Source: Bradyrhizobium guangxiense (GTDB lineage Bacteria; Pseudomonadota; Alphaproteobacteria; Rhizobiales; Xanthobacteraceae). From it: DNA of 64,000 nt. A program made the translations under genes and the position numbers. The notes beneath the pieces were generated by a model. The model did not search any database and was not told the DNA's origin. It was given only the letters and a program-made list of their open reading frames with translations. Within the stretch, counting starts at the first letter, position 1. Each line of letters begins with the position of its first letter. The stretch is from contig NZ_CP022219.1 of assembly GCF_004114915.1 (NCBI RefSeq), positions 4,184,501 through 4,248,500 of the forward strand, given 5' to 3'. This document shows, one piece after another, positions 1-64,000 of this stretch.

Positions 1-258
1 GTCGGCCGGCGTCGGCCGTGCGACGAAGGCGCCGCGGTTCTTCTCGATGTTGACGATGCCCTCATGCGCGAGCTGCTGCAGCGCGGTGCGCACCAGCGTT
101 CGGCTCGCGCCGTAGATCTCGCCGATCTCGTCCTCGCCGAGCTTGGTGCCCGGCAGCAACCGATGCTCCAGGATCGCTGCGGTCACACCCTCCCGGATGC
201 GGCTGACGCGATCACTCGCATCTGGCGCGTCGGATTTGGGGCGGGACTTGGCAGCCAT
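1..258 (-). CDS. GntR-family transcriptional regulator, N-terminal part (runs off window)
   Basis: The complement reads 86 residues from an ATG at 258 to the window edge. It contains a GntR-type winged helix-turn-helix: a helix ending RIREGVTAAILEHRLLPG, then KLGEDEIGEIYGASRTLVR and a LQQLAHEGIV recognition segment and wing. The effector-binding C-terminal domain lies outside the window, so the subfamily (FadR/FCD or other) cannot be fixed, although the LLPGTKLGEDEIGEIYGASRT style is usual in FCD regulators. It diverges from the ABC importer operon starting at 525, so it is the obvious candidate local regulator of that operon. That link is inference from position. Confidence 0.85.
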   Translation of the reverse strand, partial: MAAKSRPKSDAPDASDRVSRIREGVTAAILEHRLLPGTKLGEDEIGEIYGASRTLVRTALQQLAHEGIVNIEKNRGAFVARPTPAD

Positions 259-471
259 TAGGTCGAGGCGTGGTTTGAGGACTCGATCGACGACGTTCGC
301 CACGAATGTTAGTCGACGAGCTGTATCCAATCACAGGCGAAACTTTATACAATCTTCGCCCGTTTTGTGTGCAGACGACTGAACATGGGAGGCGCGCAAC
401 GAAGGCGCCGGATTCGATCTAACGATCTGACTCCGCTGCACAGTTTCGGAGTTCGGCCGGCCAGGAGGCGG

Positions 472-487
472 TTGGCACGGAGCTTGC
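472..487 (+). promoter_or_regulatory. Sigma-54 (RpoN) promoter of the polyamine-type importer operon
   Basis: The sequence TTGGCAC, then GGAGC, then TTGC matches the -24/-12 consensus TGGCAC-N5-TTGC at every fixed position. The -12 element ends 37 bases before the ATG at 525, which leaves a short leader. Sigma-54 promoters need an enhancer-binding activator such as NtrC or NifA. I do not see a clear TGT-N10-ACA NifA site upstream, so the activator is unknown. Confidence 0.75.
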
Positions 488-524
488 GGAGAGAGCGGTA
501 GCACCGCCCCTCCTTGGACACGCC

Positions 525-1511
525 ATGGCCACTCCCGCTGCCCTCGAACTGGTCGCCGTCACCAAGCGCTATGACACGACGCTGGCAGTCGACGCCGTCA
601 ATCTGAAGATCCCGGCCGGCACCTATTGCTGCCTGCTCGGCCCCTCCGGCTGCGGCAAGACCTCGACCTTGCGGATGATCGCGGGCCACGAGGCGGTCAG
701 CGAAGGCGACATCATCCTCGGCGCGCAGAACGTCACCGACCTGCCGCCCGCCGAGCGCGGCACGGCGATGATGTTCCAGTCCTACGCGCTGTTCCCGCAC
801 CTCTCCGTGCTCGACAACGTCGCCTTCGCCCTGAAGATGCGCGGCATCGACAAGCCGACGCGCCACAAGCGCGCAGGCGAGTTGCTCGAACTGGTGGCGA
901 TGAGCCAATATGCGGCCCGCCTGCCCGCGCAGCTCTCCGGCGGCCAGCAGCAGCGCGTCGCGCTCGCCCGTGCGCTGATCACCGAGCCGCAGATCCTCTT
1001 GCTCGACGAGCCGTTGTCGGCGCTCGATCCGTTCCTGCGGGTCAAGATGCGCGGCGAACTGAAGCGGCTGCAGCGCGAGCTCGGCATCAGCTTCATCCAG
1101 GTCACTCACGGCCAGGAAGAGGCGATGGCGCTCGCCGACCACATCGTGGTGATGAACCACGGCAAGATCGAGCAGCAGGGCACGGCCCGCGACATCTTCC
1201 ACCATCCCCGCACCGAGTTCGTGGCCCGCTTCATCGGCGGCCACAACGTCCTCAGCGACGCCGGCAAACTCATCGCCGTACGCGCCGATCAGCTCGGCAT
1301 CGTGCCGTTCGCTGACGGCGCGTTCGGCGCGCCGGCGCTGCTGACCCAGACCGAGTACCAGGGCTCCTACATCGCCGTCTCGCTCACGCTCGACGACGGC
1401 ACTGCCCTGTTCTCCCACCTTCCCGAAGCCACGTTCGACGTCCACCCGTTCCGTCCGGGCGATCGCGTGCTGGCCACCTGGGATCCCGCCAAGGCGCAAC
1501 GCCTGCAATAG
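525..1511 (+). CDS. ABC importer ATPase, PotA-like (polyamine/opine-type substrate)
   Basis: This 328-residue protein is the ATP-hydrolysing subunit of a binding-protein-dependent importer. Visible motifs are Walker A GPSGCGKTS (about residues 39-47), the Q-loop near 85, signature LSGGQ (138-142), Walker B ILLLDE (157-162) and the switch His near 195. The last 80 residues resemble the TOBE domain of PotA/CysA-type ATPases. It opens a tight operon with a binding protein and two permeases, so it should power their transport. The substrate is not readable from the ATPase; the PotABCD order suggests polyamines or related amines. Transcription probably starts from the sigma-54 site at 472-487. Confidence 0.93.
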   Translation: MATPAALELVAVTKRYDTTLAVDAVNLKIPAGTYCCLLGPSGCGKTSTLRMIAGHEAVSEGDIILGAQNVTDLPPAERGTAMMFQSYALFPHLSVLDNVAFALKMRGIDKPTRHKRAGELLELVAMSQYAARLPAQLSGGQQQRVALARALITEPQILLLDEPLSALDPFLRVKMRGELKRLQRELGISFIQVTHGQEEAMALADHIVVMNHGKIEQQGTARDIFHHPRTEFVARFIGGHNVLSDAGKLIAVRADQLGIVPFADGAFGAPALLTQTEYQGSYIAVSLTLDDGTALFSHLPEATFDVHPFRPGDRVLATWDPAKAQRLQ

Positions 1512-1555
1512 CGTCCGTCACGACAGAGAATGCGCAACACAGAGGAGTGAGCGAA

Positions 1556-2845
1556 ATGACCGAGACGACCAGGACAAAAGGCGTCAGCCGCCGCACGCTA
1601 TTGAAGGGCACCGCGGGTCTCGCCGGCCTTGCCGCCGGCTCCGGCGCCATCACCGGCTTTCCCTATGTGAAGTCGGCCGATGCGAAGGTGCTGCGCTATC
1701 TCGGCACCGCCGTGAACGAGGGCGACGACATCTCCAAGCAGTGCCTGAAGGACACCGGCATCAAGATCGAATACATCACCGCGACCACCGACGACGTCAC
1801 CAAGCGCGTGATGACCCAGCCGAACTCCTTCGACGTGCTGGACACCGAATATTTCTCGCTGAAGAAGCTGGTGCCGTCGGGCAACATCCTTGCGCTCGAT
1901 GCCAAGAAGATCAAGGAATTCGACAACATCACGCCCGTCTTCACCAAGGGTGAGACGCCCGGCGGCAAGAAGATCGGCGGCCAGGGCACCGCGCCCTGGA
2001 AGGTGCTCTATCTCGAGGGCAAGGACTCCAAGAAGTTCGCGACGTCGGCGACCGAATTCGTCACGCTGATCCCGACCGTCTACAACGCCGACACGCTCGG
2101 CATCCGCCCCGACCTGATCAAGCGTCCGATCAGCACCTGGGCCGAGCTGCTCAATCCCGAATTCAAGGGCAAGGCCTCGATCCTCAACATCCCCTCGATC
2201 GGCATCATGGACGCCGCGATGGTCGTGGAAGCCACCGGCAAGTACAAATACGCCGACAAGGGCAACATGACCAAGGAAGAGATCGATCTCACCATGAAGG
2301 TGATGACGGAAGCCAAGAAGGCCGGCCAGTTCCGCGCCTTCTGGAAGGATTTCAACGAGAGCGTCAACCTGATGGCGTCGGGCGAGACCGTGATCCAGTC
2401 GATGTGGTCGCCGGCGGTGACCAAGGTGCGCTCGATGGGCATCCCCTGCACGTTCCAGCCGCTCAAGGAAGGCTATCGCTCGTGGGCCTCGGGCTTCTGC
2501 GTCTCCAAGGGCGTGTCGGGTGCCAAGCTCGAATGGGCCTATGAGTTCGTGAACTGGTTCCTGTCCGGCTATGCCGGCGCCTATCTGAACCGCCAGGGCT
2601 ATTACTCCGCCGTGCTCCCGACCGCGAAGGCGCACATGGAGCCTTACGAATGGGCGTACTGGATGGAAGGCAAGCCGGCCGAGAAGGACATCAAGGCGCC
2701 CGACGGCTCGCTGCTGGAGAAGGCCGGCGCGGTGCGTGACGGCGGCTCCTACGAGGACCGCATGGGCGGCGTCGCGTGCTGGAACGCGGTGATGGACGAG
2801 AACGACTACATGGTCCGCAAATGGAATGAGTTCATCGCGGCGTAA
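1556..2845 (+). CDS. Periplasmic substrate-binding protein, PotD-like, Tat-exported
   Basis: The 429-residue protein is the extracytoplasmic receptor of the importer. The N-terminus carries a twin-arginine motif SRRTLLKG followed by a hydrophobic Gly/Ala segment, so export should be by Tat, possibly already folded. The body resembles the PotD/spermidine-putrescine binding family (SBP type 8). I prefer ATG 1556 because AGAGGAG lies at 1541-1547, eight bases upstream; a GTG at 1547 overlaps that site and would add three residues. Its stop codon overlaps the next ATG (TAATG at 2843-2847), which implies translational coupling to the permease. Ligand identity is not determined. Confidence 0.92.
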   Translation: MTETTRTKGVSRRTLLKGTAGLAGLAAGSGAITGFPYVKSADAKVLRYLGTAVNEGDDISKQCLKDTGIKIEYITATTDDVTKRVMTQPNSFDVLDTEYFSLKKLVPSGNILALDAKKIKEFDNITPVFTKGETPGGKKIGGQGTAPWKVLYLEGKDSKKFATSATEFVTLIPTVYNADTLGIRPDLIKRPISTWAELLNPEFKGKASILNIPSIGIMDAAMVVEATGKYKYADKGNMTKEEIDLTMKVMTEAKKAGQFRAFWKDFNESVNLMASGETVIQSMWSPAVTKVRSMGIPCTFQPLKEGYRSWASGFCVSKGVSGAKLEWAYEFVNWFLSGYAGAYLNRQGYYSAVLPTAKAHMEPYEWAYWMEGKPAEKDIKAPDGSLLEKAGAVRDGGSYEDRMGGVACWNAVMDENDYMVRKWNEFIAA

Positions 2846-3804
2846 TGGACATGTCGGAAGAAGTCCTGCAACAGGCATCCCCGGGCCTGATCCCGGGGTC
2901 GGGCACGGCGCGCGCGGCAAAGCCGACGCGCCTGTCGCCGTCCTTCATCTCCTGGCTCCAGGCCGGGCCGATGATGCTGGTGTTTCTCGCCTTCTTCCTC
3001 ATTCCGCTCGTCTTCGTCGTCATCGTCTCGTTCTGGGACTACAACGAATATCAGCTGCTGCCGGCTCTCTCCGGCCGCGGCTACACCGACACGTTCGAAG
3101 GCTGCATCGCGCAGCTCCCCGATCTCTGCACCATCGCCAAGACCTACCTGAAGACGCTGAAGCTGTGCTTCCTGGTCTGGGCGATCACCCTCTTCATCGG
3201 CTTCTGGGTCGCCTATTTCCTTGCCTTCCACGTCAAGTCCAAGACCTGGCAGATGGGATTGTCGCTGCTCTGCACGATTCCGTTCTGGACCTCCAACGTG
3301 ATCCGCATGATCGCCTGGATTCCGCTGCTCGGCCGCAACGGGCTGGTGAACTCCGGCCTCACCAAAGCGGGGCTGATCAATCACCCGATCGAGTGGCTGC
3401 TGTTCTCCGAATTCTCGGTGGTGCTGGCGCTGGTGCACCTCTTCACCTTCTTCATGGTGGTGCCGATCTTCAATTCGATGGTGCGCATCGACAAATCGCT
3501 GATCGAGGCCGCCTATGACGCCGGCGCCACCGGCTTCCAGACGCTGGTCAACGTTATCATACCGCTCGCCAAGCCGGGCATCGTGATCGGCTCGATCTTC
3601 GTCATCACTATCGTGATGGGCGACTTCATCACCATCGGCGTGATGGGCGGCCAGCAGATCGCCGCCGCCGGCAAGATCATCGAGACGCGCGTGAACGCGC
3701 TGCAATTCCCGGCCGCGGCAGCGAACGCGGTGATCCTGCTCGCCATCACCTTCCTGATCATCACCATGATGTCGCGCATCGTCGACATCAAGAAGGAGCT
3801 CTAG
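2845..3804 (+). CDS. ABC importer permease, PotB-like
   Basis: This 319-residue polytopic inner-membrane protein has a long N-terminal tail followed by a first membrane helix (MMLVFLAFFLIPLVFVVIVS) and further hydrophobic segments. The EAA loop that contacts the ATPase is visible as IEAAYDAGATGFQTLVNVIIPLAKPGI, so it belongs to the type I importer permeases (BPD_transp_1). The start overlaps the binding-protein stop by one base. Together with the next gene it should form the heterodimeric channel. Assignment to the PotB position rests on gene order and the N-terminal architecture. Confidence 0.92.
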   Translation: MDMSEEVLQQASPGLIPGSGTARAAKPTRLSPSFISWLQAGPMMLVFLAFFLIPLVFVVIVSFWDYNEYQLLPALSGRGYTDTFEGCIAQLPDLCTIAKTYLKTLKLCFLVWAITLFIGFWVAYFLAFHVKSKTWQMGLSLLCTIPFWTSNVIRMIAWIPLLGRNGLVNSGLTKAGLINHPIEWLLFSEFSVVLALVHLFTFFMVVPIFNSMVRIDKSLIEAAYDAGATGFQTLVNVIIPLAKPGIVIGSIFVITIVMGDFITIGVMGGQQIAAAGKIIETRVNALQFPAAAANAVILLAITFLIITMMSRIVDIKKEL

Positions 3805-3807
3805 AGC

Positions 3808-4686
3808 ATGAAGGAAGGACGGCCGCGCTCTTTCTACGTGCTCGCGATCTTCTTCGCGGCCTACGTGCTGTTTCTCTACGGGCCAATGATCGCGATCTAC
3901 GTGCTGTCGTTCCAGGGGCCGCAGGGCGGCCTCACCTTCCCTATGAACGGCGTGTCGACCTTCTGGATCGCGAAGCTGTTCCAGGGCACCGGCATCGTCG
4001 ATCTCGGCGCGGCCTTCCGCCGCTCGCTGCTGCTCGGCGTCATCGTGATGATCGTCACCGTCGTGCTGTCGGTCGCTGCCGGCATGGCCTTCCGCAGAAA
4101 ATTCAAGGCGCAGAGCATCCTGTTCTACTCGGCGATCGCCAGCCTGATCGTGCCCTCGATCATTACCTCACTCGGCATCTCGCTCGAGTTCCGCATCATC
4201 GACGACCTGATCAAGGCGCATTGGAACGAGAATTTCGAGACGTCGATGGGCCTGCTCACCTCGGGCTTGGGGGCGCATCTGACCTGGACGCTGCCGTTCG
4301 GCCTGCTCATCATGTTCGCGATCTTCAATCGCTTCGACCCGCGCCTGGAGGAAGCCGCGCGCGATCTCGGCGCCACACCGTGGCAGACGTTCCGCCATGT
4401 CGTGCTGCCGATCATCCTGCCCTCCGTGATCGGGATCGGCCTGTTCGGCTTTACGCTGTCCTGGGACGAGCTTGCCCGTTCCAGCCAGGCGATCGGGGCG
4501 GTGAACACGTTGCCGCTCGATCTGCAGGGCCTGACCACGACAGTGACGAACCCCGACATCTATGCGCTCGGCACCGTGATCTCTGCGGTCTCGTTCACGG
4601 TGATCACCCTTGCGCTCGGCACCATCCACATGCTCAACAAGCGGCAGGCGGCCAAGGGCTCGGACGCCGGCCAAGGACTCGTCTAA
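3808..4686 (+). CDS. ABC importer permease, PotC-like
   Basis: The 292-residue protein is the second permease of the importer. It has several membrane helices beginning with FYVLAIFFAAYVLFLYGP and an EAA loop LEEAARDLGATPWQTFRHVVLPIILP that docks on the ATPase. It starts three bases after the PotB-like stop, so the two are co-translated. The C-terminus is short and polar after the last helix, as usual for PotC/YdcV-type proteins. Nothing in the sequence identifies the transported compound; the downstream racemase gene hints at an amide, hydantoin or amino-acid derivative. Confidence 0.92.
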   Translation: MKEGRPRSFYVLAIFFAAYVLFLYGPMIAIYVLSFQGPQGGLTFPMNGVSTFWIAKLFQGTGIVDLGAAFRRSLLLGVIVMIVTVVLSVAAGMAFRRKFKAQSILFYSAIASLIVPSIITSLGISLEFRIIDDLIKAHWNENFETSMGLLTSGLGAHLTWTLPFGLLIMFAIFNRFDPRLEEAARDLGATPWQTFRHVVLPIILPSVIGIGLFGFTLSWDELARSSQAIGAVNTLPLDLQGLTTTVTNPDIYALGTVISAVSFTVITLALGTIHMLNKRQAAKGSDAGQGLV

Positions 4687-4723
4687 TAACGTGCTTGTCT
4701 GAGAAAGGACTTTGTCTGGACCG

Positions 4724-5461
4724 ATGCGGCTGCACGTCGTCAATCCCAACACCACCGCATCCATGACGGCGAAGATCGCCGCCGCGGCGCGCGCGGTCGC
4801 CCTGCCCGGCACGGTGATCGATGCGCGGCAGCCGACGATGGGCCCGGTCTCGATCGAGGGATTTTACGACGAAGCCTTCGCCGTGCCCGGCATGCTCGGC
4901 TGCATCCGCGAGGCCGATCGCGACGGTGCGGAGGCTCACATCATCGCCTGCTTCGACGACACCGGCTTGGATGCCGCCCGCGCCGTGGCGAAAGTGCCGG
5001 TGATCGGCATTGGCGAAGCCGGCTTCCACATGGCGAGCCTGATCGCGGCGCGCTTTGCCGTGGTGACGACACTCGGTGTCTCGATCGTCCCGATCGAGCA
5101 TAATCTGAAGAAATACGGCCTCGCCGATCGCTGCGCCCGCGTCCGAGCTGCCGAGGTGCCGGTTCTGGCGCTGGAAGAGCGCAACACGGATGCGCTTGCG
5201 AAGATCGCCGCGGAGATCACCGCCGCCATCCGCGACGATCGCACGGAGGCGATCGTGCTCGGATGCGCCGGCATGGCCGATCTCGCAAGCGAGCTTGCCG
5301 CCGCGCACGGCCTGCCCGTGATCGACGGCGTCGCGGCCGCGGTGACGCTGGCGGAATCACTGGTGCGGCTGGGGCTGAAGACATCGCGGCTCGGGCCCTA
5401 CGCGGCGCCGCGGTCGAAGACCTATTCCGGACCGTTCTCGCCGTTTCAGCCGGACACCTGA
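4724..5461 (+). CDS. Asp/Glu/hydantoin racemase family protein
   Basis: This 245-residue protein has the two-cysteine racemase pattern: Cys76 in the stretch ACFDDTGLD and Cys181 in LGCAGM, plus the family N-terminus RLHVVNPNTT. Such enzymes interconvert enantiomers of hydantoins or acidic amino acids by two-base catalysis. ATG 4724 is preferred because AAAGGA at 4704-4709 is well spaced from it, whereas a TTG at 4712 sits almost on the Shine-Dalgarno. It follows the permease by 37 bases and probably belongs to the operon, so it likely acts on the imported compound. The true substrate is unknown; related decarboxylases share the fold. Confidence 0.82.
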   Translation: MRLHVVNPNTTASMTAKIAAAARAVALPGTVIDARQPTMGPVSIEGFYDEAFAVPGMLGCIREADRDGAEAHIIACFDDTGLDAARAVAKVPVIGIGEAGFHMASLIAARFAVVTTLGVSIVPIEHNLKKYGLADRCARVRAAEVPVLALEERNTDALAKIAAEITAAIRDDRTEAIVLGCAGMADLASELAAAHGLPVIDGVAAAVTLAESLVRLGLKTSRLGPYAAPRSKTYSGPFSPFQPDT

Positions 5462-6418
5462 TCACCTCGCTTTCGGGCGGCGTTCCCTCAACGCCGAGCG
5501 CTGGCGCCCGATGCATCCCAGGGCCACGCAGAGGATGCGGGATGCGGCGAGGACGCCAAGACCCCGGACGTCGGCATCGGGCACCAATTCCACGAGGTCA
5601 AAACCCACGATCCGCGCGCGGGCGGCAATGCCGTGCAGCAGCTCGACGATGTCGAGATAGAAGAGGCCGCCGGGCTGGGGAACGAGCACCCCCGGGATCA
5701 CGGCGGGGTCGAGCCCGTCGCAGTCGAGCGTGATGATGCAACGACTGTCCGGCGCGATCTGCGCCAGGATGGGCTCCACGCCGTGTCGCCGTACCGACGC
5801 AGCGCTGAACAAGCTCACGCCCCAGGCGCGCGCATCGGCGAGGTCGTCGCCGCGCGAGCCGCCAACGCCGCGCTGGCCGACCTGGATGATCCGCTCCACC
5901 CACGGCATCTCGCTGGCGCGGCGCATCGTGCTCGAGAAGGTGTGCTTGAGACCGCCACGCTCGTCGCGCCAGTCGAGATGCGCATCGATCTGCACGATGG
6001 TGAGCGGACCACACGATTCAAAGCCGGCGAAAAAGGGAATCGGAACGGAATCGTCGCCGCCGAGGAGCACGGGCACGGCGCCCGCCTTCACGATCGACGC
6101 CGTCGTCGCGGAGATCAATGCGCGGTTCTCCAGCGGCGTCGCCGGGCTCGTTGCGAGATCACCAAGGTCGACCACCCGCAGTCCGGGCGCGAGCAGAGGT
6201 CCATCCTGGTCGAAGTCCCACCGCAGCAAGTCTGACGCGATCGACTGCGTGCTGTCACGCAGGGCGGACGGAGCCCGAGCCGCATGGCTCGCCCGACCGG
6301 GCAAGTGGGGGGTCGCCTCCGCTGCACCGAAGATCGCAATGCTGACGCCGGACAACGCCTGCTGTCCGGCATCAGGAACACCAAGGAAGGTGCGGCCTTG
6401 CGGCGTGTCCATCGACAT
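5462..6418 (-). CDS. Arginase/agmatinase (ureohydrolase) family protein with an altered metal ligand
   Basis: This 318-residue protein shows the ureohydrolase core: IDAHLDW (Asp145, His147, Asp149) and TLDCDGLDP (Asp232, Asp234), four to five of the binuclear manganese ligands. The first motif, normally GGDHS with a metal-binding His, reads GGDDS (residues 120-124), so that His is replaced by Asp. Agmatinase, guanidinobutyrase and formiminoglutamase are all possible; the sequence does not choose. It abuts the racemase stop tail to tail (5461/5462), so the two genes converge rather than form one operon. A role in breaking down the imported amine or guanidino compound is inference. Confidence 0.85.
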   Translation of the reverse strand: MSMDTPQGRTFLGVPDAGQQALSGVSIAIFGAAEATPHLPGRASHAARAPSALRDSTQSIASDLLRWDFDQDGPLLAPGLRVVDLGDLATSPATPLENRALISATTASIVKAGAVPVLLGGDDSVPIPFFAGFESCGPLTIVQIDAHLDWRDERGGLKHTFSSTMRRASEMPWVERIIQVGQRGVGGSRGDDLADARAWGVSLFSAASVRRHGVEPILAQIAPDSRCIITLDCDGLDPAVIPGVLVPQPGGLFYLDIVELLHGIAARARIVGFDLVELVPDADVRGLGVLAASRILCVALGCIGRQRSALRERRPKAR

Positions 6419-6508
6419 GAATCCGTCCCCCGGTCACGCACACATGCCGCGGCGAGTGCAGCGGCATGTGGCTCGCGACCGGAACAGCCTGGGCGATGCA
6501 GTTTGCCC

Positions 6509-7780
6509 CTACTCCGTCTGCTCCACCGCGGCCGGCATCTTCGCGACCGACATTAGGGACCGCGCGACCTGGTTGAGCAGCTGATCCGCGTTCTCCTCCT
6601 CCGCCAGCGACTTCGACAGCAAAGCGACGATGGCGCTGTGGCGAAGCTGCTGCGCGAGGTTGCGCGCGGTGGTGTAGCCGGCGATCTCGTAATGCTCGAC
6701 GCGCTGCGCTGCGCCGATCAAGGCGAGATCGGCGGCTGCGTCCTCCTTGTCCTCACCCTCACCAATGATCTCCTGTCCTTCCTCGACGAGACCCATCATT
6801 CCTCTGCAGGGCTTGGCCCGTGCGGTCTTGCCGAGCAGCTCGAAGCATTCGTTGATGCGCTCGATCTGAGCCTCGGTCTCGGCAAGATGCAGCTCAAACA
6901 GCTCACGCAACTGATCGAACCGCGCCGCTTCCGCCATTTTCGGCAGCGCCTTGGTCAATTGTTTCTCGGCGTGGAGGATATCGCGAAGCTCGTCGAGCAG
7001 GAGATCGCCGAGCCCGGCTTCGTCCACCGGCGGCGAGCTCTCGGTCACGATGGCGATTGCCGGCCCGGGCTCGCCGGCCTGGATCGCCGGCGACTCCGTG
7101 AAGACCCAGTCGCCGCCCTCATTCCACGGGCCGCGGGTGTCGATCTCGCCGTGATCGCCGGCCCCCGTCGAGTCATTGAAGAACTGGTTGACGAGACCCG
7201 GCGTCGGCGCGATGCGGCCGATGCTGAAAGCGGGCTTGCTCATGCTCTCGAGCGCCAGGGCAAACGCCTTCATATGGGTGATTTCGCGGGTCATCAGGAA
7301 TTGCAGAGCATCCTTGCTGCCGGCGTCGTCGCAGAAATTGATCAGCCGCTCGTAGACGATCTTGGCACGCGCTTCCGCCGCGATGTTGCTGCGCAGATCG
7401 ACATCCAGCTCGCCGGTGATCTTCAGATAATCGGCGGTCCAGGCGTTGCCTTGCGAATTGAACAGATTGACGCCACCGCCTCCGGCGATCGCGATCAGCG
7501 GATCAGCCTCGGCCGCCTGCCGGTCGAATTTCGACGGCTTCAGATGCATGCGCGCCAATGTGCCGACGACTTCGAGATGACTCAGCTCTTCCGTGCCGAT
7601 GTCCATCAGCAGATCCTTGCGATCCGGATCTTCGCAATTGAGACCCTGAATTGAGTATTGCATGGCGGCGGCCAGCTCGCCGTTGGCACCTCCGAACTGT
7701 TCAAGCAGCATGTTCCCGAAACGGGGGTCCGGCTCGTCGACGCGAACGGTGAACATCAGTTTCTTGACGTGGTGATACAT
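6509..7780 (-). CDS. Manganese catalase fused to a DUF892/YciE ferritin-like domain
   Basis: The 423-residue protein has two parts. Residues 1 to about 235 match non-haem manganese catalase, with di-manganese ligand candidates Glu35 (GANGELAAAM), Glu65 and His68 (GTEELSHLE), Glu136 (AAEARAK) and His169 (REITHM). Residues about 255-415 match the DUF892/YciE four-helix family, beginning LLLDELRDILHAEKQL. Free-standing Mn catalases are about 280-300 residues, so this is a fusion. Start at ATG 7780 gives the family N-terminus MYHHVKKLMF and has GAGGT upstream; an ATG at 7813 would add 11 unconserved residues. It detoxifies hydrogen peroxide and is probably in the general stress regulon (see promoter at 7820-7844). 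Confidence 0.9.
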   Translation of the reverse strand: MYHHVKKLMFTVRVDEPDPRFGNMLLEQFGGANGELAAAMQYSIQGLNCEDPDRKDLLMDIGTEELSHLEVVGTLARMHLKPSKFDRQAAEADPLIAIAGGGGVNLFNSQGNAWTADYLKITGELDVDLRSNIAAEARAKIVYERLINFCDDAGSKDALQFLMTREITHMKAFALALESMSKPAFSIGRIAPTPGLVNQFFNDSTGAGDHGEIDTRGPWNEGGDWVFTESPAIQAGEPGPAIAIVTESSPPVDEAGLGDLLLDELRDILHAEKQLTKALPKMAEAARFDQLRELFELHLAETEAQIERINECFELLGKTARAKPCRGMMGLVEEGQEIIGEGEDKEDAAADLALIGAAQRVEHYEIAGYTTARNLAQQLRHSAIVALLSKSLAEEENADQLLNQVARSLMSVAKMPAAVEQTE

Positions 7781-7819
7781 AGGGGAAAGACCTCGGGCTT
7801 GGGAAAAGACCACCTCCCG

Positions 7820-7844
7820 AACGGACGCGCGTTACGGTTGTTCC
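7820..7844 (-). promoter_or_regulatory. EcfG-type general stress promoter of the Mn catalase gene
   Basis: On the complement, GGAAC (7844-7840), a 16-base spacer and CGTT (7823-7820) reproduce the alphaproteobacterial EcfG consensus exactly. The -10 element ends about 40 bases before the ATG at 7780. This fits peroxide and stationary-phase stress control through PhyR-NepR-EcfG, which is an inference from the motif. Confidence 0.72.
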
Positions 7845-8189
7845 TATCGCGATGGAAGAAGCCGCACCCGCATCGACGCGGATGCCGACCTGCCCTGCCA
7901 TGCACGTGCATCAGGCTGATCAGACGACGGACGCTTCGGCAGGCATGCGCGAAGGCGGGTCCGTTGTCCGGAAGGACTTCGCCGGGAGGTTGCTGCCGTA
8001 TTCTTGCGGGACTCGCCTTTCGATGAGGACGCCTATCCAGCCGAAAGGACTGGATCGGTTGCCTTTTTCGGCGCTCAGCCTCTTTTTGGTCCCATTCCTT
8101 GCCGAAACGTAGCGCTTTCGGGACGCCCCGGCCGCCTCTGGCTGCCAGTCTTCGCCACTCACCAAGTTTCAATTTGGGTTTTGTGACCG
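7845..8189. other. Intergenic region without a recognisable gene
   Basis: About 345 bases separate the catalase promoter from the coiled-coil membrane protein gene. Short frames exist on both strands, but none has a ribosome-binding site together with a plausible protein. I see no terminator or repeat apart from the EcfG promoter at its left edge. Confidence 0.5.
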
Positions 8190-8684
8190 ATGATCGATCT
8201 CGCCCAGGACACACCGTCCACCCCCCTTCTTCGTCTCGGCGCCCAGCCCATCGCGCTGACCGCCGCAGCGCTCCTGCTCCTGATCGCGGGGGTCACCTCG
8301 ATCGCGATCTGGCGTGCCTATACCGGGGCCGCACCTGAGACCGACCGGGTGGTGGCATCGCGGCAGCTCCAGGCACGGACCGCCCAGGCCTCCGAGCAGC
8401 TCGTCGAGAAGACCAAGGGGCTGGAGGCGACCCAACAGGAATCGATCGACCAGCTCCAGGTGGTGCAGGATCAGCTCCAGACCATGAAGCGGCTGATGGC
8501 GGCGCAGCAGGCCGATACCAAGCGCCTGTCCGAGCAGGTCGCGGCGCTGAACGAGTCCATCGACGGCCTGCGGCAGTCATTTGCCAGCGCACGGGCGACC
8601 GAGGTTGAGACACCCACGGTTACCCGCAGGAAACCGGCGCGGCACCGCGTCCATGCCAGTGCGCGCAAGGGCTCGCGCGGCTGA
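8190..8684 (+). CDS. Single-span membrane protein with coiled coil, function unknown
   Basis: The 164-residue protein has a short N-terminus, one membrane helix at about residues 22-42 (IALTAAALLLLIAGVTSIAI), then a Gln/Glu-rich segment (about 60-130) with heptad-like spacing such as QLQVVQDQLQTMKRLMAAQQ. It ends in a basic tail rich in Arg, Lys and His. This topology suggests an inner-membrane anchored coiled coil facing the periplasm or cytoplasm. I recognise no enzymatic motif. Similar unnamed proteins occur in bradyrhizobia as far as I recall. A terminator-like hairpin lies downstream at 8807-8849. Confidence 0.75.
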   Translation: MIDLAQDTPSTPLLRLGAQPIALTAAALLLLIAGVTSIAIWRAYTGAAPETDRVVASRQLQARTAQASEQLVEKTKGLEATQQESIDQLQVVQDQLQTMKRLMAAQQADTKRLSEQVAALNESIDGLRQSFASARATEVETPTVTRRKPARHRVHASARKGSRG

Positions 8685-8718
8685 GCAGCTCACGAAACCG
8701 CGACTAATTTTTTCGACT

Positions 8719-8734
8719 TGTGAACTGGATCACA
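8719..8734. promoter_or_regulatory. CRP-like palindrome TGTGA-N6-TCACA
   Basis: TGTGA, six bases (ACTGGA), TCACA is a perfect match to the classical CRP operator. It lies 35 bases after the stop at 8684 and upstream of a strong terminator, in a stretch with no protein gene. Bradyrhizobia carry several CRP/FNR-family regulators, but none can be assigned here. Confidence 0.4.
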
Positions 8735-8806
8735 TTCACCCGTGTGATTCCGCGCGATGCTCGCGGCTACCGGATGGCGTGAGCCGATTTCAATGTCCGG
8801 GGCTGG

Positions 8807-8849
8807 CAAGGTCGTTGACGGTATACTGCGTCAACGGCCTTGTTTTTTT
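8807..8849 (+). terminator. Rho-independent terminator
   Basis: CAAGGTCGTTGACG, an 8-base loop and CGTCAACGGCCTTG form a 14-pair stem with one G-T pair, followed directly by seven T residues. This is the clearest intrinsic terminator in the window. It ends either the 8190-8684 transcript or a separate small RNA beginning near 8740. Confidence 0.85.
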
Positions 8850-8874
8850 GGCCGGTCAGCCGGCGTGAAGGACG

Positions 8875-9270
8875 CTATTCGCAGACGTCGACGCGGCGGA
8901 TACGCCAGCCTGCCGGCGTCATGACGCGCTTGCGCACCACGTAGCAGCCGCCATAGCCATCATCGTAGCCGTAGCCGGTACCATAATAGTAGGGATCCCC
9001 GTAATAGGGGTACCCATAGCCGTAGCCGTAATAGCCGCCATACAAGCCGGCGCCGGCGATGCCCGCCCCGATCGCGACCCCGGGCCAGAAGCCGCCGCCA
9101 CGCCAATGGCCGCCATGGCCCCAGCCGCCCCCGCCATGACCCCAACCTCCATGACCCCAGCCGCCATGTCCGAAGCCGCCATGTCCGAAGCCCCGCGCCT
9201 GGGCCGCCTGCGGCACCGACAGCCCGACCACGGTGACGGCCAGCGCCGCCATTATCATCCTGCGTAACAT
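8875..9270 (-). CDS. Secreted Gly/His/Tyr-rich low-complexity protein
   Basis: The 131-residue protein begins with a Sec signal peptide (MLRRMIMAALAVTVVGLSVPQAAQA). A low-complexity region follows, built from repeats of GHGG and GWGHGG, then a Tyr/Gly-rich stretch with YGYGYPYYGDPYYYG, and a short C-terminal part with two Cys (GGCYVVRKRV and VDVCE). ATG 9270 is chosen because AGAGG lies ten bases upstream and the signal peptide then begins cleanly. The repeated His could bind metals, but that is only suggested by composition. Exported Gly-rich proteins of this sort are frequent in bradyrhizobia; function is unknown. Confidence 0.72.
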   Translation of the reverse strand: MLRRMIMAALAVTVVGLSVPQAAQARGFGHGGFGHGGWGHGGWGHGGGGWGHGGHWRGGGFWPGVAIGAGIAGAGLYGGYYGYGYGYPYYGDPYYYGTGYGYDDGYGGCYVVRKRVMTPAGWRIRRVDVCE

Positions 9271-9374
9271 CACTCGATCCTCTGCGCGGACACGCTCCAC
9301 GCTTCAAAGTGGGATCAAGCTATCGTCACTTGGGCATTCCGGACAGCCACACTGCCTCACTTCCGCGCGAGCGT

Positions 9375-9692
9375 TCAGCAGCCGCGACAGATGCTCTTGA
9401 GCTTCTTGTCGAGCATACGATTCTCGGCATTGACGGTCGCATCAGCCGCGCCGCCGGCGCCTGTGCCGGTCGTGACTCCGGAGCCCGGTCCGGAAGATTG
9501 AGCCGTGCCCAGGCTGTTGGTCCCGGGCGGCGGGGCCGGCGAGTTGGCGACACCTCCAGCCGATCCCGCAGCGCCGCCGGTCGATCCTGTGGACCCGCCG
9601 GTCGCCTGCGCGACGGCGGCAGTCGGCATCGCCGCGAGCGCGAAGACCAGGATCATGGTCCTGAGTGAGCCGATTGCACGCAATGCAGCCAT
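9375..9692 (-). CDS. Secreted Gly/Ser/Thr-rich small protein
   Basis: The 105-residue protein starts at ATG 9692, which has AGGAG at the right distance. A signal peptide (about residues 1-28, ending AAVAQA) precedes a low-complexity linker of Gly, Ser, Thr and Ala, and a short conserved-looking C-terminus ENRMLDKKLKSICRGC. The final pair of Cys might form a disulfide in the periplasm. No known domain is recognisable. A likely EcfG promoter (9715-9739) sits just upstream, which would place it in the general stress response. Confidence 0.68.
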   Translation of the reverse strand: MAALRAIGSLRTMILVFALAAMPTAAVAQATGGSTGSTGGAAGSAGGVANSPAPPPGTNSLGTAQSSGPGSGVTTGTGAGGAADATVNAENRMLDKKLKSICRGC

Positions 9693-9714
9693 CGGAAGTT
9701 CTCCTTTACCGGTC

Positions 9715-9739
9715 AACCGCCGCTGCGAAGTCCAGTTCC
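9715..9739 (-). promoter_or_regulatory. Probable EcfG-type promoter
   Basis: On the complement GGAAC (9739-9735), 16 bases, then GGTT (9718-9715). This is the same spacing as the perfect site at 7820-7844, with one mismatch in the -10 element (GGTT for CGTT). It is 22 bases upstream of the ATG at 9692. Confidence 0.45.
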
Positions 9740-9788
9740 GGAACGAATGCCGTCACATCGGCTTGAAGGCCTTAGGAGGCACATCACG

Positions 9789-9953
9789 ATGACCGATCGC
9801 GATCCCTTTGCGGAGGGCGAACGCGCCGCGCGCGACAGCATTCCGCGCGAGGCCAATCCTTACCTCGACGGCAGCGATGAGCATGCGCCGTGGGCCGCCG
9901 GCCACGAGAAGGTCGCCGGCGCCATCGAAGCGAGCGAATCCGAAGGGCGCTGA
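9789..9953 (+). CDS. Small RMF/CrpP-like protein
   Basis: The 54-residue protein has a strong ribosome-binding site (TTAGGAGG at 9771-9778). Its pattern, EGERAARDSIPREANPY, then about seven residues and WAAGHEKV, follows the spacing of ribosome modulation factor and CrpP-type proteins, which read roughly A-x2-G, then NPY or CPY, then W-x2-G. RMF-like proteins bind ribosomes or other targets in starved cells. The match is by eye on a very short protein, so the name is tentative; small acidic stress proteins of other origin are possible. It is divergent from the secreted protein gene at 9375-9692. Confidence 0.6.
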   Translation: MTDRDPFAEGERAARDSIPREANPYLDGSDEHAPWAAGHEKVAGAIEASESEGR

Positions 9954-9982
9954 CGCGCCGCTCGTGGGGTGCACACCGACGG

Positions 9983-11677
9983 CTATGCGGCCGCCACCAT
10001 TTTCTCGGTCCGGTCCTCGACCATGGTCACGAACATGTGGGACTCTTCGCCGGCGCCGCCGATCTGAACCCGCCGCGCAGAAATCACGCGGCGCCCGCGC
10101 GCCGGATTGTCGATGGTGTCGATGATCGGCTCGAGCTGCTGCTTCTGCGCAAGCAGCTGCTGGTCGCGCCGCTCGATCAATTCGGCCGCTTCCGCGGAGA
10201 ACAATTCCCGCGCGGTCTTGCCGATGAGCTCGCTGCGCGTCATGCCGATCATCTTCTCGGCCGCCTTGTTGACGAAGACGTAGCGCAAATTGCGCGCATC
10301 TTTGGCGATGATGCCCTCGGCCACGTTCTCGATGATGGTGGCAAGGAAGCGCTCCATCCGCTCGAGAATGCGCTCACGCTGACGCTGTTCGGTCACGTCC
10401 TCCTGCACCGAAACCCAGCCGCCGCCGTCCATCGGACGCTCGTAGATCTTGATGGTGCGGCCGTCGTTCAAGGCGATTTCGTAGGCCGTCGGCTCGCGCC
10501 TCGCGATGCGGCCGAGGACCCCTGCGACATATTTCGCGACGTCGCCATTGAACAGCCCGCTCTTGACCCGGTGTTGGAGGATTTCCTCGAGCGTCGATCC
10601 AGCCTGAATCGTGTCGGGCAGATTGTAGATCTTCCGGTAGTTGGCATTCATCGCCACCACGTTGGCCTTGCTGTCGAGCATGATCAGGCCCTGCGGCATG
10701 CTGTTGATCGCCGCCGAAAGTTGCCACTTCTTGGCCTGGTACTTGTCGTTGAACTGGTCGCGCTCGGTCATCGCCGCGTCGCGCGCCTGCGCGGTGCCGA
10801 GTTCGAGCTCCTCGAGCTCGAAGATGCGTGCCACCGCGTCGCGGAAGTTCTGCACGGCGCGGGCAAGACGCCCGATCTCGTCGTGGCGGCCGAGATGCGG
10901 CACCTCGCTCTTGACGTCGCCTTGCGCGATCCGGTCGGTCGCGAGCGTGATTTCGGACAGCGCGCCGACGACCGAGCTGCGCATGACGACGACGTTGAAC
11001 GCCGCCAGCATCAGGGCGGCAAGCCCGAGCGCGAACAGATAGGCGGCCGCATAGTGGTTCTCGTTAGCCAGTTCGTCCGCTTCGCTGGCGCGTTGCCTAT
11101 AGATCCGCTCGAGCGCCTCGATATCGCTGTTGAGCTCACTGCGCACGGTCCGGTTGGCGTCGTTGGCGCCCCATTCGCGCGCCGCGGCCGGGCTGATCTC
11201 CACTCCGCGCCGCACCAGCTCCTGGCGGAAGTCGATGAACTGCATGATGCGCTGGCGGAAGCTCGCGAACAGTTCGGCGTCGTCGTCGCCGACGTTTTTG
11301 TCCATGCTGTTCACGGCCTCGGCCAGCTCGCGGTTGCGCCGTAGCAGCCCGTCCGCAAACTGCTTCGCCGCGCTGCGATCGGCCGACATGTAGATGCCGC
11401 GTGATTCCATCACGATGGCGTAGATCAGCGCATTGATGTGTCCGACGCCGATCGCCGCCTCCGCGGACGAGGCATGCATGTGACGATAAGTCGTCTGCAG
11501 CCGCACCGACTGGACCGACATCACCATGAGGAAGGTGGTGACGATCCCAAGGAAGGCGGCAATGCTGTACACCTTCTCGGCAACGGTGAGCGTGTCGGTG
11601 CCGCGCGCGAACCTGACAAACTTCTTCAATAATTTGGTTCCGGCAGCAAAGCCGGAATCCAGCACCGTCGCATCCAT
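9983..11677 (-). CDS. Membrane PAS-domain sensor with HAMP but no output domain
   Basis: The 564-residue protein has a first membrane helix at about residues 36-58, a periplasmic helical sensor of about 150 residues, and a second helix near 208-228. A HAMP linker follows (about 232-285, ending EIGRLARAVQNFRDAV), then a short coiled coil and two PAS domains (about 315-425 and 435-555; the second contains VNKAAEKMIGMTRSELIGKTARELF). It stops after the second PAS with no histidine kinase, GGDEF, EAL or methyl-accepting module. It may signal through a partner or be a truncated derivative of a larger sensor. ATG 11677 follows GGGAGGAG. Confidence 0.85.
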   Translation of the reverse strand: MDATVLDSGFAAGTKLLKKFVRFARGTDTLTVAEKVYSIAAFLGIVTTFLMVMSVQSVRLQTTYRHMHASSAEAAIGVGHINALIYAIVMESRGIYMSADRSAAKQFADGLLRRNRELAEAVNSMDKNVGDDDAELFASFRQRIMQFIDFRQELVRRGVEISPAAAREWGANDANRTVRSELNSDIEALERIYRQRASEADELANENHYAAAYLFALGLAALMLAAFNVVVMRSSVVGALSEITLATDRIAQGDVKSEVPHLGRHDEIGRLARAVQNFRDAVARIFELEELELGTAQARDAAMTERDQFNDKYQAKKWQLSAAINSMPQGLIMLDSKANVVAMNANYRKIYNLPDTIQAGSTLEEILQHRVKSGLFNGDVAKYVAGVLGRIARREPTAYEIALNDGRTIKIYERPMDGGGWVSVQEDVTEQRQRERILERMERFLATIIENVAEGIIAKDARNLRYVFVNKAAEKMIGMTRSELIGKTARELFSAEAAELIERRDQQLLAQKQQLEPIIDTIDNPARGRRVISARRVQIGGAGEESHMFVTMVEDRTEKMVAAA

Positions 11678-11795
11678 GGCGCCGCTCCTCCCGGTTGAAA
11701 ACGCTCAAGGATAAGCGTGATCGCGCTAGCGGAGGATTAAAATCCCAGCCTGTATTCTTACGGTGCGGAACCGCGGCGTGCGGGCCGCGGGCTTC

Positions 11796-12326
11796 TCAAC
11801 CGATCCGCTTCAGGCCCTTCTTGAAACGTGGACCGTTGGCCACGTAGAACCTCGCCGCGCTCCCCATCTTCTGCACCTGGGCGTCGTCGAGCGTGCGGAT
11901 CACGCGCGCCGGGGAGCCGATGATCAGGGAACGCTCGGGGAACTCCTTGCCCTCGGTGATGACGGAACCGGCACCGACGATGCTGTTGCGGCCGATCTTG
12001 GCGCCGTTCATCACGATCGAGCCCATGCCAATGAGCGCGCCCTCCTCGATGGTGCAGCCATGCAGGATGACGTTGTGGCCTACCGTGCAGTTCCTGCCGA
12101 TGTGAAGCGGAAAGCCGAGATCAGTATGGCAGGGCGAGCCGTCCTGCACATTGGCGCCCTCGCCGATCTCGATCCACTCATTGTCGCCGCGCAGCACGGC
12201 GCCGAACCAGACGCTCGCACCCGGCTTCAGGCGCACGCGGCCGATCACGGTCGCGGTCTCCGCGATGAAATAATTGCCGTCGGCGGGAAGATCGGGCGCC
12301 TGCCCGTCGAGCTCGTAGATCGCCAT
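11796..12326 (-). CDS. Gamma-carbonic anhydrase family protein
   Basis: The 176-residue protein is a left-handed beta-helix with hexapeptide repeats. The three zinc-ligand histidines expected for the family are visible in SPCHTD and in GHNVILHGC. Family members hydrate carbon dioxide or act as related (YrdA/PaaY-type) proteins, and many have no measurable activity. The length is normal for the family. The gene stands alone on the minus strand between the PAS sensor and a small membrane protein, so neighbours give no functional clue. Confidence 0.88.
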   Translation of the reverse strand: MAIYELDGQAPDLPADGNYFIAETATVIGRVRLKPGASVWFGAVLRGDNEWIEIGEGANVQDGSPCHTDLGFPLHIGRNCTVGHNVILHGCTIEEGALIGMGSIVMNGAKIGRNSIVGAGSVITEGKEFPERSLIIGSPARVIRTLDDAQVQKMGSAARFYVANGPRFKKGLKRIG

Positions 12327-12413
12327 GGAGGTCTCCTGTCACGTCGACCTCAGCCATAGCGAAACGGCGGCGAAGAGGCAAAGGGCCGGCCACCCAGGAC
12401 CATCGGCCGGGCG

Positions 12414-12743
12414 TCAGCCCAGAACACCGGCCGCGCGCAGCGTCATCAGGAAGAAGGTGCCGCTCATCATGCTCCAGAAGCCGGCGATGAGCGTCGCCAT
12501 CATCACGAACTCGGCGCGGCGGCTTTCCACCCGCAGGCCGCGCAGCGTGTTGCGCATGATGATGAAGGGCGCGGCGAACACCAGGAACGGCACCGCCGCG
12601 AACGTCTTCGGCGCCACGCCGGCCTGCAGCAGGCCGAAGCCTGCGGGCCGTTGCGTGGCCGCCTGATATCCGTTCACGAGCGCGCCGGCGAGCGCGAAAC
12701 CGATGCAGATCGAGAAGAAGGTATTGAGAGCTTCAGGTGTCAT
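12414..12743 (-). CDS. Small integral membrane protein, function unknown
   Basis: The 109-residue protein has three probable membrane segments: FFSICIGFALAGALVNGY, FAAVPFLVFAAPFIIM and EFVMMATLIAGFWSMMSGTFF. No catalytic motif is seen. It resembles the uncharacterised DUF6949-type family from memory, which I cannot verify here. The stop is 88 bases from the gamma-carbonic anhydrase start, on the same strand, so the two may be co-transcribed. Confidence 0.75.
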   Translation of the reverse strand: MTPEALNTFFSICIGFALAGALVNGYQAATQRPAGFGLLQAGVAPKTFAAVPFLVFAAPFIIMRNTLRGLRVESRRAEFVMMATLIAGFWSMMSGTFFLMTLRAAGVLG

Positions 12744-12964
12744 CGGAACGGTCCGCCCTTACGCAACGCCACCGCCTTCCTGTGACAAATCGTGCTGGTT
12801 AACGCTACATTATCCTTAAGGGAAGGTTAATGCCGCCGCCCCTCCCGCGCAGGGCCGTCTCCGCCTGCCGCAGCCGCGAGCGCTGCGCGAAATCGCCGCC
12901 GCATGGCATATTCGCCGCTGATTCGTCGGCCATCGGCCGACGTCCGGTTCGACTTCGCAAGCTC

Positions 12965-13672
12965 ATGACGGTGTTCTCGGCAGCTCCCTTCAGGTCCTCC
13001 CGCATGCGCGCCCGGGCGCATGTCGTCCCGGTCGTGCTCGGCGGCATTGCTGCGGCGTGCGCGGCCGCGCTCGTCGCCTATTTGCTGTGGCCGACCTGGG
13101 GCACCGGCGGCGCCAACGCCCCGGACAAGCTGCCGGTGAGCGTCGGCGGCACGCTGTTCAACCTGCCCGTCAACGCAATCCGCATGAAGATCCAGCGCCA
13201 CTCCGGACCGCAGGAGCGCATCGATCTCGACTTCCTCTATCCCTCGCTCGATCCGCCCGGCGCGCCGAAGCACGTTACCGCCGACACCGTGGAAGCGGCG
13301 GTGCAGACGATCGACCGCATCTTCCTGTCGATCGCGGCGCATCACGATGCGCTCTCGCCCGAGCAGCGAATGGCCACGATCTATCCACGCTATCTCGACC
13401 AGGCTGCGGCGACGCCCGTGGACGGCCTGATGATGCGGATGTTTCGCACTGAGACCCCTTACGGCAGCGAGGACCTCTATTCCGCCGCAAGCCCGGCGCT
13501 GACGGCGCGCTGCACCCGCGATGCGGCGACGCCGGGCATGTGCCTGTCTGAGCGCCGCGTCGGCGGCGCCGACCTCACCTTCCGCTTTCCACGCAGCTGG
13601 CTCTCGCAATGGAGCGAGGTGGCGGGGGCGATGGACAGGCTGACGGCGCAATTGCGCGGTCCGAAGGGCTGA
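12965..13672 (+). CDS. Membrane-anchored periplasmic protein, function unknown
   Basis: The 235-residue protein has one N-terminal membrane helix (VVPVVLGGIAAACAAALVAYLLW) and a soluble C-terminal part of about 190 residues, probably periplasmic. Three Cys near residues 180-195 (CTRDAATPGMCLSERR) may form a disulfide. The start is uncertain: ATG 12965 and ATG 13004 lack good ribosome-binding sites. An ATG at 12830 has AAGGGAAGG upstream but adds 45 residues that look non-coding (rich in Arg, Pro and Cys). No family is recognised. A 30-base repeat follows the stop at 13704-13733. Confidence 0.65.
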   Translation: MTVFSAAPFRSSRMRARAHVVPVVLGGIAAACAAALVAYLLWPTWGTGGANAPDKLPVSVGGTLFNLPVNAIRMKIQRHSGPQERIDLDFLYPSLDPPGAPKHVTADTVEAAVQTIDRIFLSIAAHHDALSPEQRMATIYPRYLDQAAATPVDGLMMRMFRTETPYGSEDLYSAASPALTARCTRDAATPGMCLSERRVGGADLTFRFPRSWLSQWSEVAGAMDRLTAQLRGPKG

Positions 13673-13703
13673 GCGTGGCCGTTCGGCCTGGCGTCCAAAG
13701 CAG

Positions 13704-13733
13704 AAACTGCGAAAACAACCCCATGCACAGTAG
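13704..13733. repeat. 30-base dispersed repeat, copy 1
   Basis: The segment running from AAACTGCG to CACAGTAG is identical over all 30 bases to 55427-55456. It lies just after a stop codon (13672) in both cases. Function unknown. Confidence 0.8.
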
Positions 13734-13950
13734 CCAAGCGCCTGTGATGTTTCGTATTTTTCGAAGTCAATTTCGGGCGCAGGATGTCAGCATGGGGCGC
13801 GGACGCAAGACGCGTCTCCTGTAGCCCGCAGCGCGCTGCGCATTCTTACAAGGAAGTCGAATGAGGGGGCCGTGATGCTGCGGTCCATCATTGAGCCAAC
13901 GGTCCACGCATAGCGCGGCCCGTTGGCTCGCAGCAATGACCCAGGAGAGA

Positions 13951-14169
13951 CTATTCCTGATCGACGAGATCGTCCTCGAGGATCGCCATCTGGAACTGGA
14001 ACGAGCGATCGTCGTCCTCGTCGTCGACGAACAGCACGCCGATGAATTCCTCGCCGATATAGACTTCGGCGGAATCGTCCTTCTTCGGCCGCGGCACGAC
14101 GCGGATCTTGGGATTGCCGAATACGCGCTTCAGATACGCATCCAACTTTCTGACTTCTTTGACGTCCAC
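13951..14169 (-). CDS. DUF3126 family protein
   Basis: The 72-residue protein is a small alphaproteobacterial family recognisable by the start MDVKEVRKLDAYLKRVFGN, a middle PRPKKDDSAEVYIG and an acidic patch VDDEDDDRSFQFQMAILEDDL. No biochemical role is established. It lies 131 bases downstream of cysE on the same strand, and this neighbour pair recurs in the order as I recall, which may point to sulfur or cysteine metabolism. Confidence 0.85.
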   Translation of the reverse strand: MDVKEVRKLDAYLKRVFGNPKIRVVPRPKKDDSAEVYIGEEFIGVLFVDDEDDDRSFQFQMAILEDDLVDQE

Positions 14170-14259
14170 GGCAAGTCTCCGATCGAAAATGGTCGGCGGG
14201 TTTTAGGACGAGATGCGACGAACCGCCAGCATGAATTGCCAAAGAATTTGGGGACGGAA

Positions 14260-14280
14260 AGGGCCGGAAAACCCGGCCCT
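14260..14280 (-). terminator. Probable terminator hairpin after cysE
   Basis: AGGGCCGG and CCGGCCCT form an 8-pair GC-rich stem with a 5-base loop, 20 bases after the cysE stop. The T-run on the minus strand is short (TTTCC), so termination may be partial and allow read-through into the DUF3126 gene. Confidence 0.5.
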
Positions 14281-14300
14281 CTTGAGCATCGATCCAGGTC

Positions 14301-15125
14301 TCAAAGCCCCATGGCGTTGATCATCTGGTCCATGGTGCGCGATGGCTCGGCGCAGCCGGCCTCGCCGACGATCTTGGCCGGCACGCCTGCGACCGTGACG
14401 TTGTGCGGCACCGGCTTGACCACGACCGAGCCGGCGGCGATGCGCGCGCAATGGCCGATCTCGATGTTGCCGAGGATTTTTGCGCCGGCGCCGATCAGGA
14501 CACCGTGACGAATCTTGGGATGACGATCCTCGTTCTCCTTGCCAGTGCCGCCGAGCGTGACGCCGTGCAGGATCGAGACGTCGTCCTCGATCACCGCCGT
14601 CTCGCCACAGACGAAGCCGGTGGCGTGGTCGAGGAAGATGCCGCGGCCGATGCGTGCGGCAGGATTGATGTCGGTCTGGAACACCGCGGAGGCGCGGCTC
14701 TGGAGATAATACGCAAAATCCTTGCGGCCCTTCAGATAGAGCCAGTGCGCCAGGCGATGGGTCTGGATCGCGTGGAAGCCCTTGAAGTAGAGCAAGGGAT
14801 CGATGAAGCGCGAGGTCGCGGGATCGCGGTCATAGACGGCGACGAGATCGGCGCGGAAGGCGTTGCCGATATCGGGATCGTCGCGCAGCGCGTCGATATA
14901 GGCTTGGCGCACGAGGTCGCCCGACAATGCGGAGTGGTCGAGCCGTTCGGCAACCCGGTGGACCACCGAATCTTCCAGGCGGCTGTGATGCAGCACAGAT
15001 GAATAAATGAAGGTCGCAAGCTCCGGCTCGCGACGGACGATGTCCTCCGCTTCGCCCCGGATCCGGTCCCAGATCGGATCGAGCGATGCGAGCTTTCCTC
15101 CCGGATTGACCTGATGCACTGCCAT
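14301..15125 (-). CDS. cysE: Serine O-acetyltransferase
   Basis: The 274-residue enzyme makes O-acetylserine from serine and acetyl-CoA, the first step of cysteine synthesis. It has the helical N-terminal SATase domain (residues 15-140, with DPATSRFIDPLLYFKGFHAIQTHRLAHWL) and a C-terminal left-handed beta-helix with hexapeptide repeats. The active-site segment GRGIFLDHATGFVCGETAVIEDD includes the catalytic His, and GGTGKENEDRHPKI is typical. Length is normal. ATG 15125 is preferred to an ATG at 15299, because the extra 58 residues are not family-like. A 14-base direct repeat lies immediately upstream (15127-15153). Confidence 0.95.
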   Translation of the reverse strand: MAVHQVNPGGKLASLDPIWDRIRGEAEDIVRREPELATFIYSSVLHHSRLEDSVVHRVAERLDHSALSGDLVRQAYIDALRDDPDIGNAFRADLVAVYDRDPATSRFIDPLLYFKGFHAIQTHRLAHWLYLKGRKDFAYYLQSRASAVFQTDINPAARIGRGIFLDHATGFVCGETAVIEDDVSILHGVTLGGTGKENEDRHPKIRHGVLIGAGAKILGNIEIGHCARIAAGSVVVKPVPHNVTVAGVPAKIVGEAGCAEPSRTMDQMINAMGL

Positions 15126-15416
15126 GGATTTGCTCTTTGGGATTTGCTCTTTTGAATGGGCTCGTTTGGCCAGTTCTATAACATAGTCTAGGCGGCAAAG
15201 TCCTGACCGGCTTGCCTGAGAGTGAACTTTGGCTTGCCCCGCAAAAGCATAGCAAAACGTTGAAACACAACAGTTTCTTCCGACGCCCCCAAGCGGCAAG
15301 GTCGGCTCAAAATGGTCAGAGTTTTGCCAAATTCAAGCCGGGCGGCCTCAAACTATTGGTGAATTCTCCTTGAACCGCTATTGCGAGCATGGTCCGAAGC
15401 GAGGACGGGAGCAGTC

Positions 15417-16772
15417 TTGAGCATCACCACCGATCAATTGCGCGCGCGCACTGCTGCCACGTCCTGGCTGCGTCTGGCGGCAATGGCTCTGCCCCTCCTG
15501 ATGCTCGCACCGGCGGTCTGGAACGGCTATCCGCTGTTGCAATGGGATACCGGCGGCTATCTGGCGCGCTGGTATGAAGGCTATCTCGTCCCCAGCCGCT
15601 CCACGGTGTTCGGGCTCTATCTGCACTCTGGCGAGAGTTTCGGGTTCTGGATCAACCTCGCGGTCCAGTCGCTGGCGACGCTGTGGCTGTTGCAGCTCAC
15701 CCTTCGCGTGCTCTCGATGATGCAGACCGTCCGCTTCGTCGCTATCAGCCTCTGCCTGATCGTGTCGACCGCGCTGCCTTGGCTCGCCAGCATGCTGCTC
15801 ACCGACATCTTCGCCGGGCTCTCGGTGCTGTCGCTGTTTCTCCTGCCCGTCGGCGCGAGCCGCATCTCGGCGCTCGAACGGATCTCGCTGTTCGTCTTCA
15901 CCGCCTTTGCCGCGGCAACCCACAGCGCCACGCTCGGCGTGCTGCTCGGTCTTTGCGCCGCGGGCTGGATGGTACGGCCGTTTCTAGGGCAGCGCCTTTC
16001 GCTGGCCGGATTGACCCAGGCGAGCCTCACCATCGTTGCGGGCAGCCTGATGCTGGTCTCGGCGAATTATGCGCTGTCCGGCAAGCTGGCCTGGACGCCG
16101 GGCGGTTACGGCGTCGCCTTCGGCCGCATGATGCAGGACGGCATCGTCGCGCGCTACCTCAACGATCACTGCCCGCGCGAGCGCTACAAGTTGTGTCCCT
16201 ATCGCAATGAGCTGCCGGCGGCGGCAGACGAGTTCCTGTGGGGCCAGAGCATGTTCAACACGCTCGGCCGTTTCGAAGGCATGAACGAGGAGATGGGTTA
16301 TATCGTTGTGCAGTCGCTGAAGGATTATCCGGCCTGGCAGGCCGGCGCGGCGCTGCGGGCGATGGGCCAGCAATTGCTGCATGTCGCGACCGGCGAAGGC
16401 ACCAATGGCTGGATCCCGCACACCTACGGCATCATCGAGCGCTACCTGCCTTCGCAGGTCGCGCCGATGCGCGCGGCACGGCAGCAGCACTGGGCCATCG
16501 ATTTCGACGACGTCAACTGGCTGCATGTCCCGGTCGCGCTGGCCTCGATGCTGGGGCTGGTCGCGCTGCTCGCCCATGCGCTCGCGACCCGCCGGCTGGA
16601 CGATTTGACGCTGCTGGCGGCGACGGTGACGCTGGCCCTGCTCGGCAATGCCTTCATCTGCGGCGTGATCTCCGGCCCGCACGACCGCTACGGCGCGCGG
16701 ATGGTGTGGGTGGCGACGTTCGTGGTGCTGATCGCGGTGGCGCGGAGGTTTGGGGACGGCAAGGTGCGGTGA
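15417..16772 (+). CDS. Polytopic membrane protein, function unknown
   Basis: The 451-residue protein has about nine to ten hydrophobic segments, with a periplasmic-looking loop between residues 30 and 75 and a large hydrophilic segment at about 230-350 that includes paired Cys (NDHCPRERYKLCPYRNE). This layout resembles GT-C glycosyltransferases in general form, but I see no diagnostic motif. The start is chosen as TTG 15417, with GGACGGGAG six bases upstream; a TTG at 15381 would add 12 residues. The C-terminus ends in a basic tail. An imperfect inverted repeat follows the stop. Confidence 0.75.
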   Translation: MSITTDQLRARTAATSWLRLAAMALPLLMLAPAVWNGYPLLQWDTGGYLARWYEGYLVPSRSTVFGLYLHSGESFGFWINLAVQSLATLWLLQLTLRVLSMMQTVRFVAISLCLIVSTALPWLASMLLTDIFAGLSVLSLFLLPVGASRISALERISLFVFTAFAAATHSATLGVLLGLCAAGWMVRPFLGQRLSLAGLTQASLTIVAGSLMLVSANYALSGKLAWTPGGYGVAFGRMMQDGIVARYLNDHCPRERYKLCPYRNELPAAADEFLWGQSMFNTLGRFEGMNEEMGYIVVQSLKDYPAWQAGAALRAMGQQLLHVATGEGTNGWIPHTYGIIERYLPSQVAPMRAARQQHWAIDFDDVNWLHVPVALASMLGLVALLAHALATRRLDDLTLLAATVTLALLGNAFICGVISGPHDRYGARMVWVATFVVLIAVARRFGDGKVR

Positions 16773-16806
16773 GATCTGGTTCGATCGGGACAACCGAGAT
16801 GACGGC

Positions 16807-16897
16807 CGTAGGATGGGTAGAGTGCCAGCGAAACCCATCAATCCGTTCGCCGATGACGAAGCATGATGGGTTTCGCAAGGGCTCAACCCATCCTACG
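16807..16897. repeat. Intergenic inverted repeat (GGATGGGT / ACCCATCC family)
   Basis: Outer arms CGTAGGATGGGT (16807-16818) and ACCCATCCTACG (16886-16897) and inner arms GCGAAACCCATCA (16828-16840) and TGATGGGTTTCGC (16864-16876) are all exact complements. It folds as a long double hairpin between a plus-strand and a minus-strand gene and could stop transcription from both. Confidence 0.75.
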
Positions 16898-16911
16898 CGT
16901 ACTCAACGCAT

Positions 16912-17325
16912 TCACATCGCCTTGGCGAACGCGAGCAGCCGGAAATCTTCGAGCGCCGCGTGGCGATGCGGGGCGACTTCGCGCCGGTAGGTCTCGGTCT
17001 CGACGATCGCGCGGAAGGTGGCGAAATCGCCGTACTCATTGATCGCCGCTTCGTCCCAGCGCTCGCCGGGCGAGCCGACCAGGCTCGCCAGGAACGGACC
17101 GGAAAACATCCGCACCAGCGGCTTGCCGGCCGCCAGACGCCGGAATGCCGGCCTGTAGCGTTCATCAAAGGCTTCGCGGCCCGAGCAGGGCGCCGCGTCG
17201 AACCCCTCCTCGTAACGGGCCTGCGCACGGAAGCGCAGCAGATTGAGCATATAAACCGGCCGGCCGGTTGGAATTGCCCGCTCGGCGGCGTCGAGGGCTT
17301 GCAGAGTGATTTCGATGGGGTTCAT
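16912..17325 (-). CDS. DUF1330-like small protein
   Basis: The 137-residue protein has the pattern YMLNLLRFRAQARY near residue 24 and YGDFATFRAIVETETYRREV near residues 100-120, resembling DUF1330 and related ferredoxin-like dimeric alpha/beta-barrel proteins. No catalytic function is established for that family. ATG 17325 with GGGAAG upstream is chosen; upstream extension would add 39 unlikely residues. It diverges from the LysR gene at 17433, which may regulate it, as is common for LysR pairs. Confidence 0.7.
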   Translation of the reverse strand: MNPIEITLQALDAAERAIPTGRPVYMLNLLRFRAQARYEEGFDAAPCSGREAFDERYRPAFRRLAAGKPLVRMFSGPFLASLVGSPGERWDEAAINEYGDFATFRAIVETETYRREVAPHRHAALEDFRLLAFAKAM

Positions 17326-17432
17326 CGGACTTCCCGTGTTTTTAGCGCTGCAGAATGCGCGCTGACGCTTCCCAGCTAGCCGCTCGGACTTCGCTCTTGT
17401 AGTGATCGCGGAGCCATGACTATGTGGACTGC

Positions 17433-18368
17433 ATGTCCACAACGACTTTGCCTCCCGATCTCTCGCGTCTCCTCGCCTTCGTCCGCGTCGTCGAGGCGGG
17501 CTCCTTCGCCGAAGCCGCGCGGCGGGCGGGGACGACCACCTCGGCGATGTCCAAGGCCGTCACCCGCTTGGAACAGGCTCGCGGGTTGCGGCTCTTGCAT
17601 CGCTCAACGCACTCGTTGGCGCTGACCGAAGAGGGCGACAGGCTGATGACGGCGGGACGCGCGTTGGTCGAAAGTCTCGCCCGTGTCGAATCCGCGCTCG
17701 GCGAAGTCGCGCGCGACGATGGCGGACGGGTGCGCGTGACCGCCCCCGCCTCGTTCGCGCGCGCCTCCATCCTGCCGCGACTGCCGGCCTTCCTGCGGGA
17801 ACGGCCGGAAATCGAGATCGAGGTCAAATTCCGCAACGAGATTCTCGATCTCGCGGCGGAAGGCGTCGACATCGCGATCCGCTCAGGCCCCCTCGACCGC
17901 GCGCCCGGCCATCACGCGCGACGGCTTTGTACGTTCTCCTGGATCGCCTGCGCCTCGCCGGCCTATCTGGACGCGCGCGGCGCGCCTGCGACTCCATACG
18001 AGCTTTCCGCGCACGACCATGTTGGCTTCCGCAATCCCGCGAGCGGTCAGATCCTGACCTGGCGTTTCACCGATCCGCGCGGCAAGGGACCCATTCGCGT
18101 CACGCCCAAGCCCAAACACATCTGCGACGACGCGCATGCGTCCCTCGCTTTGATCGCCAGTGGGTTTGGGATTGGCTGGGGGCCAGCATGGCTGGTCCAC
18201 GAAGACCTTCGCGCCGGCCGGCTGGTCGAAGTGCTGGCGCCCTGGCGCGCGCCTGGGGAGCCCCTGTGGATGCTGCGCACCTCGGGCCGCCGCCCGCCCC
18301 TGCGCACACAGCGCGTCATGTCATTCCTCAACACGCTTCCCGCCGCATTCAGCGACAAGGCGGTGTGA
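17433..18368 (+). CDS. LysR-family transcriptional regulator
   Basis: The 311-residue protein has the LysR winged helix at residues about 8-67 (LLAFVRVVEAGSFAEAARRAGTTTSAMSKAVTRLEQ, then GLRLLHRSTHSLALTEEG). A substrate-binding domain follows from about residue 90, with the usual EIEVKFRNEILDLAAEGVDIAIRSG segment. It looks like the large subgroup that regulates neighbouring oxidoreductase or efflux genes. It diverges from the DUF1330-like gene with a 107-base gap, the expected arrangement for autoregulation and control of the neighbour. ATG 17433 gives the proper N-terminus; the ribosome-binding site is weak. Confidence 0.93.
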   Translation: MSTTTLPPDLSRLLAFVRVVEAGSFAEAARRAGTTTSAMSKAVTRLEQARGLRLLHRSTHSLALTEEGDRLMTAGRALVESLARVESALGEVARDDGGRVRVTAPASFARASILPRLPAFLRERPEIEIEVKFRNEILDLAAEGVDIAIRSGPLDRAPGHHARRLCTFSWIACASPAYLDARGAPATPYELSAHDHVGFRNPASGQILTWRFTDPRGKGPIRVTPKPKHICDDAHASLALIASGFGIGWGPAWLVHEDLRAGRLVEVLAPWRAPGEPLWMLRTSGRRPPLRTQRVMSFLNTLPAAFSDKAV

Positions 18369-18450
18369 AGCATCGGTCGTCCGCGAATTTGGCCGGCAAA
18401 GTTCTGAGCTCCACTCGTAGGCGAAAAATCTTCTCGGCTCCTTTGCCACC

Positions 18451-19209
18451 TCACCCGCGCCGCGCGAGAAAATCCAGCACGCCGTTCTTGTAGACCTTGT
18501 CGCCGACCGCGCGCATGTGGTCGCGGTTCGGAATGTCGAGCACTTCGGAGCCGGGGATAATTTCGCCGAGCGCGCTGGCGCTTCCTGCGACGTCGTCGGT
18601 CGAGCCGACCGCGATCAGCACCGGCACGTCGATGCGCGCGGCTTCGTCCCTAGTCATGAGCTCGCGCGTGCCGCGCAGGCAGGCGGCGAGCGCGCGGTGA
18701 TCGGAACGGGTCTGGTCGGCGAACGCACGGAAGGTACGCCCCACGGGATCGGTGACGTCATCCAGCGACGGCGCCTCCAGCGCCTTGGCCACGTTCTCAC
18801 CGGGCCCGGTGCCCTCGATCAGGCCGCCGATGCCGATGCCGCCGAGGATCGCCGAGCGCAGGCGCTGCGGCTCGTTGAGGGACAGCCAGGCCGTCATCCG
18901 CCCGCCCATGGAATAGCCCATGATGTCGGCCTGCGGGATGGCGAGATGATCCATCAGCGCAAGCACGTCGCCGGCCATCACCGGAATCGAATATTGCGCG
19001 GGCTCGTAGAGCTTTGCGCTTTCGCCATGGCCGCGATTGTCGAGCGCGATCACGCGGCGGCCGCTCTTGCGCAGCTCCGAGACCCAGGTCGGATAAACCC
19101 AGTTCACGTTCTTGCTCGAGGCAAAGCCGTGCACCAGGATGATCGGATCGCCCTCGCCTTCGTCGAGATAGGCAATTTCAACGGCGCCGTTGTGAAAGCT
19201 CGGCATCAT
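18451..19209 (-). CDS. Alpha/beta hydrolase
   Basis: The 252-residue protein has the alpha/beta-hydrolase fold. The oxyanion segment is ILVHGFASSKNVNW, the nucleophile elbow GYSMGGRM supplies Ser, an acid is likely in VGSTDD, and the catalytic His is in NRDHMRAVG. The sequence DNRGHGES is typical of esterases and lyases of the haloperoxidase-like group. Substrate unknown. The start may be ATG 19209 or the next ATG three bases later. It converges with the LysR gene, and nothing in the neighbourhood identifies the pathway. Confidence 0.9.
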   Translation of the reverse strand: MMPSFHNGAVEIAYLDEGEGDPIILVHGFASSKNVNWVYPTWVSELRKSGRRVIALDNRGHGESAKLYEPAQYSIPVMAGDVLALMDHLAIPQADIMGYSMGGRMTAWLSLNEPQRLRSAILGGIGIGGLIEGTGPGENVAKALEAPSLDDVTDPVGRTFRAFADQTRSDHRALAACLRGTRELMTRDEAARIDVPVLIAVGSTDDVAGSASALGEIIPGSEVLDIPNRDHMRAVGDKVYKNGVLDFLARRG

Positions 19210-19246
19210 CAGTTCCGTGCGGTCTTGTGGGGATAGATCGATCTTA

Positions 19247-19295
19247 GAGCATGATCCGGAAGAGAGTGCAGCGATTTTCCGGCAACATCATGCTC
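19247..19295. repeat. CATGATCCGGAAA-family hairpin, copy 1
   Basis: GAGCATGAT at 19247 pairs with ATCATGCTC ending at 19295, and the inner arms TCCGGA and TTCCGG pair around a short loop. A second member is at 28142-28185. Such hairpins are common intergenic repeats of rhizobia. Confidence 0.7.
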
Positions 19296-19322
19296 AAACA
19301 ATAGCCTGAAGCGCGTGGTAGC

Positions 19323-20459
19323 TCACGGCGCCGTGGCCGCGTTGCCGAGAGCGGCCTCGGCTGCGATCTGCGCCAGGCGGAGCCGGCGCGCCCTCTTGCG
19401 ATCGCACCAGGCCTGGGTGAGGCGCTCGGTGGTCGCCTTGATGGAGGAGAGAAGACCGAACAGCGTCAGCATCGCGCCGAGCAGCCAGAGCGCCAGATCG
19501 AACGCGCCGCCGACGAGCAGCAGCGCGCCGCGGCCGAGCAGCTTCATGATCGCACGCGTCTTGCCGCCTTGCGCTTCCGCAAGCCGCGCCGCGCGCGCGA
19601 CATCCTTGGGGCCTTCAGCGATGCGCAACGTATCCATCGCCCCGCGCGTGCCGGTCTTCTCGGCGACGCGCGTGACGTCCTTGCCGAGCCGGACCAGCGC
19701 GCCGGCCTTCTCGGCCCGGAACGCAGCCTTGATCGCACTCACCGTCTCGCCGGGGCGGAGCACCGAACCCTTGGCGACTGCATTCTGAAGCATCGGCGTG
19801 TCGACGACCTCGCGCGCGGAGCGGCCGGCCCAGACCGCGAGCCCCTCGCCGAGCCGTCCGACTTTGCGCGCATCCTTGACCAGCGTCAGTCCGGCGCGCA
19901 CCGGCGCCGCGCCACCGACGGACACGTAGGTTGCCGCCGTCACCGCAAGGCCGGCGGCCGCAAGCGCGAGCACGAGGCGGTCGGTGTCCTCGCCCATGGC
20001 AAGGTGCTTGCCCTCGCGAACGACGTCCCTGATGTCGCCGATGACGAAGAGATCGCCGGCCACCGTTCCGGAGAGGCTCGCGACGTCGTCGGCAGTGCCG
20101 GTGACGAGACCGGTGGCAAATCGCTTGGCGAAATGGGAGGTGGAGCTCTCGGCCCTGACCGCATCGCTGACGCGGTTCAGGAGGTCGTCGGGCAGCGCGA
20201 TGTTACGGTCGCGCGCGAGCACGACGAAGCTATTGGCGAGATCGGCATCGCCAGCGGCGAGCGCGGCCTCGATATTGTCCTGAACCAGGCGATCGTTCTG
20301 GCGCAGCAGCTGATCGAGCTTGAGCTCGGACAGCACGGCCGGATCGTCCTGGGCGGCGAGGATCGCGCCGGCCTCACTTGCGTGCGGCGCGACCTGCGCG
20401 AGCATGAAGCTGCACGCCGCGATACCGGTCAATGCTGTGGTGATTCGCAGCCACTTCAT
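19323..20459 (-). CDS. Exported membrane protein, function unknown
   Basis: The 378-residue protein begins with a signal or anchor segment (ITTALTGIAACSFMLAQVAPHAS). Two hydrophobic stretches follow, near residues 170-190 (LVLALAAAGLAVTAATYVSVGG) and near 315-345 (LLGRGALLLVGGAFDLALWLLGAMLTLFGLL), and a basic C-terminus. The middle contains LARDRNIALPDDLLNRV. I recognise no domain. ATG 20459 is used; an upstream extension would be 30 residues of unlikely sequence. It probably sits in the inner membrane with a periplasmic middle region. Confidence 0.72.
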   Translation of the reverse strand: MKWLRITTALTGIAACSFMLAQVAPHASEAGAILAAQDDPAVLSELKLDQLLRQNDRLVQDNIEAALAAGDADLANSFVVLARDRNIALPDDLLNRVSDAVRAESSTSHFAKRFATGLVTGTADDVASLSGTVAGDLFVIGDIRDVVREGKHLAMGEDTDRLVLALAAAGLAVTAATYVSVGGAAPVRAGLTLVKDARKVGRLGEGLAVWAGRSAREVVDTPMLQNAVAKGSVLRPGETVSAIKAAFRAEKAGALVRLGKDVTRVAEKTGTRGAMDTLRIAEGPKDVARAARLAEAQGGKTRAIMKLLGRGALLLVGGAFDLALWLLGAMLTLFGLLSSIKATTERLTQAWCDRKRARRLRLAQIAAEAALGNAATAP

Positions 20460-20767
20460 GTGGTAAGCCTGGGCAGTCCTTGAAATCGATTGCGCCTGTT
20501 GATTCGTCTTTCGTCGCAATTTGCTCGTCCGAGAGACATAGTATGCCAAAATTGCGACACAACGTCCCCGACGAAAGAAGGGCTTCTCTCAGGCCGCAAG
20601 ATTGTGTCGAATTTGCATGAGCAAATGAGCATGGGGCAATTGCGGAGCTTTCGGTTCCGCTGGACTAGCAATCGCCTGCCCCCGCCAGTATGGTCCGCGG
20701 CGCCTTAAAGATGCCGCGTCAGTTCTTGATTGTGTCTGCCGCCATTGCCACTCCAGGATGAGTTACG

Positions 20768-21013
20768 ATGTCCGACCATGTCGTCCCGCACTTCCACAAC
20801 GATGCCGGTGTTCCCGTCATCGAGATCGGCTCGCAAGAGTTCATGTGCGTGGGCGCCAATCCTCCGTTCGACCATCCGCACGTGTTCCTCGACCTCGGCA
20901 ACGACAACGAGATCATCTGCCCCTATTGCTCGACGCTGTACCGCTTCGCGGCCGACCTGAAGGCAGGCGAAGCCCGCCCGCCGGAATGTGTCCTGAAGGA
21001 CAAGGTGGCCTGA
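20768..21013 (+). CDS. Small zinc-finger protein (zf-CHCC, NDUFS6-like)
   Basis: The 81-residue protein has Cys in FMCVGAN, His in FDHPHVFLD and a CPYC pair in NEIICPYCSTLYRF, the Cys-His-Cys-Cys zinc arrangement of the zf-CHCC family. The family includes the mitochondrial complex I subunit NDUFS6 and bacterial relatives of unknown role. The gene is 18 bases upstream of an FAD monooxygenase, so they are probably one transcript. Ribosome-binding signal is CCAGGATGAG before ATG 20768. Confidence 0.88.
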   Translation: MSDHVVPHFHNDAGVPVIEIGSQEFMCVGANPPFDHPHVFLDLGNDNEIICPYCSTLYRFAADLKAGEARPPECVLKDKVA

Positions 21014-21031
21014 CCGCATCCGTCGGTCAGG

Positions 21032-22234
21032 GTGGCGCTCTCCCGAACGATTGTCATCGCCGGTGCCGGTATCGGCGGACTGACGGCCGCGCTGGCGCTC
21101 GCGGCCCGCGGCTTCCGCATCGTCGTGCTGGAAAAGGCCGAGCGCCTCGAGGAAGTCGGCGCCGGCCTGCAGCTCTCCCCTAATGCGAGCCGCGTGCTGG
21201 TCGAACTCGGCCTCACCGAGCGCCTCAAGCTGCGCGCCGTCACCCCGGAAGCGGTCTCGATCATGAGCGCGCGGGCCGGCGGCGAGCTGCTGCGCATGCC
21301 GCTCGGCGAAGCCGCTTCCGCGCGAGCCGGCGCTCCCTATTGGGTGGTGCACCGCGCCGACCTGCAATCAGCGCTGGCCGGCGCCGTTGCCGATCATCCC
21401 GATATCGACCTGAAGCTAGGGGCAACCTTCGAAGACGTCGCGCCTCATGCCAAGGGCCTGACGGTGGTCCATCACAGCGGCACGATCCGCCGCAGCGATC
21501 TCGCCAGCGCGCTGATCGGTGCCGACGGCATCTGGTCGACGGTGCGCCAGCATCTGTTTCCCGAGGTTCAGCCGCGCTTCTCCGGGCTGATCGCCTGGCG
21601 CGGCACGCTCGATGCCACGCAGCTGCCGAAGGATTTCACCGGGCGCCGGGTGCAGCTCTGGATGGGCCCGAACGCCCATCTGGTCGCCTACCCCATCGCC
21701 GGCGGACGCCAGATCAACGTGGTGGCGGTGCTGCCGGGCAGCTGGAACAGGCCGGGCTGGAGCACGCCAGGCGATCCGCGCGAGGTGATGGACGCCTTTG
21801 CCGGCCCGCGCTGGCCGCCGACGGCGCGGATGATGCTCGCCACGGTCGATCACTGGCGCAAATGGGCGCTGTTCGGCGTGCCCGACGGCTGCCCCTGGAG
21901 CAAGGGCCCGGTCGGGCTGCTCGGCGATGCCGTGCATGCGATGCTGCCGTTCGCGGCCCAGGGCGCCGGCATGGCAATCGAGGATGCCGCGGTGCTCGCC
22001 CGTCACCTGAGCCTCGAGGCCGCCGAGAGCACCGCGGGCATCACTGCGGCGCTGACGCAGTACGGCCGTGCGCGCCAGGCGCGGGTGCGCCGGGTGCAGC
22101 GGACCGCGCGGCAGCAGGGCCGCATCTATCATTTCAGCGGGCTGCTGGCGACCGCGCGCGACCTTGCGATCCGCACGCTCGGCCCGGACCGGATGCTGGC
22201 GCGGCAGGACTGGATCTACGGCTGGCGGCCCTGA
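21032..22234 (+). CDS. FAD-dependent monooxygenase (UbiH/salicylate hydroxylase type)
   Basis: The 400-residue flavoprotein has an N-terminal dinucleotide fold IAGAGIGGLTAALALAARG with an acidic end VVLEKAE, the DG motif LIGADGIWSTVRQ, and the GD motif GLLGDAVHAMLPFAAQGAGMAIEDA that contacts FAD. It belongs to the class A aromatic hydroxylases. GTG 21032 is the start. The upstream zinc-finger gene ends 18 bases earlier, so the two likely act together. Whether the substrate is a quinone precursor or an exogenous aromatic compound cannot be read from the sequence. Confidence 0.9.
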   Translation: MALSRTIVIAGAGIGGLTAALALAARGFRIVVLEKAERLEEVGAGLQLSPNASRVLVELGLTERLKLRAVTPEAVSIMSARAGGELLRMPLGEAASARAGAPYWVVHRADLQSALAGAVADHPDIDLKLGATFEDVAPHAKGLTVVHHSGTIRRSDLASALIGADGIWSTVRQHLFPEVQPRFSGLIAWRGTLDATQLPKDFTGRRVQLWMGPNAHLVAYPIAGGRQINVVAVLPGSWNRPGWSTPGDPREVMDAFAGPRWPPTARMMLATVDHWRKWALFGVPDGCPWSKGPVGLLGDAVHAMLPFAAQGAGMAIEDAAVLARHLSLEAAESTAGITAALTQYGRARQARVRRVQRTARQQGRIYHFSGLLATARDLAIRTLGPDRMLARQDWIYGWRP

Positions 22235-22259
22235 CGCGAAGCGCCGCCGACGCGGCGCG

Positions 22260-22682
22260 TCAGCGGGTCGCTCTGCCGGCTTTGGACGCGGGCTTGGCAG
22301 AGGCCGCGGGCGACAACGAGGTCGCAGGCGGAATCACCTCAGGCGTCTCCCGGCACCTGTTGCGGCGCCAGGCGTCCTCGGCCAATTGGGCCTGCCCGCG
22401 CACCGCGATGTAGTCGTTGCGATAAGCGAGCTCGGACACGACGGCGCCGCCAGCCCCGGTCTCGGCCTTGTCCATCAGCTTCTGCAACTCGTCAGTGCGC
22501 TTTGCGAGCTGCTTGCGTTCACCCTCGAGCTGCTTGCAGTCGTACAATTCGTATTTGGAGGGATCGGCAAAGGCCGGCGCCACGGTCTCGCTCATGCTGG
22601 CGCAGCCGGACAGCGCGGCGGCCGCAAGCAGCCCGAGGAGCGCACCAACGGCGCGCAGGGAAGAGGAAATCGAAGCAGCCAT
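22260..22682 (-). CDS. Lipoprotein, function unknown
   Basis: The 140-residue protein has a signal with lipobox LSGC (Cys27), so it should be lipid-anchored. The mature part is charged and helical, containing a Lys/Glu-rich stretch LYDCKQLEGERKQLAKRTDELQKLMDK that suggests a coiled coil, and ends with a low-complexity Ala/Ser/Lys tail. It converges with the monooxygenase gene. No partner is visible. Confidence 0.75.
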   Translation of the reverse strand: MAASISSSLRAVGALLGLLAAAALSGCASMSETVAPAFADPSKYELYDCKQLEGERKQLAKRTDELQKLMDKAETGAGGAVVSELAYRNDYIAVRGQAQLAEDAWRRNRCRETPEVIPPATSLSPAASAKPASKAGRATR

Positions 22683-23043
22683 GCCGGATGAATAGTCCCC
22701 GTGAATTGAGAATGCCTAAAGCAACACCAGATGTCCGGATTGAGGCTTGGCCTGTGCGCCCGGCTCGCTCAAGGCACCACCGTCCCCGGCGACGCAACGC
22801 GCCATTCCAGACGGCCGTAGATGGACTTAAGTGCTTGATCTCGTTGGATCAAGCCGGCATGGCGAAATGAGTGGACGCAAAGGAGTCGAATTCCCTGATG
22901 GGCGTCATTGGCTCTGGGATTGCAGCGGCGCCCGTCAATCGATGGCCTTCGATCGATTGCCTTCGCGGGCCTTGGACGTTTCGACGGGACGAGCTGCTTC
23001 GAGGCGATGCTGCTCAAGCCGTTGCGACGCAACTGTATTCCCT
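22683..23043. other. Intergenic region without a recognisable gene
   Basis: About 360 bases before the tRNA promoter contain no convincing frame. One inverted repeat, CAATCGAT (22936-22943) and ATCGATTG (22952-22959) around an 8-base loop, is the only structure I noticed. Confidence 0.45.
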
Positions 23044-23071
23044 TTGCCTCAGGCGATCTGCGCCGTATAGA
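23044..23071 (+). promoter_or_regulatory. Probable promoter of the tRNA gene
   Basis: TTGCCT (23044-23049), a 16-base spacer and TATAGA (23066-23071) resemble a housekeeping sigma promoter. The -10 ends nine bases before the mature 5' end at 23081. Confidence 0.45.
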
Positions 23072-23080
23072 TGGGCTGAT

Positions 23081-23376
23081 GCGGGCGTGGCGGAATTGGT
23101 AGACGCATCGGACTTAAGCCATTGAGTGCCCTGGGGGAAACTCCAGGAGCAGAACTGCTCAAAGTCGGGGAAACCTTCACTGGCAATCCCGAGCCAAGCC
23201 CCCTCCCGGGGGAAGGTGTAGAGACTAGACGGGCAGCACCTACAGCGGGCAAAACGCCAGGGTGAAGGGATAGTCCAGACCACGAACGCCGGATGGGCGG
23301 CGGCGAAAGCCGAAGTGGTACGAAAATCCGTGGGGCCGCAAGGCCTGTGCCGGTTCGAGTCCGGCCGCCCGCACCA
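23081..23376 (+). tRNA. tRNA-Leu (UAA) interrupted by a group I intron
   Basis: The exons are 23081-23115 and 23323-23376. The acceptor stem GCGGGCG pairs with CGCCCGC, CCA is encoded, the T-arm reads CCGGTTCGAGTCCGG, and the variable arm is long, as in leucine tRNAs. Joining the exons gives an anticodon loop CTTAAAA with anticodon UAA. The intron lies between U34 and A35, the same site as the cyanobacterial and plastid tRNA-Leu introns. Stem position 27-43 is a T-T mismatch. Intron evidence is under the next entry. Confidence 0.9.
23116..23322 (+). other. Group I self-splicing intron (subgroup IC3-like) in tRNA-Leu(UAA)
   Basis: The 207-base insertion has the conserved group I elements in order. 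Q reads AATCCCGAGCC (23185-23195). R is GGTGTAGAGACTAGA (23215-23229). S is AAGGGATAGTCC (ending 23276). P7 forms between GACTA (23223-23227) and TAGTC (23271-23275). The 5' exon ends in T and can pair with GAGT in the intron, giving the U-G pair at the 5' splice site, and the intron ends in G (23322). No endonuclease gene fits in it. Confidence 0.88.
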
Positions 23377-23406
23377 AACTCCCTAAAGCTTGCGCTCAGC
23401 AGGTGT

Positions 23407-24456
23407 TCACTCGATCCCTGTGGGGAGCACGGTCGCTTCTCGTCTGCGTACGTCCGGAGTTGATTGGCTCCGGCGCATCCGGCTCAGCCCTCTTCCCCAA
23501 GAGAGGATCGGCGCTTCGATGACGATGTGCAAGACAGTGGCAAGACCGATGGAGAGCAGGATGCAAGCGATGATTGTCCCGACGGTCGACAGCAGCCACG
23601 GCCCGTCAAAATTGGCGATCCATTTCAACAACGGGCAGTGAACGATGTACAGCGAGTACGAAATCTTGCCGAGCCATTGCAAGACCGGCGAGAAGGATCG
23701 TCCTTCGATCTCGGCAGACACCACCGCATGGATGAGCAATCCCGCGCCAAGGCCATAGGTCGGTACGCGGGCGAACAGTGCATCGGTCGCTCCGTGCACG
23801 AAGATCCAGTACCAGCCGGCAAAGAACAGGCCTGCCGAACAGGCTATGATGCGAGGCGAAAAGCGCAATCCGCGATTTGTCAGGAGATAGGCGATGCCAA
23901 CGCCTGCGCCGAATTCCAGCACCAGCGGGTGGGAGTAGATGCCGAGCTGAATTTGGAAGAAGGCAGCGACGATGACCAGGCCGAACCACGCGAAGAGGAT
24001 CTCGAATAGCCGGTTCGGCTTAATCGCGAAGATGATCGCGACCACGGCATAGAAGTGCAGCTCGAAAGCCAGTGACCATGCCGGCCCGATATACCAGTTC
24101 GGGTATGTCCATGCGAAGATCGTTCCGGCGTCGAGTTGCGGACGTTCCCCCGGCGCCATTGCAATCCAGGAGGAACTGATGAACGCCGCCAGCAACGCGA
24201 GCCAATAGACCGGATAAATTCGGATGGCGCGTCTGAAAGCAAAGTTCCACGCGTTGTGTTGTGCCGCGGCCGTCGTTGTGATGATGAAGCCCGAGATAAC
24301 GAAGAAGATGTCAACGCCGCTCGAAAGAATGGTCAGTGCGCCTTCGGCAAGCTCCGGGCCGACCATGTCGGGTCGCACACTGACTGCATGACCGCAGACC
24401 ACCGACAGCGCGGCAATGCCGCGCATCGCCTGCACGCCAGCGAACACTTGCGGCAT
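23407..24456 (-). CDS. Acyltransferase family 3 membrane protein (OafA/YrhL type)
   Basis: The 349-residue protein begins with GVQAMRGIAALSVVCGHA, with the first catalytic His of the family, then FFVISGFIITT and about ten membrane helices. The family moves acyl groups such as acetyl or succinyl onto cell-surface polysaccharides. ATG 24456 gives the normal family N-terminus, with GAGG upstream; an ATG at 24564 would add 36 unlikely residues. It lies 31 bases beyond the tRNA-Leu and is followed upstream by AT-richer DNA, suggesting an acquired surface-modification gene. The acceptor is unknown. Confidence 0.88.
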   Translation of the reverse strand: MPQVFAGVQAMRGIAALSVVCGHAVSVRPDMVGPELAEGALTILSSGVDIFFVISGFIITTTAAAQHNAWNFAFRRAIRIYPVYWLALLAAFISSSWIAMAPGERPQLDAGTIFAWTYPNWYIGPAWSLAFELHFYAVVAIIFAIKPNRLFEILFAWFGLVIVAAFFQIQLGIYSHPLVLEFGAGVGIAYLLTNRGLRFSPRIIACSAGLFFAGWYWIFVHGATDALFARVPTYGLGAGLLIHAVVSAEIEGRSFSPVLQWLGKISYSLYIVHCPLLKWIANFDGPWLLSTVGTIIACILLSIGLATVLHIVIEAPILSWGRGLSRMRRSQSTPDVRRREATVLPTGIE

Positions 24457-25068
24457 CGGAGGAGCCTCGCACCTGACCGAACCACCGCAGCAGGTCTCGC
24501 CTCGTCGCAGGACTTCTGCCGCTACGAGGGACTGGGGACGTTGCATTGGGTGATACCGCCCCATTTGACACTGAAATCGGTCAGCACAAGCCCGACGCCG
24601 GACATTGCGGCGAGCAGCGTGATAGGCCCCCGGTTCAACCGTAGTGGCGACAGTGACGCGTCAAACTGCGGCGCTTCGAGCGACTGAGAAGGAGGCGAAA
24701 GCGCCTCATCGCTTTCTCTTGTCATTGGGCATTCTCGTATTCCAGGAGAATGTTTCTGGCAGAAGAGCTCTTAAAAGAATCACAACTCCTAGGTGTTATT
24801 TTTTGTGAAAACATCCATTCCGATCTATCTCGGGAAATCTTGGCAGGACAATCTGGCAATGCAGGCCCATGCTTGCATTTGATCAGGCCTTACTGGAATC
24901 TGCAGGACGGCTTCCCCATCCGCCTGTCGGCAAAACGCCGCCGGCGGAGCGTGCGGGCGTTTTCCGGACGAGGCGAGGCCGAAGCCGGCTCCACTTGGAA
25001 TGAAGTCTGCTCAGAGGCATGTCTGCGTCGGCCTCGCCATCGAAGCCGCGGACTGTTTCCTGGTCGGA
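24457..25068. other. AT-richer intergenic stretch
   Basis: This 612-base stretch has no convincing gene. Around 24750-24860 base composition drops clearly below the neighbouring DNA, with runs such as TTATTTTTTG. A minus-strand frame at 24522-24725 (67 residues, one hydrophobic segment) could be a fragment of a membrane protein, but I give it little weight. Confidence 0.45.
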
Positions 25069-25848
25069 TCAGGAACGGGCGCGGGCGGCGAGCCAGGCAT
25101 CGAGCGCTTCGCGTGTGTCCTCTGTCGCTGCCATGCGCGCGAACTGCTCGCTCTCAACCGCGAGGCCTTCCGCGATCGAGACATTGAGGCCTCGCGTGGC
25201 GGCCGTGATGACCCGGGCGACCGCCAGCTGCGAATGCCGCGAGATGCGATCCGCCAGTGCGAAGGCGGCGTCGAGAAGCTGCGCATGCGGCACGATGCGG
25301 TTGACCAGTCCCATCTCCAGGGCTCGCTCTGATGAAAAGGAATCTCCGGTCAGGAGATATTCCAGCGCCCGCTTCCGCCCGGCGAGCCGCGGCAGGCGCT
25401 GCGTGCCGCCGAAGGTCGGCGTGATGCCGATCGCGATCTCGGGCTTGGCGAAGCTCGCCTGCTCGCTGGCGACGGCGAGATGCACGGCTTCCGTGATCTC
25501 GCAGCCGCCGCCGAAGGCGATGCCGTTGACCGCGGCGATGATCGGCTTCGGAAACGCCTCCATGCGCGCGGTCATTGCCTGCCCGCGCCGCACGAAGTCC
25601 TTCACGGCAACGTCCGGGCCACGCTTCACGCTTTCGGAGAATTCGGCGATGTCCGCGCCCGCCGAGAACGCGCGATCGCCCGCTCCGGTCAGGACCACCG
25701 TGCGAACCTTCGCATCGTCCTCGATGCGGTCGAGGATCACCATCAGACGGTCGATGAGCGCGTAGCTCAGCGCGTTGAGCTTGCTCGGGCGGTTGAACGT
25801 CAACAGCGCCGTGGTGCCCCGTGTCTCCCAAAGTATTAGATCAGACAA
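25069..25848 (-). CDS. Enoyl-CoA hydratase/isomerase family protein
   Basis: The 259-residue crotonase-fold protein has SAGADIAEF as an oxyanion-hole segment and NGIAFGGGCEITEAVHLAVAS followed by KPEIAIGITPTFGGTQRLPR, with the two Glu positions used in hydration (in CEIT and KPEI). It probably hydrates an enoyl-CoA in fatty acid or aromatic breakdown; the exact acyl chain is unknown. It diverges from a TetR gene with an 86-base gap holding a perfect palindrome, so it should be repressed by that regulator. Length is typical. Confidence 0.92.
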   Translation of the reverse strand: MSDLILWETRGTTALLTFNRPSKLNALSYALIDRLMVILDRIEDDAKVRTVVLTGAGDRAFSAGADIAEFSESVKRGPDVAVKDFVRRGQAMTARMEAFPKPIIAAVNGIAFGGGCEITEAVHLAVASEQASFAKPEIAIGITPTFGGTQRLPRLAGRKRALEYLLTGDSFSSERALEMGLVNRIVPHAQLLDAAFALADRISRHSQLAVARVITAATRGLNVSIAEGLAVESEQFARMAATEDTREALDAWLAARARS

Positions 25849-25902
25849 GTCGCAGCTCCTTCCAGATCGAACAGATGGAAGTCAGCCACACCGGCCATGT
25901 TG

Positions 25903-25926
25903 TGTATACTCACTAGGTAGTATACA
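25903..25926. promoter_or_regulatory. TetR-family operator between enoyl-CoA hydratase and TetR genes
   Basis: TGTATACT (25903-25910) and AGTATACA (25919-25926) are exact complements around an 8-base spacer. The site lies 8 bases before the TetR ATG and 55 bases before the enoyl-CoA hydratase start, so a bound regulator could control both promoters. Confidence 0.75.
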
Positions 25927-25934
25927 TTGCGGCG

Positions 25935-26516
25935 ATGTCGGAGAGAGGTGACACCACGCGCGAGCAGATCGTCATTGCGGCGACGCGCCTCTTCTATGGC
26001 GAAGGCATCCGCGCGGTCAGCATGGACGCCGTCGCCGAGAAAGCCGGCGTCACCAAGAAGACGCTGTACTATCACTTCACCAGCAAGGACGAGCTCGTCG
26101 CAGAAACCATCGCGGCCCGGGACCAGCCGACGCTCGAGCTCTATATGCGATGGTTTGCCGAGACTGACGGCACCGTGGCCGACAAGGTCCGCGGTCTCTT
26201 CGTCAAGCTCGGGCGCTCCGTGGATACGCCGCGCTGGCGCGGCTGTGGCTTCCTGCGCACGATCGCCGAGCTCGCCAACACGCCGGCGCATCCGGCCGTC
26301 AAGGCCGGCGCCGCGCACAAGAAGCGCTTTGAAGCCTGGCTCGGAGCGGAGCTGCGCAATCACGGTGTTGCCGGGCCAGAGACCCTGGCACGACAGCTCG
26401 TGATCCTGCTCGATGGCGCCACGACCGTGATGCTGATCCATCGCGATCTCGATTATGTCGACACCGCCGGACGATTGGCACTCAGCCTGGTCGAGGCGGC
26501 TCGCAAGCGGGGCTGA
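25935..26516 (+). CDS. TetR-family transcriptional regulator
   Basis: The 193-residue protein begins with a TetR helix-turn-helix: AATRLFYGEGIRAVSMDAVAEKAGVTKKTLYYHFTSKDELV (about residues 15-55). The C-terminal part is a helical ligand-binding domain. It is probably autoregulatory and represses the divergent enoyl-CoA hydratase gene through the palindrome at 25903-25926. The ligand may be an acyl-CoA or an aromatic thioester, but that is inference from the neighbour. Confidence 0.93.
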   Translation: MSERGDTTREQIVIAATRLFYGEGIRAVSMDAVAEKAGVTKKTLYYHFTSKDELVAETIAARDQPTLELYMRWFAETDGTVADKVRGLFVKLGRSVDTPRWRGCGFLRTIAELANTPAHPAVKAGAAHKKRFEAWLGAELRNHGVAGPETLARQLVILLDGATTVMLIHRDLDYVDTAGRLALSLVEAARKRG

Positions 26517-26631
26517 TTGCGGCCACAGCCCACTTCACCAATTCTTGTCGCCTGCCAGCCATCCCGAAACATGGGTTGTGCAACGCAGCATGGACGTTGG
26601 ATAAAGCCGCTCGATTTCAGGGGTGAGCTGC

Positions 26632-27882
26632 TTGTCCGACGTCAATGCCGATTCCTGGGTGTCCTCCGGACACCGTCCCATGGGTTTTCCAGAATTCGTC
26701 ATCGTGATCGCGTCCATCATGGCGCTGAATCCGCTTGCGATGGACATGATGCTGCCGGCGCTGCCCAACATCGGCACCGCCTTCAAGATCCCCGTCGCCA
26801 ACCATCTCCAGCTGGTGCTGTCGACCTTCCTGATCGGCTTCGGCGCCGGCCAGTTCGTGATGGGCCCGCTGTCGGACCGCTTCGGCCGCCGGCCGGTGCT
26901 GCTCGGCGGCATGGCGGTCTACGCGGTGGCGAGCGTGCTGGCGGTCGCTGCGCCCTCGTTCGAGACGCTGCTGCTGGCGCGCGCGCTGCAGGGGCTCGGC
27001 ACCTCGGCGACGCGCGTGATCGCGACCTCGATCGTGCGCGACTGCTATGTCGGCCGCCGCATGGCGAGCGTGATGTCGCTCGCCATGATGGTGTTCATCG
27101 CGGTGCCCGTGATCGCGCCCTCGTTCGGCCAAGCGGTGTTGCTGGTGACGGCGTGGCGCGGCATCTTCGTGGTGTTGATGCTGTATGGCCTGCTCGCGCT
27201 CGCATGGTGCGTGCTCCGGCTGCCTGAAACGCGGCCCGAGTCCGAGCGCCGGTCGCTGGCGCCCGCCGACGTGCTCTCGGCGTTCCGGCAGACCGTGACC
27301 CATCGCCAGACCATCGGCTATGCGACGGCGGCCGGCAGCGTCATCGGCGCGCTGTTCGCCTATGTCTTCTGCGCCCAGCAGGTCTTCACCGGCATCTATC
27401 ACCTCGGCCACTACTTCCCGCTCGCTTTCGCGGCGATTGCGGCAGGCACGGCCATCGCCGGCTTCCTCAATGCGCGGCTGGTCGGACGGCTCGGCATGCG
27501 CGTGATCTCGCACGGGGCGCTGACGCTCTACACGGCCGTGGCCGCCGTGATGCTGCTGACGGAAAGCCTCGGCATGCTGCCGCTGGCCCTGTTCATGGTG
27601 CTGTCCGCGCTGATGATGTTCTCGTTCGGCATGATGGTCGCCAACTTCACCGCGCTCGCCATGGAGCCGCAGGGCCACATCGCGGGCACCGCCTCCTCGC
27701 TCTACGGCTCGATCACGACGTTGATCGGAATCGTGGTCGGCATGGCGATCGGCCAGAGCTTCGACGGCACGCTGCTGCCGTTCTCGGCCGGCTTCTTCCT
27801 GTCGACGCTCGCTGCGCTCGCCATCGTGCTGGTGGTGGAGAAGGGACGGCTGTTAAAGCCGCATCATCGCCCGCTCGATTGA
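26632..27882 (+). CDS. MFS exporter, Bcr/CflA drug-resistance type
   Basis: The 416-residue protein has twelve predicted membrane helices. FVMGPLSDRFGRRPVLLGGM (about residue 65) is the loop-2-3 signature and ALNPLAMDMMLPALPNIG matches Bcr/CflA proteins. They export toxic compounds or metabolites by proton antiport. TTG 26632 is preferred, with AGGGG eight bases upstream; a GTG at 26623 would add three residues. It is 115 bases downstream of the TetR gene in the same direction, so co-regulation is possible but not shown. Confidence 0.87.
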   Translation: MSDVNADSWVSSGHRPMGFPEFVIVIASIMALNPLAMDMMLPALPNIGTAFKIPVANHLQLVLSTFLIGFGAGQFVMGPLSDRFGRRPVLLGGMAVYAVASVLAVAAPSFETLLLARALQGLGTSATRVIATSIVRDCYVGRRMASVMSLAMMVFIAVPVIAPSFGQAVLLVTAWRGIFVVLMLYGLLALAWCVLRLPETRPESERRSLAPADVLSAFRQTVTHRQTIGYATAAGSVIGALFAYVFCAQQVFTGIYHLGHYFPLAFAAIAAGTAIAGFLNARLVGRLGMRVISHGALTLYTAVAAVMLLTESLGMLPLALFMVLSALMMFSFGMMVANFTALAMEPQGHIAGTASSLYGSITTLIGIVVGMAIGQSFDGTLLPFSAGFFLSTLAALAIVLVVEKGRLLKPHHRPLD

Positions 27883-27936
27883 GGAACCTCCCGGCGGCCT
27901 CGATGTTGTCCTGCAGCAATTGGAAAGGCCGCTGCG

Positions 27937-28077
27937 ATGGAACTGGAACACCGCGAAGATCACGCTGAGGTCGAACCGCAGACGACGGAGCGCTGTGAGC
28001 CGGGCACCGGACCGGCCGCGTTGACGACGCCTTTTGCCAGCGAGGGCCTCGAACAGTTGCGTGACAGCCACTGCTGA
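27937..28077 (+). CDS. Possible 46-residue small protein
   Basis: ATG 27937 is preceded by GGAAAGG seven bases upstream and opens a frame MELEHREDHAEVEPQ... ending at TGA 28075-28077. It is acidic at the start and ends in LRDSHC. There is no recognised family, so coding is only suggested by the ribosome-binding site and by the acidic composition. Confidence 0.3.
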   Translation: MELEHREDHAEVEPQTTERCEPGTGPAALTTPFASEGLEQLRDSHC

Positions 28078-28086
28078 GCGCGACGT

Positions 28087-28129
28087 CTAAAGCGCGATGA
28101 GATTTAGATGAATCGTCATCGCGCTTTAG
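28087..28129. repeat. Hairpin with 14-base perfect arms
   Basis: CTAAAGCGCGATGA (28087-28100) and TCATCGCGCTTTAG (28116-28129) pair perfectly around a 15-base loop. It sits immediately before a second hairpin and between two convergent genes. Confidence 0.75.
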
Positions 28130-28141
28130 GTTGTTGTTTGC

Positions 28142-28185
28142 GCATGATCTGTCCGGAAAATCGCTTCGCACTTTCCGGATGATGC
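28142..28185. repeat. CATGATCCGGAAA-family hairpin, copy 2
   Basis: GCATGATC, then TCCGGAAA and TTTCCGGA around a 12-base loop, then GATGC. It shares the CATGAT/TCCGGA core with 19247-19295 and is adjacent to the hairpin at 28087-28129. Confidence 0.7.
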
Positions 28186-28186
28186 T

Positions 28187-29782
28187 TTAGTCGGTTCCTC
28201 GCCGGCTGGCGCTGAAATCATCCGCCGCGCTCCTCGGAATCATCCGCATTCCCCGAGGACGGGCCATCAGCACGACCATCTCCCGCGTCAGACCCGGCCG
28301 CCCCCACAGCGTGGCCTGCACGGTGAACTCACGCCTGACGACGTGTCCGGCCTGGGAGGACGCCCACCCCATCCATCGCAGGCAAGACTCCTGGTCGCGG
28401 AAACACAGCCCGGCCCAGCTACGGCTGAGCACCGACTTGCCCGGCAGGCTCGACATGTGGTCGTACTCGAAGGATCGCGCATCAGGCGGATGGTCCGCGC
28501 CGTAGAACGCGGTGGCGAAAGCCAGCGAAGCATCGCCGCTCACGGCGCTCAGGGGCTCGCCGGTCAGCTCCCGCCAGGCGCGCGTCACTTCGCTCGCCGC
28601 CTGGGCGTAGAGATTGCGGCCCTCCTCATAGCCATGATCGTTGCGATAGACCGCATGGATCGGCGCGGCGATCAAAACCGCCACGAGGGCGACGCCGGCT
28701 ACGATCACGGTGAGGTTGACCGTGTGGAAGCGCTCGATCGGGTAGCTGGTCCCGCAGACCACGAGAACGGCGAACAGGAACAGCCCCTGCAACGCCCACA
28801 GCGAAGGCAGGTCCGTGCCCATCACCAGCGATGTCACCACCGGCAGCGCGATGGTGCCAATCGTCACGTAGAACAGAAGCCGCAGGCCCGGGCCCATCGC
28901 CGCGAAGTCGGCCGGAAACTGCTTCAAGCGCGTTCCTGCGACGAGCACCCAGAGCACGGCCGATATGCCCATCGCCGCTGCCAGCCCCAGCAGGAAGCTT
29001 CTCGCCTCACCGAGCGAAGTCGCAGCCTTTCCGCCGGTGTGCGCCAGCGCGTAGGTGAAGGTCGACGCGCCCGTCGTCGCGAGCCAATGGATGTGGGGTG
29101 ACAGGGCCGCGAGCCCGACGACGACCGAGATCCAGGGCGAAGCGGAGGTGAAATAGGGGCGCCGCGCCGGGTGCGCCAACGCGGCAAGCGCGAAGCTCGC
29201 GACGAGAAAGATCGAATAATATTTGCCAACCATCGCCAGTGCTGTCGTGCACCCCACCGCAACCGCCCACAGCGGGGCGCGCGTCTCGAATGCGCGCAGG
29301 AAGCACCAGGTCGCCAGCGGCCAGGTCGCGAGCAGCACCGAATTGGCATTGAAGCGCTGGGCATGGAATTGATAGGCCGGCGTCAGCATCAGGAGCAACA
29401 GCACCAGGATGCGCTTATGCCCGGTCACGAAGTGCCGGGCGATCCGGTCGACGAAGATCAGCGCGAGCCCGGCATTGACCATCGCCATCAACTGCAGCGA
29501 CCAGTCGGTGAGCGGAAAGACGGCGGTCCAGCTCGCGGCTATCCAGCCGCTCAGGGGCGGATGCTTGTGATAGCCCCAGGCGAAATGCCGCCCCAGGGCC
29601 CAGGCCTCGAGCGTATCGGGGTGCAGGCCGCCGCCGGCATAGGCGATCACCAGATAGAGCGTCCAGACCGCAACGAAACAGCCGATGAGCAGCGGAACGG
29701 CCCAGCCCGCCTCGACGCCATCGAGCCAATACAGGAAGGGTCGCCGCCAGCGCGCCGGCGCGCGATCGGACCGTTCGGCCAT
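28187..29782 (-). CDS. GT39/ArnT-like membrane glycosyltransferase
   Basis: The 531-residue protein has many membrane helices. A periplasmic loop includes the ordered segments LHPDTLEAWALGRHFAWGYHKHPPLSGW and QFHAQRFNANSVLLATWPLATW, typical of the PMT/GT39 superfamily (dolichyl- or polyprenyl-phosphate sugar transferases such as ArnT). The Asp in HPDTLEAW is the likely catalytic region. The start is uncertain: ATG 29782 (MAERSDRA) fits the family, while an ATG at 29854 would add 24 residues. The gene may modify a lipid or surface polymer; no partner is adjacent. Confidence 0.82.
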   Translation of the reverse strand: MAERSDRAPARWRRPFLYWLDGVEAGWAVPLLIGCFVAVWTLYLVIAYAGGGLHPDTLEAWALGRHFAWGYHKHPPLSGWIAASWTAVFPLTDWSLQLMAMVNAGLALIFVDRIARHFVTGHKRILVLLLLMLTPAYQFHAQRFNANSVLLATWPLATWCFLRAFETRAPLWAVAVGCTTALAMVGKYYSIFLVASFALAALAHPARRPYFTSASPWISVVVGLAALSPHIHWLATTGASTFTYALAHTGGKAATSLGEARSFLLGLAAAMGISAVLWVLVAGTRLKQFPADFAAMGPGLRLLFYVTIGTIALPVVTSLVMGTDLPSLWALQGLFLFAVLVVCGTSYPIERFHTVNLTVIVAGVALVAVLIAAPIHAVYRNDHGYEEGRNLYAQAASEVTRAWRELTGEPLSAVSGDASLAFATAFYGADHPPDARSFEYDHMSSLPGKSVLSRSWAGLCFRDQESCLRWMGWASSQAGHVVRREFTVQATLWGRPGLTREMVVLMARPRGMRMIPRSAADDFSASRRGTD

Positions 29783-29947
29783 CGCCTGGAATGCAAAATC
29801 GATCGGCACGGAACTCAAATGGCAGACGGGAAATGATGCGTAAGGACAACACATCTATTTCAGGACTGAAACAAATAGCAATGATTGGAAATTGGACGGG
29901 TTAAAGCTCCACCGATTTCGTCCTGACGCGAAGCTGACAAATGACAA

Positions 29948-29973
29948 CGGCGCCGCTGATGACAGCGGCGCCG
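29948..29973 (-). terminator. GC-rich hairpin after peptide-binding protein 1
   Basis: CGGCGCCGCTG and CAGCGGCGCCG form an 11-pair stem with a 4-base loop, 40 bases after the stop at 30013. A short T-rich tail follows on the minus strand. A nearly identical hairpin sits after the paralogous gene (31674-31701). Confidence 0.55.
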
Positions 29974-30012
29974 CGGAATGGTCGAGCCGATGGGCGTGGA
30001 TACGCCGTCCGC

Positions 30013-31620
30013 CTACTCCAACTTGTCGACGTTCCAGAACACCGGCGTCGCCGGGCCGTCGAGAACGCCGGTCAGCGACTTGCGCCAGGCGCTCGGCGCC
30101 TGATACTGGCCGAGCGGCATGTAGAGCACCTGATCGTAGGCCTCTTTCTGGATCTCGGTCGCGATCTTCTTTTGCTCATCGAGCGAGGCAGCACGAACGA
30201 AGGCATCCTTGAGCTGCTCGATCTTGGCATCCTCCGCCCAGCCGAACCAGCCGCCCTTCTTGCCCTGCCCGCCGACGGCCACGTTGGAGATCGGGTTGTC
30301 CACGTCGGCGCTGACCCAATTGGTGATGAACATGTTCCAACCGCCCTCCTTCGGGGGCTTCTGGCTGGCGCGCCGGCTCACCACCGTCTGCCAGTCGGTC
30401 GCCTGCAGATCGACCTTGAAGCCGGCTTCGCGCAGTTGCTGCGCGACGACGATGGGTTGCGCCTTCAGCGTCAGCACGTCGCCCGGCGCCATCAGCACGA
30501 CAGGTGTTCCGTCGTAACCGGATTCGGCCAGCGCCTTCCTGGCCGCAGCCATGTCGCCGCCCTTCGCCAGCGTCTCTCCGCCAACGTCTGTCGCGAACGG
30601 GGTGTCGCAGATGAAAGCTGCAGCACAAGTCTTGTAGTATTTCGGATTGCCGATCAGCGCATCGAGCACATCCTTCTGCTTGACCGCCAGGAATGCGGCG
30701 CGGCGGACCTTGACGTCGTCGAACGGTGGATGGAGGAAGTTCATCCGCGCGCCCGTCTGGAATCCGAACTTGTTCAGGATGCCGAGCTTGAGGTCCTTGT
30801 CGGCTTCAATGGCCGGCAACATGTCGATGGCGGGAAATTCCATGAAGTCGATGTCACCCGACTGCAGCGCGTTCAACGCCGTCTGCGCATCCGGCATCGT
30901 GATCCATTCGACGCGGTCGACCTTCACCACCTTACCCCCGGTGGTCCAGTTCGCGGGCTCCTTGCGCGGCACGTAGTCGGTGTTCTTGACGTAGATCGCC
31001 TTCACCCCGGGCTGGAATTCCGATGCCACGAATTTGAAGGGACCTGAGCCGATCTGCTCGGGAATCTGCTTGTCCACCGGCGTCTCGGCGAGACGCTTCG
31101 GCATCATGAAAGCCACGCGCGAGGACGGCTTGCCGATCGATTCCAGCACCAGCGCGTAAGGTTCCTTCAGCTTCAGCGTGATCGTCTTCGGGTCGGTCGC
31201 CTCCATGCTCGCGGTGAACAGCATCAGCTGCTGCCCCATGCCGTCGACCGCGGCCCACCGCTTCAGCGAGGCAATGCAATCTTCGGCGGTGACGGGCGCG
31301 CCGTCATGCCACTTCAGACCGTCGCGCAGCGTGAAGGTGTAGGTCAGCTTGTCGTCGGAGATCTTCCAGTCCGCCATCTGCGGCTGGATCTTAAAATTTG
31401 AATCTGTCGCGATCAGCGTGTCATAGACCATGTAGCCATGATCGCGAGCGATATAGGCGCTGGTGAAGATCGGATCGAGGATGCGCAGATCCGAATGCAT
31501 CACGGCTGTAATGGTCTTGCCCCCGGCAAGAACTGGCGAGGCCAGTGCCGAAAGCGCCACGATCGAGAGCGCAAGTCTCGAGGCGAACGCGAGACGTCCC
31601 TGGCGGATGAGTTGGAGCAT
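30013..31620 (-). CDS. Peptide ABC transporter substrate-binding protein, copy 1 (DppA/OppA family)
   Basis: The 535-residue protein is a class C (SBP_bac_5) binding protein. A signal peptide (LALSIVALSALASPVLAGG) precedes a mature part starting KTITAVMHSDLRILDP. The hallmark segments WKISDDKLTYTFTLRDGLKWHDGAPVTAEDCI and GSGPFKFV are present. It is nearly colinear with the next gene, and most residues agree by eye. The clearest divergence is around residues 265-300 (FMEFPAIDMLPAIEADKDLK against FMENLPYDMLPVLEANKEIT). It probably feeds the divergently encoded DppBC-DF importer. Four 12-base repeats carry its ribosome-binding site. Confidence 0.93.
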   Translation of the reverse strand: MLQLIRQGRLAFASRLALSIVALSALASPVLAGGKTITAVMHSDLRILDPIFTSAYIARDHGYMVYDTLIATDSNFKIQPQMADWKISDDKLTYTFTLRDGLKWHDGAPVTAEDCIASLKRWAAVDGMGQQLMLFTASMEATDPKTITLKLKEPYALVLESIGKPSSRVAFMMPKRLAETPVDKQIPEQIGSGPFKFVASEFQPGVKAIYVKNTDYVPRKEPANWTTGGKVVKVDRVEWITMPDAQTALNALQSGDIDFMEFPAIDMLPAIEADKDLKLGILNKFGFQTGARMNFLHPPFDDVKVRRAAFLAVKQKDVLDALIGNPKYYKTCAAAFICDTPFATDVGGETLAKGGDMAAARKALAESGYDGTPVVLMAPGDVLTLKAQPIVVAQQLREAGFKVDLQATDWQTVVSRRASQKPPKEGGWNMFITNWVSADVDNPISNVAVGGQGKKGGWFGWAEDAKIEQLKDAFVRAASLDEQKKIATEIQKEAYDQVLYMPLGQYQAPSAWRKSLTGVLDGPATPVFWNVDKLE

Positions 31621-31624
31621 CGAA

Positions 31625-31672
31625 GTTCTCCTGGCAGTTCTGTTGGCAGTCTTCTTGGCAGTTCTCCTGGCA
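31625..31672 (-). repeat. Four tandem 12-base repeats carrying ribosome-binding sites
   Basis: On the minus strand the units are TGCCAGGAGAAC, TGCCAAGAAGAC, TGCCAACAGAAC and TGCCAGGAGAAC, followed by TTCG and ATG 31620. The nearest unit places AGGAG eight bases before the start codon; the others are degenerate copies. Confidence 0.8.
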
Positions 31673-31673
31673 A

Positions 31674-31701
31674 GCGGCGCCGCTGATGACAGCGGCGCCG
31701 C
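31674..31701 (-). terminator. GC-rich hairpin after peptide-binding protein 2
   Basis: GCGGCGCCGCTG and CAGCGGCGCCGC form a 12-pair stem with a 4-base loop, 55 bases after the stop at 31756. It repeats the hairpin at 29948-29973 with the same loop. No clear T-run follows, so it may act as an mRNA 3' stabiliser rather than a strong terminator. Confidence 0.5.
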
Positions 31702-31755
31702 GCGATGGTCGAGCTGAAAGGCGCGAGAAGCGCCTTTCCTTATTTGGACTTGGCC

Positions 31756-33366
31756 TTACTCCGACTTGTCGACGTTCCAGAACAGCGGCGTCGCCGGGCC
31801 GTCGAGCACGCCCGTCAGCGATTTGCGCCAGCCGCTCGGCAGCAGATACTGCCCGAGCGGGATGTAGATCACCTGCTCATAGGCTTCCTTCTGGATGTCG
31901 GCCGCGATCTTCTTCTGCTCGTCGAGCGAGGGCGCGCGGACGAAGGCGTCCTTGAGCTGCTCGATCTTGGGGTCTTCCGCCCAGCCGAACCAGCCACCCT
32001 TCTTGCCCTGGCCGCCGATCGAGAGATTGGCGATCGGGTTGGAGACGTCGGCCGCGACCCAGTTGGTGAAGAACATGTTCCAGCCGCCCTCCTTCGGCGG
32101 CTTCTGGCTGGCGCGGCGGCTCACCACGGTCTGCCAGTCGGTCGCCTGCAGGTCGACCTTGAAGCCGGCCTCGCGCAGCAGCTGGGCCGCGACGATCGGC
32201 TGGGCCTTCAGGGTGGTGACATCGCCAGGCGCCATGATCACGACCGGCGTGCCGTCGTAACCGGACTCGGCGAGCGCCTTCTTGGCTTCGGCCATGCCGC
32301 TGCCCTTCACCAGGGTCTCGGCGCCGACTTCGGTCGCGAGCGGCGTGTCGCAAACGAAGAAGGCACCGCAGATCTTCTGGTACTTGGCATTGCCGACCAG
32401 CGCGTCGAGCACGTCCTTCTGGTTCATCGCCAGGAAGGCGGCGCGCCGCACCTTCACGTTATCGAAGGGCGGGTAGAGGAAGTTCATCCGGCCGAGGGTC
32501 TGGAAGCCGAACTTGTTGGAGACCTCGATCGTGATCTCCTTGTTCGCTTCCAGCACCGGCAGCATGTCGTAGGGCAGGTTCTCCATGAAGTCGATGTCAC
32601 CCGACTGCAGCGCGTTCACCGCGGTCTGCGAGTCCGGCATGGTGATCCATTCGACGCGGTCGACCTTCGCGACCTTGCCGCCGGAGGTCCAGCTCGCCGG
32701 CTCCTTGCGCGGCACGTAGTCGGTGTTCTTGACGTAGACCGCCTTCACGCCGGGCTGGAATTCCGAGGCCACGAACTTGAGGGGGCCGGAGCCGATCTGC
32801 TCCGGGATCTGCTTGTCCGCCGGTGTCTCGGCAAGGCGCTTCGGCATCATGAAGGCAACGCGCGAGGACGGCTTGCCGATGGAGTCGAGCACGAGGCCGT
32901 AGGGCTCCTTCAGCTTCAGCGTGATGGTCTTGGCGTCGGTCGCCTCGAGGCTCGCGGTGAAGTCCATGAGCTTCTGGCCCATGCCGTCGACCGCGGCCCA
33001 GCGCTTCAGCGAAGCGACGCAGTCTTCGGCCGTCACCGGCGCGCCGTCATGCCACTTCAGGCCGTCGCGCAGGGTGAAGGTGTAGGTGAGCTTGTCGTCG
33101 GAGATCTTCCAATCCGCCATCTGCGGCTGGATCTTGAAGCTCGAATCGGGAGCCAACAGCGTGTCGTAGACCATGTAGCCATGGTCGCGCGTGATGTAGG
33201 CCGTGGTGAAGATCGGATCGATGATGCGCAGGTCCGAATGCATCACCGCCGTGATGGTCTTGCCGGCCGCGAGCACCGGCGAGGCGAGCGCCGTCGAAAG
33301 CGCGACGACAGACAGCGCAAGTTTGGAGGCGAACGCGCGAGGCCCCCGGCGCATGAAGTGGAACAT
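31756..33366 (-). CDS. Peptide ABC transporter substrate-binding protein, copy 2 (DppA/OppA family)
   Basis: The 536-residue protein is the paralogue of the preceding gene, with the same signal peptide type (KLALSVVALSTALASPVLA) and the same core segments such as HGYMVYDTLLAPDSSFKIQP. The two appear to have arisen by tandem duplication that included the hairpin. They probably deliver different peptides or amides to one importer. It diverges from the M20 peptidase gene at 33635 across a 268-base gap, so the locus has opposing promoters. Confidence 0.93.
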   Translation of the reverse strand: MFHFMRRGPRAFASKLALSVVALSTALASPVLAAGKTITAVMHSDLRIIDPIFTTAYITRDHGYMVYDTLLAPDSSFKIQPQMADWKISDDKLTYTFTLRDGLKWHDGAPVTAEDCVASLKRWAAVDGMGQKLMDFTASLEATDAKTITLKLKEPYGLVLDSIGKPSSRVAFMMPKRLAETPADKQIPEQIGSGPLKFVASEFQPGVKAVYVKNTDYVPRKEPASWTSGGKVAKVDRVEWITMPDSQTAVNALQSGDIDFMENLPYDMLPVLEANKEITIEVSNKFGFQTLGRMNFLYPPFDNVKVRRAAFLAMNQKDVLDALVGNAKYQKICGAFFVCDTPLATEVGAETLVKGSGMAEAKKALAESGYDGTPVVIMAPGDVTTLKAQPIVAAQLLREAGFKVDLQATDWQTVVSRRASQKPPKEGGWNMFFTNWVAADVSNPIANLSIGGQGKKGGWFGWAEDPKIEQLKDAFVRAPSLDEQKKIAADIQKEAYEQVIYIPLGQYLLPSGWRKSLTGVLDGPATPLFWNVDKSE

Positions 33367-33634
33367 AAAAAGTCTCTCCTGACGTGAAACTGTTCAAAGG
33401 CGGGTTATTGATTGAGCATGTGGTTCGTTCCTTGGGCGAACTAACTCCATGCAATGCCTTTATCTTTCGAGACTTGCAGACCGTGCCTAGCGCGTCAATC
33501 CGGTTTCGCTGCAAGCCCTGGCGGCGCGCGCACGGGCTCCACAAAGATCGGTTTGGCTCTACAACACTGTCCACTCGTCCTGCCCCAGCGCAATGCAATG
33601 TGCGTTCCACCTTCGAAGCTTGAGAGACATTGAG

Positions 33635-34765
33635 ATGAATCCAGCCAATCTTCCCTTCGATTCCGAGGCCATGCTCGAAGGCCTGCGCACATGGGTGGAA
33701 TGCGAAAGCCCGACCTGGGACGCTGGTGCCGTGAACGGCATGCTCGATATCGCAGCGCGGGATATGGCCATCATGGGTGCGACGATCGAGCGCATCGCCG
33801 GCCGGCAGGGCTTCGGCGGCGTGATCCGCGCGCGCTTTCCCCATCCGAAGCAGGGCGAGCCCGGCATCCTGATCGCCGGACACATGGATACCGTCCACCC
33901 GGTCGGCACCATCGAGAAGCTGAAATGGCGCCGCGAGGGCAACAGGTGCTACGGGCCCGGCATCTACGACATGAAGGGCGGCAACTATCTCTCGCTGGAA
34001 GCGATCCGGCAGTTGGCGCGCGCATCCTTCACCACGCCGCTACCGATCACCGTGCTGTTCACGCCGGACGAGGAAGTGGGCACGCCCTCGACGCGAGACA
34101 TCATCGAGGCGGAAGCCGCGCGCAACAAATACGTGCTGGTGCCCGAGCCCGGCCGCGCCGACAACGGCGTCACCACCGGACGTTACGCCATCGCGCGCTT
34201 CAATCTCGAGGCGACGGGGCGGCCCAGCCACGCCGGGGCGACGCTGTCGGCGGGACGCTCGGCCATCCGCGAGATGGCACGGCAGATTCTCGCGATCGAT
34301 GCCATGACGTCGGACGATTGCACCTTCTCGGTCGGCGTCGTGCATGGCGGGCAATGGGTCAATTGCGTCGCAACGACCGCCACCGGCGAAGCGCTCTCCA
34401 TGGCCAAGCGGCAGGCCGATCTCGACCGCGGCGTCGAGCGAATGCTGGCGCTCTCAGGCACCAACAACGACGTCACCTTCAAGGTGACGCGCGGCGTGAC
34501 GCGGCCGGTCTGGGAGCCAGATGCCGGCACCATGGCCCTGTATGAAAAGGCGCGCGGCATTGCCAAATCCCTCGGCGCGGAACTGCCGCATGCGAGTTCC
34601 GGCGGCGGCTCTGACGGCAACTTCACCGGCGCGATGGGCATCCCGACACTCGACGGCCTGGGCGTGCGCGGCGGCAACGGCCACACGCTTGAGGAGTATA
34701 TCGAGGTCGAGAGTCTCGTTGAGCGCGGTCGATTGATGGCGGGGCTGCTGGCGACGCTGGAGTAA
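33635..34765 (+). CDS. M20-family metallopeptidase (carboxypeptidase G2-like)
   Basis: The 376-residue enzyme has the M20 zinc ligands: GHMDTVHPVG with the His and Asp, YGPGIYDMKGG with the bridging Asp, DEEVGTPSTR with the catalytic Glu, and a late SGGGSDGNFTG region. It resembles glutamate carboxypeptidases. ATG 33635 with TTGAGAGACATTGAG upstream fits the family start; the preceding frame adds 14 residues. It is the first gene of the plus-strand scavenging cluster and could cleave the imported peptides inside the cell. No signal peptide is visible. Confidence 0.9.
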   Translation: MNPANLPFDSEAMLEGLRTWVECESPTWDAGAVNGMLDIAARDMAIMGATIERIAGRQGFGGVIRARFPHPKQGEPGILIAGHMDTVHPVGTIEKLKWRREGNRCYGPGIYDMKGGNYLSLEAIRQLARASFTTPLPITVLFTPDEEVGTPSTRDIIEAEAARNKYVLVPEPGRADNGVTTGRYAIARFNLEATGRPSHAGATLSAGRSAIREMARQILAIDAMTSDDCTFSVGVVHGGQWVNCVATTATGEALSMAKRQADLDRGVERMLALSGTNNDVTFKVTRGVTRPVWEPDAGTMALYEKARGIAKSLGAELPHASSGGGSDGNFTGAMGIPTLDGLGVRGGNGHTLEEYIEVESLVERGRLMAGLLATLE

Positions 34766-34774
34766 TTTGGGCCC

Positions 34775-34854
34775 GTCATTCCGGGGCGATGCGCGAAGCA
34801 TCGAACCCGGAATCTCGAGATTCCGGGTTCGCGCTACGCGCGCCCCGGAATGAC
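34775..34854. repeat. GTCATTCCGGGGC palindromic element, copy A
   Basis: The 80-base unit starts GTCATTCCGGGGCG and ends CGCCCCGGAATGAC, with an inner hairpin CCGGAATCTCGAGATTCCGG. Seven further copies occur at 36.9, 38.7, 44.0, 45.7, 52.3, 53.8 and 58.2 kb. Confidence 0.85.
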
Positions 34855-34919
34855 ATTGCGTCGCCAAGCGTGCGCCATCCCCAAATCTGCTGACCGCACT
34901 GCAAAATCTGTGGCCCTGA

Positions 34920-34935
34920 TGGCACGGGAATTGCT
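34920..34935 (+). promoter_or_regulatory. Sigma-54 (RpoN) promoter upstream of dppB
   Basis: TGGCAC, GGGAA, TTGCT matches the -24/-12 consensus TGGCAC-N5-TTGCW exactly. The -12 ends 73 bases before the TTG start at 35008. With the site at 472-487 this makes two RpoN promoters in front of ABC importers. Confidence 0.72.
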
Positions 34936-35007
34936 GAAATGTTAGGCTGGTGGCAGAACAGCGATAAACCGCTACCACCGATTTGACTCTAATTAGACGG
35001 ATCCAAC

Positions 35008-35949
35008 TTGCTCGGATATCTCCTTCGCCGAATTCTCGCCGCCGTGCCCGTGATGGGCGTCGTCGCGCTGTTCGTGTTCCTCCTGCTCCGCCTCCCCCCC
35101 GGTGATCCCGCCGCGATCCTCGCCGGCGACAATGCGACGCCCGAGCGGCTGGAGCGCATCCGCACCTCGCTCGGCCTCAACGAGCCCCTGATCGTGCAGT
35201 TCATCACCTGGGTGAACAAGCTGCTGCACGGCGACCTCGGCACCTCGCTGATCTCGAACCTGCCTGTCATGAAGATGATCGGCCAGCGCGTCGAGCCGTC
35301 GATCTCGATCGCGCTGTGCACCATCATCCTCGCCGTCATCGTCGCAGTTCCCTTAGGGGTGATCGCGGCGTGGAAGCACGGCACCTGGATCGACCGCTTC
35401 GTGATGGGGCTGTCGGTGCTCGGCTTCTCGGTGCCGGTGTTCGTGGTCGGCTACATCCTGATCCAGCTCTTCGCGATCGAGCTGCGGTGGGTGCCGGTGC
35501 AGGGGTTCCGCAGCATCTTCAACGGCTTTGGTCCGTTCTTCGAGCGCATGATCCTGCCGACCTGCGCCCTCTCCTTCATTTACATCGCGCTGATCGCTCG
35601 CATGACGCGCGCAGCGATGCTCGACGTGCTCGGCGAGGACTATGTGCGCACCGCGCGCGCGAAGGGCATCAACGAGGTCGCCGTGATGATGCGCCATGCC
35701 CTACGCAACGCCGCCGTGCCCGTGATTACCGTGATCGGCACCGGCTTTGCGCTCTTGATTTCGGGCGTCGTCGTCACCGAGAGCGTGTTCAACATTCCCG
35801 GCATCGGCCGTCTCACCGTGGATGCGGTGCTGGCGCGCGACTATCCGGTGATCCAGGCGATGATCCTGCTGACGTCGCTGATCTATGTCGTCGTCAATCT
35901 CCTCATCGACGTCGCCTACACCCTGCTCGATCCCCGGATCCGGTACTGA
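35008..35949 (+). CDS. dppB: Peptide ABC transporter permease, DppB-like
   Basis: The 313-residue permease has an N-terminal membrane helix (LLRRILAAVPVMGVVALFVFLLL) and several more, with an EAA-like loop LGEDYVRTARAKGINEVAVMMRHALRNAAVPVITV that fits the DppB family. TTG 35008 opens the frame. The sigma-54 site at 34920-34935 should drive it. It is followed 20 bases later by dppC and forms the channel with it. Confidence 0.92.
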   Translation: MLGYLLRRILAAVPVMGVVALFVFLLLRLPPGDPAAILAGDNATPERLERIRTSLGLNEPLIVQFITWVNKLLHGDLGTSLISNLPVMKMIGQRVEPSISIALCTIILAVIVAVPLGVIAAWKHGTWIDRFVMGLSVLGFSVPVFVVGYILIQLFAIELRWVPVQGFRSIFNGFGPFFERMILPTCALSFIYIALIARMTRAAMLDVLGEDYVRTARAKGINEVAVMMRHALRNAAVPVITVIGTGFALLISGVVVTESVFNIPGIGRLTVDAVLARDYPVIQAMILLTSLIYVVVNLLIDVAYTLLDPRIRY

Positions 35950-35969
35950 GGCAAGGATTAAGGACAAAC

Positions 35970-36857
35970 ATGTCGGTCGATACCCTTCCCCAGTCGTCCA
36001 TTCCGATCACGTCGCCGCTGCGGCCGCGTTTCGGGTTTCTCACCTCGACGCCGATCATCGCGACGGCAACGGTCCTGCTCGCGCTGGTCATCATGATCTC
36101 GATCCTGGCGCCCTTGATCGCGCCGCATGATCCGATCCAGCTCGCGCCCTCGCAACGGCTCAAGCCCGCCTCCGCGCAATTCCTGCTCGGCACCGATGCC
36201 TATGGCCGCGACCTGCTGTCGCGCGTGATCTATGGCGGCCGCCTCTCGCTCCTGATCGGCATCGGCTCGGCGATCCTGTCGATCGTCATCGGCCTCGCGA
36301 TCGGGCTCGTCTCCGGCTTCTTCAAGCTGATCGATTCCGTGATGATGCGCATCATGGACGGCTTGATGGCGATGCCGAGCATCCTGCTTGCGATCGCCGT
36401 GGTGTCGCTGTCCGGCGCCAGCCTCTGGACCGTGCTGATCGCGATCACGATCCCCGAGATTCCGCGCGTGGCGCGCCTGGTACGTTCGGTCGTGCTGTCG
36501 GCGCGCGAGGAGCCTTACGTCGAAGCCGCAATCTCGGTCGGCTCCAGCCTGCCTAAGATCATGTGGCGGCATCTGATGCCGAACACGGTGGCGCCGCTGA
36601 TCGTCCAGGGCACCTATATCTGCGCGAGCGCCATCCTCACCGAGGCCATCCTCTCCTTCCTCGGCGCCGGCATCTCGCCGGAGACGCCGACCTGGGGCAA
36701 CATCATGGCCGAAGGCCGCCAGTACTTCCAGATCAAGCCGTCGCTGATCTTCTGGCCGGGCCTCTTGCTCTCGATCGCCATCCTCAGCATCAACCTGATC
36801 GGCGACGCCGCCCGCGACGCTCTCGATCCGCGCATGAAGCAGCGGGAGGGCAAGTGA
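35970..36857 (+). CDS. dppC: Peptide ABC transporter permease, DppC-like
   Basis: The 295-residue permease has the DppC N-terminal region (STPIIATATVLLALVIMISILAPLIAPHDP), then LGTDAYGRDLLSRVIYGGRLSLLIGIG and an EAA loop VEAAISVGSSLPKIMWRHLMPN. ATG 35970 follows AAGGA at about 12 bases. The codon spacing to dppB (20 bases) fits one operon. The 136-base gap to the ATPase holds palindromic copy B. Confidence 0.92.
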   Translation: MSVDTLPQSSIPITSPLRPRFGFLTSTPIIATATVLLALVIMISILAPLIAPHDPIQLAPSQRLKPASAQFLLGTDAYGRDLLSRVIYGGRLSLLIGIGSAILSIVIGLAIGLVSGFFKLIDSVMMRIMDGLMAMPSILLAIAVVSLSGASLWTVLIAITIPEIPRVARLVRSVVLSAREEPYVEAAISVGSSLPKIMWRHLMPNTVAPLIVQGTYICASAILTEAILSFLGAGISPETPTWGNIMAEGRQYFQIKPSLIFWPGLLLSIAILSINLIGDAARDALDPRMKQREGK

Positions 36858-36870
36858 TGCGAGTAGCACC

Positions 36871-36975
36871 GTCATTCCGGGGCGCGCCCCTTGGCGCGAA
36901 CCCGGAATCCATTTCACCACTTGGATTGCGGCTCAATGGATTCCGGCTTCGCGCTAACGCGCGCCCCGGAATGAC
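36871..36975. repeat. GTCATTCCGGGGC palindromic element, copy B
   Basis: This copy sits between dppC and the ATPase gene, inside the presumed operon, so it should be present in the mRNA as a hairpin. Outer arms are GTCATTCCGGGGCGCGC and GCGCGCCCCGGAATGAC. Confidence 0.85.
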
Positions 36976-36993
36976 GAGCGAGAGTTCTGCGGC

Positions 36994-38643
<1,650 letters not shown>

Positions 38644-38655
38644 CTTCATCCGCCC

Positions 38656-38761
38656 GTCATTCCGGGGCATCGCGAAGCGATGAGCCCGGAATCCATCTGG
38701 CCGCGGACTCTGTCGCACAATGGATTCCGGGTTCGCGCCCAACGGGGCGCCCCGGAATGAC
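38656..38761. repeat. GTCATTCCGGGGC palindromic element, copy C
   Basis: Between the ATPase and the M81 peptidase gene. Arms begin GTCATTCCGGGGC and end GCCCCGGAATGAC, with an inner pair CCGGAATCCAT and ATGGATTCCGG. Confidence 0.85.
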
Positions 38762-38894
38762 GACGGAGGATGGATCGCATCCGCAGCATTCCCAAAACGT
38801 CTTGACCCTATGCACGGCGCGATGGCCTCTCACCTTGCTCTCTCCGCAGAGCCAAGGCTAACGTCGCGCACTTTCAAAGACTGGACTTGAATTG

Positions 38895-40400
38895 ATGACA
38901 CGCATCGCCGTCGGCGGCTTCCTGCACGAGACCAACACTTTCGCTCCGACCAAGGCGACGTTCGCCGATTTCGAGCATGGCGGCGGGTGGCCGGCGATGA
39001 CCAGAGGTGCCGACGTGCTGAAGGTGATGCGGCGCATCAATGTGGGCCTCGCCGGTTTCGTCGACAGCGCCGAGGCCAACGGCTGGGAACTCGTTCCGAC
39101 CATCGCCTGCGGCGCGAGCCCGTCTGCGCACGTCACCGAGGACGCCTTCGAGCGCATCGTGAAGGTGATGGTCGACGGCATCGCGGCCGCGGGCCCGCTC
39201 GATGCGGTCTATCTCGATCTGCACGGCGCCATGGTGACCGAGCATCTCGACGACGGCGAAGGCGAAATCCTCGCCCGCGTCCGTCGCGTCATCGGCAAGG
39301 ATGTTCCGCTGGTCGCGAGCCTCGACCTCCACGCCAACGTCACGCCCGAGATGATGGAACATGCGGACGCGCTGATCGCCTACCGCACCTATCCACATGT
39401 CGACATGGCCGACACCGGCCGCGCCTCCGCGCGCCATCTCGCCTTTCTGCTGAAGTCGAAGCAGCGCTTTGCGAAGTCGTTCCGGCAATTGCCGTTCCTG
39501 ATCGCGATCAGCTGGCAATGCACCAATGACTTCCCCACCAAAGGCATCTACGAAAAGCTCGCCGCGCTGGAGAGCGACGCGGTTCCGACGCTCTCATTCG
39601 CGCCGGGCTTTCCCGCTGCCGATTTTCGCGACTGCGGCCCGAGCGTGTTCGCCTATGGCAGGACGCAGGAAGACGCCGACCGCGCAGCGGACGCCATCGT
39701 CAAGCTGATCGAAAGCCACGAGGACGATTTCGACGGCAAGATCTGGACGCCCGACGACGGCGTGCGCCACGCCATGGAACTCGCGAAGACTGCCAGCAAG
39801 CCGATCGTCATCGCCGACACCCAGGACAATCCCGGCGCCGGCGGCGATTCCGACACGACCGGCATGCTGCGCGCGCTGGTGCGCAACAGAGCGAGCGCCG
39901 CGACCGGCGCGATCTACGATCCGGAATCGGCCAAGGCCGCGCATGCGGCCGGCGTCGGCGCCACCGTGACGCTCTCACTCGGCGGCAAGTCCGGCATTCC
40001 CGGCGACGAGCCCTATCGCGAGAGCTTCGTGGTCGAACAGCTCTCAGACGGCCGCTTCATTGCGCCCGGCCCTTACTTTGGCGGCCGCGAGATGGAGATG
40101 GGCCCCTCCGCAGCCTTGCGCATCGGCGACGTCCGCGTCGTCGTCTCCTCGCACAAGGCCCAGCTCGCCGACCAGGCGATGTACCGCTATGTCGGCATCG
40201 AGCCGACGCAGGAGAAGATCCTGGTCAACAAGAGCTCGGTGCATTTCCGCGCCGATTTCGAACCGATCGCGGAAAAGCTGATGATCTGCGCTGCGCCCGG
40301 CGCGATGCCGGCCGACACCGCCTCGCTGCCCTGGACGCGCCTGCGCCCGGGCATTCGCATCAAGCCGAACGGCCCCGTTTTCACGCCACCCTCACGCTAA
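38895..40400 (+). CDS. M81-family metallopeptidase, MlrC-like
   Basis: The 501-residue protein matches the microcystinase C (MlrC) family: FLHETNTFAP near residue 12 with metal-ligand candidates His and Glu, SLDLHANVTPEMMEHADAL with the next His, and YRTYPHVDMADTG. MlrC of sphingomonads cleaves linearised microcystin and other peptides, but most bradyrhizobial members have no known substrate. ATG 38895 is taken; a TTG just before it adds one Met. It lies 14 bases upstream of the M20 amidohydrolase, so the pair is co-translated. Confidence 0.88.
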   Translation: MTRIAVGGFLHETNTFAPTKATFADFEHGGGWPAMTRGADVLKVMRRINVGLAGFVDSAEANGWELVPTIACGASPSAHVTEDAFERIVKVMVDGIAAAGPLDAVYLDLHGAMVTEHLDDGEGEILARVRRVIGKDVPLVASLDLHANVTPEMMEHADALIAYRTYPHVDMADTGRASARHLAFLLKSKQRFAKSFRQLPFLIAISWQCTNDFPTKGIYEKLAALESDAVPTLSFAPGFPAADFRDCGPSVFAYGRTQEDADRAADAIVKLIESHEDDFDGKIWTPDDGVRHAMELAKTASKPIVIADTQDNPGAGGDSDTTGMLRALVRNRASAATGAIYDPESAKAAHAAGVGATVTLSLGGKSGIPGDEPYRESFVVEQLSDGRFIAPGPYFGGREMEMGPSAALRIGDVRVVVSSHKAQLADQAMYRYVGIEPTQEKILVNKSSVHFRADFEPIAEKLMICAAPGAMPADTASLPWTRLRPGIRIKPNGPVFTPPSR

Positions 40401-40414
40401 CCGGACAGGACCAC

Positions 40415-41587
40415 ATGCCCACGATCGACCGCATCGACGGCTACACCGACGAGCTCACCGCCATCCGCCGCGACCTCCACGCCCATCCCGAGATCGGCTT
40501 CGAGGAAGTGCGCACCTCCGGCATCGTCGCGGACAAGCTGAAGAGCTGGGGCATCGAGGTGCATCGCGGCCTGGGCGGCACCGGCGTGATCGGCGTCATC
40601 AAGGGAAAGGGCTCTGGCGGCAAGCGCATCGGCCTGCGCGCGGACATGGACGCGCTGCCGATGGAGGAGAACACCAATCTGAAATGGAGCTCGAAGATCC
40701 CCGGCCGCTTCCACGGCTGCGGCCATGACGGCCACACCACCATGCTGCTCGGCACCGCGCGCTACCTCGCCGAGACCCGGAATTTCGACGGCACCGTGCA
40801 TCTGATCTTCCAGCCGGCCGAAGAAGGCCTCGGCGGCGCCCGCGCGATGATCAAGGACGGCCTGTTCGAGAAGTTCCCCTGCGACGAGCTCTACGGCCTG
40901 CACAACGCGCCCGACCTCAACCATGGCGAGATCGCGATCCTGCCGGGACCTGCCATGGCCAGCGCCGACTTCTTCGACCTGCGCATCACCGGCTACGGCG
41001 CGCATGGCGCGATGCCCGAGCGCTCCAAGGACGCAGTGGTCATCGCGACCACGCTGGCACAGGCGATCCAGACCATCGTCAGCCGCAACGTCGAGCCGCT
41101 GCAGGCTGCGGTCGTGTCTATCACCCAGATCCACGCGGGCTCCGCCTACAACGTCATTCCGGGCGATGCGCATCTCTGCGGCACCATTCGCACCTTCTCG
41201 AAGGAAGTCCGCAGCCTGGTCAGCGAACGCATCCGCACCATCTGCGCCGGCATCGCCAGCGCCTATAATTGCGTGATCGACGTCGACATCCGCGACACCT
41301 TCGGCGTGCTGATCAACCAGGTCGAGCAGTCCAAGGTGGTCGAGGAGGTCGCGCGCACCATCGTCGATCCCGCCAACGTGATCACCCGCGCCCAGCCCAA
41401 GATGGGCAGCGAGGATTTCGCCGACATGCTGGAGACCATTCCCGGCGCCTATTTCTGGGTCGGCCATGACGGCTCGGTGCCGGTGCACAATCCCGGCTTC
41501 GTGCTCGACGACAAGATCCTGCCGATCGGCGCCAGCATGTTCGCCCGCATCATCGAGACCCGCATGCCGGTGGGTGGCAATGCATAA
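40415..41587 (+). CDS. M20-family amidohydrolase (hippurate/indole-acetyl-amino-acid hydrolase type)
   Basis: The 390-residue enzyme has IRRDLHAHPEIGFEE, GLRADMDALPMEE, HGCGHDGHTTMLLG with zinc ligands, and the catalytic QPAEEGLGG. This subgroup splits N-acyl amino acids such as hippurate or indole-acetyl conjugates. It begins 14 bases after the M81 gene and overlaps the amidase by eight bases. Together these three suggest a small cytoplasmic amide-hydrolysis series fed by the peptide importer. Confidence 0.92.
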   Translation: MPTIDRIDGYTDELTAIRRDLHAHPEIGFEEVRTSGIVADKLKSWGIEVHRGLGGTGVIGVIKGKGSGGKRIGLRADMDALPMEENTNLKWSSKIPGRFHGCGHDGHTTMLLGTARYLAETRNFDGTVHLIFQPAEEGLGGARAMIKDGLFEKFPCDELYGLHNAPDLNHGEIAILPGPAMASADFFDLRITGYGAHGAMPERSKDAVVIATTLAQAIQTIVSRNVEPLQAAVVSITQIHAGSAYNVIPGDAHLCGTIRTFSKEVRSLVSERIRTICAGIASAYNCVIDVDIRDTFGVLINQVEQSKVVEEVARTIVDPANVITRAQPKMGSEDFADMLETIPGAYFWVGHDGSVPVHNPGFVLDDKILPIGASMFARIIETRMPVGGNA

Positions 41588-49923: not shown

Positions 49924-51342
49924 ATGGCAGTCGCGTTTGACGAAATGAACATTCCCGGCGGGGACCTTCGCCCCGCCTATCAGGAGCTGGCGCGCTGGCT
50001 CAAGGAGACGCCTCCCGAGGCGCTCGAATATCGCCGCCAGGAGGCCGAGCTCCTGTTCCGCCGGATCGGCATCACCTTCGCGGTCTACGGCGATTCGGAG
50101 TCCACCGAGCGCCTGATCCCCTTCGACGTCATCCCCCGGATCATGTCCGGCAAGGAATGGGCGCTGCTGGAAAAGGGCCTGAAGCAGCGCGTGCGCGCGC
50201 TCAACATGTTCCTGCGCGACATCTATCACGGCCGCGACATCCTCCGCGCCGAGGTCGTGCCTGACGATTTGATCTTCCAGAATCCGGTGTTCCGGCCCGA
50301 GATGAACGGCCAGCAGGTGCCGCACGACGTCTACGTGCACATCGCCGGCATCGACATCGTCCGGGTCGACGCCGAGGACTTCATCGTGCTGGAGGACAAC
50401 GCCCGCACGCCGTCCGGCGTGTCCTACATGCTGGAAAACCGCGAGATCATGATGCGGCTGTTTCCGGATCTGTTCGCCCGCCACAGGGTGGCGCCGGTCG
50501 AGCGCTATCCGGACGAGCTGCTCTCCGCGCTCCGCTCGGTCGCGCCGCACAGCGCCTCGGGCGAGCCGACGGTGGCTCTGCTCACCCCCGGCGTCTACAA
50601 TTCGGCCTATTACGAGCACTCCTTCCTCGCCGACAAGCTCGGCATCGAGCTGGTCGAGGGCCGCGACCTCGTGGTCAAGAACAACGAAGTGTTCATGCGG
50701 ACGACGGAAGGGCTGAAGCGGGTCGATGTGATCTATCGCCGGGTCGACGACGACTTCCTCGATCCCCTCACCTTCCGTCCCGATTCCGTGCTCGGCGTGC
50801 CCGGGCTGATGTCGGCCTATGCGGCCGGCAACATCACGCTCGCCAACGCCGTCGGCACCGGCATCGCCGACGACAAGGCGATCTACTCCTACATGCCCGA
50901 CATCGTGAAATTCTATCTCGGCGAAGAGCCGATCCTGAAGAACGTGCCGACCTGGCGCTGCCGCGAGCCGAAGGATCTCGCCTATGTGCTGGACAATCTG
51001 AGCGAGCTCGTGGTCAAGGAAGTCCATGGCTCCGGCGGCTACGGCATGCTGATCGGTCCCGCCGCGACGAAAGCCACGATCGAAGCCTTCCGCGAGAAGC
51101 TCAAGCGCGAGCCGGAAGGTTTCATCGCCCAGCCGACGCTGGCGCTCTCGACCTGCCCGACCTGCACCGCCTCGGGCCTTGCGCCCCGCCATGTCGACCT
51201 GCGGCCCTTCGTGCTCACCGGCAGCAAGAGCACGACCATCGTGCCCGGCGGGCTGACGCGCGTCGCGCTGAAGGAAGGCTCCCTGGTGGTGAATTCGAGC
51301 CAGGGCGGGGGCACCAAAGACACCTGGATCCTGGACGAGTAG
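49924..51342 (+). CDS. Circularly permuted ATP-grasp protein (CP_ATPgrasp/DUF404-407)
   Basis: The 472-residue protein has FRRIGITFAVYGDSESTERLIPFDVIPRI, GRDLVVKNNEVFMRTTEGLKRVDVIYRRVDDDFLDPL and KEVHGSGGYGMLIGP, typical of the permuted ATP-grasp family. ATP-grasp enzymes join carboxylates to amines through an acyl-phosphate, so an amide- or peptide-bond-forming activity is expected. It is the first gene of the cluster with alpha-E, transglutaminase and Anbu proteins; the stop is five bases before the alpha-E start. Substrate unknown. Confidence 0.9.
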   Translation: MAVAFDEMNIPGGDLRPAYQELARWLKETPPEALEYRRQEAELLFRRIGITFAVYGDSESTERLIPFDVIPRIMSGKEWALLEKGLKQRVRALNMFLRDIYHGRDILRAEVVPDDLIFQNPVFRPEMNGQQVPHDVYVHIAGIDIVRVDAEDFIVLEDNARTPSGVSYMLENREIMMRLFPDLFARHRVAPVERYPDELLSALRSVAPHSASGEPTVALLTPGVYNSAYYEHSFLADKLGIELVEGRDLVVKNNEVFMRTTEGLKRVDVIYRRVDDDFLDPLTFRPDSVLGVPGLMSAYAAGNITLANAVGTGIADDKAIYSYMPDIVKFYLGEEPILKNVPTWRCREPKDLAYVLDNLSELVVKEVHGSGGYGMLIGPAATKATIEAFREKLKREPEGFIAQPTLALSTCPTCTASGLAPRHVDLRPFVLTGSKSTTIVPGGLTRVALKEGSLVVNSSQGGGTKDTWILDE

Positions 51343-51347
51343 AGAGA

Positions 51348-52292
51348 ATGCTGTCGCGTACCGCCGAAAACCTCTACTGGCTCGCCCGCTACGTCGAACG
51401 GGCCGAATATCTCGCGCGCACCATCGATGCGACGCTGCGCGTCACCGCGCTTCCCGCAGCCTATGTCGGCAAAACCAATGAATGGGACTCGGCGCTGCTC
51501 ACCGCCGGCGTCGCCGCCAGCTTCTATCAGACCTATGAGGAAGCCAACGAGCACAACGTCGTCGACTACCTCTCCTTCTCCGTGAACAATCCGTCCTCGA
51601 TCAGGAACTGCATCGAGGCGGCGCGGCTGAACTCGCGCTCGGTGCGCACCGCGCTGACCAGCGAGATGTGGGACACCATCAACTCGGCCTGGATCGAGCT
51701 GCAGGAGGTCTGGAGCAAGGGCACCTCGACGCGCGAGGACCTCGCAAAATTCCTGCGCTTCGTGCAGGAGACCTCGCTCCGCTTCGACGGCTCGGCCTAC
51801 CGGACCATGTTGCGCAACGACGCCTACTGGTTCTCACGGCTCCGCCTGCACCTTGAGCGCGCAGACAACACCGCGCGCATTCTCGATGTGAAGTACCATG
51901 TGCTGCTCCCCGAGGAGGAGCATGTCGGCGGCCCCCTCGACTTCTATCAGTGGAGCTCGATCCTGCGCTCGGTGTCGGCGCTGACGGCCTATCACTGGGT
52001 CTATCGCGAGACACTGAAACCGTGGCTGGTTGCGGATCTGCTCATCCTCAACGGCACGCTGCCGCGCTCGCTGGCGAGCTGCTATGACAATCTCGTGCGC
52101 AATCTGGACCAGATCGGCGTCGCCTATGGCCGCCAGGGCCCGGCCCAGCGCCACGCCCGCGGCATCCGCAACCGGCTGGAACACAGCAACATGAACGACA
52201 TTTTCCAGCATGGCGTGCATGAATTCATTCAGGAATTCATCGCGGACAATTCCAGGCTGGGCGAAATCATCACGAAGCAGTATTTGATCTAG
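51348..52292 (+). CDS. Alpha-E domain protein (DUF403)
   Basis: The 314-residue protein is a helical, uncharacterised domain usually found next to the permuted ATP-grasp. The start LSRTAENLYWLARYVERAEYLARTIDATLRVT is diagnostic, as is the later LRLHLERADNTARILDVKYHVLLP. It begins five bases after the ATP-grasp stop, so it is co-translated. Proposed roles are support or substrate binding for the ligase. It contains no signal peptide or membrane segment. Confidence 0.9.
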   Translation: MLSRTAENLYWLARYVERAEYLARTIDATLRVTALPAAYVGKTNEWDSALLTAGVAASFYQTYEEANEHNVVDYLSFSVNNPSSIRNCIEAARLNSRSVRTALTSEMWDTINSAWIELQEVWSKGTSTREDLAKFLRFVQETSLRFDGSAYRTMLRNDAYWFSRLRLHLERADNTARILDVKYHVLLPEEEHVGGPLDFYQWSSILRSVSALTAYHWVYRETLKPWLVADLLILNGTLPRSLASCYDNLVRNLDQIGVAYGRQGPAQRHARGIRNRLEHSNMNDIFQHGVHEFIQEFIADNSRLGEIITKQYLI

Positions 52293-52316
52293 TCAGAACC
52301 GAAACTCTCACCCTTC

Positions 52317-52396
52317 GTCATTCCGGGGCGATGCGAAGCATCGAAGCCGGGATCTCGAGATTCCGGGTCTGGTCCTTCGGACCATCCCGGAATGAC
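52317..52396. repeat. GTCATTCCGGGGC palindromic element, copy F
   Basis: It lies between the alpha-E and transglutaminase genes, again inside a presumed operon. The arms begin GTCATTCCGGGG and end CCGGAATGAC with inner TCTCGAGA. Confidence 0.82.
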
Positions 52397-52411
52397 CGAT
52401 CCAGAAACACC

Positions 52412-53260
52412 ATGCGCCTGCGAATCCGCCACACCACGACCTATCGCTACGAGCCGCCGGCCACGAGCGTGATCCAGATCCTGCGCATCACGCCCGGCAG
52501 CCATGACGGGCAATATGTGGCGGAGTGGCAGATCGACGTCTCGACCGACACCAAGCTCGACACTCATGAAGACGCGTTCGGCAACGTCACCCATGTGCTG
52601 TCCTGCGGACCCGTCGGCGACATCCAGATCACCGCCGAAGGGCTGATCGAGACCCACGACACCGGCGGCGTGCTGCGCGGCACCGACGAACGGTTTCCGG
52701 CGGGCATGTTCCTGCGCTCGACCGACCTCACCTCCGTCAATCCGGCGATGCTGGCGGTTGCGCGCCAGTTGCGCAGCGAAGCCGAAAGCGACACGCTCGG
52801 CTTCCTGCATACACTGATGACTGAGATTGCCGATCACATGACGTTCGACGAGGACCCGACCACCAGCGGCACCTCGGCGGCGGAGGCGTTCACGCTCAAG
52901 CGCGGCGTCTGCCAGGACTATGCGCATATCTTCATTGCCTGCGCCCGGGCCGGCGGCGTGCCGGCGCGGTTCGTCTCCGGCCATTTCCTGCGTTCGGACG
53001 GTCTGCTGCATCAGGAGGCCGGGCACGCCTGGGCAGAAGCCTTCGTGCCTGATCTCGGCTGGGTCGGCTTCGATCCCGCCAACAGCATCTGCGCCACCGA
53101 CGCTCATGTCCGCGTCGCGATCGGGCTCGACTATCTCGGTGCGGCCCCGGTGCGCGGCACCCGCTATGGCGGCGGCGCGGAGACGCTGGACGTGACCGTG
53201 AAGGTCGAGCAGGCCGGCCGCGGCGGGCCTTCGCAATCGCAATCCCAGCGGCAGGGCTAG
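52412..53260 (+). CDS. Transglutaminase-like protein
   Basis: The 282-residue protein has the papain-like transglutaminase core: the nucleophile Cys in LKRGVCQDYAHIFIACARAGGVPARFVSG, then the catalytic His in GHAWAEAFVPDLGWVGFDP and an Asp in that same stretch. The N-terminal beta domain starts LRIRHTTTYRYEPPATSVIQIL. ATG 52412 is used. In this genomic association it is predicted to hydrolyse or rearrange peptide bonds made by the ATP-grasp partner. No signal peptide is visible. Confidence 0.9.
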   Translation: MRLRIRHTTTYRYEPPATSVIQILRITPGSHDGQYVAEWQIDVSTDTKLDTHEDAFGNVTHVLSCGPVGDIQITAEGLIETHDTGGVLRGTDERFPAGMFLRSTDLTSVNPAMLAVARQLRSEAESDTLGFLHTLMTEIADHMTFDEDPTTSGTSAAEAFTLKRGVCQDYAHIFIACARAGGVPARFVSGHFLRSDGLLHQEAGHAWAEAFVPDLGWVGFDPANSICATDAHVRVAIGLDYLGAAPVRGTRYGGGAETLDVTVKVEQAGRGGPSQSQSQRQG

Positions 53261-53330
53261 CCGCGGCCGTCCGGGCACGTGGGTCGTGCTACACTTGCGG
53301 GGATCAGACCTGCCCCCCGCGAGGTACCCC

Positions 53331-53738
53331 ATGGCAACCGTGAAGCTGCTTTCGGACGATGAACTCTCTCCTGAAGCGCGCGCTGTCTTCGACGACATCC
53401 GCAAGGTGCGGAAATCGGACTTCGTCAACAATTTCTGGCGGGCGCTGGCGCATGATCCGAAGACGCTGCGGCGGACCTGGGAGAGCATCAAAGAGGTGAT
53501 GGCTCCGGGCGCGCTCGATCCCAAGGTCAAGGAAATGCTCTATGTCGCAGTGTCGATCGCGCATGGCTGCAGCTACTGCATCCACTCCCACACCGCCGCG
53601 GCGCGGGCCAAAGGCATGACCGAGGCCGAATATGGCGAGCTGCTCGCCATCGTCGGCATGGCCGCAGAGACCAACCGGCTGGTCACGGCCCTCGGCGTGC
53701 CGGTCGACGCGGCGTTTCTGGTCGATGCGGCGGATTGA
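53331..53738 (+). CDS. AhpD-like (carboxymuconolactone decarboxylase) protein
   Basis: The 135-residue protein has the AhpD-type redox pair CSYCIHSH with the proton-relay residues around it, and the helical LYVAVSIAHGCSYCIHSHTAAARAKGM segment. Family members reduce peroxiredoxins or decarboxylate muconolactones. ATG 53331 after GAGGTACCCC is used. It lies between the transglutaminase and the Anbu gene, so it may act in the same system or be a passenger. Confidence 0.87.
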   Translation: MATVKLLSDDELSPEARAVFDDIRKVRKSDFVNNFWRALAHDPKTLRRTWESIKEVMAPGALDPKVKEMLYVAVSIAHGCSYCIHSHTAAARAKGMTEAEYGELLAIVGMAAETNRLVTALGVPVDAAFLVDAAD

Positions 53739-53765
53739 GGTCGGTCTCGGTCGCAGAGCTGGCCT

Positions 53766-53805
53766 GTCATTCCGGAACGCGAGGAAGTCGCGAGCCCGGA
53801 GTGAC
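53766..53805. repeat. GTCATTCCGG palindromic element, copy G (short)
   Basis: A 40-base short form: GTCATTCCGGAACGCGAGG, then CGCGAGCCCGGAGTGAC, upstream of the Anbu gene. The 5' part differs from the consensus (GGAACG for GGGGCG). Confidence 0.65.
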
Positions 53806-53878
53806 AACCGGGAATCGGGGTTGGACCGGCCCTTGAAATTGGCTAGTAATTCCGCGCAAACGCGTTCGGGGACTGGAA

Positions 53879-54637
53879 ATGACCTATTGCTGCGGAATCC
53901 TGGTTCGGGACGGTCTGGTGATGATCGCCGACACCCGCACCAATGCCGGGCTCGACAACGTCTCGACCTTCCGCAAGCTGCACATCTTCTCCAAGCCCGG
54001 CGAGCGCATCATGGCGATCGCCAGCGCGGGCAACCTCGCCATCAGCCAGTCGGTGCTCTCCACCTTGACCGAAGGCCTGGAGGACCCCAACACGGGCGAG
54101 GTCGAGACGCTGATGAACGCGCCGACCATGTTCCAGGCCGCCCAGCGCATCGGCCGGGCCATCCGCGCCGTGCATGCCACCGAAGGCCCTGCCTTGAAGT
54201 CCGAGGACGTCTCCTTCGACGTCTCCTTCCTGTTCGGCGGGCAGATCAAGGGCGCGCGCATGCGCCTGTTCATGGTCTACACCGCCGGCAATTTCATCGA
54301 GTGCACCACCGACACGCCTTACTTGCAGATCGGCGAACACAAATACGGCAAGCCGGTGCTCGACCGCGCCATGCACTACGACGTTGAGCTCTACGAGGCG
54401 CTGAAGACCGGCCTGATCTCGATGGATTCGACCATGCGCTCCAACCTCGGCGTCGGCCTGCCGATCGACGTGCTGGTGGTGCGCACCGATGCCTGCGAAG
54501 CCGATCTCAACCACCGCATCGAAGCCGGCGAGCCCTATTTCCACGACCTGCGCTCGCGCTGGTCGGCGGCGCTGCGCGCGGCGCATCAGAACATTCCGCG
54601 GCCGCCCTACAAGAACGAAAAAGAACCCAAAACCTGA
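53879..54637 (+). CDS. Anbu, proteasome-like peptidase (ancestral beta subunit)
   Basis: The 252-residue protein belongs to the Ntn-hydrolase proteasome family as the bacterial Anbu type. After Met removal Thr2 ([24 protein letters not shown]) would be the N-terminal nucleophile. The Asp17-like, Lys33-like positions are in ADTRTNAG and [11 protein letters not shown], and [14 protein letters not shown] supports the fold. Oligomeric Anbu rings have been seen by structure work, but the substrate is unknown. It follows the ATP-grasp, alpha-E and transglutaminase genes, the known gene neighbourhood of Anbu. Confidence 0.9.
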
Positions 54638-54663
54638 CAGCTCAAGAGAAAAGGCAGGAAACA

Positions 54664-55422
54664 ATGAGTGAAGCAAAGAAGATCGCCCTGGTGACGGGCG
54701 CCGGCACCGGCGTCGGGCGCGCGGCGTCGCTGGCGCTGATGAACACCGGCTTCACCGTGGTGCTCGCAGGGCGCCGCCTCGACATGCTCGAGGAGACCGC
54801 AAAGCTCGGCCCCGCCGGAAAGAGCCTCTGCGTCACCGCCGACATGACCAAGCCGGACCAGATCGCCGCGTTGTTCGACAAGGTGAAGACCACCTATGGC
54901 CGCCTCGACGTGCTCTTCAACAACGCCGGCATGGGCGCTCCGGCCGTGAACTTCGAGGACCTCAGCCTCGAGCAGTGGCAGGCGGTGGTGAACACCAACC
55001 TCACCGGCCCGTTCCTGTGCACCCAGCACGCCTTCCGCATCATGAAGGACCAGACCCCGCGCGGCGGCCGCATCATCAACAACGGCTCGATCTCGGCGCA
55101 TGCGCCGCGACCGTTCTCGGCGGCCTACACCTCGACCAAGCACGCCATCACGGGCCTCACCAAGGCGAGTAACCTCGACGGCCGCATGTATGACATCGCG
55201 GTCGGCCAGGTCGACATCGGCAATGCCGCCACCCCGATGACCGATCGCATGGTCAACGGCCCCGGCGTACTGCAGCCCGACGGCACCACCAAGCACGAGC
55301 CGCGCATGGACGCCAAGGCGGTCGGCGATGCCGTGGCCTACATGGCCGGCCTGCCGCTCGACGCCAACGTGCTGACCATGACGGTGATGGCGACGAAGAT
55401 GCCGTTCGTTGGACGGGGCTGA
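54664..55422 (+). CDS. Short-chain dehydrogenase/reductase
   Basis: The 252-residue SDR has the dinucleotide motif [16 protein letters not shown] (TGxxxGxG), the NNAG segment LFNNAGMG, and the catalytic Ser-Tyr-Lys in [26 protein letters not shown] 54664 follows AAAGGCAGG. Cofactor preference is unclear, since the residue after the second strand is Arg (AGRRLDM), hinting at NADP(H). It is 26 bases after the Anbu gene, perhaps in the same transcript. Confidence 0.92.
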
Positions 55423-55426
55423 ACCA

Positions 55427-55456
55427 AAACTGCGAAAACAACCCCATGCACAGTAG
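55427..55456. repeat. 30-base dispersed repeat, copy 2
   Basis: The 30 bases starting AAACTGCG and ending CACAGTAG match 13704-13733 exactly, 41.7 kb away. Both copies start within 32 bases of a stop codon of a plus-strand gene. Confidence 0.8.
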
Positions 55457-55579
55457 GGATCCCATTGATCCCTCTGTGCTTTGTCTGCGACTTTCGGGAC
55501 ATCCCAGGTCCCCGGCATCATGCCCCGGACGCTGCGCGGCATGAAATGACGCGCTGCAGAGCCGGGGCCCAAACCTCCC

Positions 55580-56818
55580 CTACTCCAAGCTTTCCACCTT
55601 GCGCAGGCTGGGAAACAGCTTCATCCAGAGCAGCGCCACTGCGACGGTGGCGACGCCGCCGAGCACGGCGGCGGGCATGGCACCGAGTAGCGCGGCTGCG
55701 ACCCCGCTCTCGAACTGGCCGAGCTGGTTCGAGGCGTTGATGAAGAGGAAGTTCACCGCGCCGACGCGGCCGCGCATCTCGTCGGGCGTGGAGAGTTGCA
55801 CCAGCGAGAAGCGGATCACGACGCTGATCGTGTCGGCCGCGCCCAAAACGGCGAGCGACAGCACCGACAGCCACATCCAGGACGACAGCGCGAACACGAT
55901 GGTGGCGAGGCCGAACACGATCACGGCCTGGAACATGCGCAGGCCCACATGCCTGGAGATGGCGTGACGCGCCAGCACCATGGTCATCAACAACGCGCCG
56001 ACCGCGGGCGCAGCGCGCAGCACGCCAAGCCCGACCGGGCCGGTCTGCAGGATGTCGCGGGCATAGATCGGCAGCAAAGCCGTGACGCCGCCGAACAGCA
56101 CGGCGAACAGGTCGAGCGAGATGGTGCCGAGGATCGCCGGATTGCTGCGGATGAAGCGGACCCCGGCGAAGACATTGTCCGAGTCCGTTCCGTCCTTCGC
56201 GATCGCCTGCGGGCGCGGCCGGATGAAGCCGGTCAGGATCATCCCGAGAATCCAGAACAGCACCATCACGGCATAGGCAAGGTGCGGAGCGACCGCATAG
56301 GCGAAGCCGCCGAGCGCAGGCCCCGTGATGGTCGCGACCTGCGCCGCGCCGCTGGAGACGGCGGTGGCACGCTGCAGCGATCCCTGCGGCGCGATCAGCG
56401 GCAGCAGCGCCGCGGTGGTCGGGCTCTCGAAGGCGCCGGCAATGCCGAGCATGAAGGTCGCGATGAAGATCTGAACCTCGCCGACCGCGCCGAGATAGGT
56501 GATGATGGCGAGATAAAGCGCGGTTGCCGCTTCCACGAGCTGGCAGAGCTGGACCACGCGCTTGCGCTCGAAGCGGTCGGCGGCGTGGCCGGCGACGAAC
56601 ACCAGAAGCGCGGTGGGCAGGAACTGCACCAGGCCGACCATGCCGAGATCGAAGGCCGACCCGGTCAGATCGTAGATCTGCCAGCCGATCGCGACCGCCG
56701 CGATCTGGCTGGAAAAGCGCGACAGGCTGCGCGAGAGCAGGAAGAACAGAAAGGCGCGGTGGGCAAGAAGCGCGCCGGCGCTGACCGGCGGGGTTGCGGA
56801 TCTAGGCTGCTCTGGCAT
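55580..56818 (-). CDS. MFS exporter, EntS-like
   Basis: The 412-residue protein has about 12 membrane helices, with FVAGHAADRFERKRVVQLCQLVEA in the loop-2-3 region and MVGLVQFLPTALLV before it. The pattern fits the enterobactin exporter (EntS) branch. ATG 56818 follows GAAGAGG. It may export a siderophore or a small metabolite; no biosynthetic genes are visible nearby. It diverges from the nucleoside transporter gene. Confidence 0.85.
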   Translation of the reverse strand: MPEQPRSATPPVSAGALLAHRAFLFFLLSRSLSRFSSQIAAVAIGWQIYDLTGSAFDLGMVGLVQFLPTALLVFVAGHAADRFERKRVVQLCQLVEAATALYLAIITYLGAVGEVQIFIATFMLGIAGAFESPTTAALLPLIAPQGSLQRATAVSSGAAQVATITGPALGGFAYAVAPHLAYAVMVLFWILGMILTGFIRPRPQAIAKDGTDSDNVFAGVRFIRSNPAILGTISLDLFAVLFGGVTALLPIYARDILQTGPVGLGVLRAAPAVGALLMTMVLARHAISRHVGLRMFQAVIVFGLATIVFALSSWMWLSVLSLAVLGAADTISVVIRFSLVQLSTPDEMRGRVGAVNFLFINASNQLGQFESGVAAALLGAMPAAVLGGVATVAVALLWMKLFPSLRKVESLE

Positions 56819-56978
56819 CGCCTCTTCGGTCACCTCGGACTGTCCGGCCCTTGATTTGATGGGTCTTCCCGCGTGGCTGAGACGGGTCCGCTTGTCAACA
56901 ACAGGACACGTCCGTGGTCTGTCGGCATTGCCTTTGCAGCGCAGGCACGGCCATAATCGTTGAGGGTTTGGGGGCATC

Positions 56979-58229
56979 ATGCTGCGCTTGCAATCGGCAC
57001 TCGGCATTTTCGCATTGCTGTTGATCGCCTTCGCGCTGGCTGAGGATCGGCGCGCCGTGTCGCTGCGACGGGCGGCGATCGGCCTCGTCGTCACGTTCGT
57101 CACCGCGATCGTGCTGCTGAAGCTGCCGGTCGTCGCGCATGCCTTCGGCGCCATCAACGATGCGGTCGGCGCGATCTCCGCGGCCTCGCGCGCCGGCTCC
57201 GCCTTCGTGTTCGGCTATGTCGGCGGCGGCACCCTGCCCTTCGACGTCAAAGTGCCCGGCGCCGATTTCATCCTGGCGTTCCAGGCGCTGCCGATCGTGC
57301 TGGTCATGAGCGTGCTGACGACGCTGCTGTTCCACTGGCGCGTGCTGCCGCCGATCGTGCGCGGCATGGCCTGGCTGCTGGAGCGCACGCTCGGCGTCGG
57401 CGGCGCGGGCGGCCTATCGACCGCCGCCAACATCTTCCTCGGCATGGTCGAGGCACCGCTGTTCGTGCGCCCCTATCTTTCGCAGATGTCCCGCAGCGAA
57501 TTGTTTCTGGTGATGACGGGCGGCATGGCCGGCATCGCCGGCACGGTGCTGGTGCTCTATGCGACGCTCCTTGCTCCTCTTATTCCTGATGCGGCCGCGC
57601 ATTTCGTCATCGCCTCCGTGCTGGGGGCGCCGGCGGCGATCCTCGTCAGCCTGATCATGGTGCCTGAAATCTCCGACAAGCGCACCGGCGGCTCGCTGGA
57701 AGACCCCGAGATGGAGGTGTCAGGCACGATGGATGCGATCGTGAAAGGCACCAGCGCGGGAATCGAGCTGCTGATCAACATCGTCGCCATGCTGCTGGTG
57801 CTGGTGGCGCTGGTCTATCTCGTCAATGCCATCCTCGGCCTCTTGCCACATCTCGGCGGCGCCGCGATCTCCTTGCAGCGTCTGCTCGGCCTCGTGATGG
57901 CGCCGGTGTGCTGGCTGATGGGACTGCCATGGGACCAGGCCGTCACCGCGGGCAGCCTGATGGGCACCAAGACCGTGCTCAACGAATTGATCGCCTATGT
58001 CGAGTTCTCGAAGCTGCCGGCCGATGCGCTCGATCCGCGCTCGCGCCTGATCATGCTCTATGCGATGTGCGGCTTCGCCAATTTCGCCAGCCTCGGCATC
58101 ATGATCGGCGGCTTGGGGGTGATGGCGCCGGAGCGGCGCGAGGAGATCAATACGCTCGGGCTGAAATCGATCGTGTCGGGGACGCTGACGACATGCTTGA
58201 TGGGCGCGGTGGTGGGGATGTTGGCGTAA
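56979..58229 (+). CDS. Concentrative nucleoside transporter (NupC/CNT family)
   Basis: The 416-residue protein has about ten membrane segments and CNT motifs: GFGYVGGGTLPF-like (FVFGYVGGG), FLGMVEAPLFVRPYL, and ETANLASLG-like AMCGFANFASLGIMIGGLGVMAPERREEI at the end. It imports nucleosides using a proton or sodium gradient. ATG 56979 opens after GAGGGTTTGGGGGC. It is divergent from the MFS gene; no nucleoside catabolic gene is adjacent apart from gpt 8 kb upstream. Confidence 0.88.
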   Translation: MLRLQSALGIFALLLIAFALAEDRRAVSLRRAAIGLVVTFVTAIVLLKLPVVAHAFGAINDAVGAISAASRAGSAFVFGYVGGGTLPFDVKVPGADFILAFQALPIVLVMSVLTTLLFHWRVLPPIVRGMAWLLERTLGVGGAGGLSTAANIFLGMVEAPLFVRPYLSQMSRSELFLVMTGGMAGIAGTVLVLYATLLAPLIPDAAAHFVIASVLGAPAAILVSLIMVPEISDKRTGGSLEDPEMEVSGTMDAIVKGTSAGIELLINIVAMLLVLVALVYLVNAILGLLPHLGGAAISLQRLLGLVMAPVCWLMGLPWDQAVTAGSLMGTKTVLNELIAYVEFSKLPADALDPRSRLIMLYAMCGFANFASLGIMIGGLGVMAPERREEINTLGLKSIVSGTLTTCLMGAVVGMLA

Positions 58230-58240
58230 TCTCGCCCCTC

Positions 58241-58346
58241 GTCATTCCGGGGCGCGACGAAGGCGCGAGCCCGGAATCCATTTACCCGCGCGTACTGTCG
58301 CCCGATGGATTCCGGGATCGATGCTGCGCATCGCCCCCGGAATGAC
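58241..58346. repeat. GTCATTCCGGGGC palindromic element, copy H
   Basis: Full-length copy between the nucleoside transporter gene and the convergent cupin gene. Inner arms are CCCGGAATCCAT and ATGGATTCCGGG. Confidence 0.85.
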
Positions 58347-58388
58347 GGCGGAGAAATGCACGACAGCTCGGACGGTGGGACGCGCACC

Positions 58389-58916
58389 CTAAGCCTTCAA
58401 CTCCACCGTCTTGAACTCCGCCGGCAGGATCACCTCCAGCAGCTCCACATCATCCGAGTAATCCAGGATCATGTGCTTGATCTTCGGCGGCTGGGTCCAA
58501 GCGCTGCCTTCTTTCATCAGGGTCTCGCCCTGCCCGTCCATGTAGGTCTTCACCCAGCCCTTGAGGACGTAGACCATCTGGAATTCGACGTCGTGGAAGT
58601 GCAGCTTCGACACCTCGGCCGGATCGCAGGGGCCTTGCAGGCGGATCACATGCGCTTGCGCAAGCCCGTGGGTCGCTGCGGCAATGCCGAGGTCGCGATA
58701 TTTGGCATAGGCGCGCAGGCCGTCGGCCTTGAAGTCCTCCTCGCGGTGATGGCTGATCGCGATGCGCTGCCGGGGGCGCGCGGGCTTCTTCGGGGCCGCT
58801 GTGCGCGCCTTCGCCTTCACCGCTTTGCGCGCCGACGATCGCGCCGCGACCTTTGCTCCGCTGCGCTTCTTCACCGCCGTCTTCGTTGCCGGTCTTGATG
58901 CCTTTTGCTTGGCCAT
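58389..58916 (-). CDS. Cupin protein with Lys/Ala-rich histone-H1-like N-terminal tail
   Basis: The 175-residue protein has a 55-residue tail made mostly of Lys, Ala, Arg and Pro (MAKQKASRPATKTAVKKRSG and on), followed by a cupin domain (about residues 60-170) with LHFHDVEFQMVYVLKGWVKTYMDGQG carrying the metal-ligand His-His-Glu pattern. ATG 58916 has GGGAGG upstream. The basic tail resembles histone H1-like and nucleoid proteins and may bind DNA or RNA. The combination is unusual, and its role is unknown. Confidence 0.8.
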   Translation of the reverse strand: MAKQKASRPATKTAVKKRSGAKVAARSSARKAVKAKARTAAPKKPARPRQRIAISHHREEDFKADGLRAYAKYRDLGIAAATHGLAQAHVIRLQGPCDPAEVSKLHFHDVEFQMVYVLKGWVKTYMDGQGETLMKEGSAWTQPPKIKHMILDYSDDVELLEVILPAEFKTVELKA

Positions 58917-59137
58917 TGTCTGCCTCCCTGATCTGAGCCGCGCCCGCCGGACGGGTACAAGCCGAAGGCAGACTATCCAGTCTCGGGCGAGGCAGCAATT
59001 GCGGGGCCCAAGGCCAGCCCCTCGAAGTTCCGATCGAAGTCGTAGCTTGTCCCAGGCTGTCGTGCCGAGCGGCGCGCGTCTCGTATTGGTTCTCACGCTG
59101 ATTTAGTCTCGGCCGCAAGATTTTGGGGGATTGATTC

Positions 59138-61267
59138 ATGGGCAACAGCGTCGGCCAGCGTGCATTTCAAAATGCCCGGCTTCAGAAACGACAGAAGGCC
59201 GAAGTGCTGCCGTTGCTCGGGCACGCCCTGCAATTGCACAAGATGGGTCTTTTCCCCGAAGCTCAGGCCGCTTATCGCCAACTCCTGCAGATCGCACCCA
59301 ACCAGTTCATCGCGCTGCACATGCTCGGCGTCTTGGAGTCCGATGCCAAGAATTATCAGCAGGCCGAAATCCTCTTGAACCGCGCGGTTGCCGTCGATCC
59401 GCGATCTGCCGATGCTCTTATGAGCCTGGGCGTCGCCCTTAACGGACTACGGCGTCACGACGAGGCTCGCGCGAGCTATCGGAAAGCCCTCGCCTTGCGG
59501 CCCAACCACGCCCTCGCCCTGTCCAATCTCGGCAATGCGAACGAAGCCCTCGACCTTCACGAGGAGGCGCTGAACAGCTACGACAAGGCGCTCGCACTCA
59601 ACCCAGACCTTGCCGAAGCCCATAACGGCCGGGGTTGGGCGCTCTGTCGTCTGCGCAACTATGACGAGGCCCTGGCCAGCCTGAACCGCGCGCTGTCGAT
59701 CAAGCCCGGCTATGCGTCGGCGCTCGCGAACCGTGCCACTGCATTGCGGGAACTTCAGCGATTTGACGAAGCGCTGGCAGACGGCAATCGGGCAGTCGCG
59801 CTGGCACCCGACGACGCGAATGGATGGCTCGCGCGGGCCGGTGTGCTACTCCAGATCCAGCAAATCGCGAAGGCATCGCGCGATTGCGAGCAGGCCCTCG
59901 CGCTCGCTCCCGATTCCCTTCAAGCTCACATGGTGCTGGGCCTTTGTCTCGCCGGGCTTGGCCGGGTCGAGGAAGCCCTCGCCAGCTTCGATCGAGCACT
60001 CGAGATCCAGCCCGATTTTCAGAGCGCGATCTCCAACAAGATCTTCACGCTCGATTTCATGGCGGACGCCAGTGTCGAGCAGCATCAGCAGGCGCGGCAG
60101 ATGTGGTGGGAGCGGATCGGTGCGAAGATCGCGTCAGAACAGGCAAGACCGCATGACAACAGCCGCGATCCGGATCGCCGTCTGGTGCTCGGCTATGTCT
60201 CGTCGGACTTCAACGCGCACTCGGCCGCCTTCATCTTCAAGCCGGTGCTGCAGCACCATGACCGGGCGCAGTTCGAGATCGTGTGCTATGCCTGTTCGCC
60301 GAAAGTGGACGCGACCACCAGCGAGTTTCAGGCTATCGCCGATCGCTGGCGCGACGCCTCGCAATGGACCGACGATCGCCTCGCCGCCGAGATCCGCGCC
60401 GATGGCGTCGATATCCTGATCGATCTGTCCGGCCATACCAGAGGAAACCGCCTCGGCGTATTTGCGCGCAAGCCGGCACCGATCCAGGTCCATGGCTGGG
60501 GCCACGGCACCGGAACCGGGCTGCCGACGATCGACTATCTGTTCTCGGACCCCGTCGCGATTCCCGTCGAGGTTCGGCACCTGTTCGCTGAGACGGTCGT
60601 CGACCTGCCGTGCTTCGTGACGCTGACGCCGCTACCGGCCGGAATTGCGCGGGCGCCGACCCCGGCGATCGCGAACGGCTTCGTCACCTTCGGTGTCTTC
60701 AACCGCATCAGCAAGATTTCGGACGAGGCCGCGGACGTCTGGGCCAGGATTCTCGAGCGGCTGCCGGGCTCGCGACTGCTGATCAAGGACGTTGCGCTGG
60801 ATGATCAACTGGTCCGCGACAATCTGCTGGCGCGGCTTGCGGCGTGCGGGTTGTCGGCCGAACGCGTCGATCTGCTTGGAGCCACTTTGCGGGGCGAACA
60901 TCTGGCCTCGTTCAATCGCGTCGACATCTGCCTCGACCCCTTCCCGCAGAATGGCGGCGTCAGCACGTGGGAAGCGCTGCAGATGGGCGTGCCGGTGGTC
61001 GCGAAACTCGGCAACAGCCTGCCGAGCCGCGCCGCCGCCTCCATCCTCACCGCACTCGGCCTGCCTGACTGGGTCGGGAATGACGATGAGGCCTATGCCG
61101 ACATCGCAGTCGGCCATGCCGCCAAGATCGGTGAGCTCGATCGATTGCGCCGCGACCTGCCTGGACAGATCAATGCCGCGGCCGCCGGCAACCCGGTCTC
61201 ATACGTGCAAGCCGTGGACGATGCCTATCGCGCGATGTGGCAGCGCTATTGCAACGGCGGCGCCTGA
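59138..61267 (+). CDS. TPR protein with SPINDLY/O-GlcNAc-transferase-like C-domain
   Basis: The 709-residue protein has tetratricopeptide repeats from about residue 25 to 310, for example LLNRAVAVDPRSADALMSLG. A GT41-like domain follows from about 345 to 700, with GYVSSDFNAHSAAFIFKPVL, IDLSGHTRGNRLGVFARKPAP, FGVFNRISKISDEAADVW and PFPQNGGVSTWEALQMGVPVV. Such proteins add sugars to proteins or lipids. The substrate is unknown. The usual PIQVTWLGYPGTTG segment reads PIQVHGWGHGTGTG in this copy, which may affect acceptor choice. Confidence 0.88.
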   Translation: MGNSVGQRAFQNARLQKRQKAEVLPLLGHALQLHKMGLFPEAQAAYRQLLQIAPNQFIALHMLGVLESDAKNYQQAEILLNRAVAVDPRSADALMSLGVALNGLRRHDEARASYRKALALRPNHALALSNLGNANEALDLHEEALNSYDKALALNPDLAEAHNGRGWALCRLRNYDEALASLNRALSIKPGYASALANRATALRELQRFDEALADGNRAVALAPDDANGWLARAGVLLQIQQIAKASRDCEQALALAPDSLQAHMVLGLCLAGLGRVEEALASFDRALEIQPDFQSAISNKIFTLDFMADASVEQHQQARQMWWERIGAKIASEQARPHDNSRDPDRRLVLGYVSSDFNAHSAAFIFKPVLQHHDRAQFEIVCYACSPKVDATTSEFQAIADRWRDASQWTDDRLAAEIRADGVDILIDLSGHTRGNRLGVFARKPAPIQVHGWGHGTGTGLPTIDYLFSDPVAIPVEVRHLFAETVVDLPCFVTLTPLPAGIARAPTPAIANGFVTFGVFNRISKISDEAADVWARILERLPGSRLLIKDVALDDQLVRDNLLARLAACGLSAERVDLLGATLRGEHLASFNRVDICLDPFPQNGGVSTWEALQMGVPVVAKLGNSLPSRAAASILTALGLPDWVGNDDEAYADIAVGHAAKIGELDRLRRDLPGQINAAAAGNPVSYVQAVDDAYRAMWQRYCNGGA

Positions 61268-61332
61268 TTGCCCTTCAGGCGATCACCAGAATAGCGCCTT
61301 CGCGAGACGCAGCTGCAACGGAGATATCGTAG

Positions 61333-61418
61333 CGTGGGCAAAGCGAAGCGTGCCCACGACCCTCGCAATTGGAGATAGATGGTGGGCACAGCGCGCGACG
61401 AGCGCGCCTTTGCCCACC
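61333..61418. repeat. Pair of GTGGGCA/TGCCCAC hairpins
   Basis: CGTGGGCA (61333-61340) pairs with TGCCCACG (61351-61358); then GGTGGGCA (61381-61388) pairs with TGCCCACC (61411-61418), with inner GCGCGC arms. They lie between convergent genes and may terminate both. Confidence 0.7.
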
Positions 61419-61438
61419 TTACGAGACTGCGGCTTCCT

Positions 61439-61726
61439 TCAGTGCAGCCGGAACACGCCATCCACGGCGCGCAGCTCGGCCGGCTTGATCAGCTTGGAAT
61501 GCGCCACGGTGACCGAATGGAGCGGGCCGTCGAGCTTCTCCTGCCAGAACGCCAGGAAATCCTTCAGCGCCGGAAATTTCGGAAACATGTCGTAGTTCTG
61601 CCAGACGTAAGTCTGGAGCAGCGAGGGATGGTCCGGCATCCGGTAAAGAATTTGGGCCGTCGTCAGCCCGTAGCCCAGCATCTGTTTCCGGAAATCCTCG
61701 GAAACGCCCCCACTCCGCAAGCCCAT
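61439..61726 (-). CDS. usg: Usg family protein
   Basis: The 95-residue protein matches the Usg family of alphaproteobacteria: SEDFRKQMLGYGLTTAQILYRMPDHPSLLQTYVWQNYDMFPKFPALKDFLAFWQ. The name comes from the gene near trp genes in some rhizobia; its role is unknown. ATG 61726 has a strong AAAGGAGGT. A longer frame from 61786 would add 20 residues and is rejected. Confidence 0.9.
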   Translation of the reverse strand: MGLRSGGVSEDFRKQMLGYGLTTAQILYRMPDHPSLLQTYVWQNYDMFPKFPALKDFLAFWQEKLDGPLHSVTVAHSKLIKPAELRAVDGVFRLH

Positions 61727-61989
61727 GCCAACCTCCTTTGCAGGAGCGCATTGAGGGGTGGCTTGGTCGGTGCCCCGGGGAGCCACCCGGAAACGATGCG
61801 CTCACATGAGAGAAATGTGACGCAAACTGACAATTCATCTCAAGCCCAAAAGTTTAACAAGCTGTTGAAATTCAATGCGTTAGCAGCAGAGAACGCTCCG
61901 TGCTAATACGGGTACCAAGCTCGGTTAACGATGGTCCAGCGAAGTTGGCAGAGCGCACTTCCGAGTGCTGATTTTTTTGCTACAAACCC
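61727..61989. other. Intergenic region upstream of groESL
   Basis: This stretch between usg and the groES promoter holds no recognisable gene. It contains A/T-rich segments and the leader region of usg. Confidence 0.45.
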
Positions 61990-62018
61990 TTGCCCCCGCA
62001 AAATTCCTGTCCTATTTC
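61990..62018 (+). promoter_or_regulatory. Probable housekeeping promoter of groESL
   Basis: TTGCCC (61990-61995), a 17-base spacer and TATTTC (62013-62018). The CIRCE operator begins 13 bases after the -10, so a bound repressor would block the start region. Confidence 0.5.
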
Positions 62019-62031
62019 AGCCTCGCTCGTG

Positions 62032-62058
62032 CTAGCACTCGCGGGCAACGATTGCTAA
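62032..62058 (+). promoter_or_regulatory. CIRCE operator (HrcA-binding)
   Basis: CTAGCACTC (62032-62040), nine bases, GATTGCTAA (62050-62058). The consensus is TTAGCACTC-N9-GAGTGCTAA, so each arm has one mismatch. The spacing is exact. HrcA repression of this groESL copy is inferred. Confidence 0.85.
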
Positions 62059-62102
62059 CAATCTCAAAATCCTCAACTCGTGCAAATGCTTAGGAGGACT
62101 GC

Positions 62103-62417
62103 ATGAAATTCCGTCCGCTTCACGACCGCGTCGTGGTCAAGCGCATCGACGCAGAAGAGAAGACCGCTGGCGGCATCATCATTCCCGACACTGCCAAGGA
62201 AAAGCCCTCGCAGGGCGAAGTCGTCGCCGTCGGCCCCGGTGGCCGCGACGAAGCTGGCAAGCTGATCCCGATCGACCTGAAGATCGGCGACCGCGTGCTG
62301 TTCGGCAAGTGGTCCGGCACCGAAGTCAAGATCGACGGCGAAGACCTGCTGATCATGAAGGAAAGCGACATCATGGGCGTCCTCGACGTCCCCGCTTCCA
62401 AGAAGAAGGCGGCCTAA
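62103..62417 (+). CDS. groES: Co-chaperonin GroES
   Basis: The 104-residue protein caps the GroEL ring. [46 protein letters not shown] is typical, including the mobile-loop region [22 protein letters not shown] precedes ATG 62103. It is co-transcribed with groEL, 45 bases downstream, and controlled by the CIRCE site at 62032-62058. Confidence 0.97.

Positions 62418-64000
<1,583 letters not shown>

Follow-up and report, generated by a model that had tools for sequence, protein, structure and literature searches.

The group I intron of the cyanobacterial and plastid tRNA-Leu is located between U34 and A35, which is also the position of the intron described here. Proteobacterial group I introns are known from the tRNA-Arg(CCU) of Agrobacterium and the tRNA-Ile(CAU) of Azoarcus. 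These are likewise small anticodon-loop introns, but they reside in other tRNAs, and to our knowledge they have no link to an integrative element. The cyanobacterial and plastid intron resembles ours, by description, in the tRNA and in the kind of core; the tRNA-Leu(UAA) gene that carries it is however treated as a resident gene, whereas the gene of the Bradyrhizobium type is element-borne. That group I tRNA introns occur in alpha- and betaproteobacteria is also stated in the accessible part of PMC4033280.

Rescue tRNAs have been published for phages, in the tRNA-dependent lysogeny of actinobacteriophages (Guerrero-Bustamante and Hatfull 2024, accessible part of PMC10865867), where for instance phage Gaia uses tRNA-Leu-CAA. 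As in the elements described below, the incoming element disrupts a tRNA and supplies a replacement for it. In our case, however, the rescue tRNA carries a group I intron and the integrase has no match in phage records (see below). The word intron occurs once in the accessible part of that article, in the title of a reference, and a masking of the rescue copy was not found there. Substitution of a tRNA by integrated elements is likewise described for rhizobia, in which prophages of Sinorhizobium meliloti replace the host tRNA (PMC11476347 and PMC12429752, accessible parts); the word intron is absent from the main texts of both articles. For archaea it has been suggested that the attP sites of mobile genetic elements carry introns into tRNA genes (Sugahara 2012, as cited in the accessible part of PMC8371274). 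This idea also ties tRNA introns to mobile elements that integrate in tRNA genes, but there the intron enters by attP recombination, whereas here it interrupts the core in a separate rescue gene. In the open-access literature we found no report of an intron masking a rescue tRNA or of a connection between rescue elements and tRNA-Leu introns.

The intron-bearing tRNA-Leu(UAA) gene

The window, that is the whole stretch of 64,000 nucleotides that was analysed, contains on the plus strand a tRNA-Leu(UAA) gene at positions 23081-23376. It is composed of a 5' exon ending at U34 (23081-23115), a group I intron of 207 nt (23116-23322) and a 3' exon with CCA (23323-23376). The exons joined in silico are recognized by ARAGORN as a tRNA-Leu(taa) of 89 nt, from which the intron point U34/A35 is deduced; the junction once spliced is predicted to read CGGACTT/AAAATCCG. 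The intron ends with a G, as do 69 of the 71 parsed relatives. The covariance model RF00028 matches positions 23106-23291 with an E-value of 6.9e-10, although the 44.2 bits lie below the gathering score of 50, so that the match was obtained with an E-value threshold. At E 0.001 this intron is the sole match in the 8.2-Mb genome, and a chance origin of the group I match is excluded.

For the structure of the core we used a covariation set of 47 introns which are less than 90% identical to one another; introns had been parsed in 71 of 77 modules, six modules being unparsed. The 5' strand of P3 (23155-23160, plus strand) pairs with 23231-23236, with 99.3% of the cells paired and double changes in 4 of 6 pairs. 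P4 (23165-23169, plus strand, with 23188-23192) and P7 (23223-23227, plus strand, with 23271-23275) are each paired in 99.6% of the cells and show a double change in 1 of 5 pairs. P9 is paired in 100% and P2a in 97.2% of the cells, while P2, P6, P8 and P9.0 reach 71-88%; in controls with the partner shifted by 1-3 columns the values are 1-79%. Altogether a double change was observed in 26 of 41 tested pairs. An earlier note on this DNA, made from the sequence alone, had proposed a group I intron in the tRNA-Leu(UAA) of an alphaproteobacterium, as an insert of 207 nt with terminal G between U34 and A35 and with a P7 pairing. The joined exons, the covariance-model search which the note had suggested, the P7 data and the host, a member of the genus Bradyrhizobium, all bear this out.

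The gene is easily overlooked. A default tRNA scan of the locus calls no tRNA, ARAGORN with the intron option detects the gene but misplaces the intron, and Rfam at the gathering threshold gives no match for the intron, the RF00028 score being below the gathering score. Default tools (ARAGORN without introns, Rfam gathering) thus miss the gene and the genome would seem to be devoid of a tRNA-Leu(UAA). In the two contigs of the 8.2-Mb genome a pattern search for tRNA-Leu(UAA) has one match, and no second copy was found: RF00005 matches 45 other tRNAs, none of which is typed as taa, the tRNA-Leu among them being caa, cag, gag and tag (one each). The codon UUA is rare, yet used, with one occurrence among 381 Leu codons in ten genes of the window.

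Upstream of the gene a promoter of the sequence TTTGCC-17 nt-TATAGA is predicted at 23043-23071 (plus strand), and its TATAGA is kept in all eight aligned spacers.

Replacement of the native gene in the window

In two related genomes (G009 and G008) a native tRNA-Leu(UAA) without intron is located behind a stretch that aligns with window positions 19335-22896 (85-86%). In G009 an MFS gene follows immediately 3' of the intronless tRNA, and window positions 26556-28081 align there. The native flanks can accordingly be assigned: a lipoprotein gene on the left (22260-22682, minus strand, within the stretch aligned to the relatives) and the MFS gene on the right (26623-27882, plus strand) both lie outside the inserted DNA. 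At the end of the left flank, in the place of attL, the window has retained the 5' half of the native intronless tRNA-Leu(UAA) in decayed form (22853-22896, plus strand), which is 77% identical to native nucleotides 1-44 and lies 185 bp from the intron-bearing gene. Positions 23009-23080 (plus strand) are an element-derived spacer, which in relatives is found between the integrase and the rescue tRNA; spacer (about 70 bp) and tRNA together are 89-95% identical to G024, G256, G027, G021 and G173. The inserted stretch also holds an acyltransferase gene (23407-24564, minus strand, Acyl_transf_3 E 1.2e-30), a possible cargo gene which is absent between the tRNA and the MFS gene in G009. Nowhere in the window is there a match for the integrase by which a tRNA-dependent integrative element is recognized, and neither a native 3' half nor attR was found in it, so the right end of the former element was not located.

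To judge from these alignments the native gene was replaced by a whole intron-bearing tRNA gene and was then lost, and the locus is a domesticated relic of an element from which the integrase has disappeared. It would illustrate how the dependence of a host on a foreign, intron-bearing tRNA can arise. The stub also bears on the idea that homing or reverse splicing moved the intron into a resident tRNA-Leu(UAA). In the window the persisting stub 185 bp upstream refutes such a transfer into the resident gene, and the new gene comes together with an element-type spacer. In favour of homing are eight other Bradyrhizobium genomes (G020, G038, G039, G044, G057, G216, G282 and G200) whose native locus has a longer intron between native-like exons and is devoid of an integrase, but the clade of this longer-intron group (90/97, not starred) includes a copy behind an integrase (G264). 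We regard homing as very improbable.

The integrative element in relatives

The complete arrangement is found in G017: native nucleotides 1-40 are followed by an integrase of 440 aa, an intron-bearing tRNA-Leu(UAA), cargo and native nucleotides 32-89, spanning 14.6 kb. Left ends as in G017 are also present in G024, G264, G159 and G256, giving five Bradyrhizobium loci with the order native 5' half, integrase and intron-bearing tRNA. Both ends on one contig are also available for G159 (69.3 kb) and for the Caulobacter locus L232 (7.3 kb). When the host flanks of G017, G256, G159 and L232 are joined, an intact tRNA-Leu(taa) results in four out of four cases. Five left and three right junctions were read, and the host tRNA is restored at none of them. 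The native genes are split by the element, and the position of the candidate rescue gene behind the integrase is evident from the assembled loci. Repeats of the sequence TTACACA or TTAGCACA flank the attachment core at the junctions read and are probably the arm sites of the integrase. Counting the window, 15 of the 36 Bradyrhizobium loci examined have an integrase, intact or decayed, 5' of the intron-bearing tRNA.

The integrase of L071 matches PF00589 with E 2.6e-4, below the curated cut-off, and that of L066 has no Pfam match at E 0.001. A relative with 57% identity is annotated as tyrosine-type recombinase/integrase. The relatives thus have a tyrosine integrase beside an attachment site in a host tRNA, and the element bears a candidate rescue tRNA of matching isotype, a tRNA-Leu being found behind the integrase in 57 of 80 loci (best 80 of 212). 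As far as gene order can tell, they work like tRNA-dependent integration, the window itself being a relic without the integrase.

A PADLOC scan of ten large cargo proteins gave two Pycsar-type cyclases, two E1-E2 proteins, two IetS proteases, a GajA-like protein, a type IIG restriction enzyme, a PDC-S73 candidate and one weak match. According to these matches the elements carry defence-type genes, in a non-random sample, as the ten proteins were hand-picked (seven from 56 listed ORFs in 14 loci, three from L066 and L071). A phage origin of the element was considered and rejected: the integrase has no match at E 1e-20 among 50,697 phage records, and viral contigs contain two integrase relatives.

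Distantly related integrases show other arrangements. Those of L137, L150 and L152 are located at tRNA-Met with a tRNA 3' half, in the usual restoring arrangement, and that of L149, apparently at tRNA-Lys, also carries a tRNA 3' half; among these four loci a complete tRNA is present in L137 only.

Distribution of the element and of the intron

Of the integrase relatives in named genomes we analysed the best 80 of 212. By record title these are mostly from Alphaproteobacteria and Acidobacteriota, the remainder being a small number of bins from Gammaproteobacteria, Phycisphaerae and other groups; many of the 80 were binned from metagenomes and may be misnamed. An intron-bearing tRNA-Leu follows the integrase within 450 bp in 45 loci and an intronless one in 12, whereas 23 have neither. 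Among these 23, L171 and L211 are cut by the contig end, L215, L224 and L227 are at Asn or Arg tRNAs where the 3' half is restored in the usual manner, and L217 and L218 have an intron-bearing tRNA-Leu farther away. In 13 of the 23, all from Acidobacteriota, the 5' half of a tRNA-Leu is present and no rescue tRNA was found in the vicinity of the integrase. In these loci (L177, L179-L181, L184, L189, L191, L192, L198, L201, L212, L219 and L223) the 5' half is CAA, except for L212 with UAA.

Among 265 Bradyrhizobium genomes the intron-bearing gene is matched in 51 (E 1e-18, some matches being partial) and an intact intronless gene in 123 (E 1e-26). Since 14 genomes are on both lists, 37 of the 51 are without an intact native gene at E 1e-26, a threshold that overlooks more divergent native genes such as the G010 copy at 84%.

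In a class-wide sample RF00028 has a match in 31 of 385 genomes. From this sample we examined 29 loci (L293-L321), 16 of which have a tRNA-Leu 5' exon (three of them typed Phe by ARAGORN and entered as Leu on the 5' exon) and 3 a tRNA-Arg(CCU). The suggestion of the earlier note that a tRNA-Leu intron is a notable exception in alphaproteobacteria, in comparison with tRNA-Arg(CCU), is not supported by these numbers. According to ARAGORN group I introns also occur in tRNA-Glu and tRNA-Lys of the class sample, and four of the 16 tRNA-Leu loci have an element-type integrase just upstream.

Attachment core in the rescue copies

We propose the following explanation for the intron-bearing gene. By means of a tyrosine integrase the element would recombine with the anticodon loop of tRNA-Leu(UAA), a stretch of 7 bp (CTTAAAA). 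The insertion splits the native tRNA gene, and the host copy is not restored by the element. Instead a complete tRNA-Leu(UAA) with its own predicted promoter comes with it, just behind the integrase. With the intron within the anticodon loop, the DNA of this copy would be without the attachment core and the spliced RNA would have the normal anticodon. The rescue copy would thus escape its own integrase because the intron interrupts the anticodon loop. The window has lost the integrase, a decayed 5' stub is what persists of its native gene, and no tRNA-Leu(UAA) other than the intron copy was found. We infer that the intron-bearing tRNA is transcribed from this promoter, spliced, able to rescue the host and masked. 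That the gene is the rescue tRNA of the element, with the intron masking the attachment site, we hold to be true with a probability of roughly three in four, from comparison of the loci.

The evidence comes from the rescue copies themselves. A tRNA-Leu 5' half is located 5' of the integrase in 62 of the 80 loci (best 80 of 212), and all 62 have GA-YTYAAAA across stem and loop, the GA not being demanded by the search. A rescue copy with the same letters as this core would itself be a target. In the intron copies the core is cut at the DNA level, and the spliced core (GA, loop and TC) is intact in all 37 parsed ones; 8 of the 45 were left out of this count, because the 5' exon was unparsed or the 3' exon cut off. 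The best pairing to the 5' stem was used to position the 3' exon, so that TC is a less independent observation than GA. Among the 12 intronless rescue copies, nine differ from the core in the stem beside the loop, with three different stem changes and the pairing kept, and three (L182, L186 and L195) keep the core. For the seven intronless copies with a known 5' half the ratio is six differing to one keeping. The comparison of intact cores with and without intron gives a Fisher p of 1.1e-7 without correction for kinship, and relatives are not independent. As cores are intact with the intron and mostly altered without it, the intron probably masks the attachment site of the rescue gene. By script the anticodon of the 5' half equals that of the rescue copy in 41 of 43 parsed loci. 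L204, with CAA in the 5' half and UAA in the rescue copy, is a genuine mismatch, and L229 is a parsing case, in which the script gave UAA and the 3' end fits a CAA intron one base earlier.

One could also imagine that the rescue element is read correctly and that the intron is a neutral passenger which masks nothing. Resident tRNA-Leu genes of cyanobacteria and plastids do carry group I introns (accessible parts of PMC4476775 and PMC4033280), and the 12 intronless rescue copies in the 80 loci (best 80 of 212), three with intact core, fit such a view. A passenger does not account well for a core that is intact in 37 of 37 intron copies as against 3 of 12 intronless ones, nor for three different stem changes among the nine altered copies. 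It also has to meet the case of the Gordonia phage Daredevil, in which another tRNA and another integrase are combined with an intron that likewise follows U34. We regard the passenger as the less probable explanation, with a modest chance of being right.

Daredevil (NC_048021) has an unannotated tRNA-Lys(UUU) with a 238-nt group I intron between U34 and U35 (L280:3880-4191). The gene adjoins attP and the integrase, and its spliced core is intact. In the accessible part of PMC10865867 this phage is described as being without its own tRNA and as forming clear plaques; the clear plaques suggest that the intron-bearing tRNA-Lys may not work. In Cheetobro, Mollymur and LeBron, phages of the published tRNA-dependent kind, the stems are changed. 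In Snenia and Baudelaire the inner core is retained, the sole difference to attP being one pair farther out.

If masking by the intron is correct, a bacterial tRNA intron would have a concrete job, namely to enable an element to bring along a gene without its own recombinase cutting it. tRNA-dependent integration would extend beyond actinophages to elements of Alphaproteobacteria and Acidobacteriota without known phage relatives. Going further, anticodon-loop group I introns in bacterial tRNAs could largely be relics of rescue genes from tRNA-targeting mobile elements, retained for their concealment of the attachment site. The trnL(UAA) intron of cyanobacteria and plastids, which shares this position, might then go back to such a gene that became fixed ahead of the origin of plastids. 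This whole extension is speculative and we consider it rather unlikely. The old question of the origin of the tRNA-Leu intron would become testable by integrase and splicing assays.

Intron phylogeny and lateral spread

In the intron tree 31 of 71 inner branches are open, with unsettled bootstrap, and the deep order was not used; G159a and G159b were excluded owing to runs of N. The window copy lies within a clade of both element-borne and native-locus copies, the nearest by path being G173int, G194, G303 and G256a. Copies from Afipia elements join the clade of the window at 98/93 (starred branch), and G256b from Bradyrhizobium groups with other proteobacteria at 98/89 (starred branch). The Acidobacteriota copies form one group (83/83), and spread between phyla is not shown by the tree. 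Within the Proteobacteria lateral spread is supported by these groupings. The earlier note had seen evidence on intron age or lateral spread; the lateral spread finds support in the tree. The note left out the context, for in the window a whole intron-bearing tRNA gene, and not an intron alone, has taken the place of the native one.

An ancient intron inherited vertically in alphaproteobacteria would be in keeping with the insertion site, which agrees with the one given for cyanobacteria and plastids. It is at odds with the 51 of 265 Bradyrhizobium genomes having the intron gene against 123 of 265 with an intact intronless one, and with two Bradyrhizobium intron sets that group with other genera on starred branches (98/93 and 98/89). 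Vertical descent is in our opinion extremely improbable.

Further copies

In G173 a second copy with integrase (L129:5432-7031) is present besides a native locus (L130) that is already intron-bearing, and there is only a partial core upstream of this integrase. This would fit an integration at a secondary site once the normal target is no longer available.

An intron-bearing tRNA-Leu(UAA) which is about 73.5% identical to the window was also seen on the plasmid pCTX-M3 (L125:8001-8299, NC_004464 61823-62121). On many clinical plasmids this tRNA adjoins genes for an AAA-ATPase and aac(3)-IId, and no tRNA is annotated at the plasmid copy in one RefSeq record inspected. Matches were found in 1280 of 72,556 plasmid records, and in 1266 of them the match extends over 80% or more of the query. 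An identity above 80% is reached by nine of the 1280, all from Bradyrhizobium. At least 80% of a 700-bp plasmid segment is present in 569 of 5,426 complete E. coli genomes. A 63-aa ORF upstream of the plasmid copy was rejected as an integrase remnant, having no significant similarity. A copy common to five plasmids of B. elkanii and B. ottawaense (L072:9108-9368, contig C2 of G010) adjoins an integrase remnant. It matches from query position 36 only, so that the 5' exon is absent, and it is probably a dead rescue gene.

Finally, ARAGORN finds a tRNA-Leu(UAA) with an intron in each of two huge uncultured phages of 735 and 595 kb (L281:1495-1785 and L282:868-1654). The introns are 205 and 700 nt long, and the one of 700 nt seems to hold an HNH-like reading frame.
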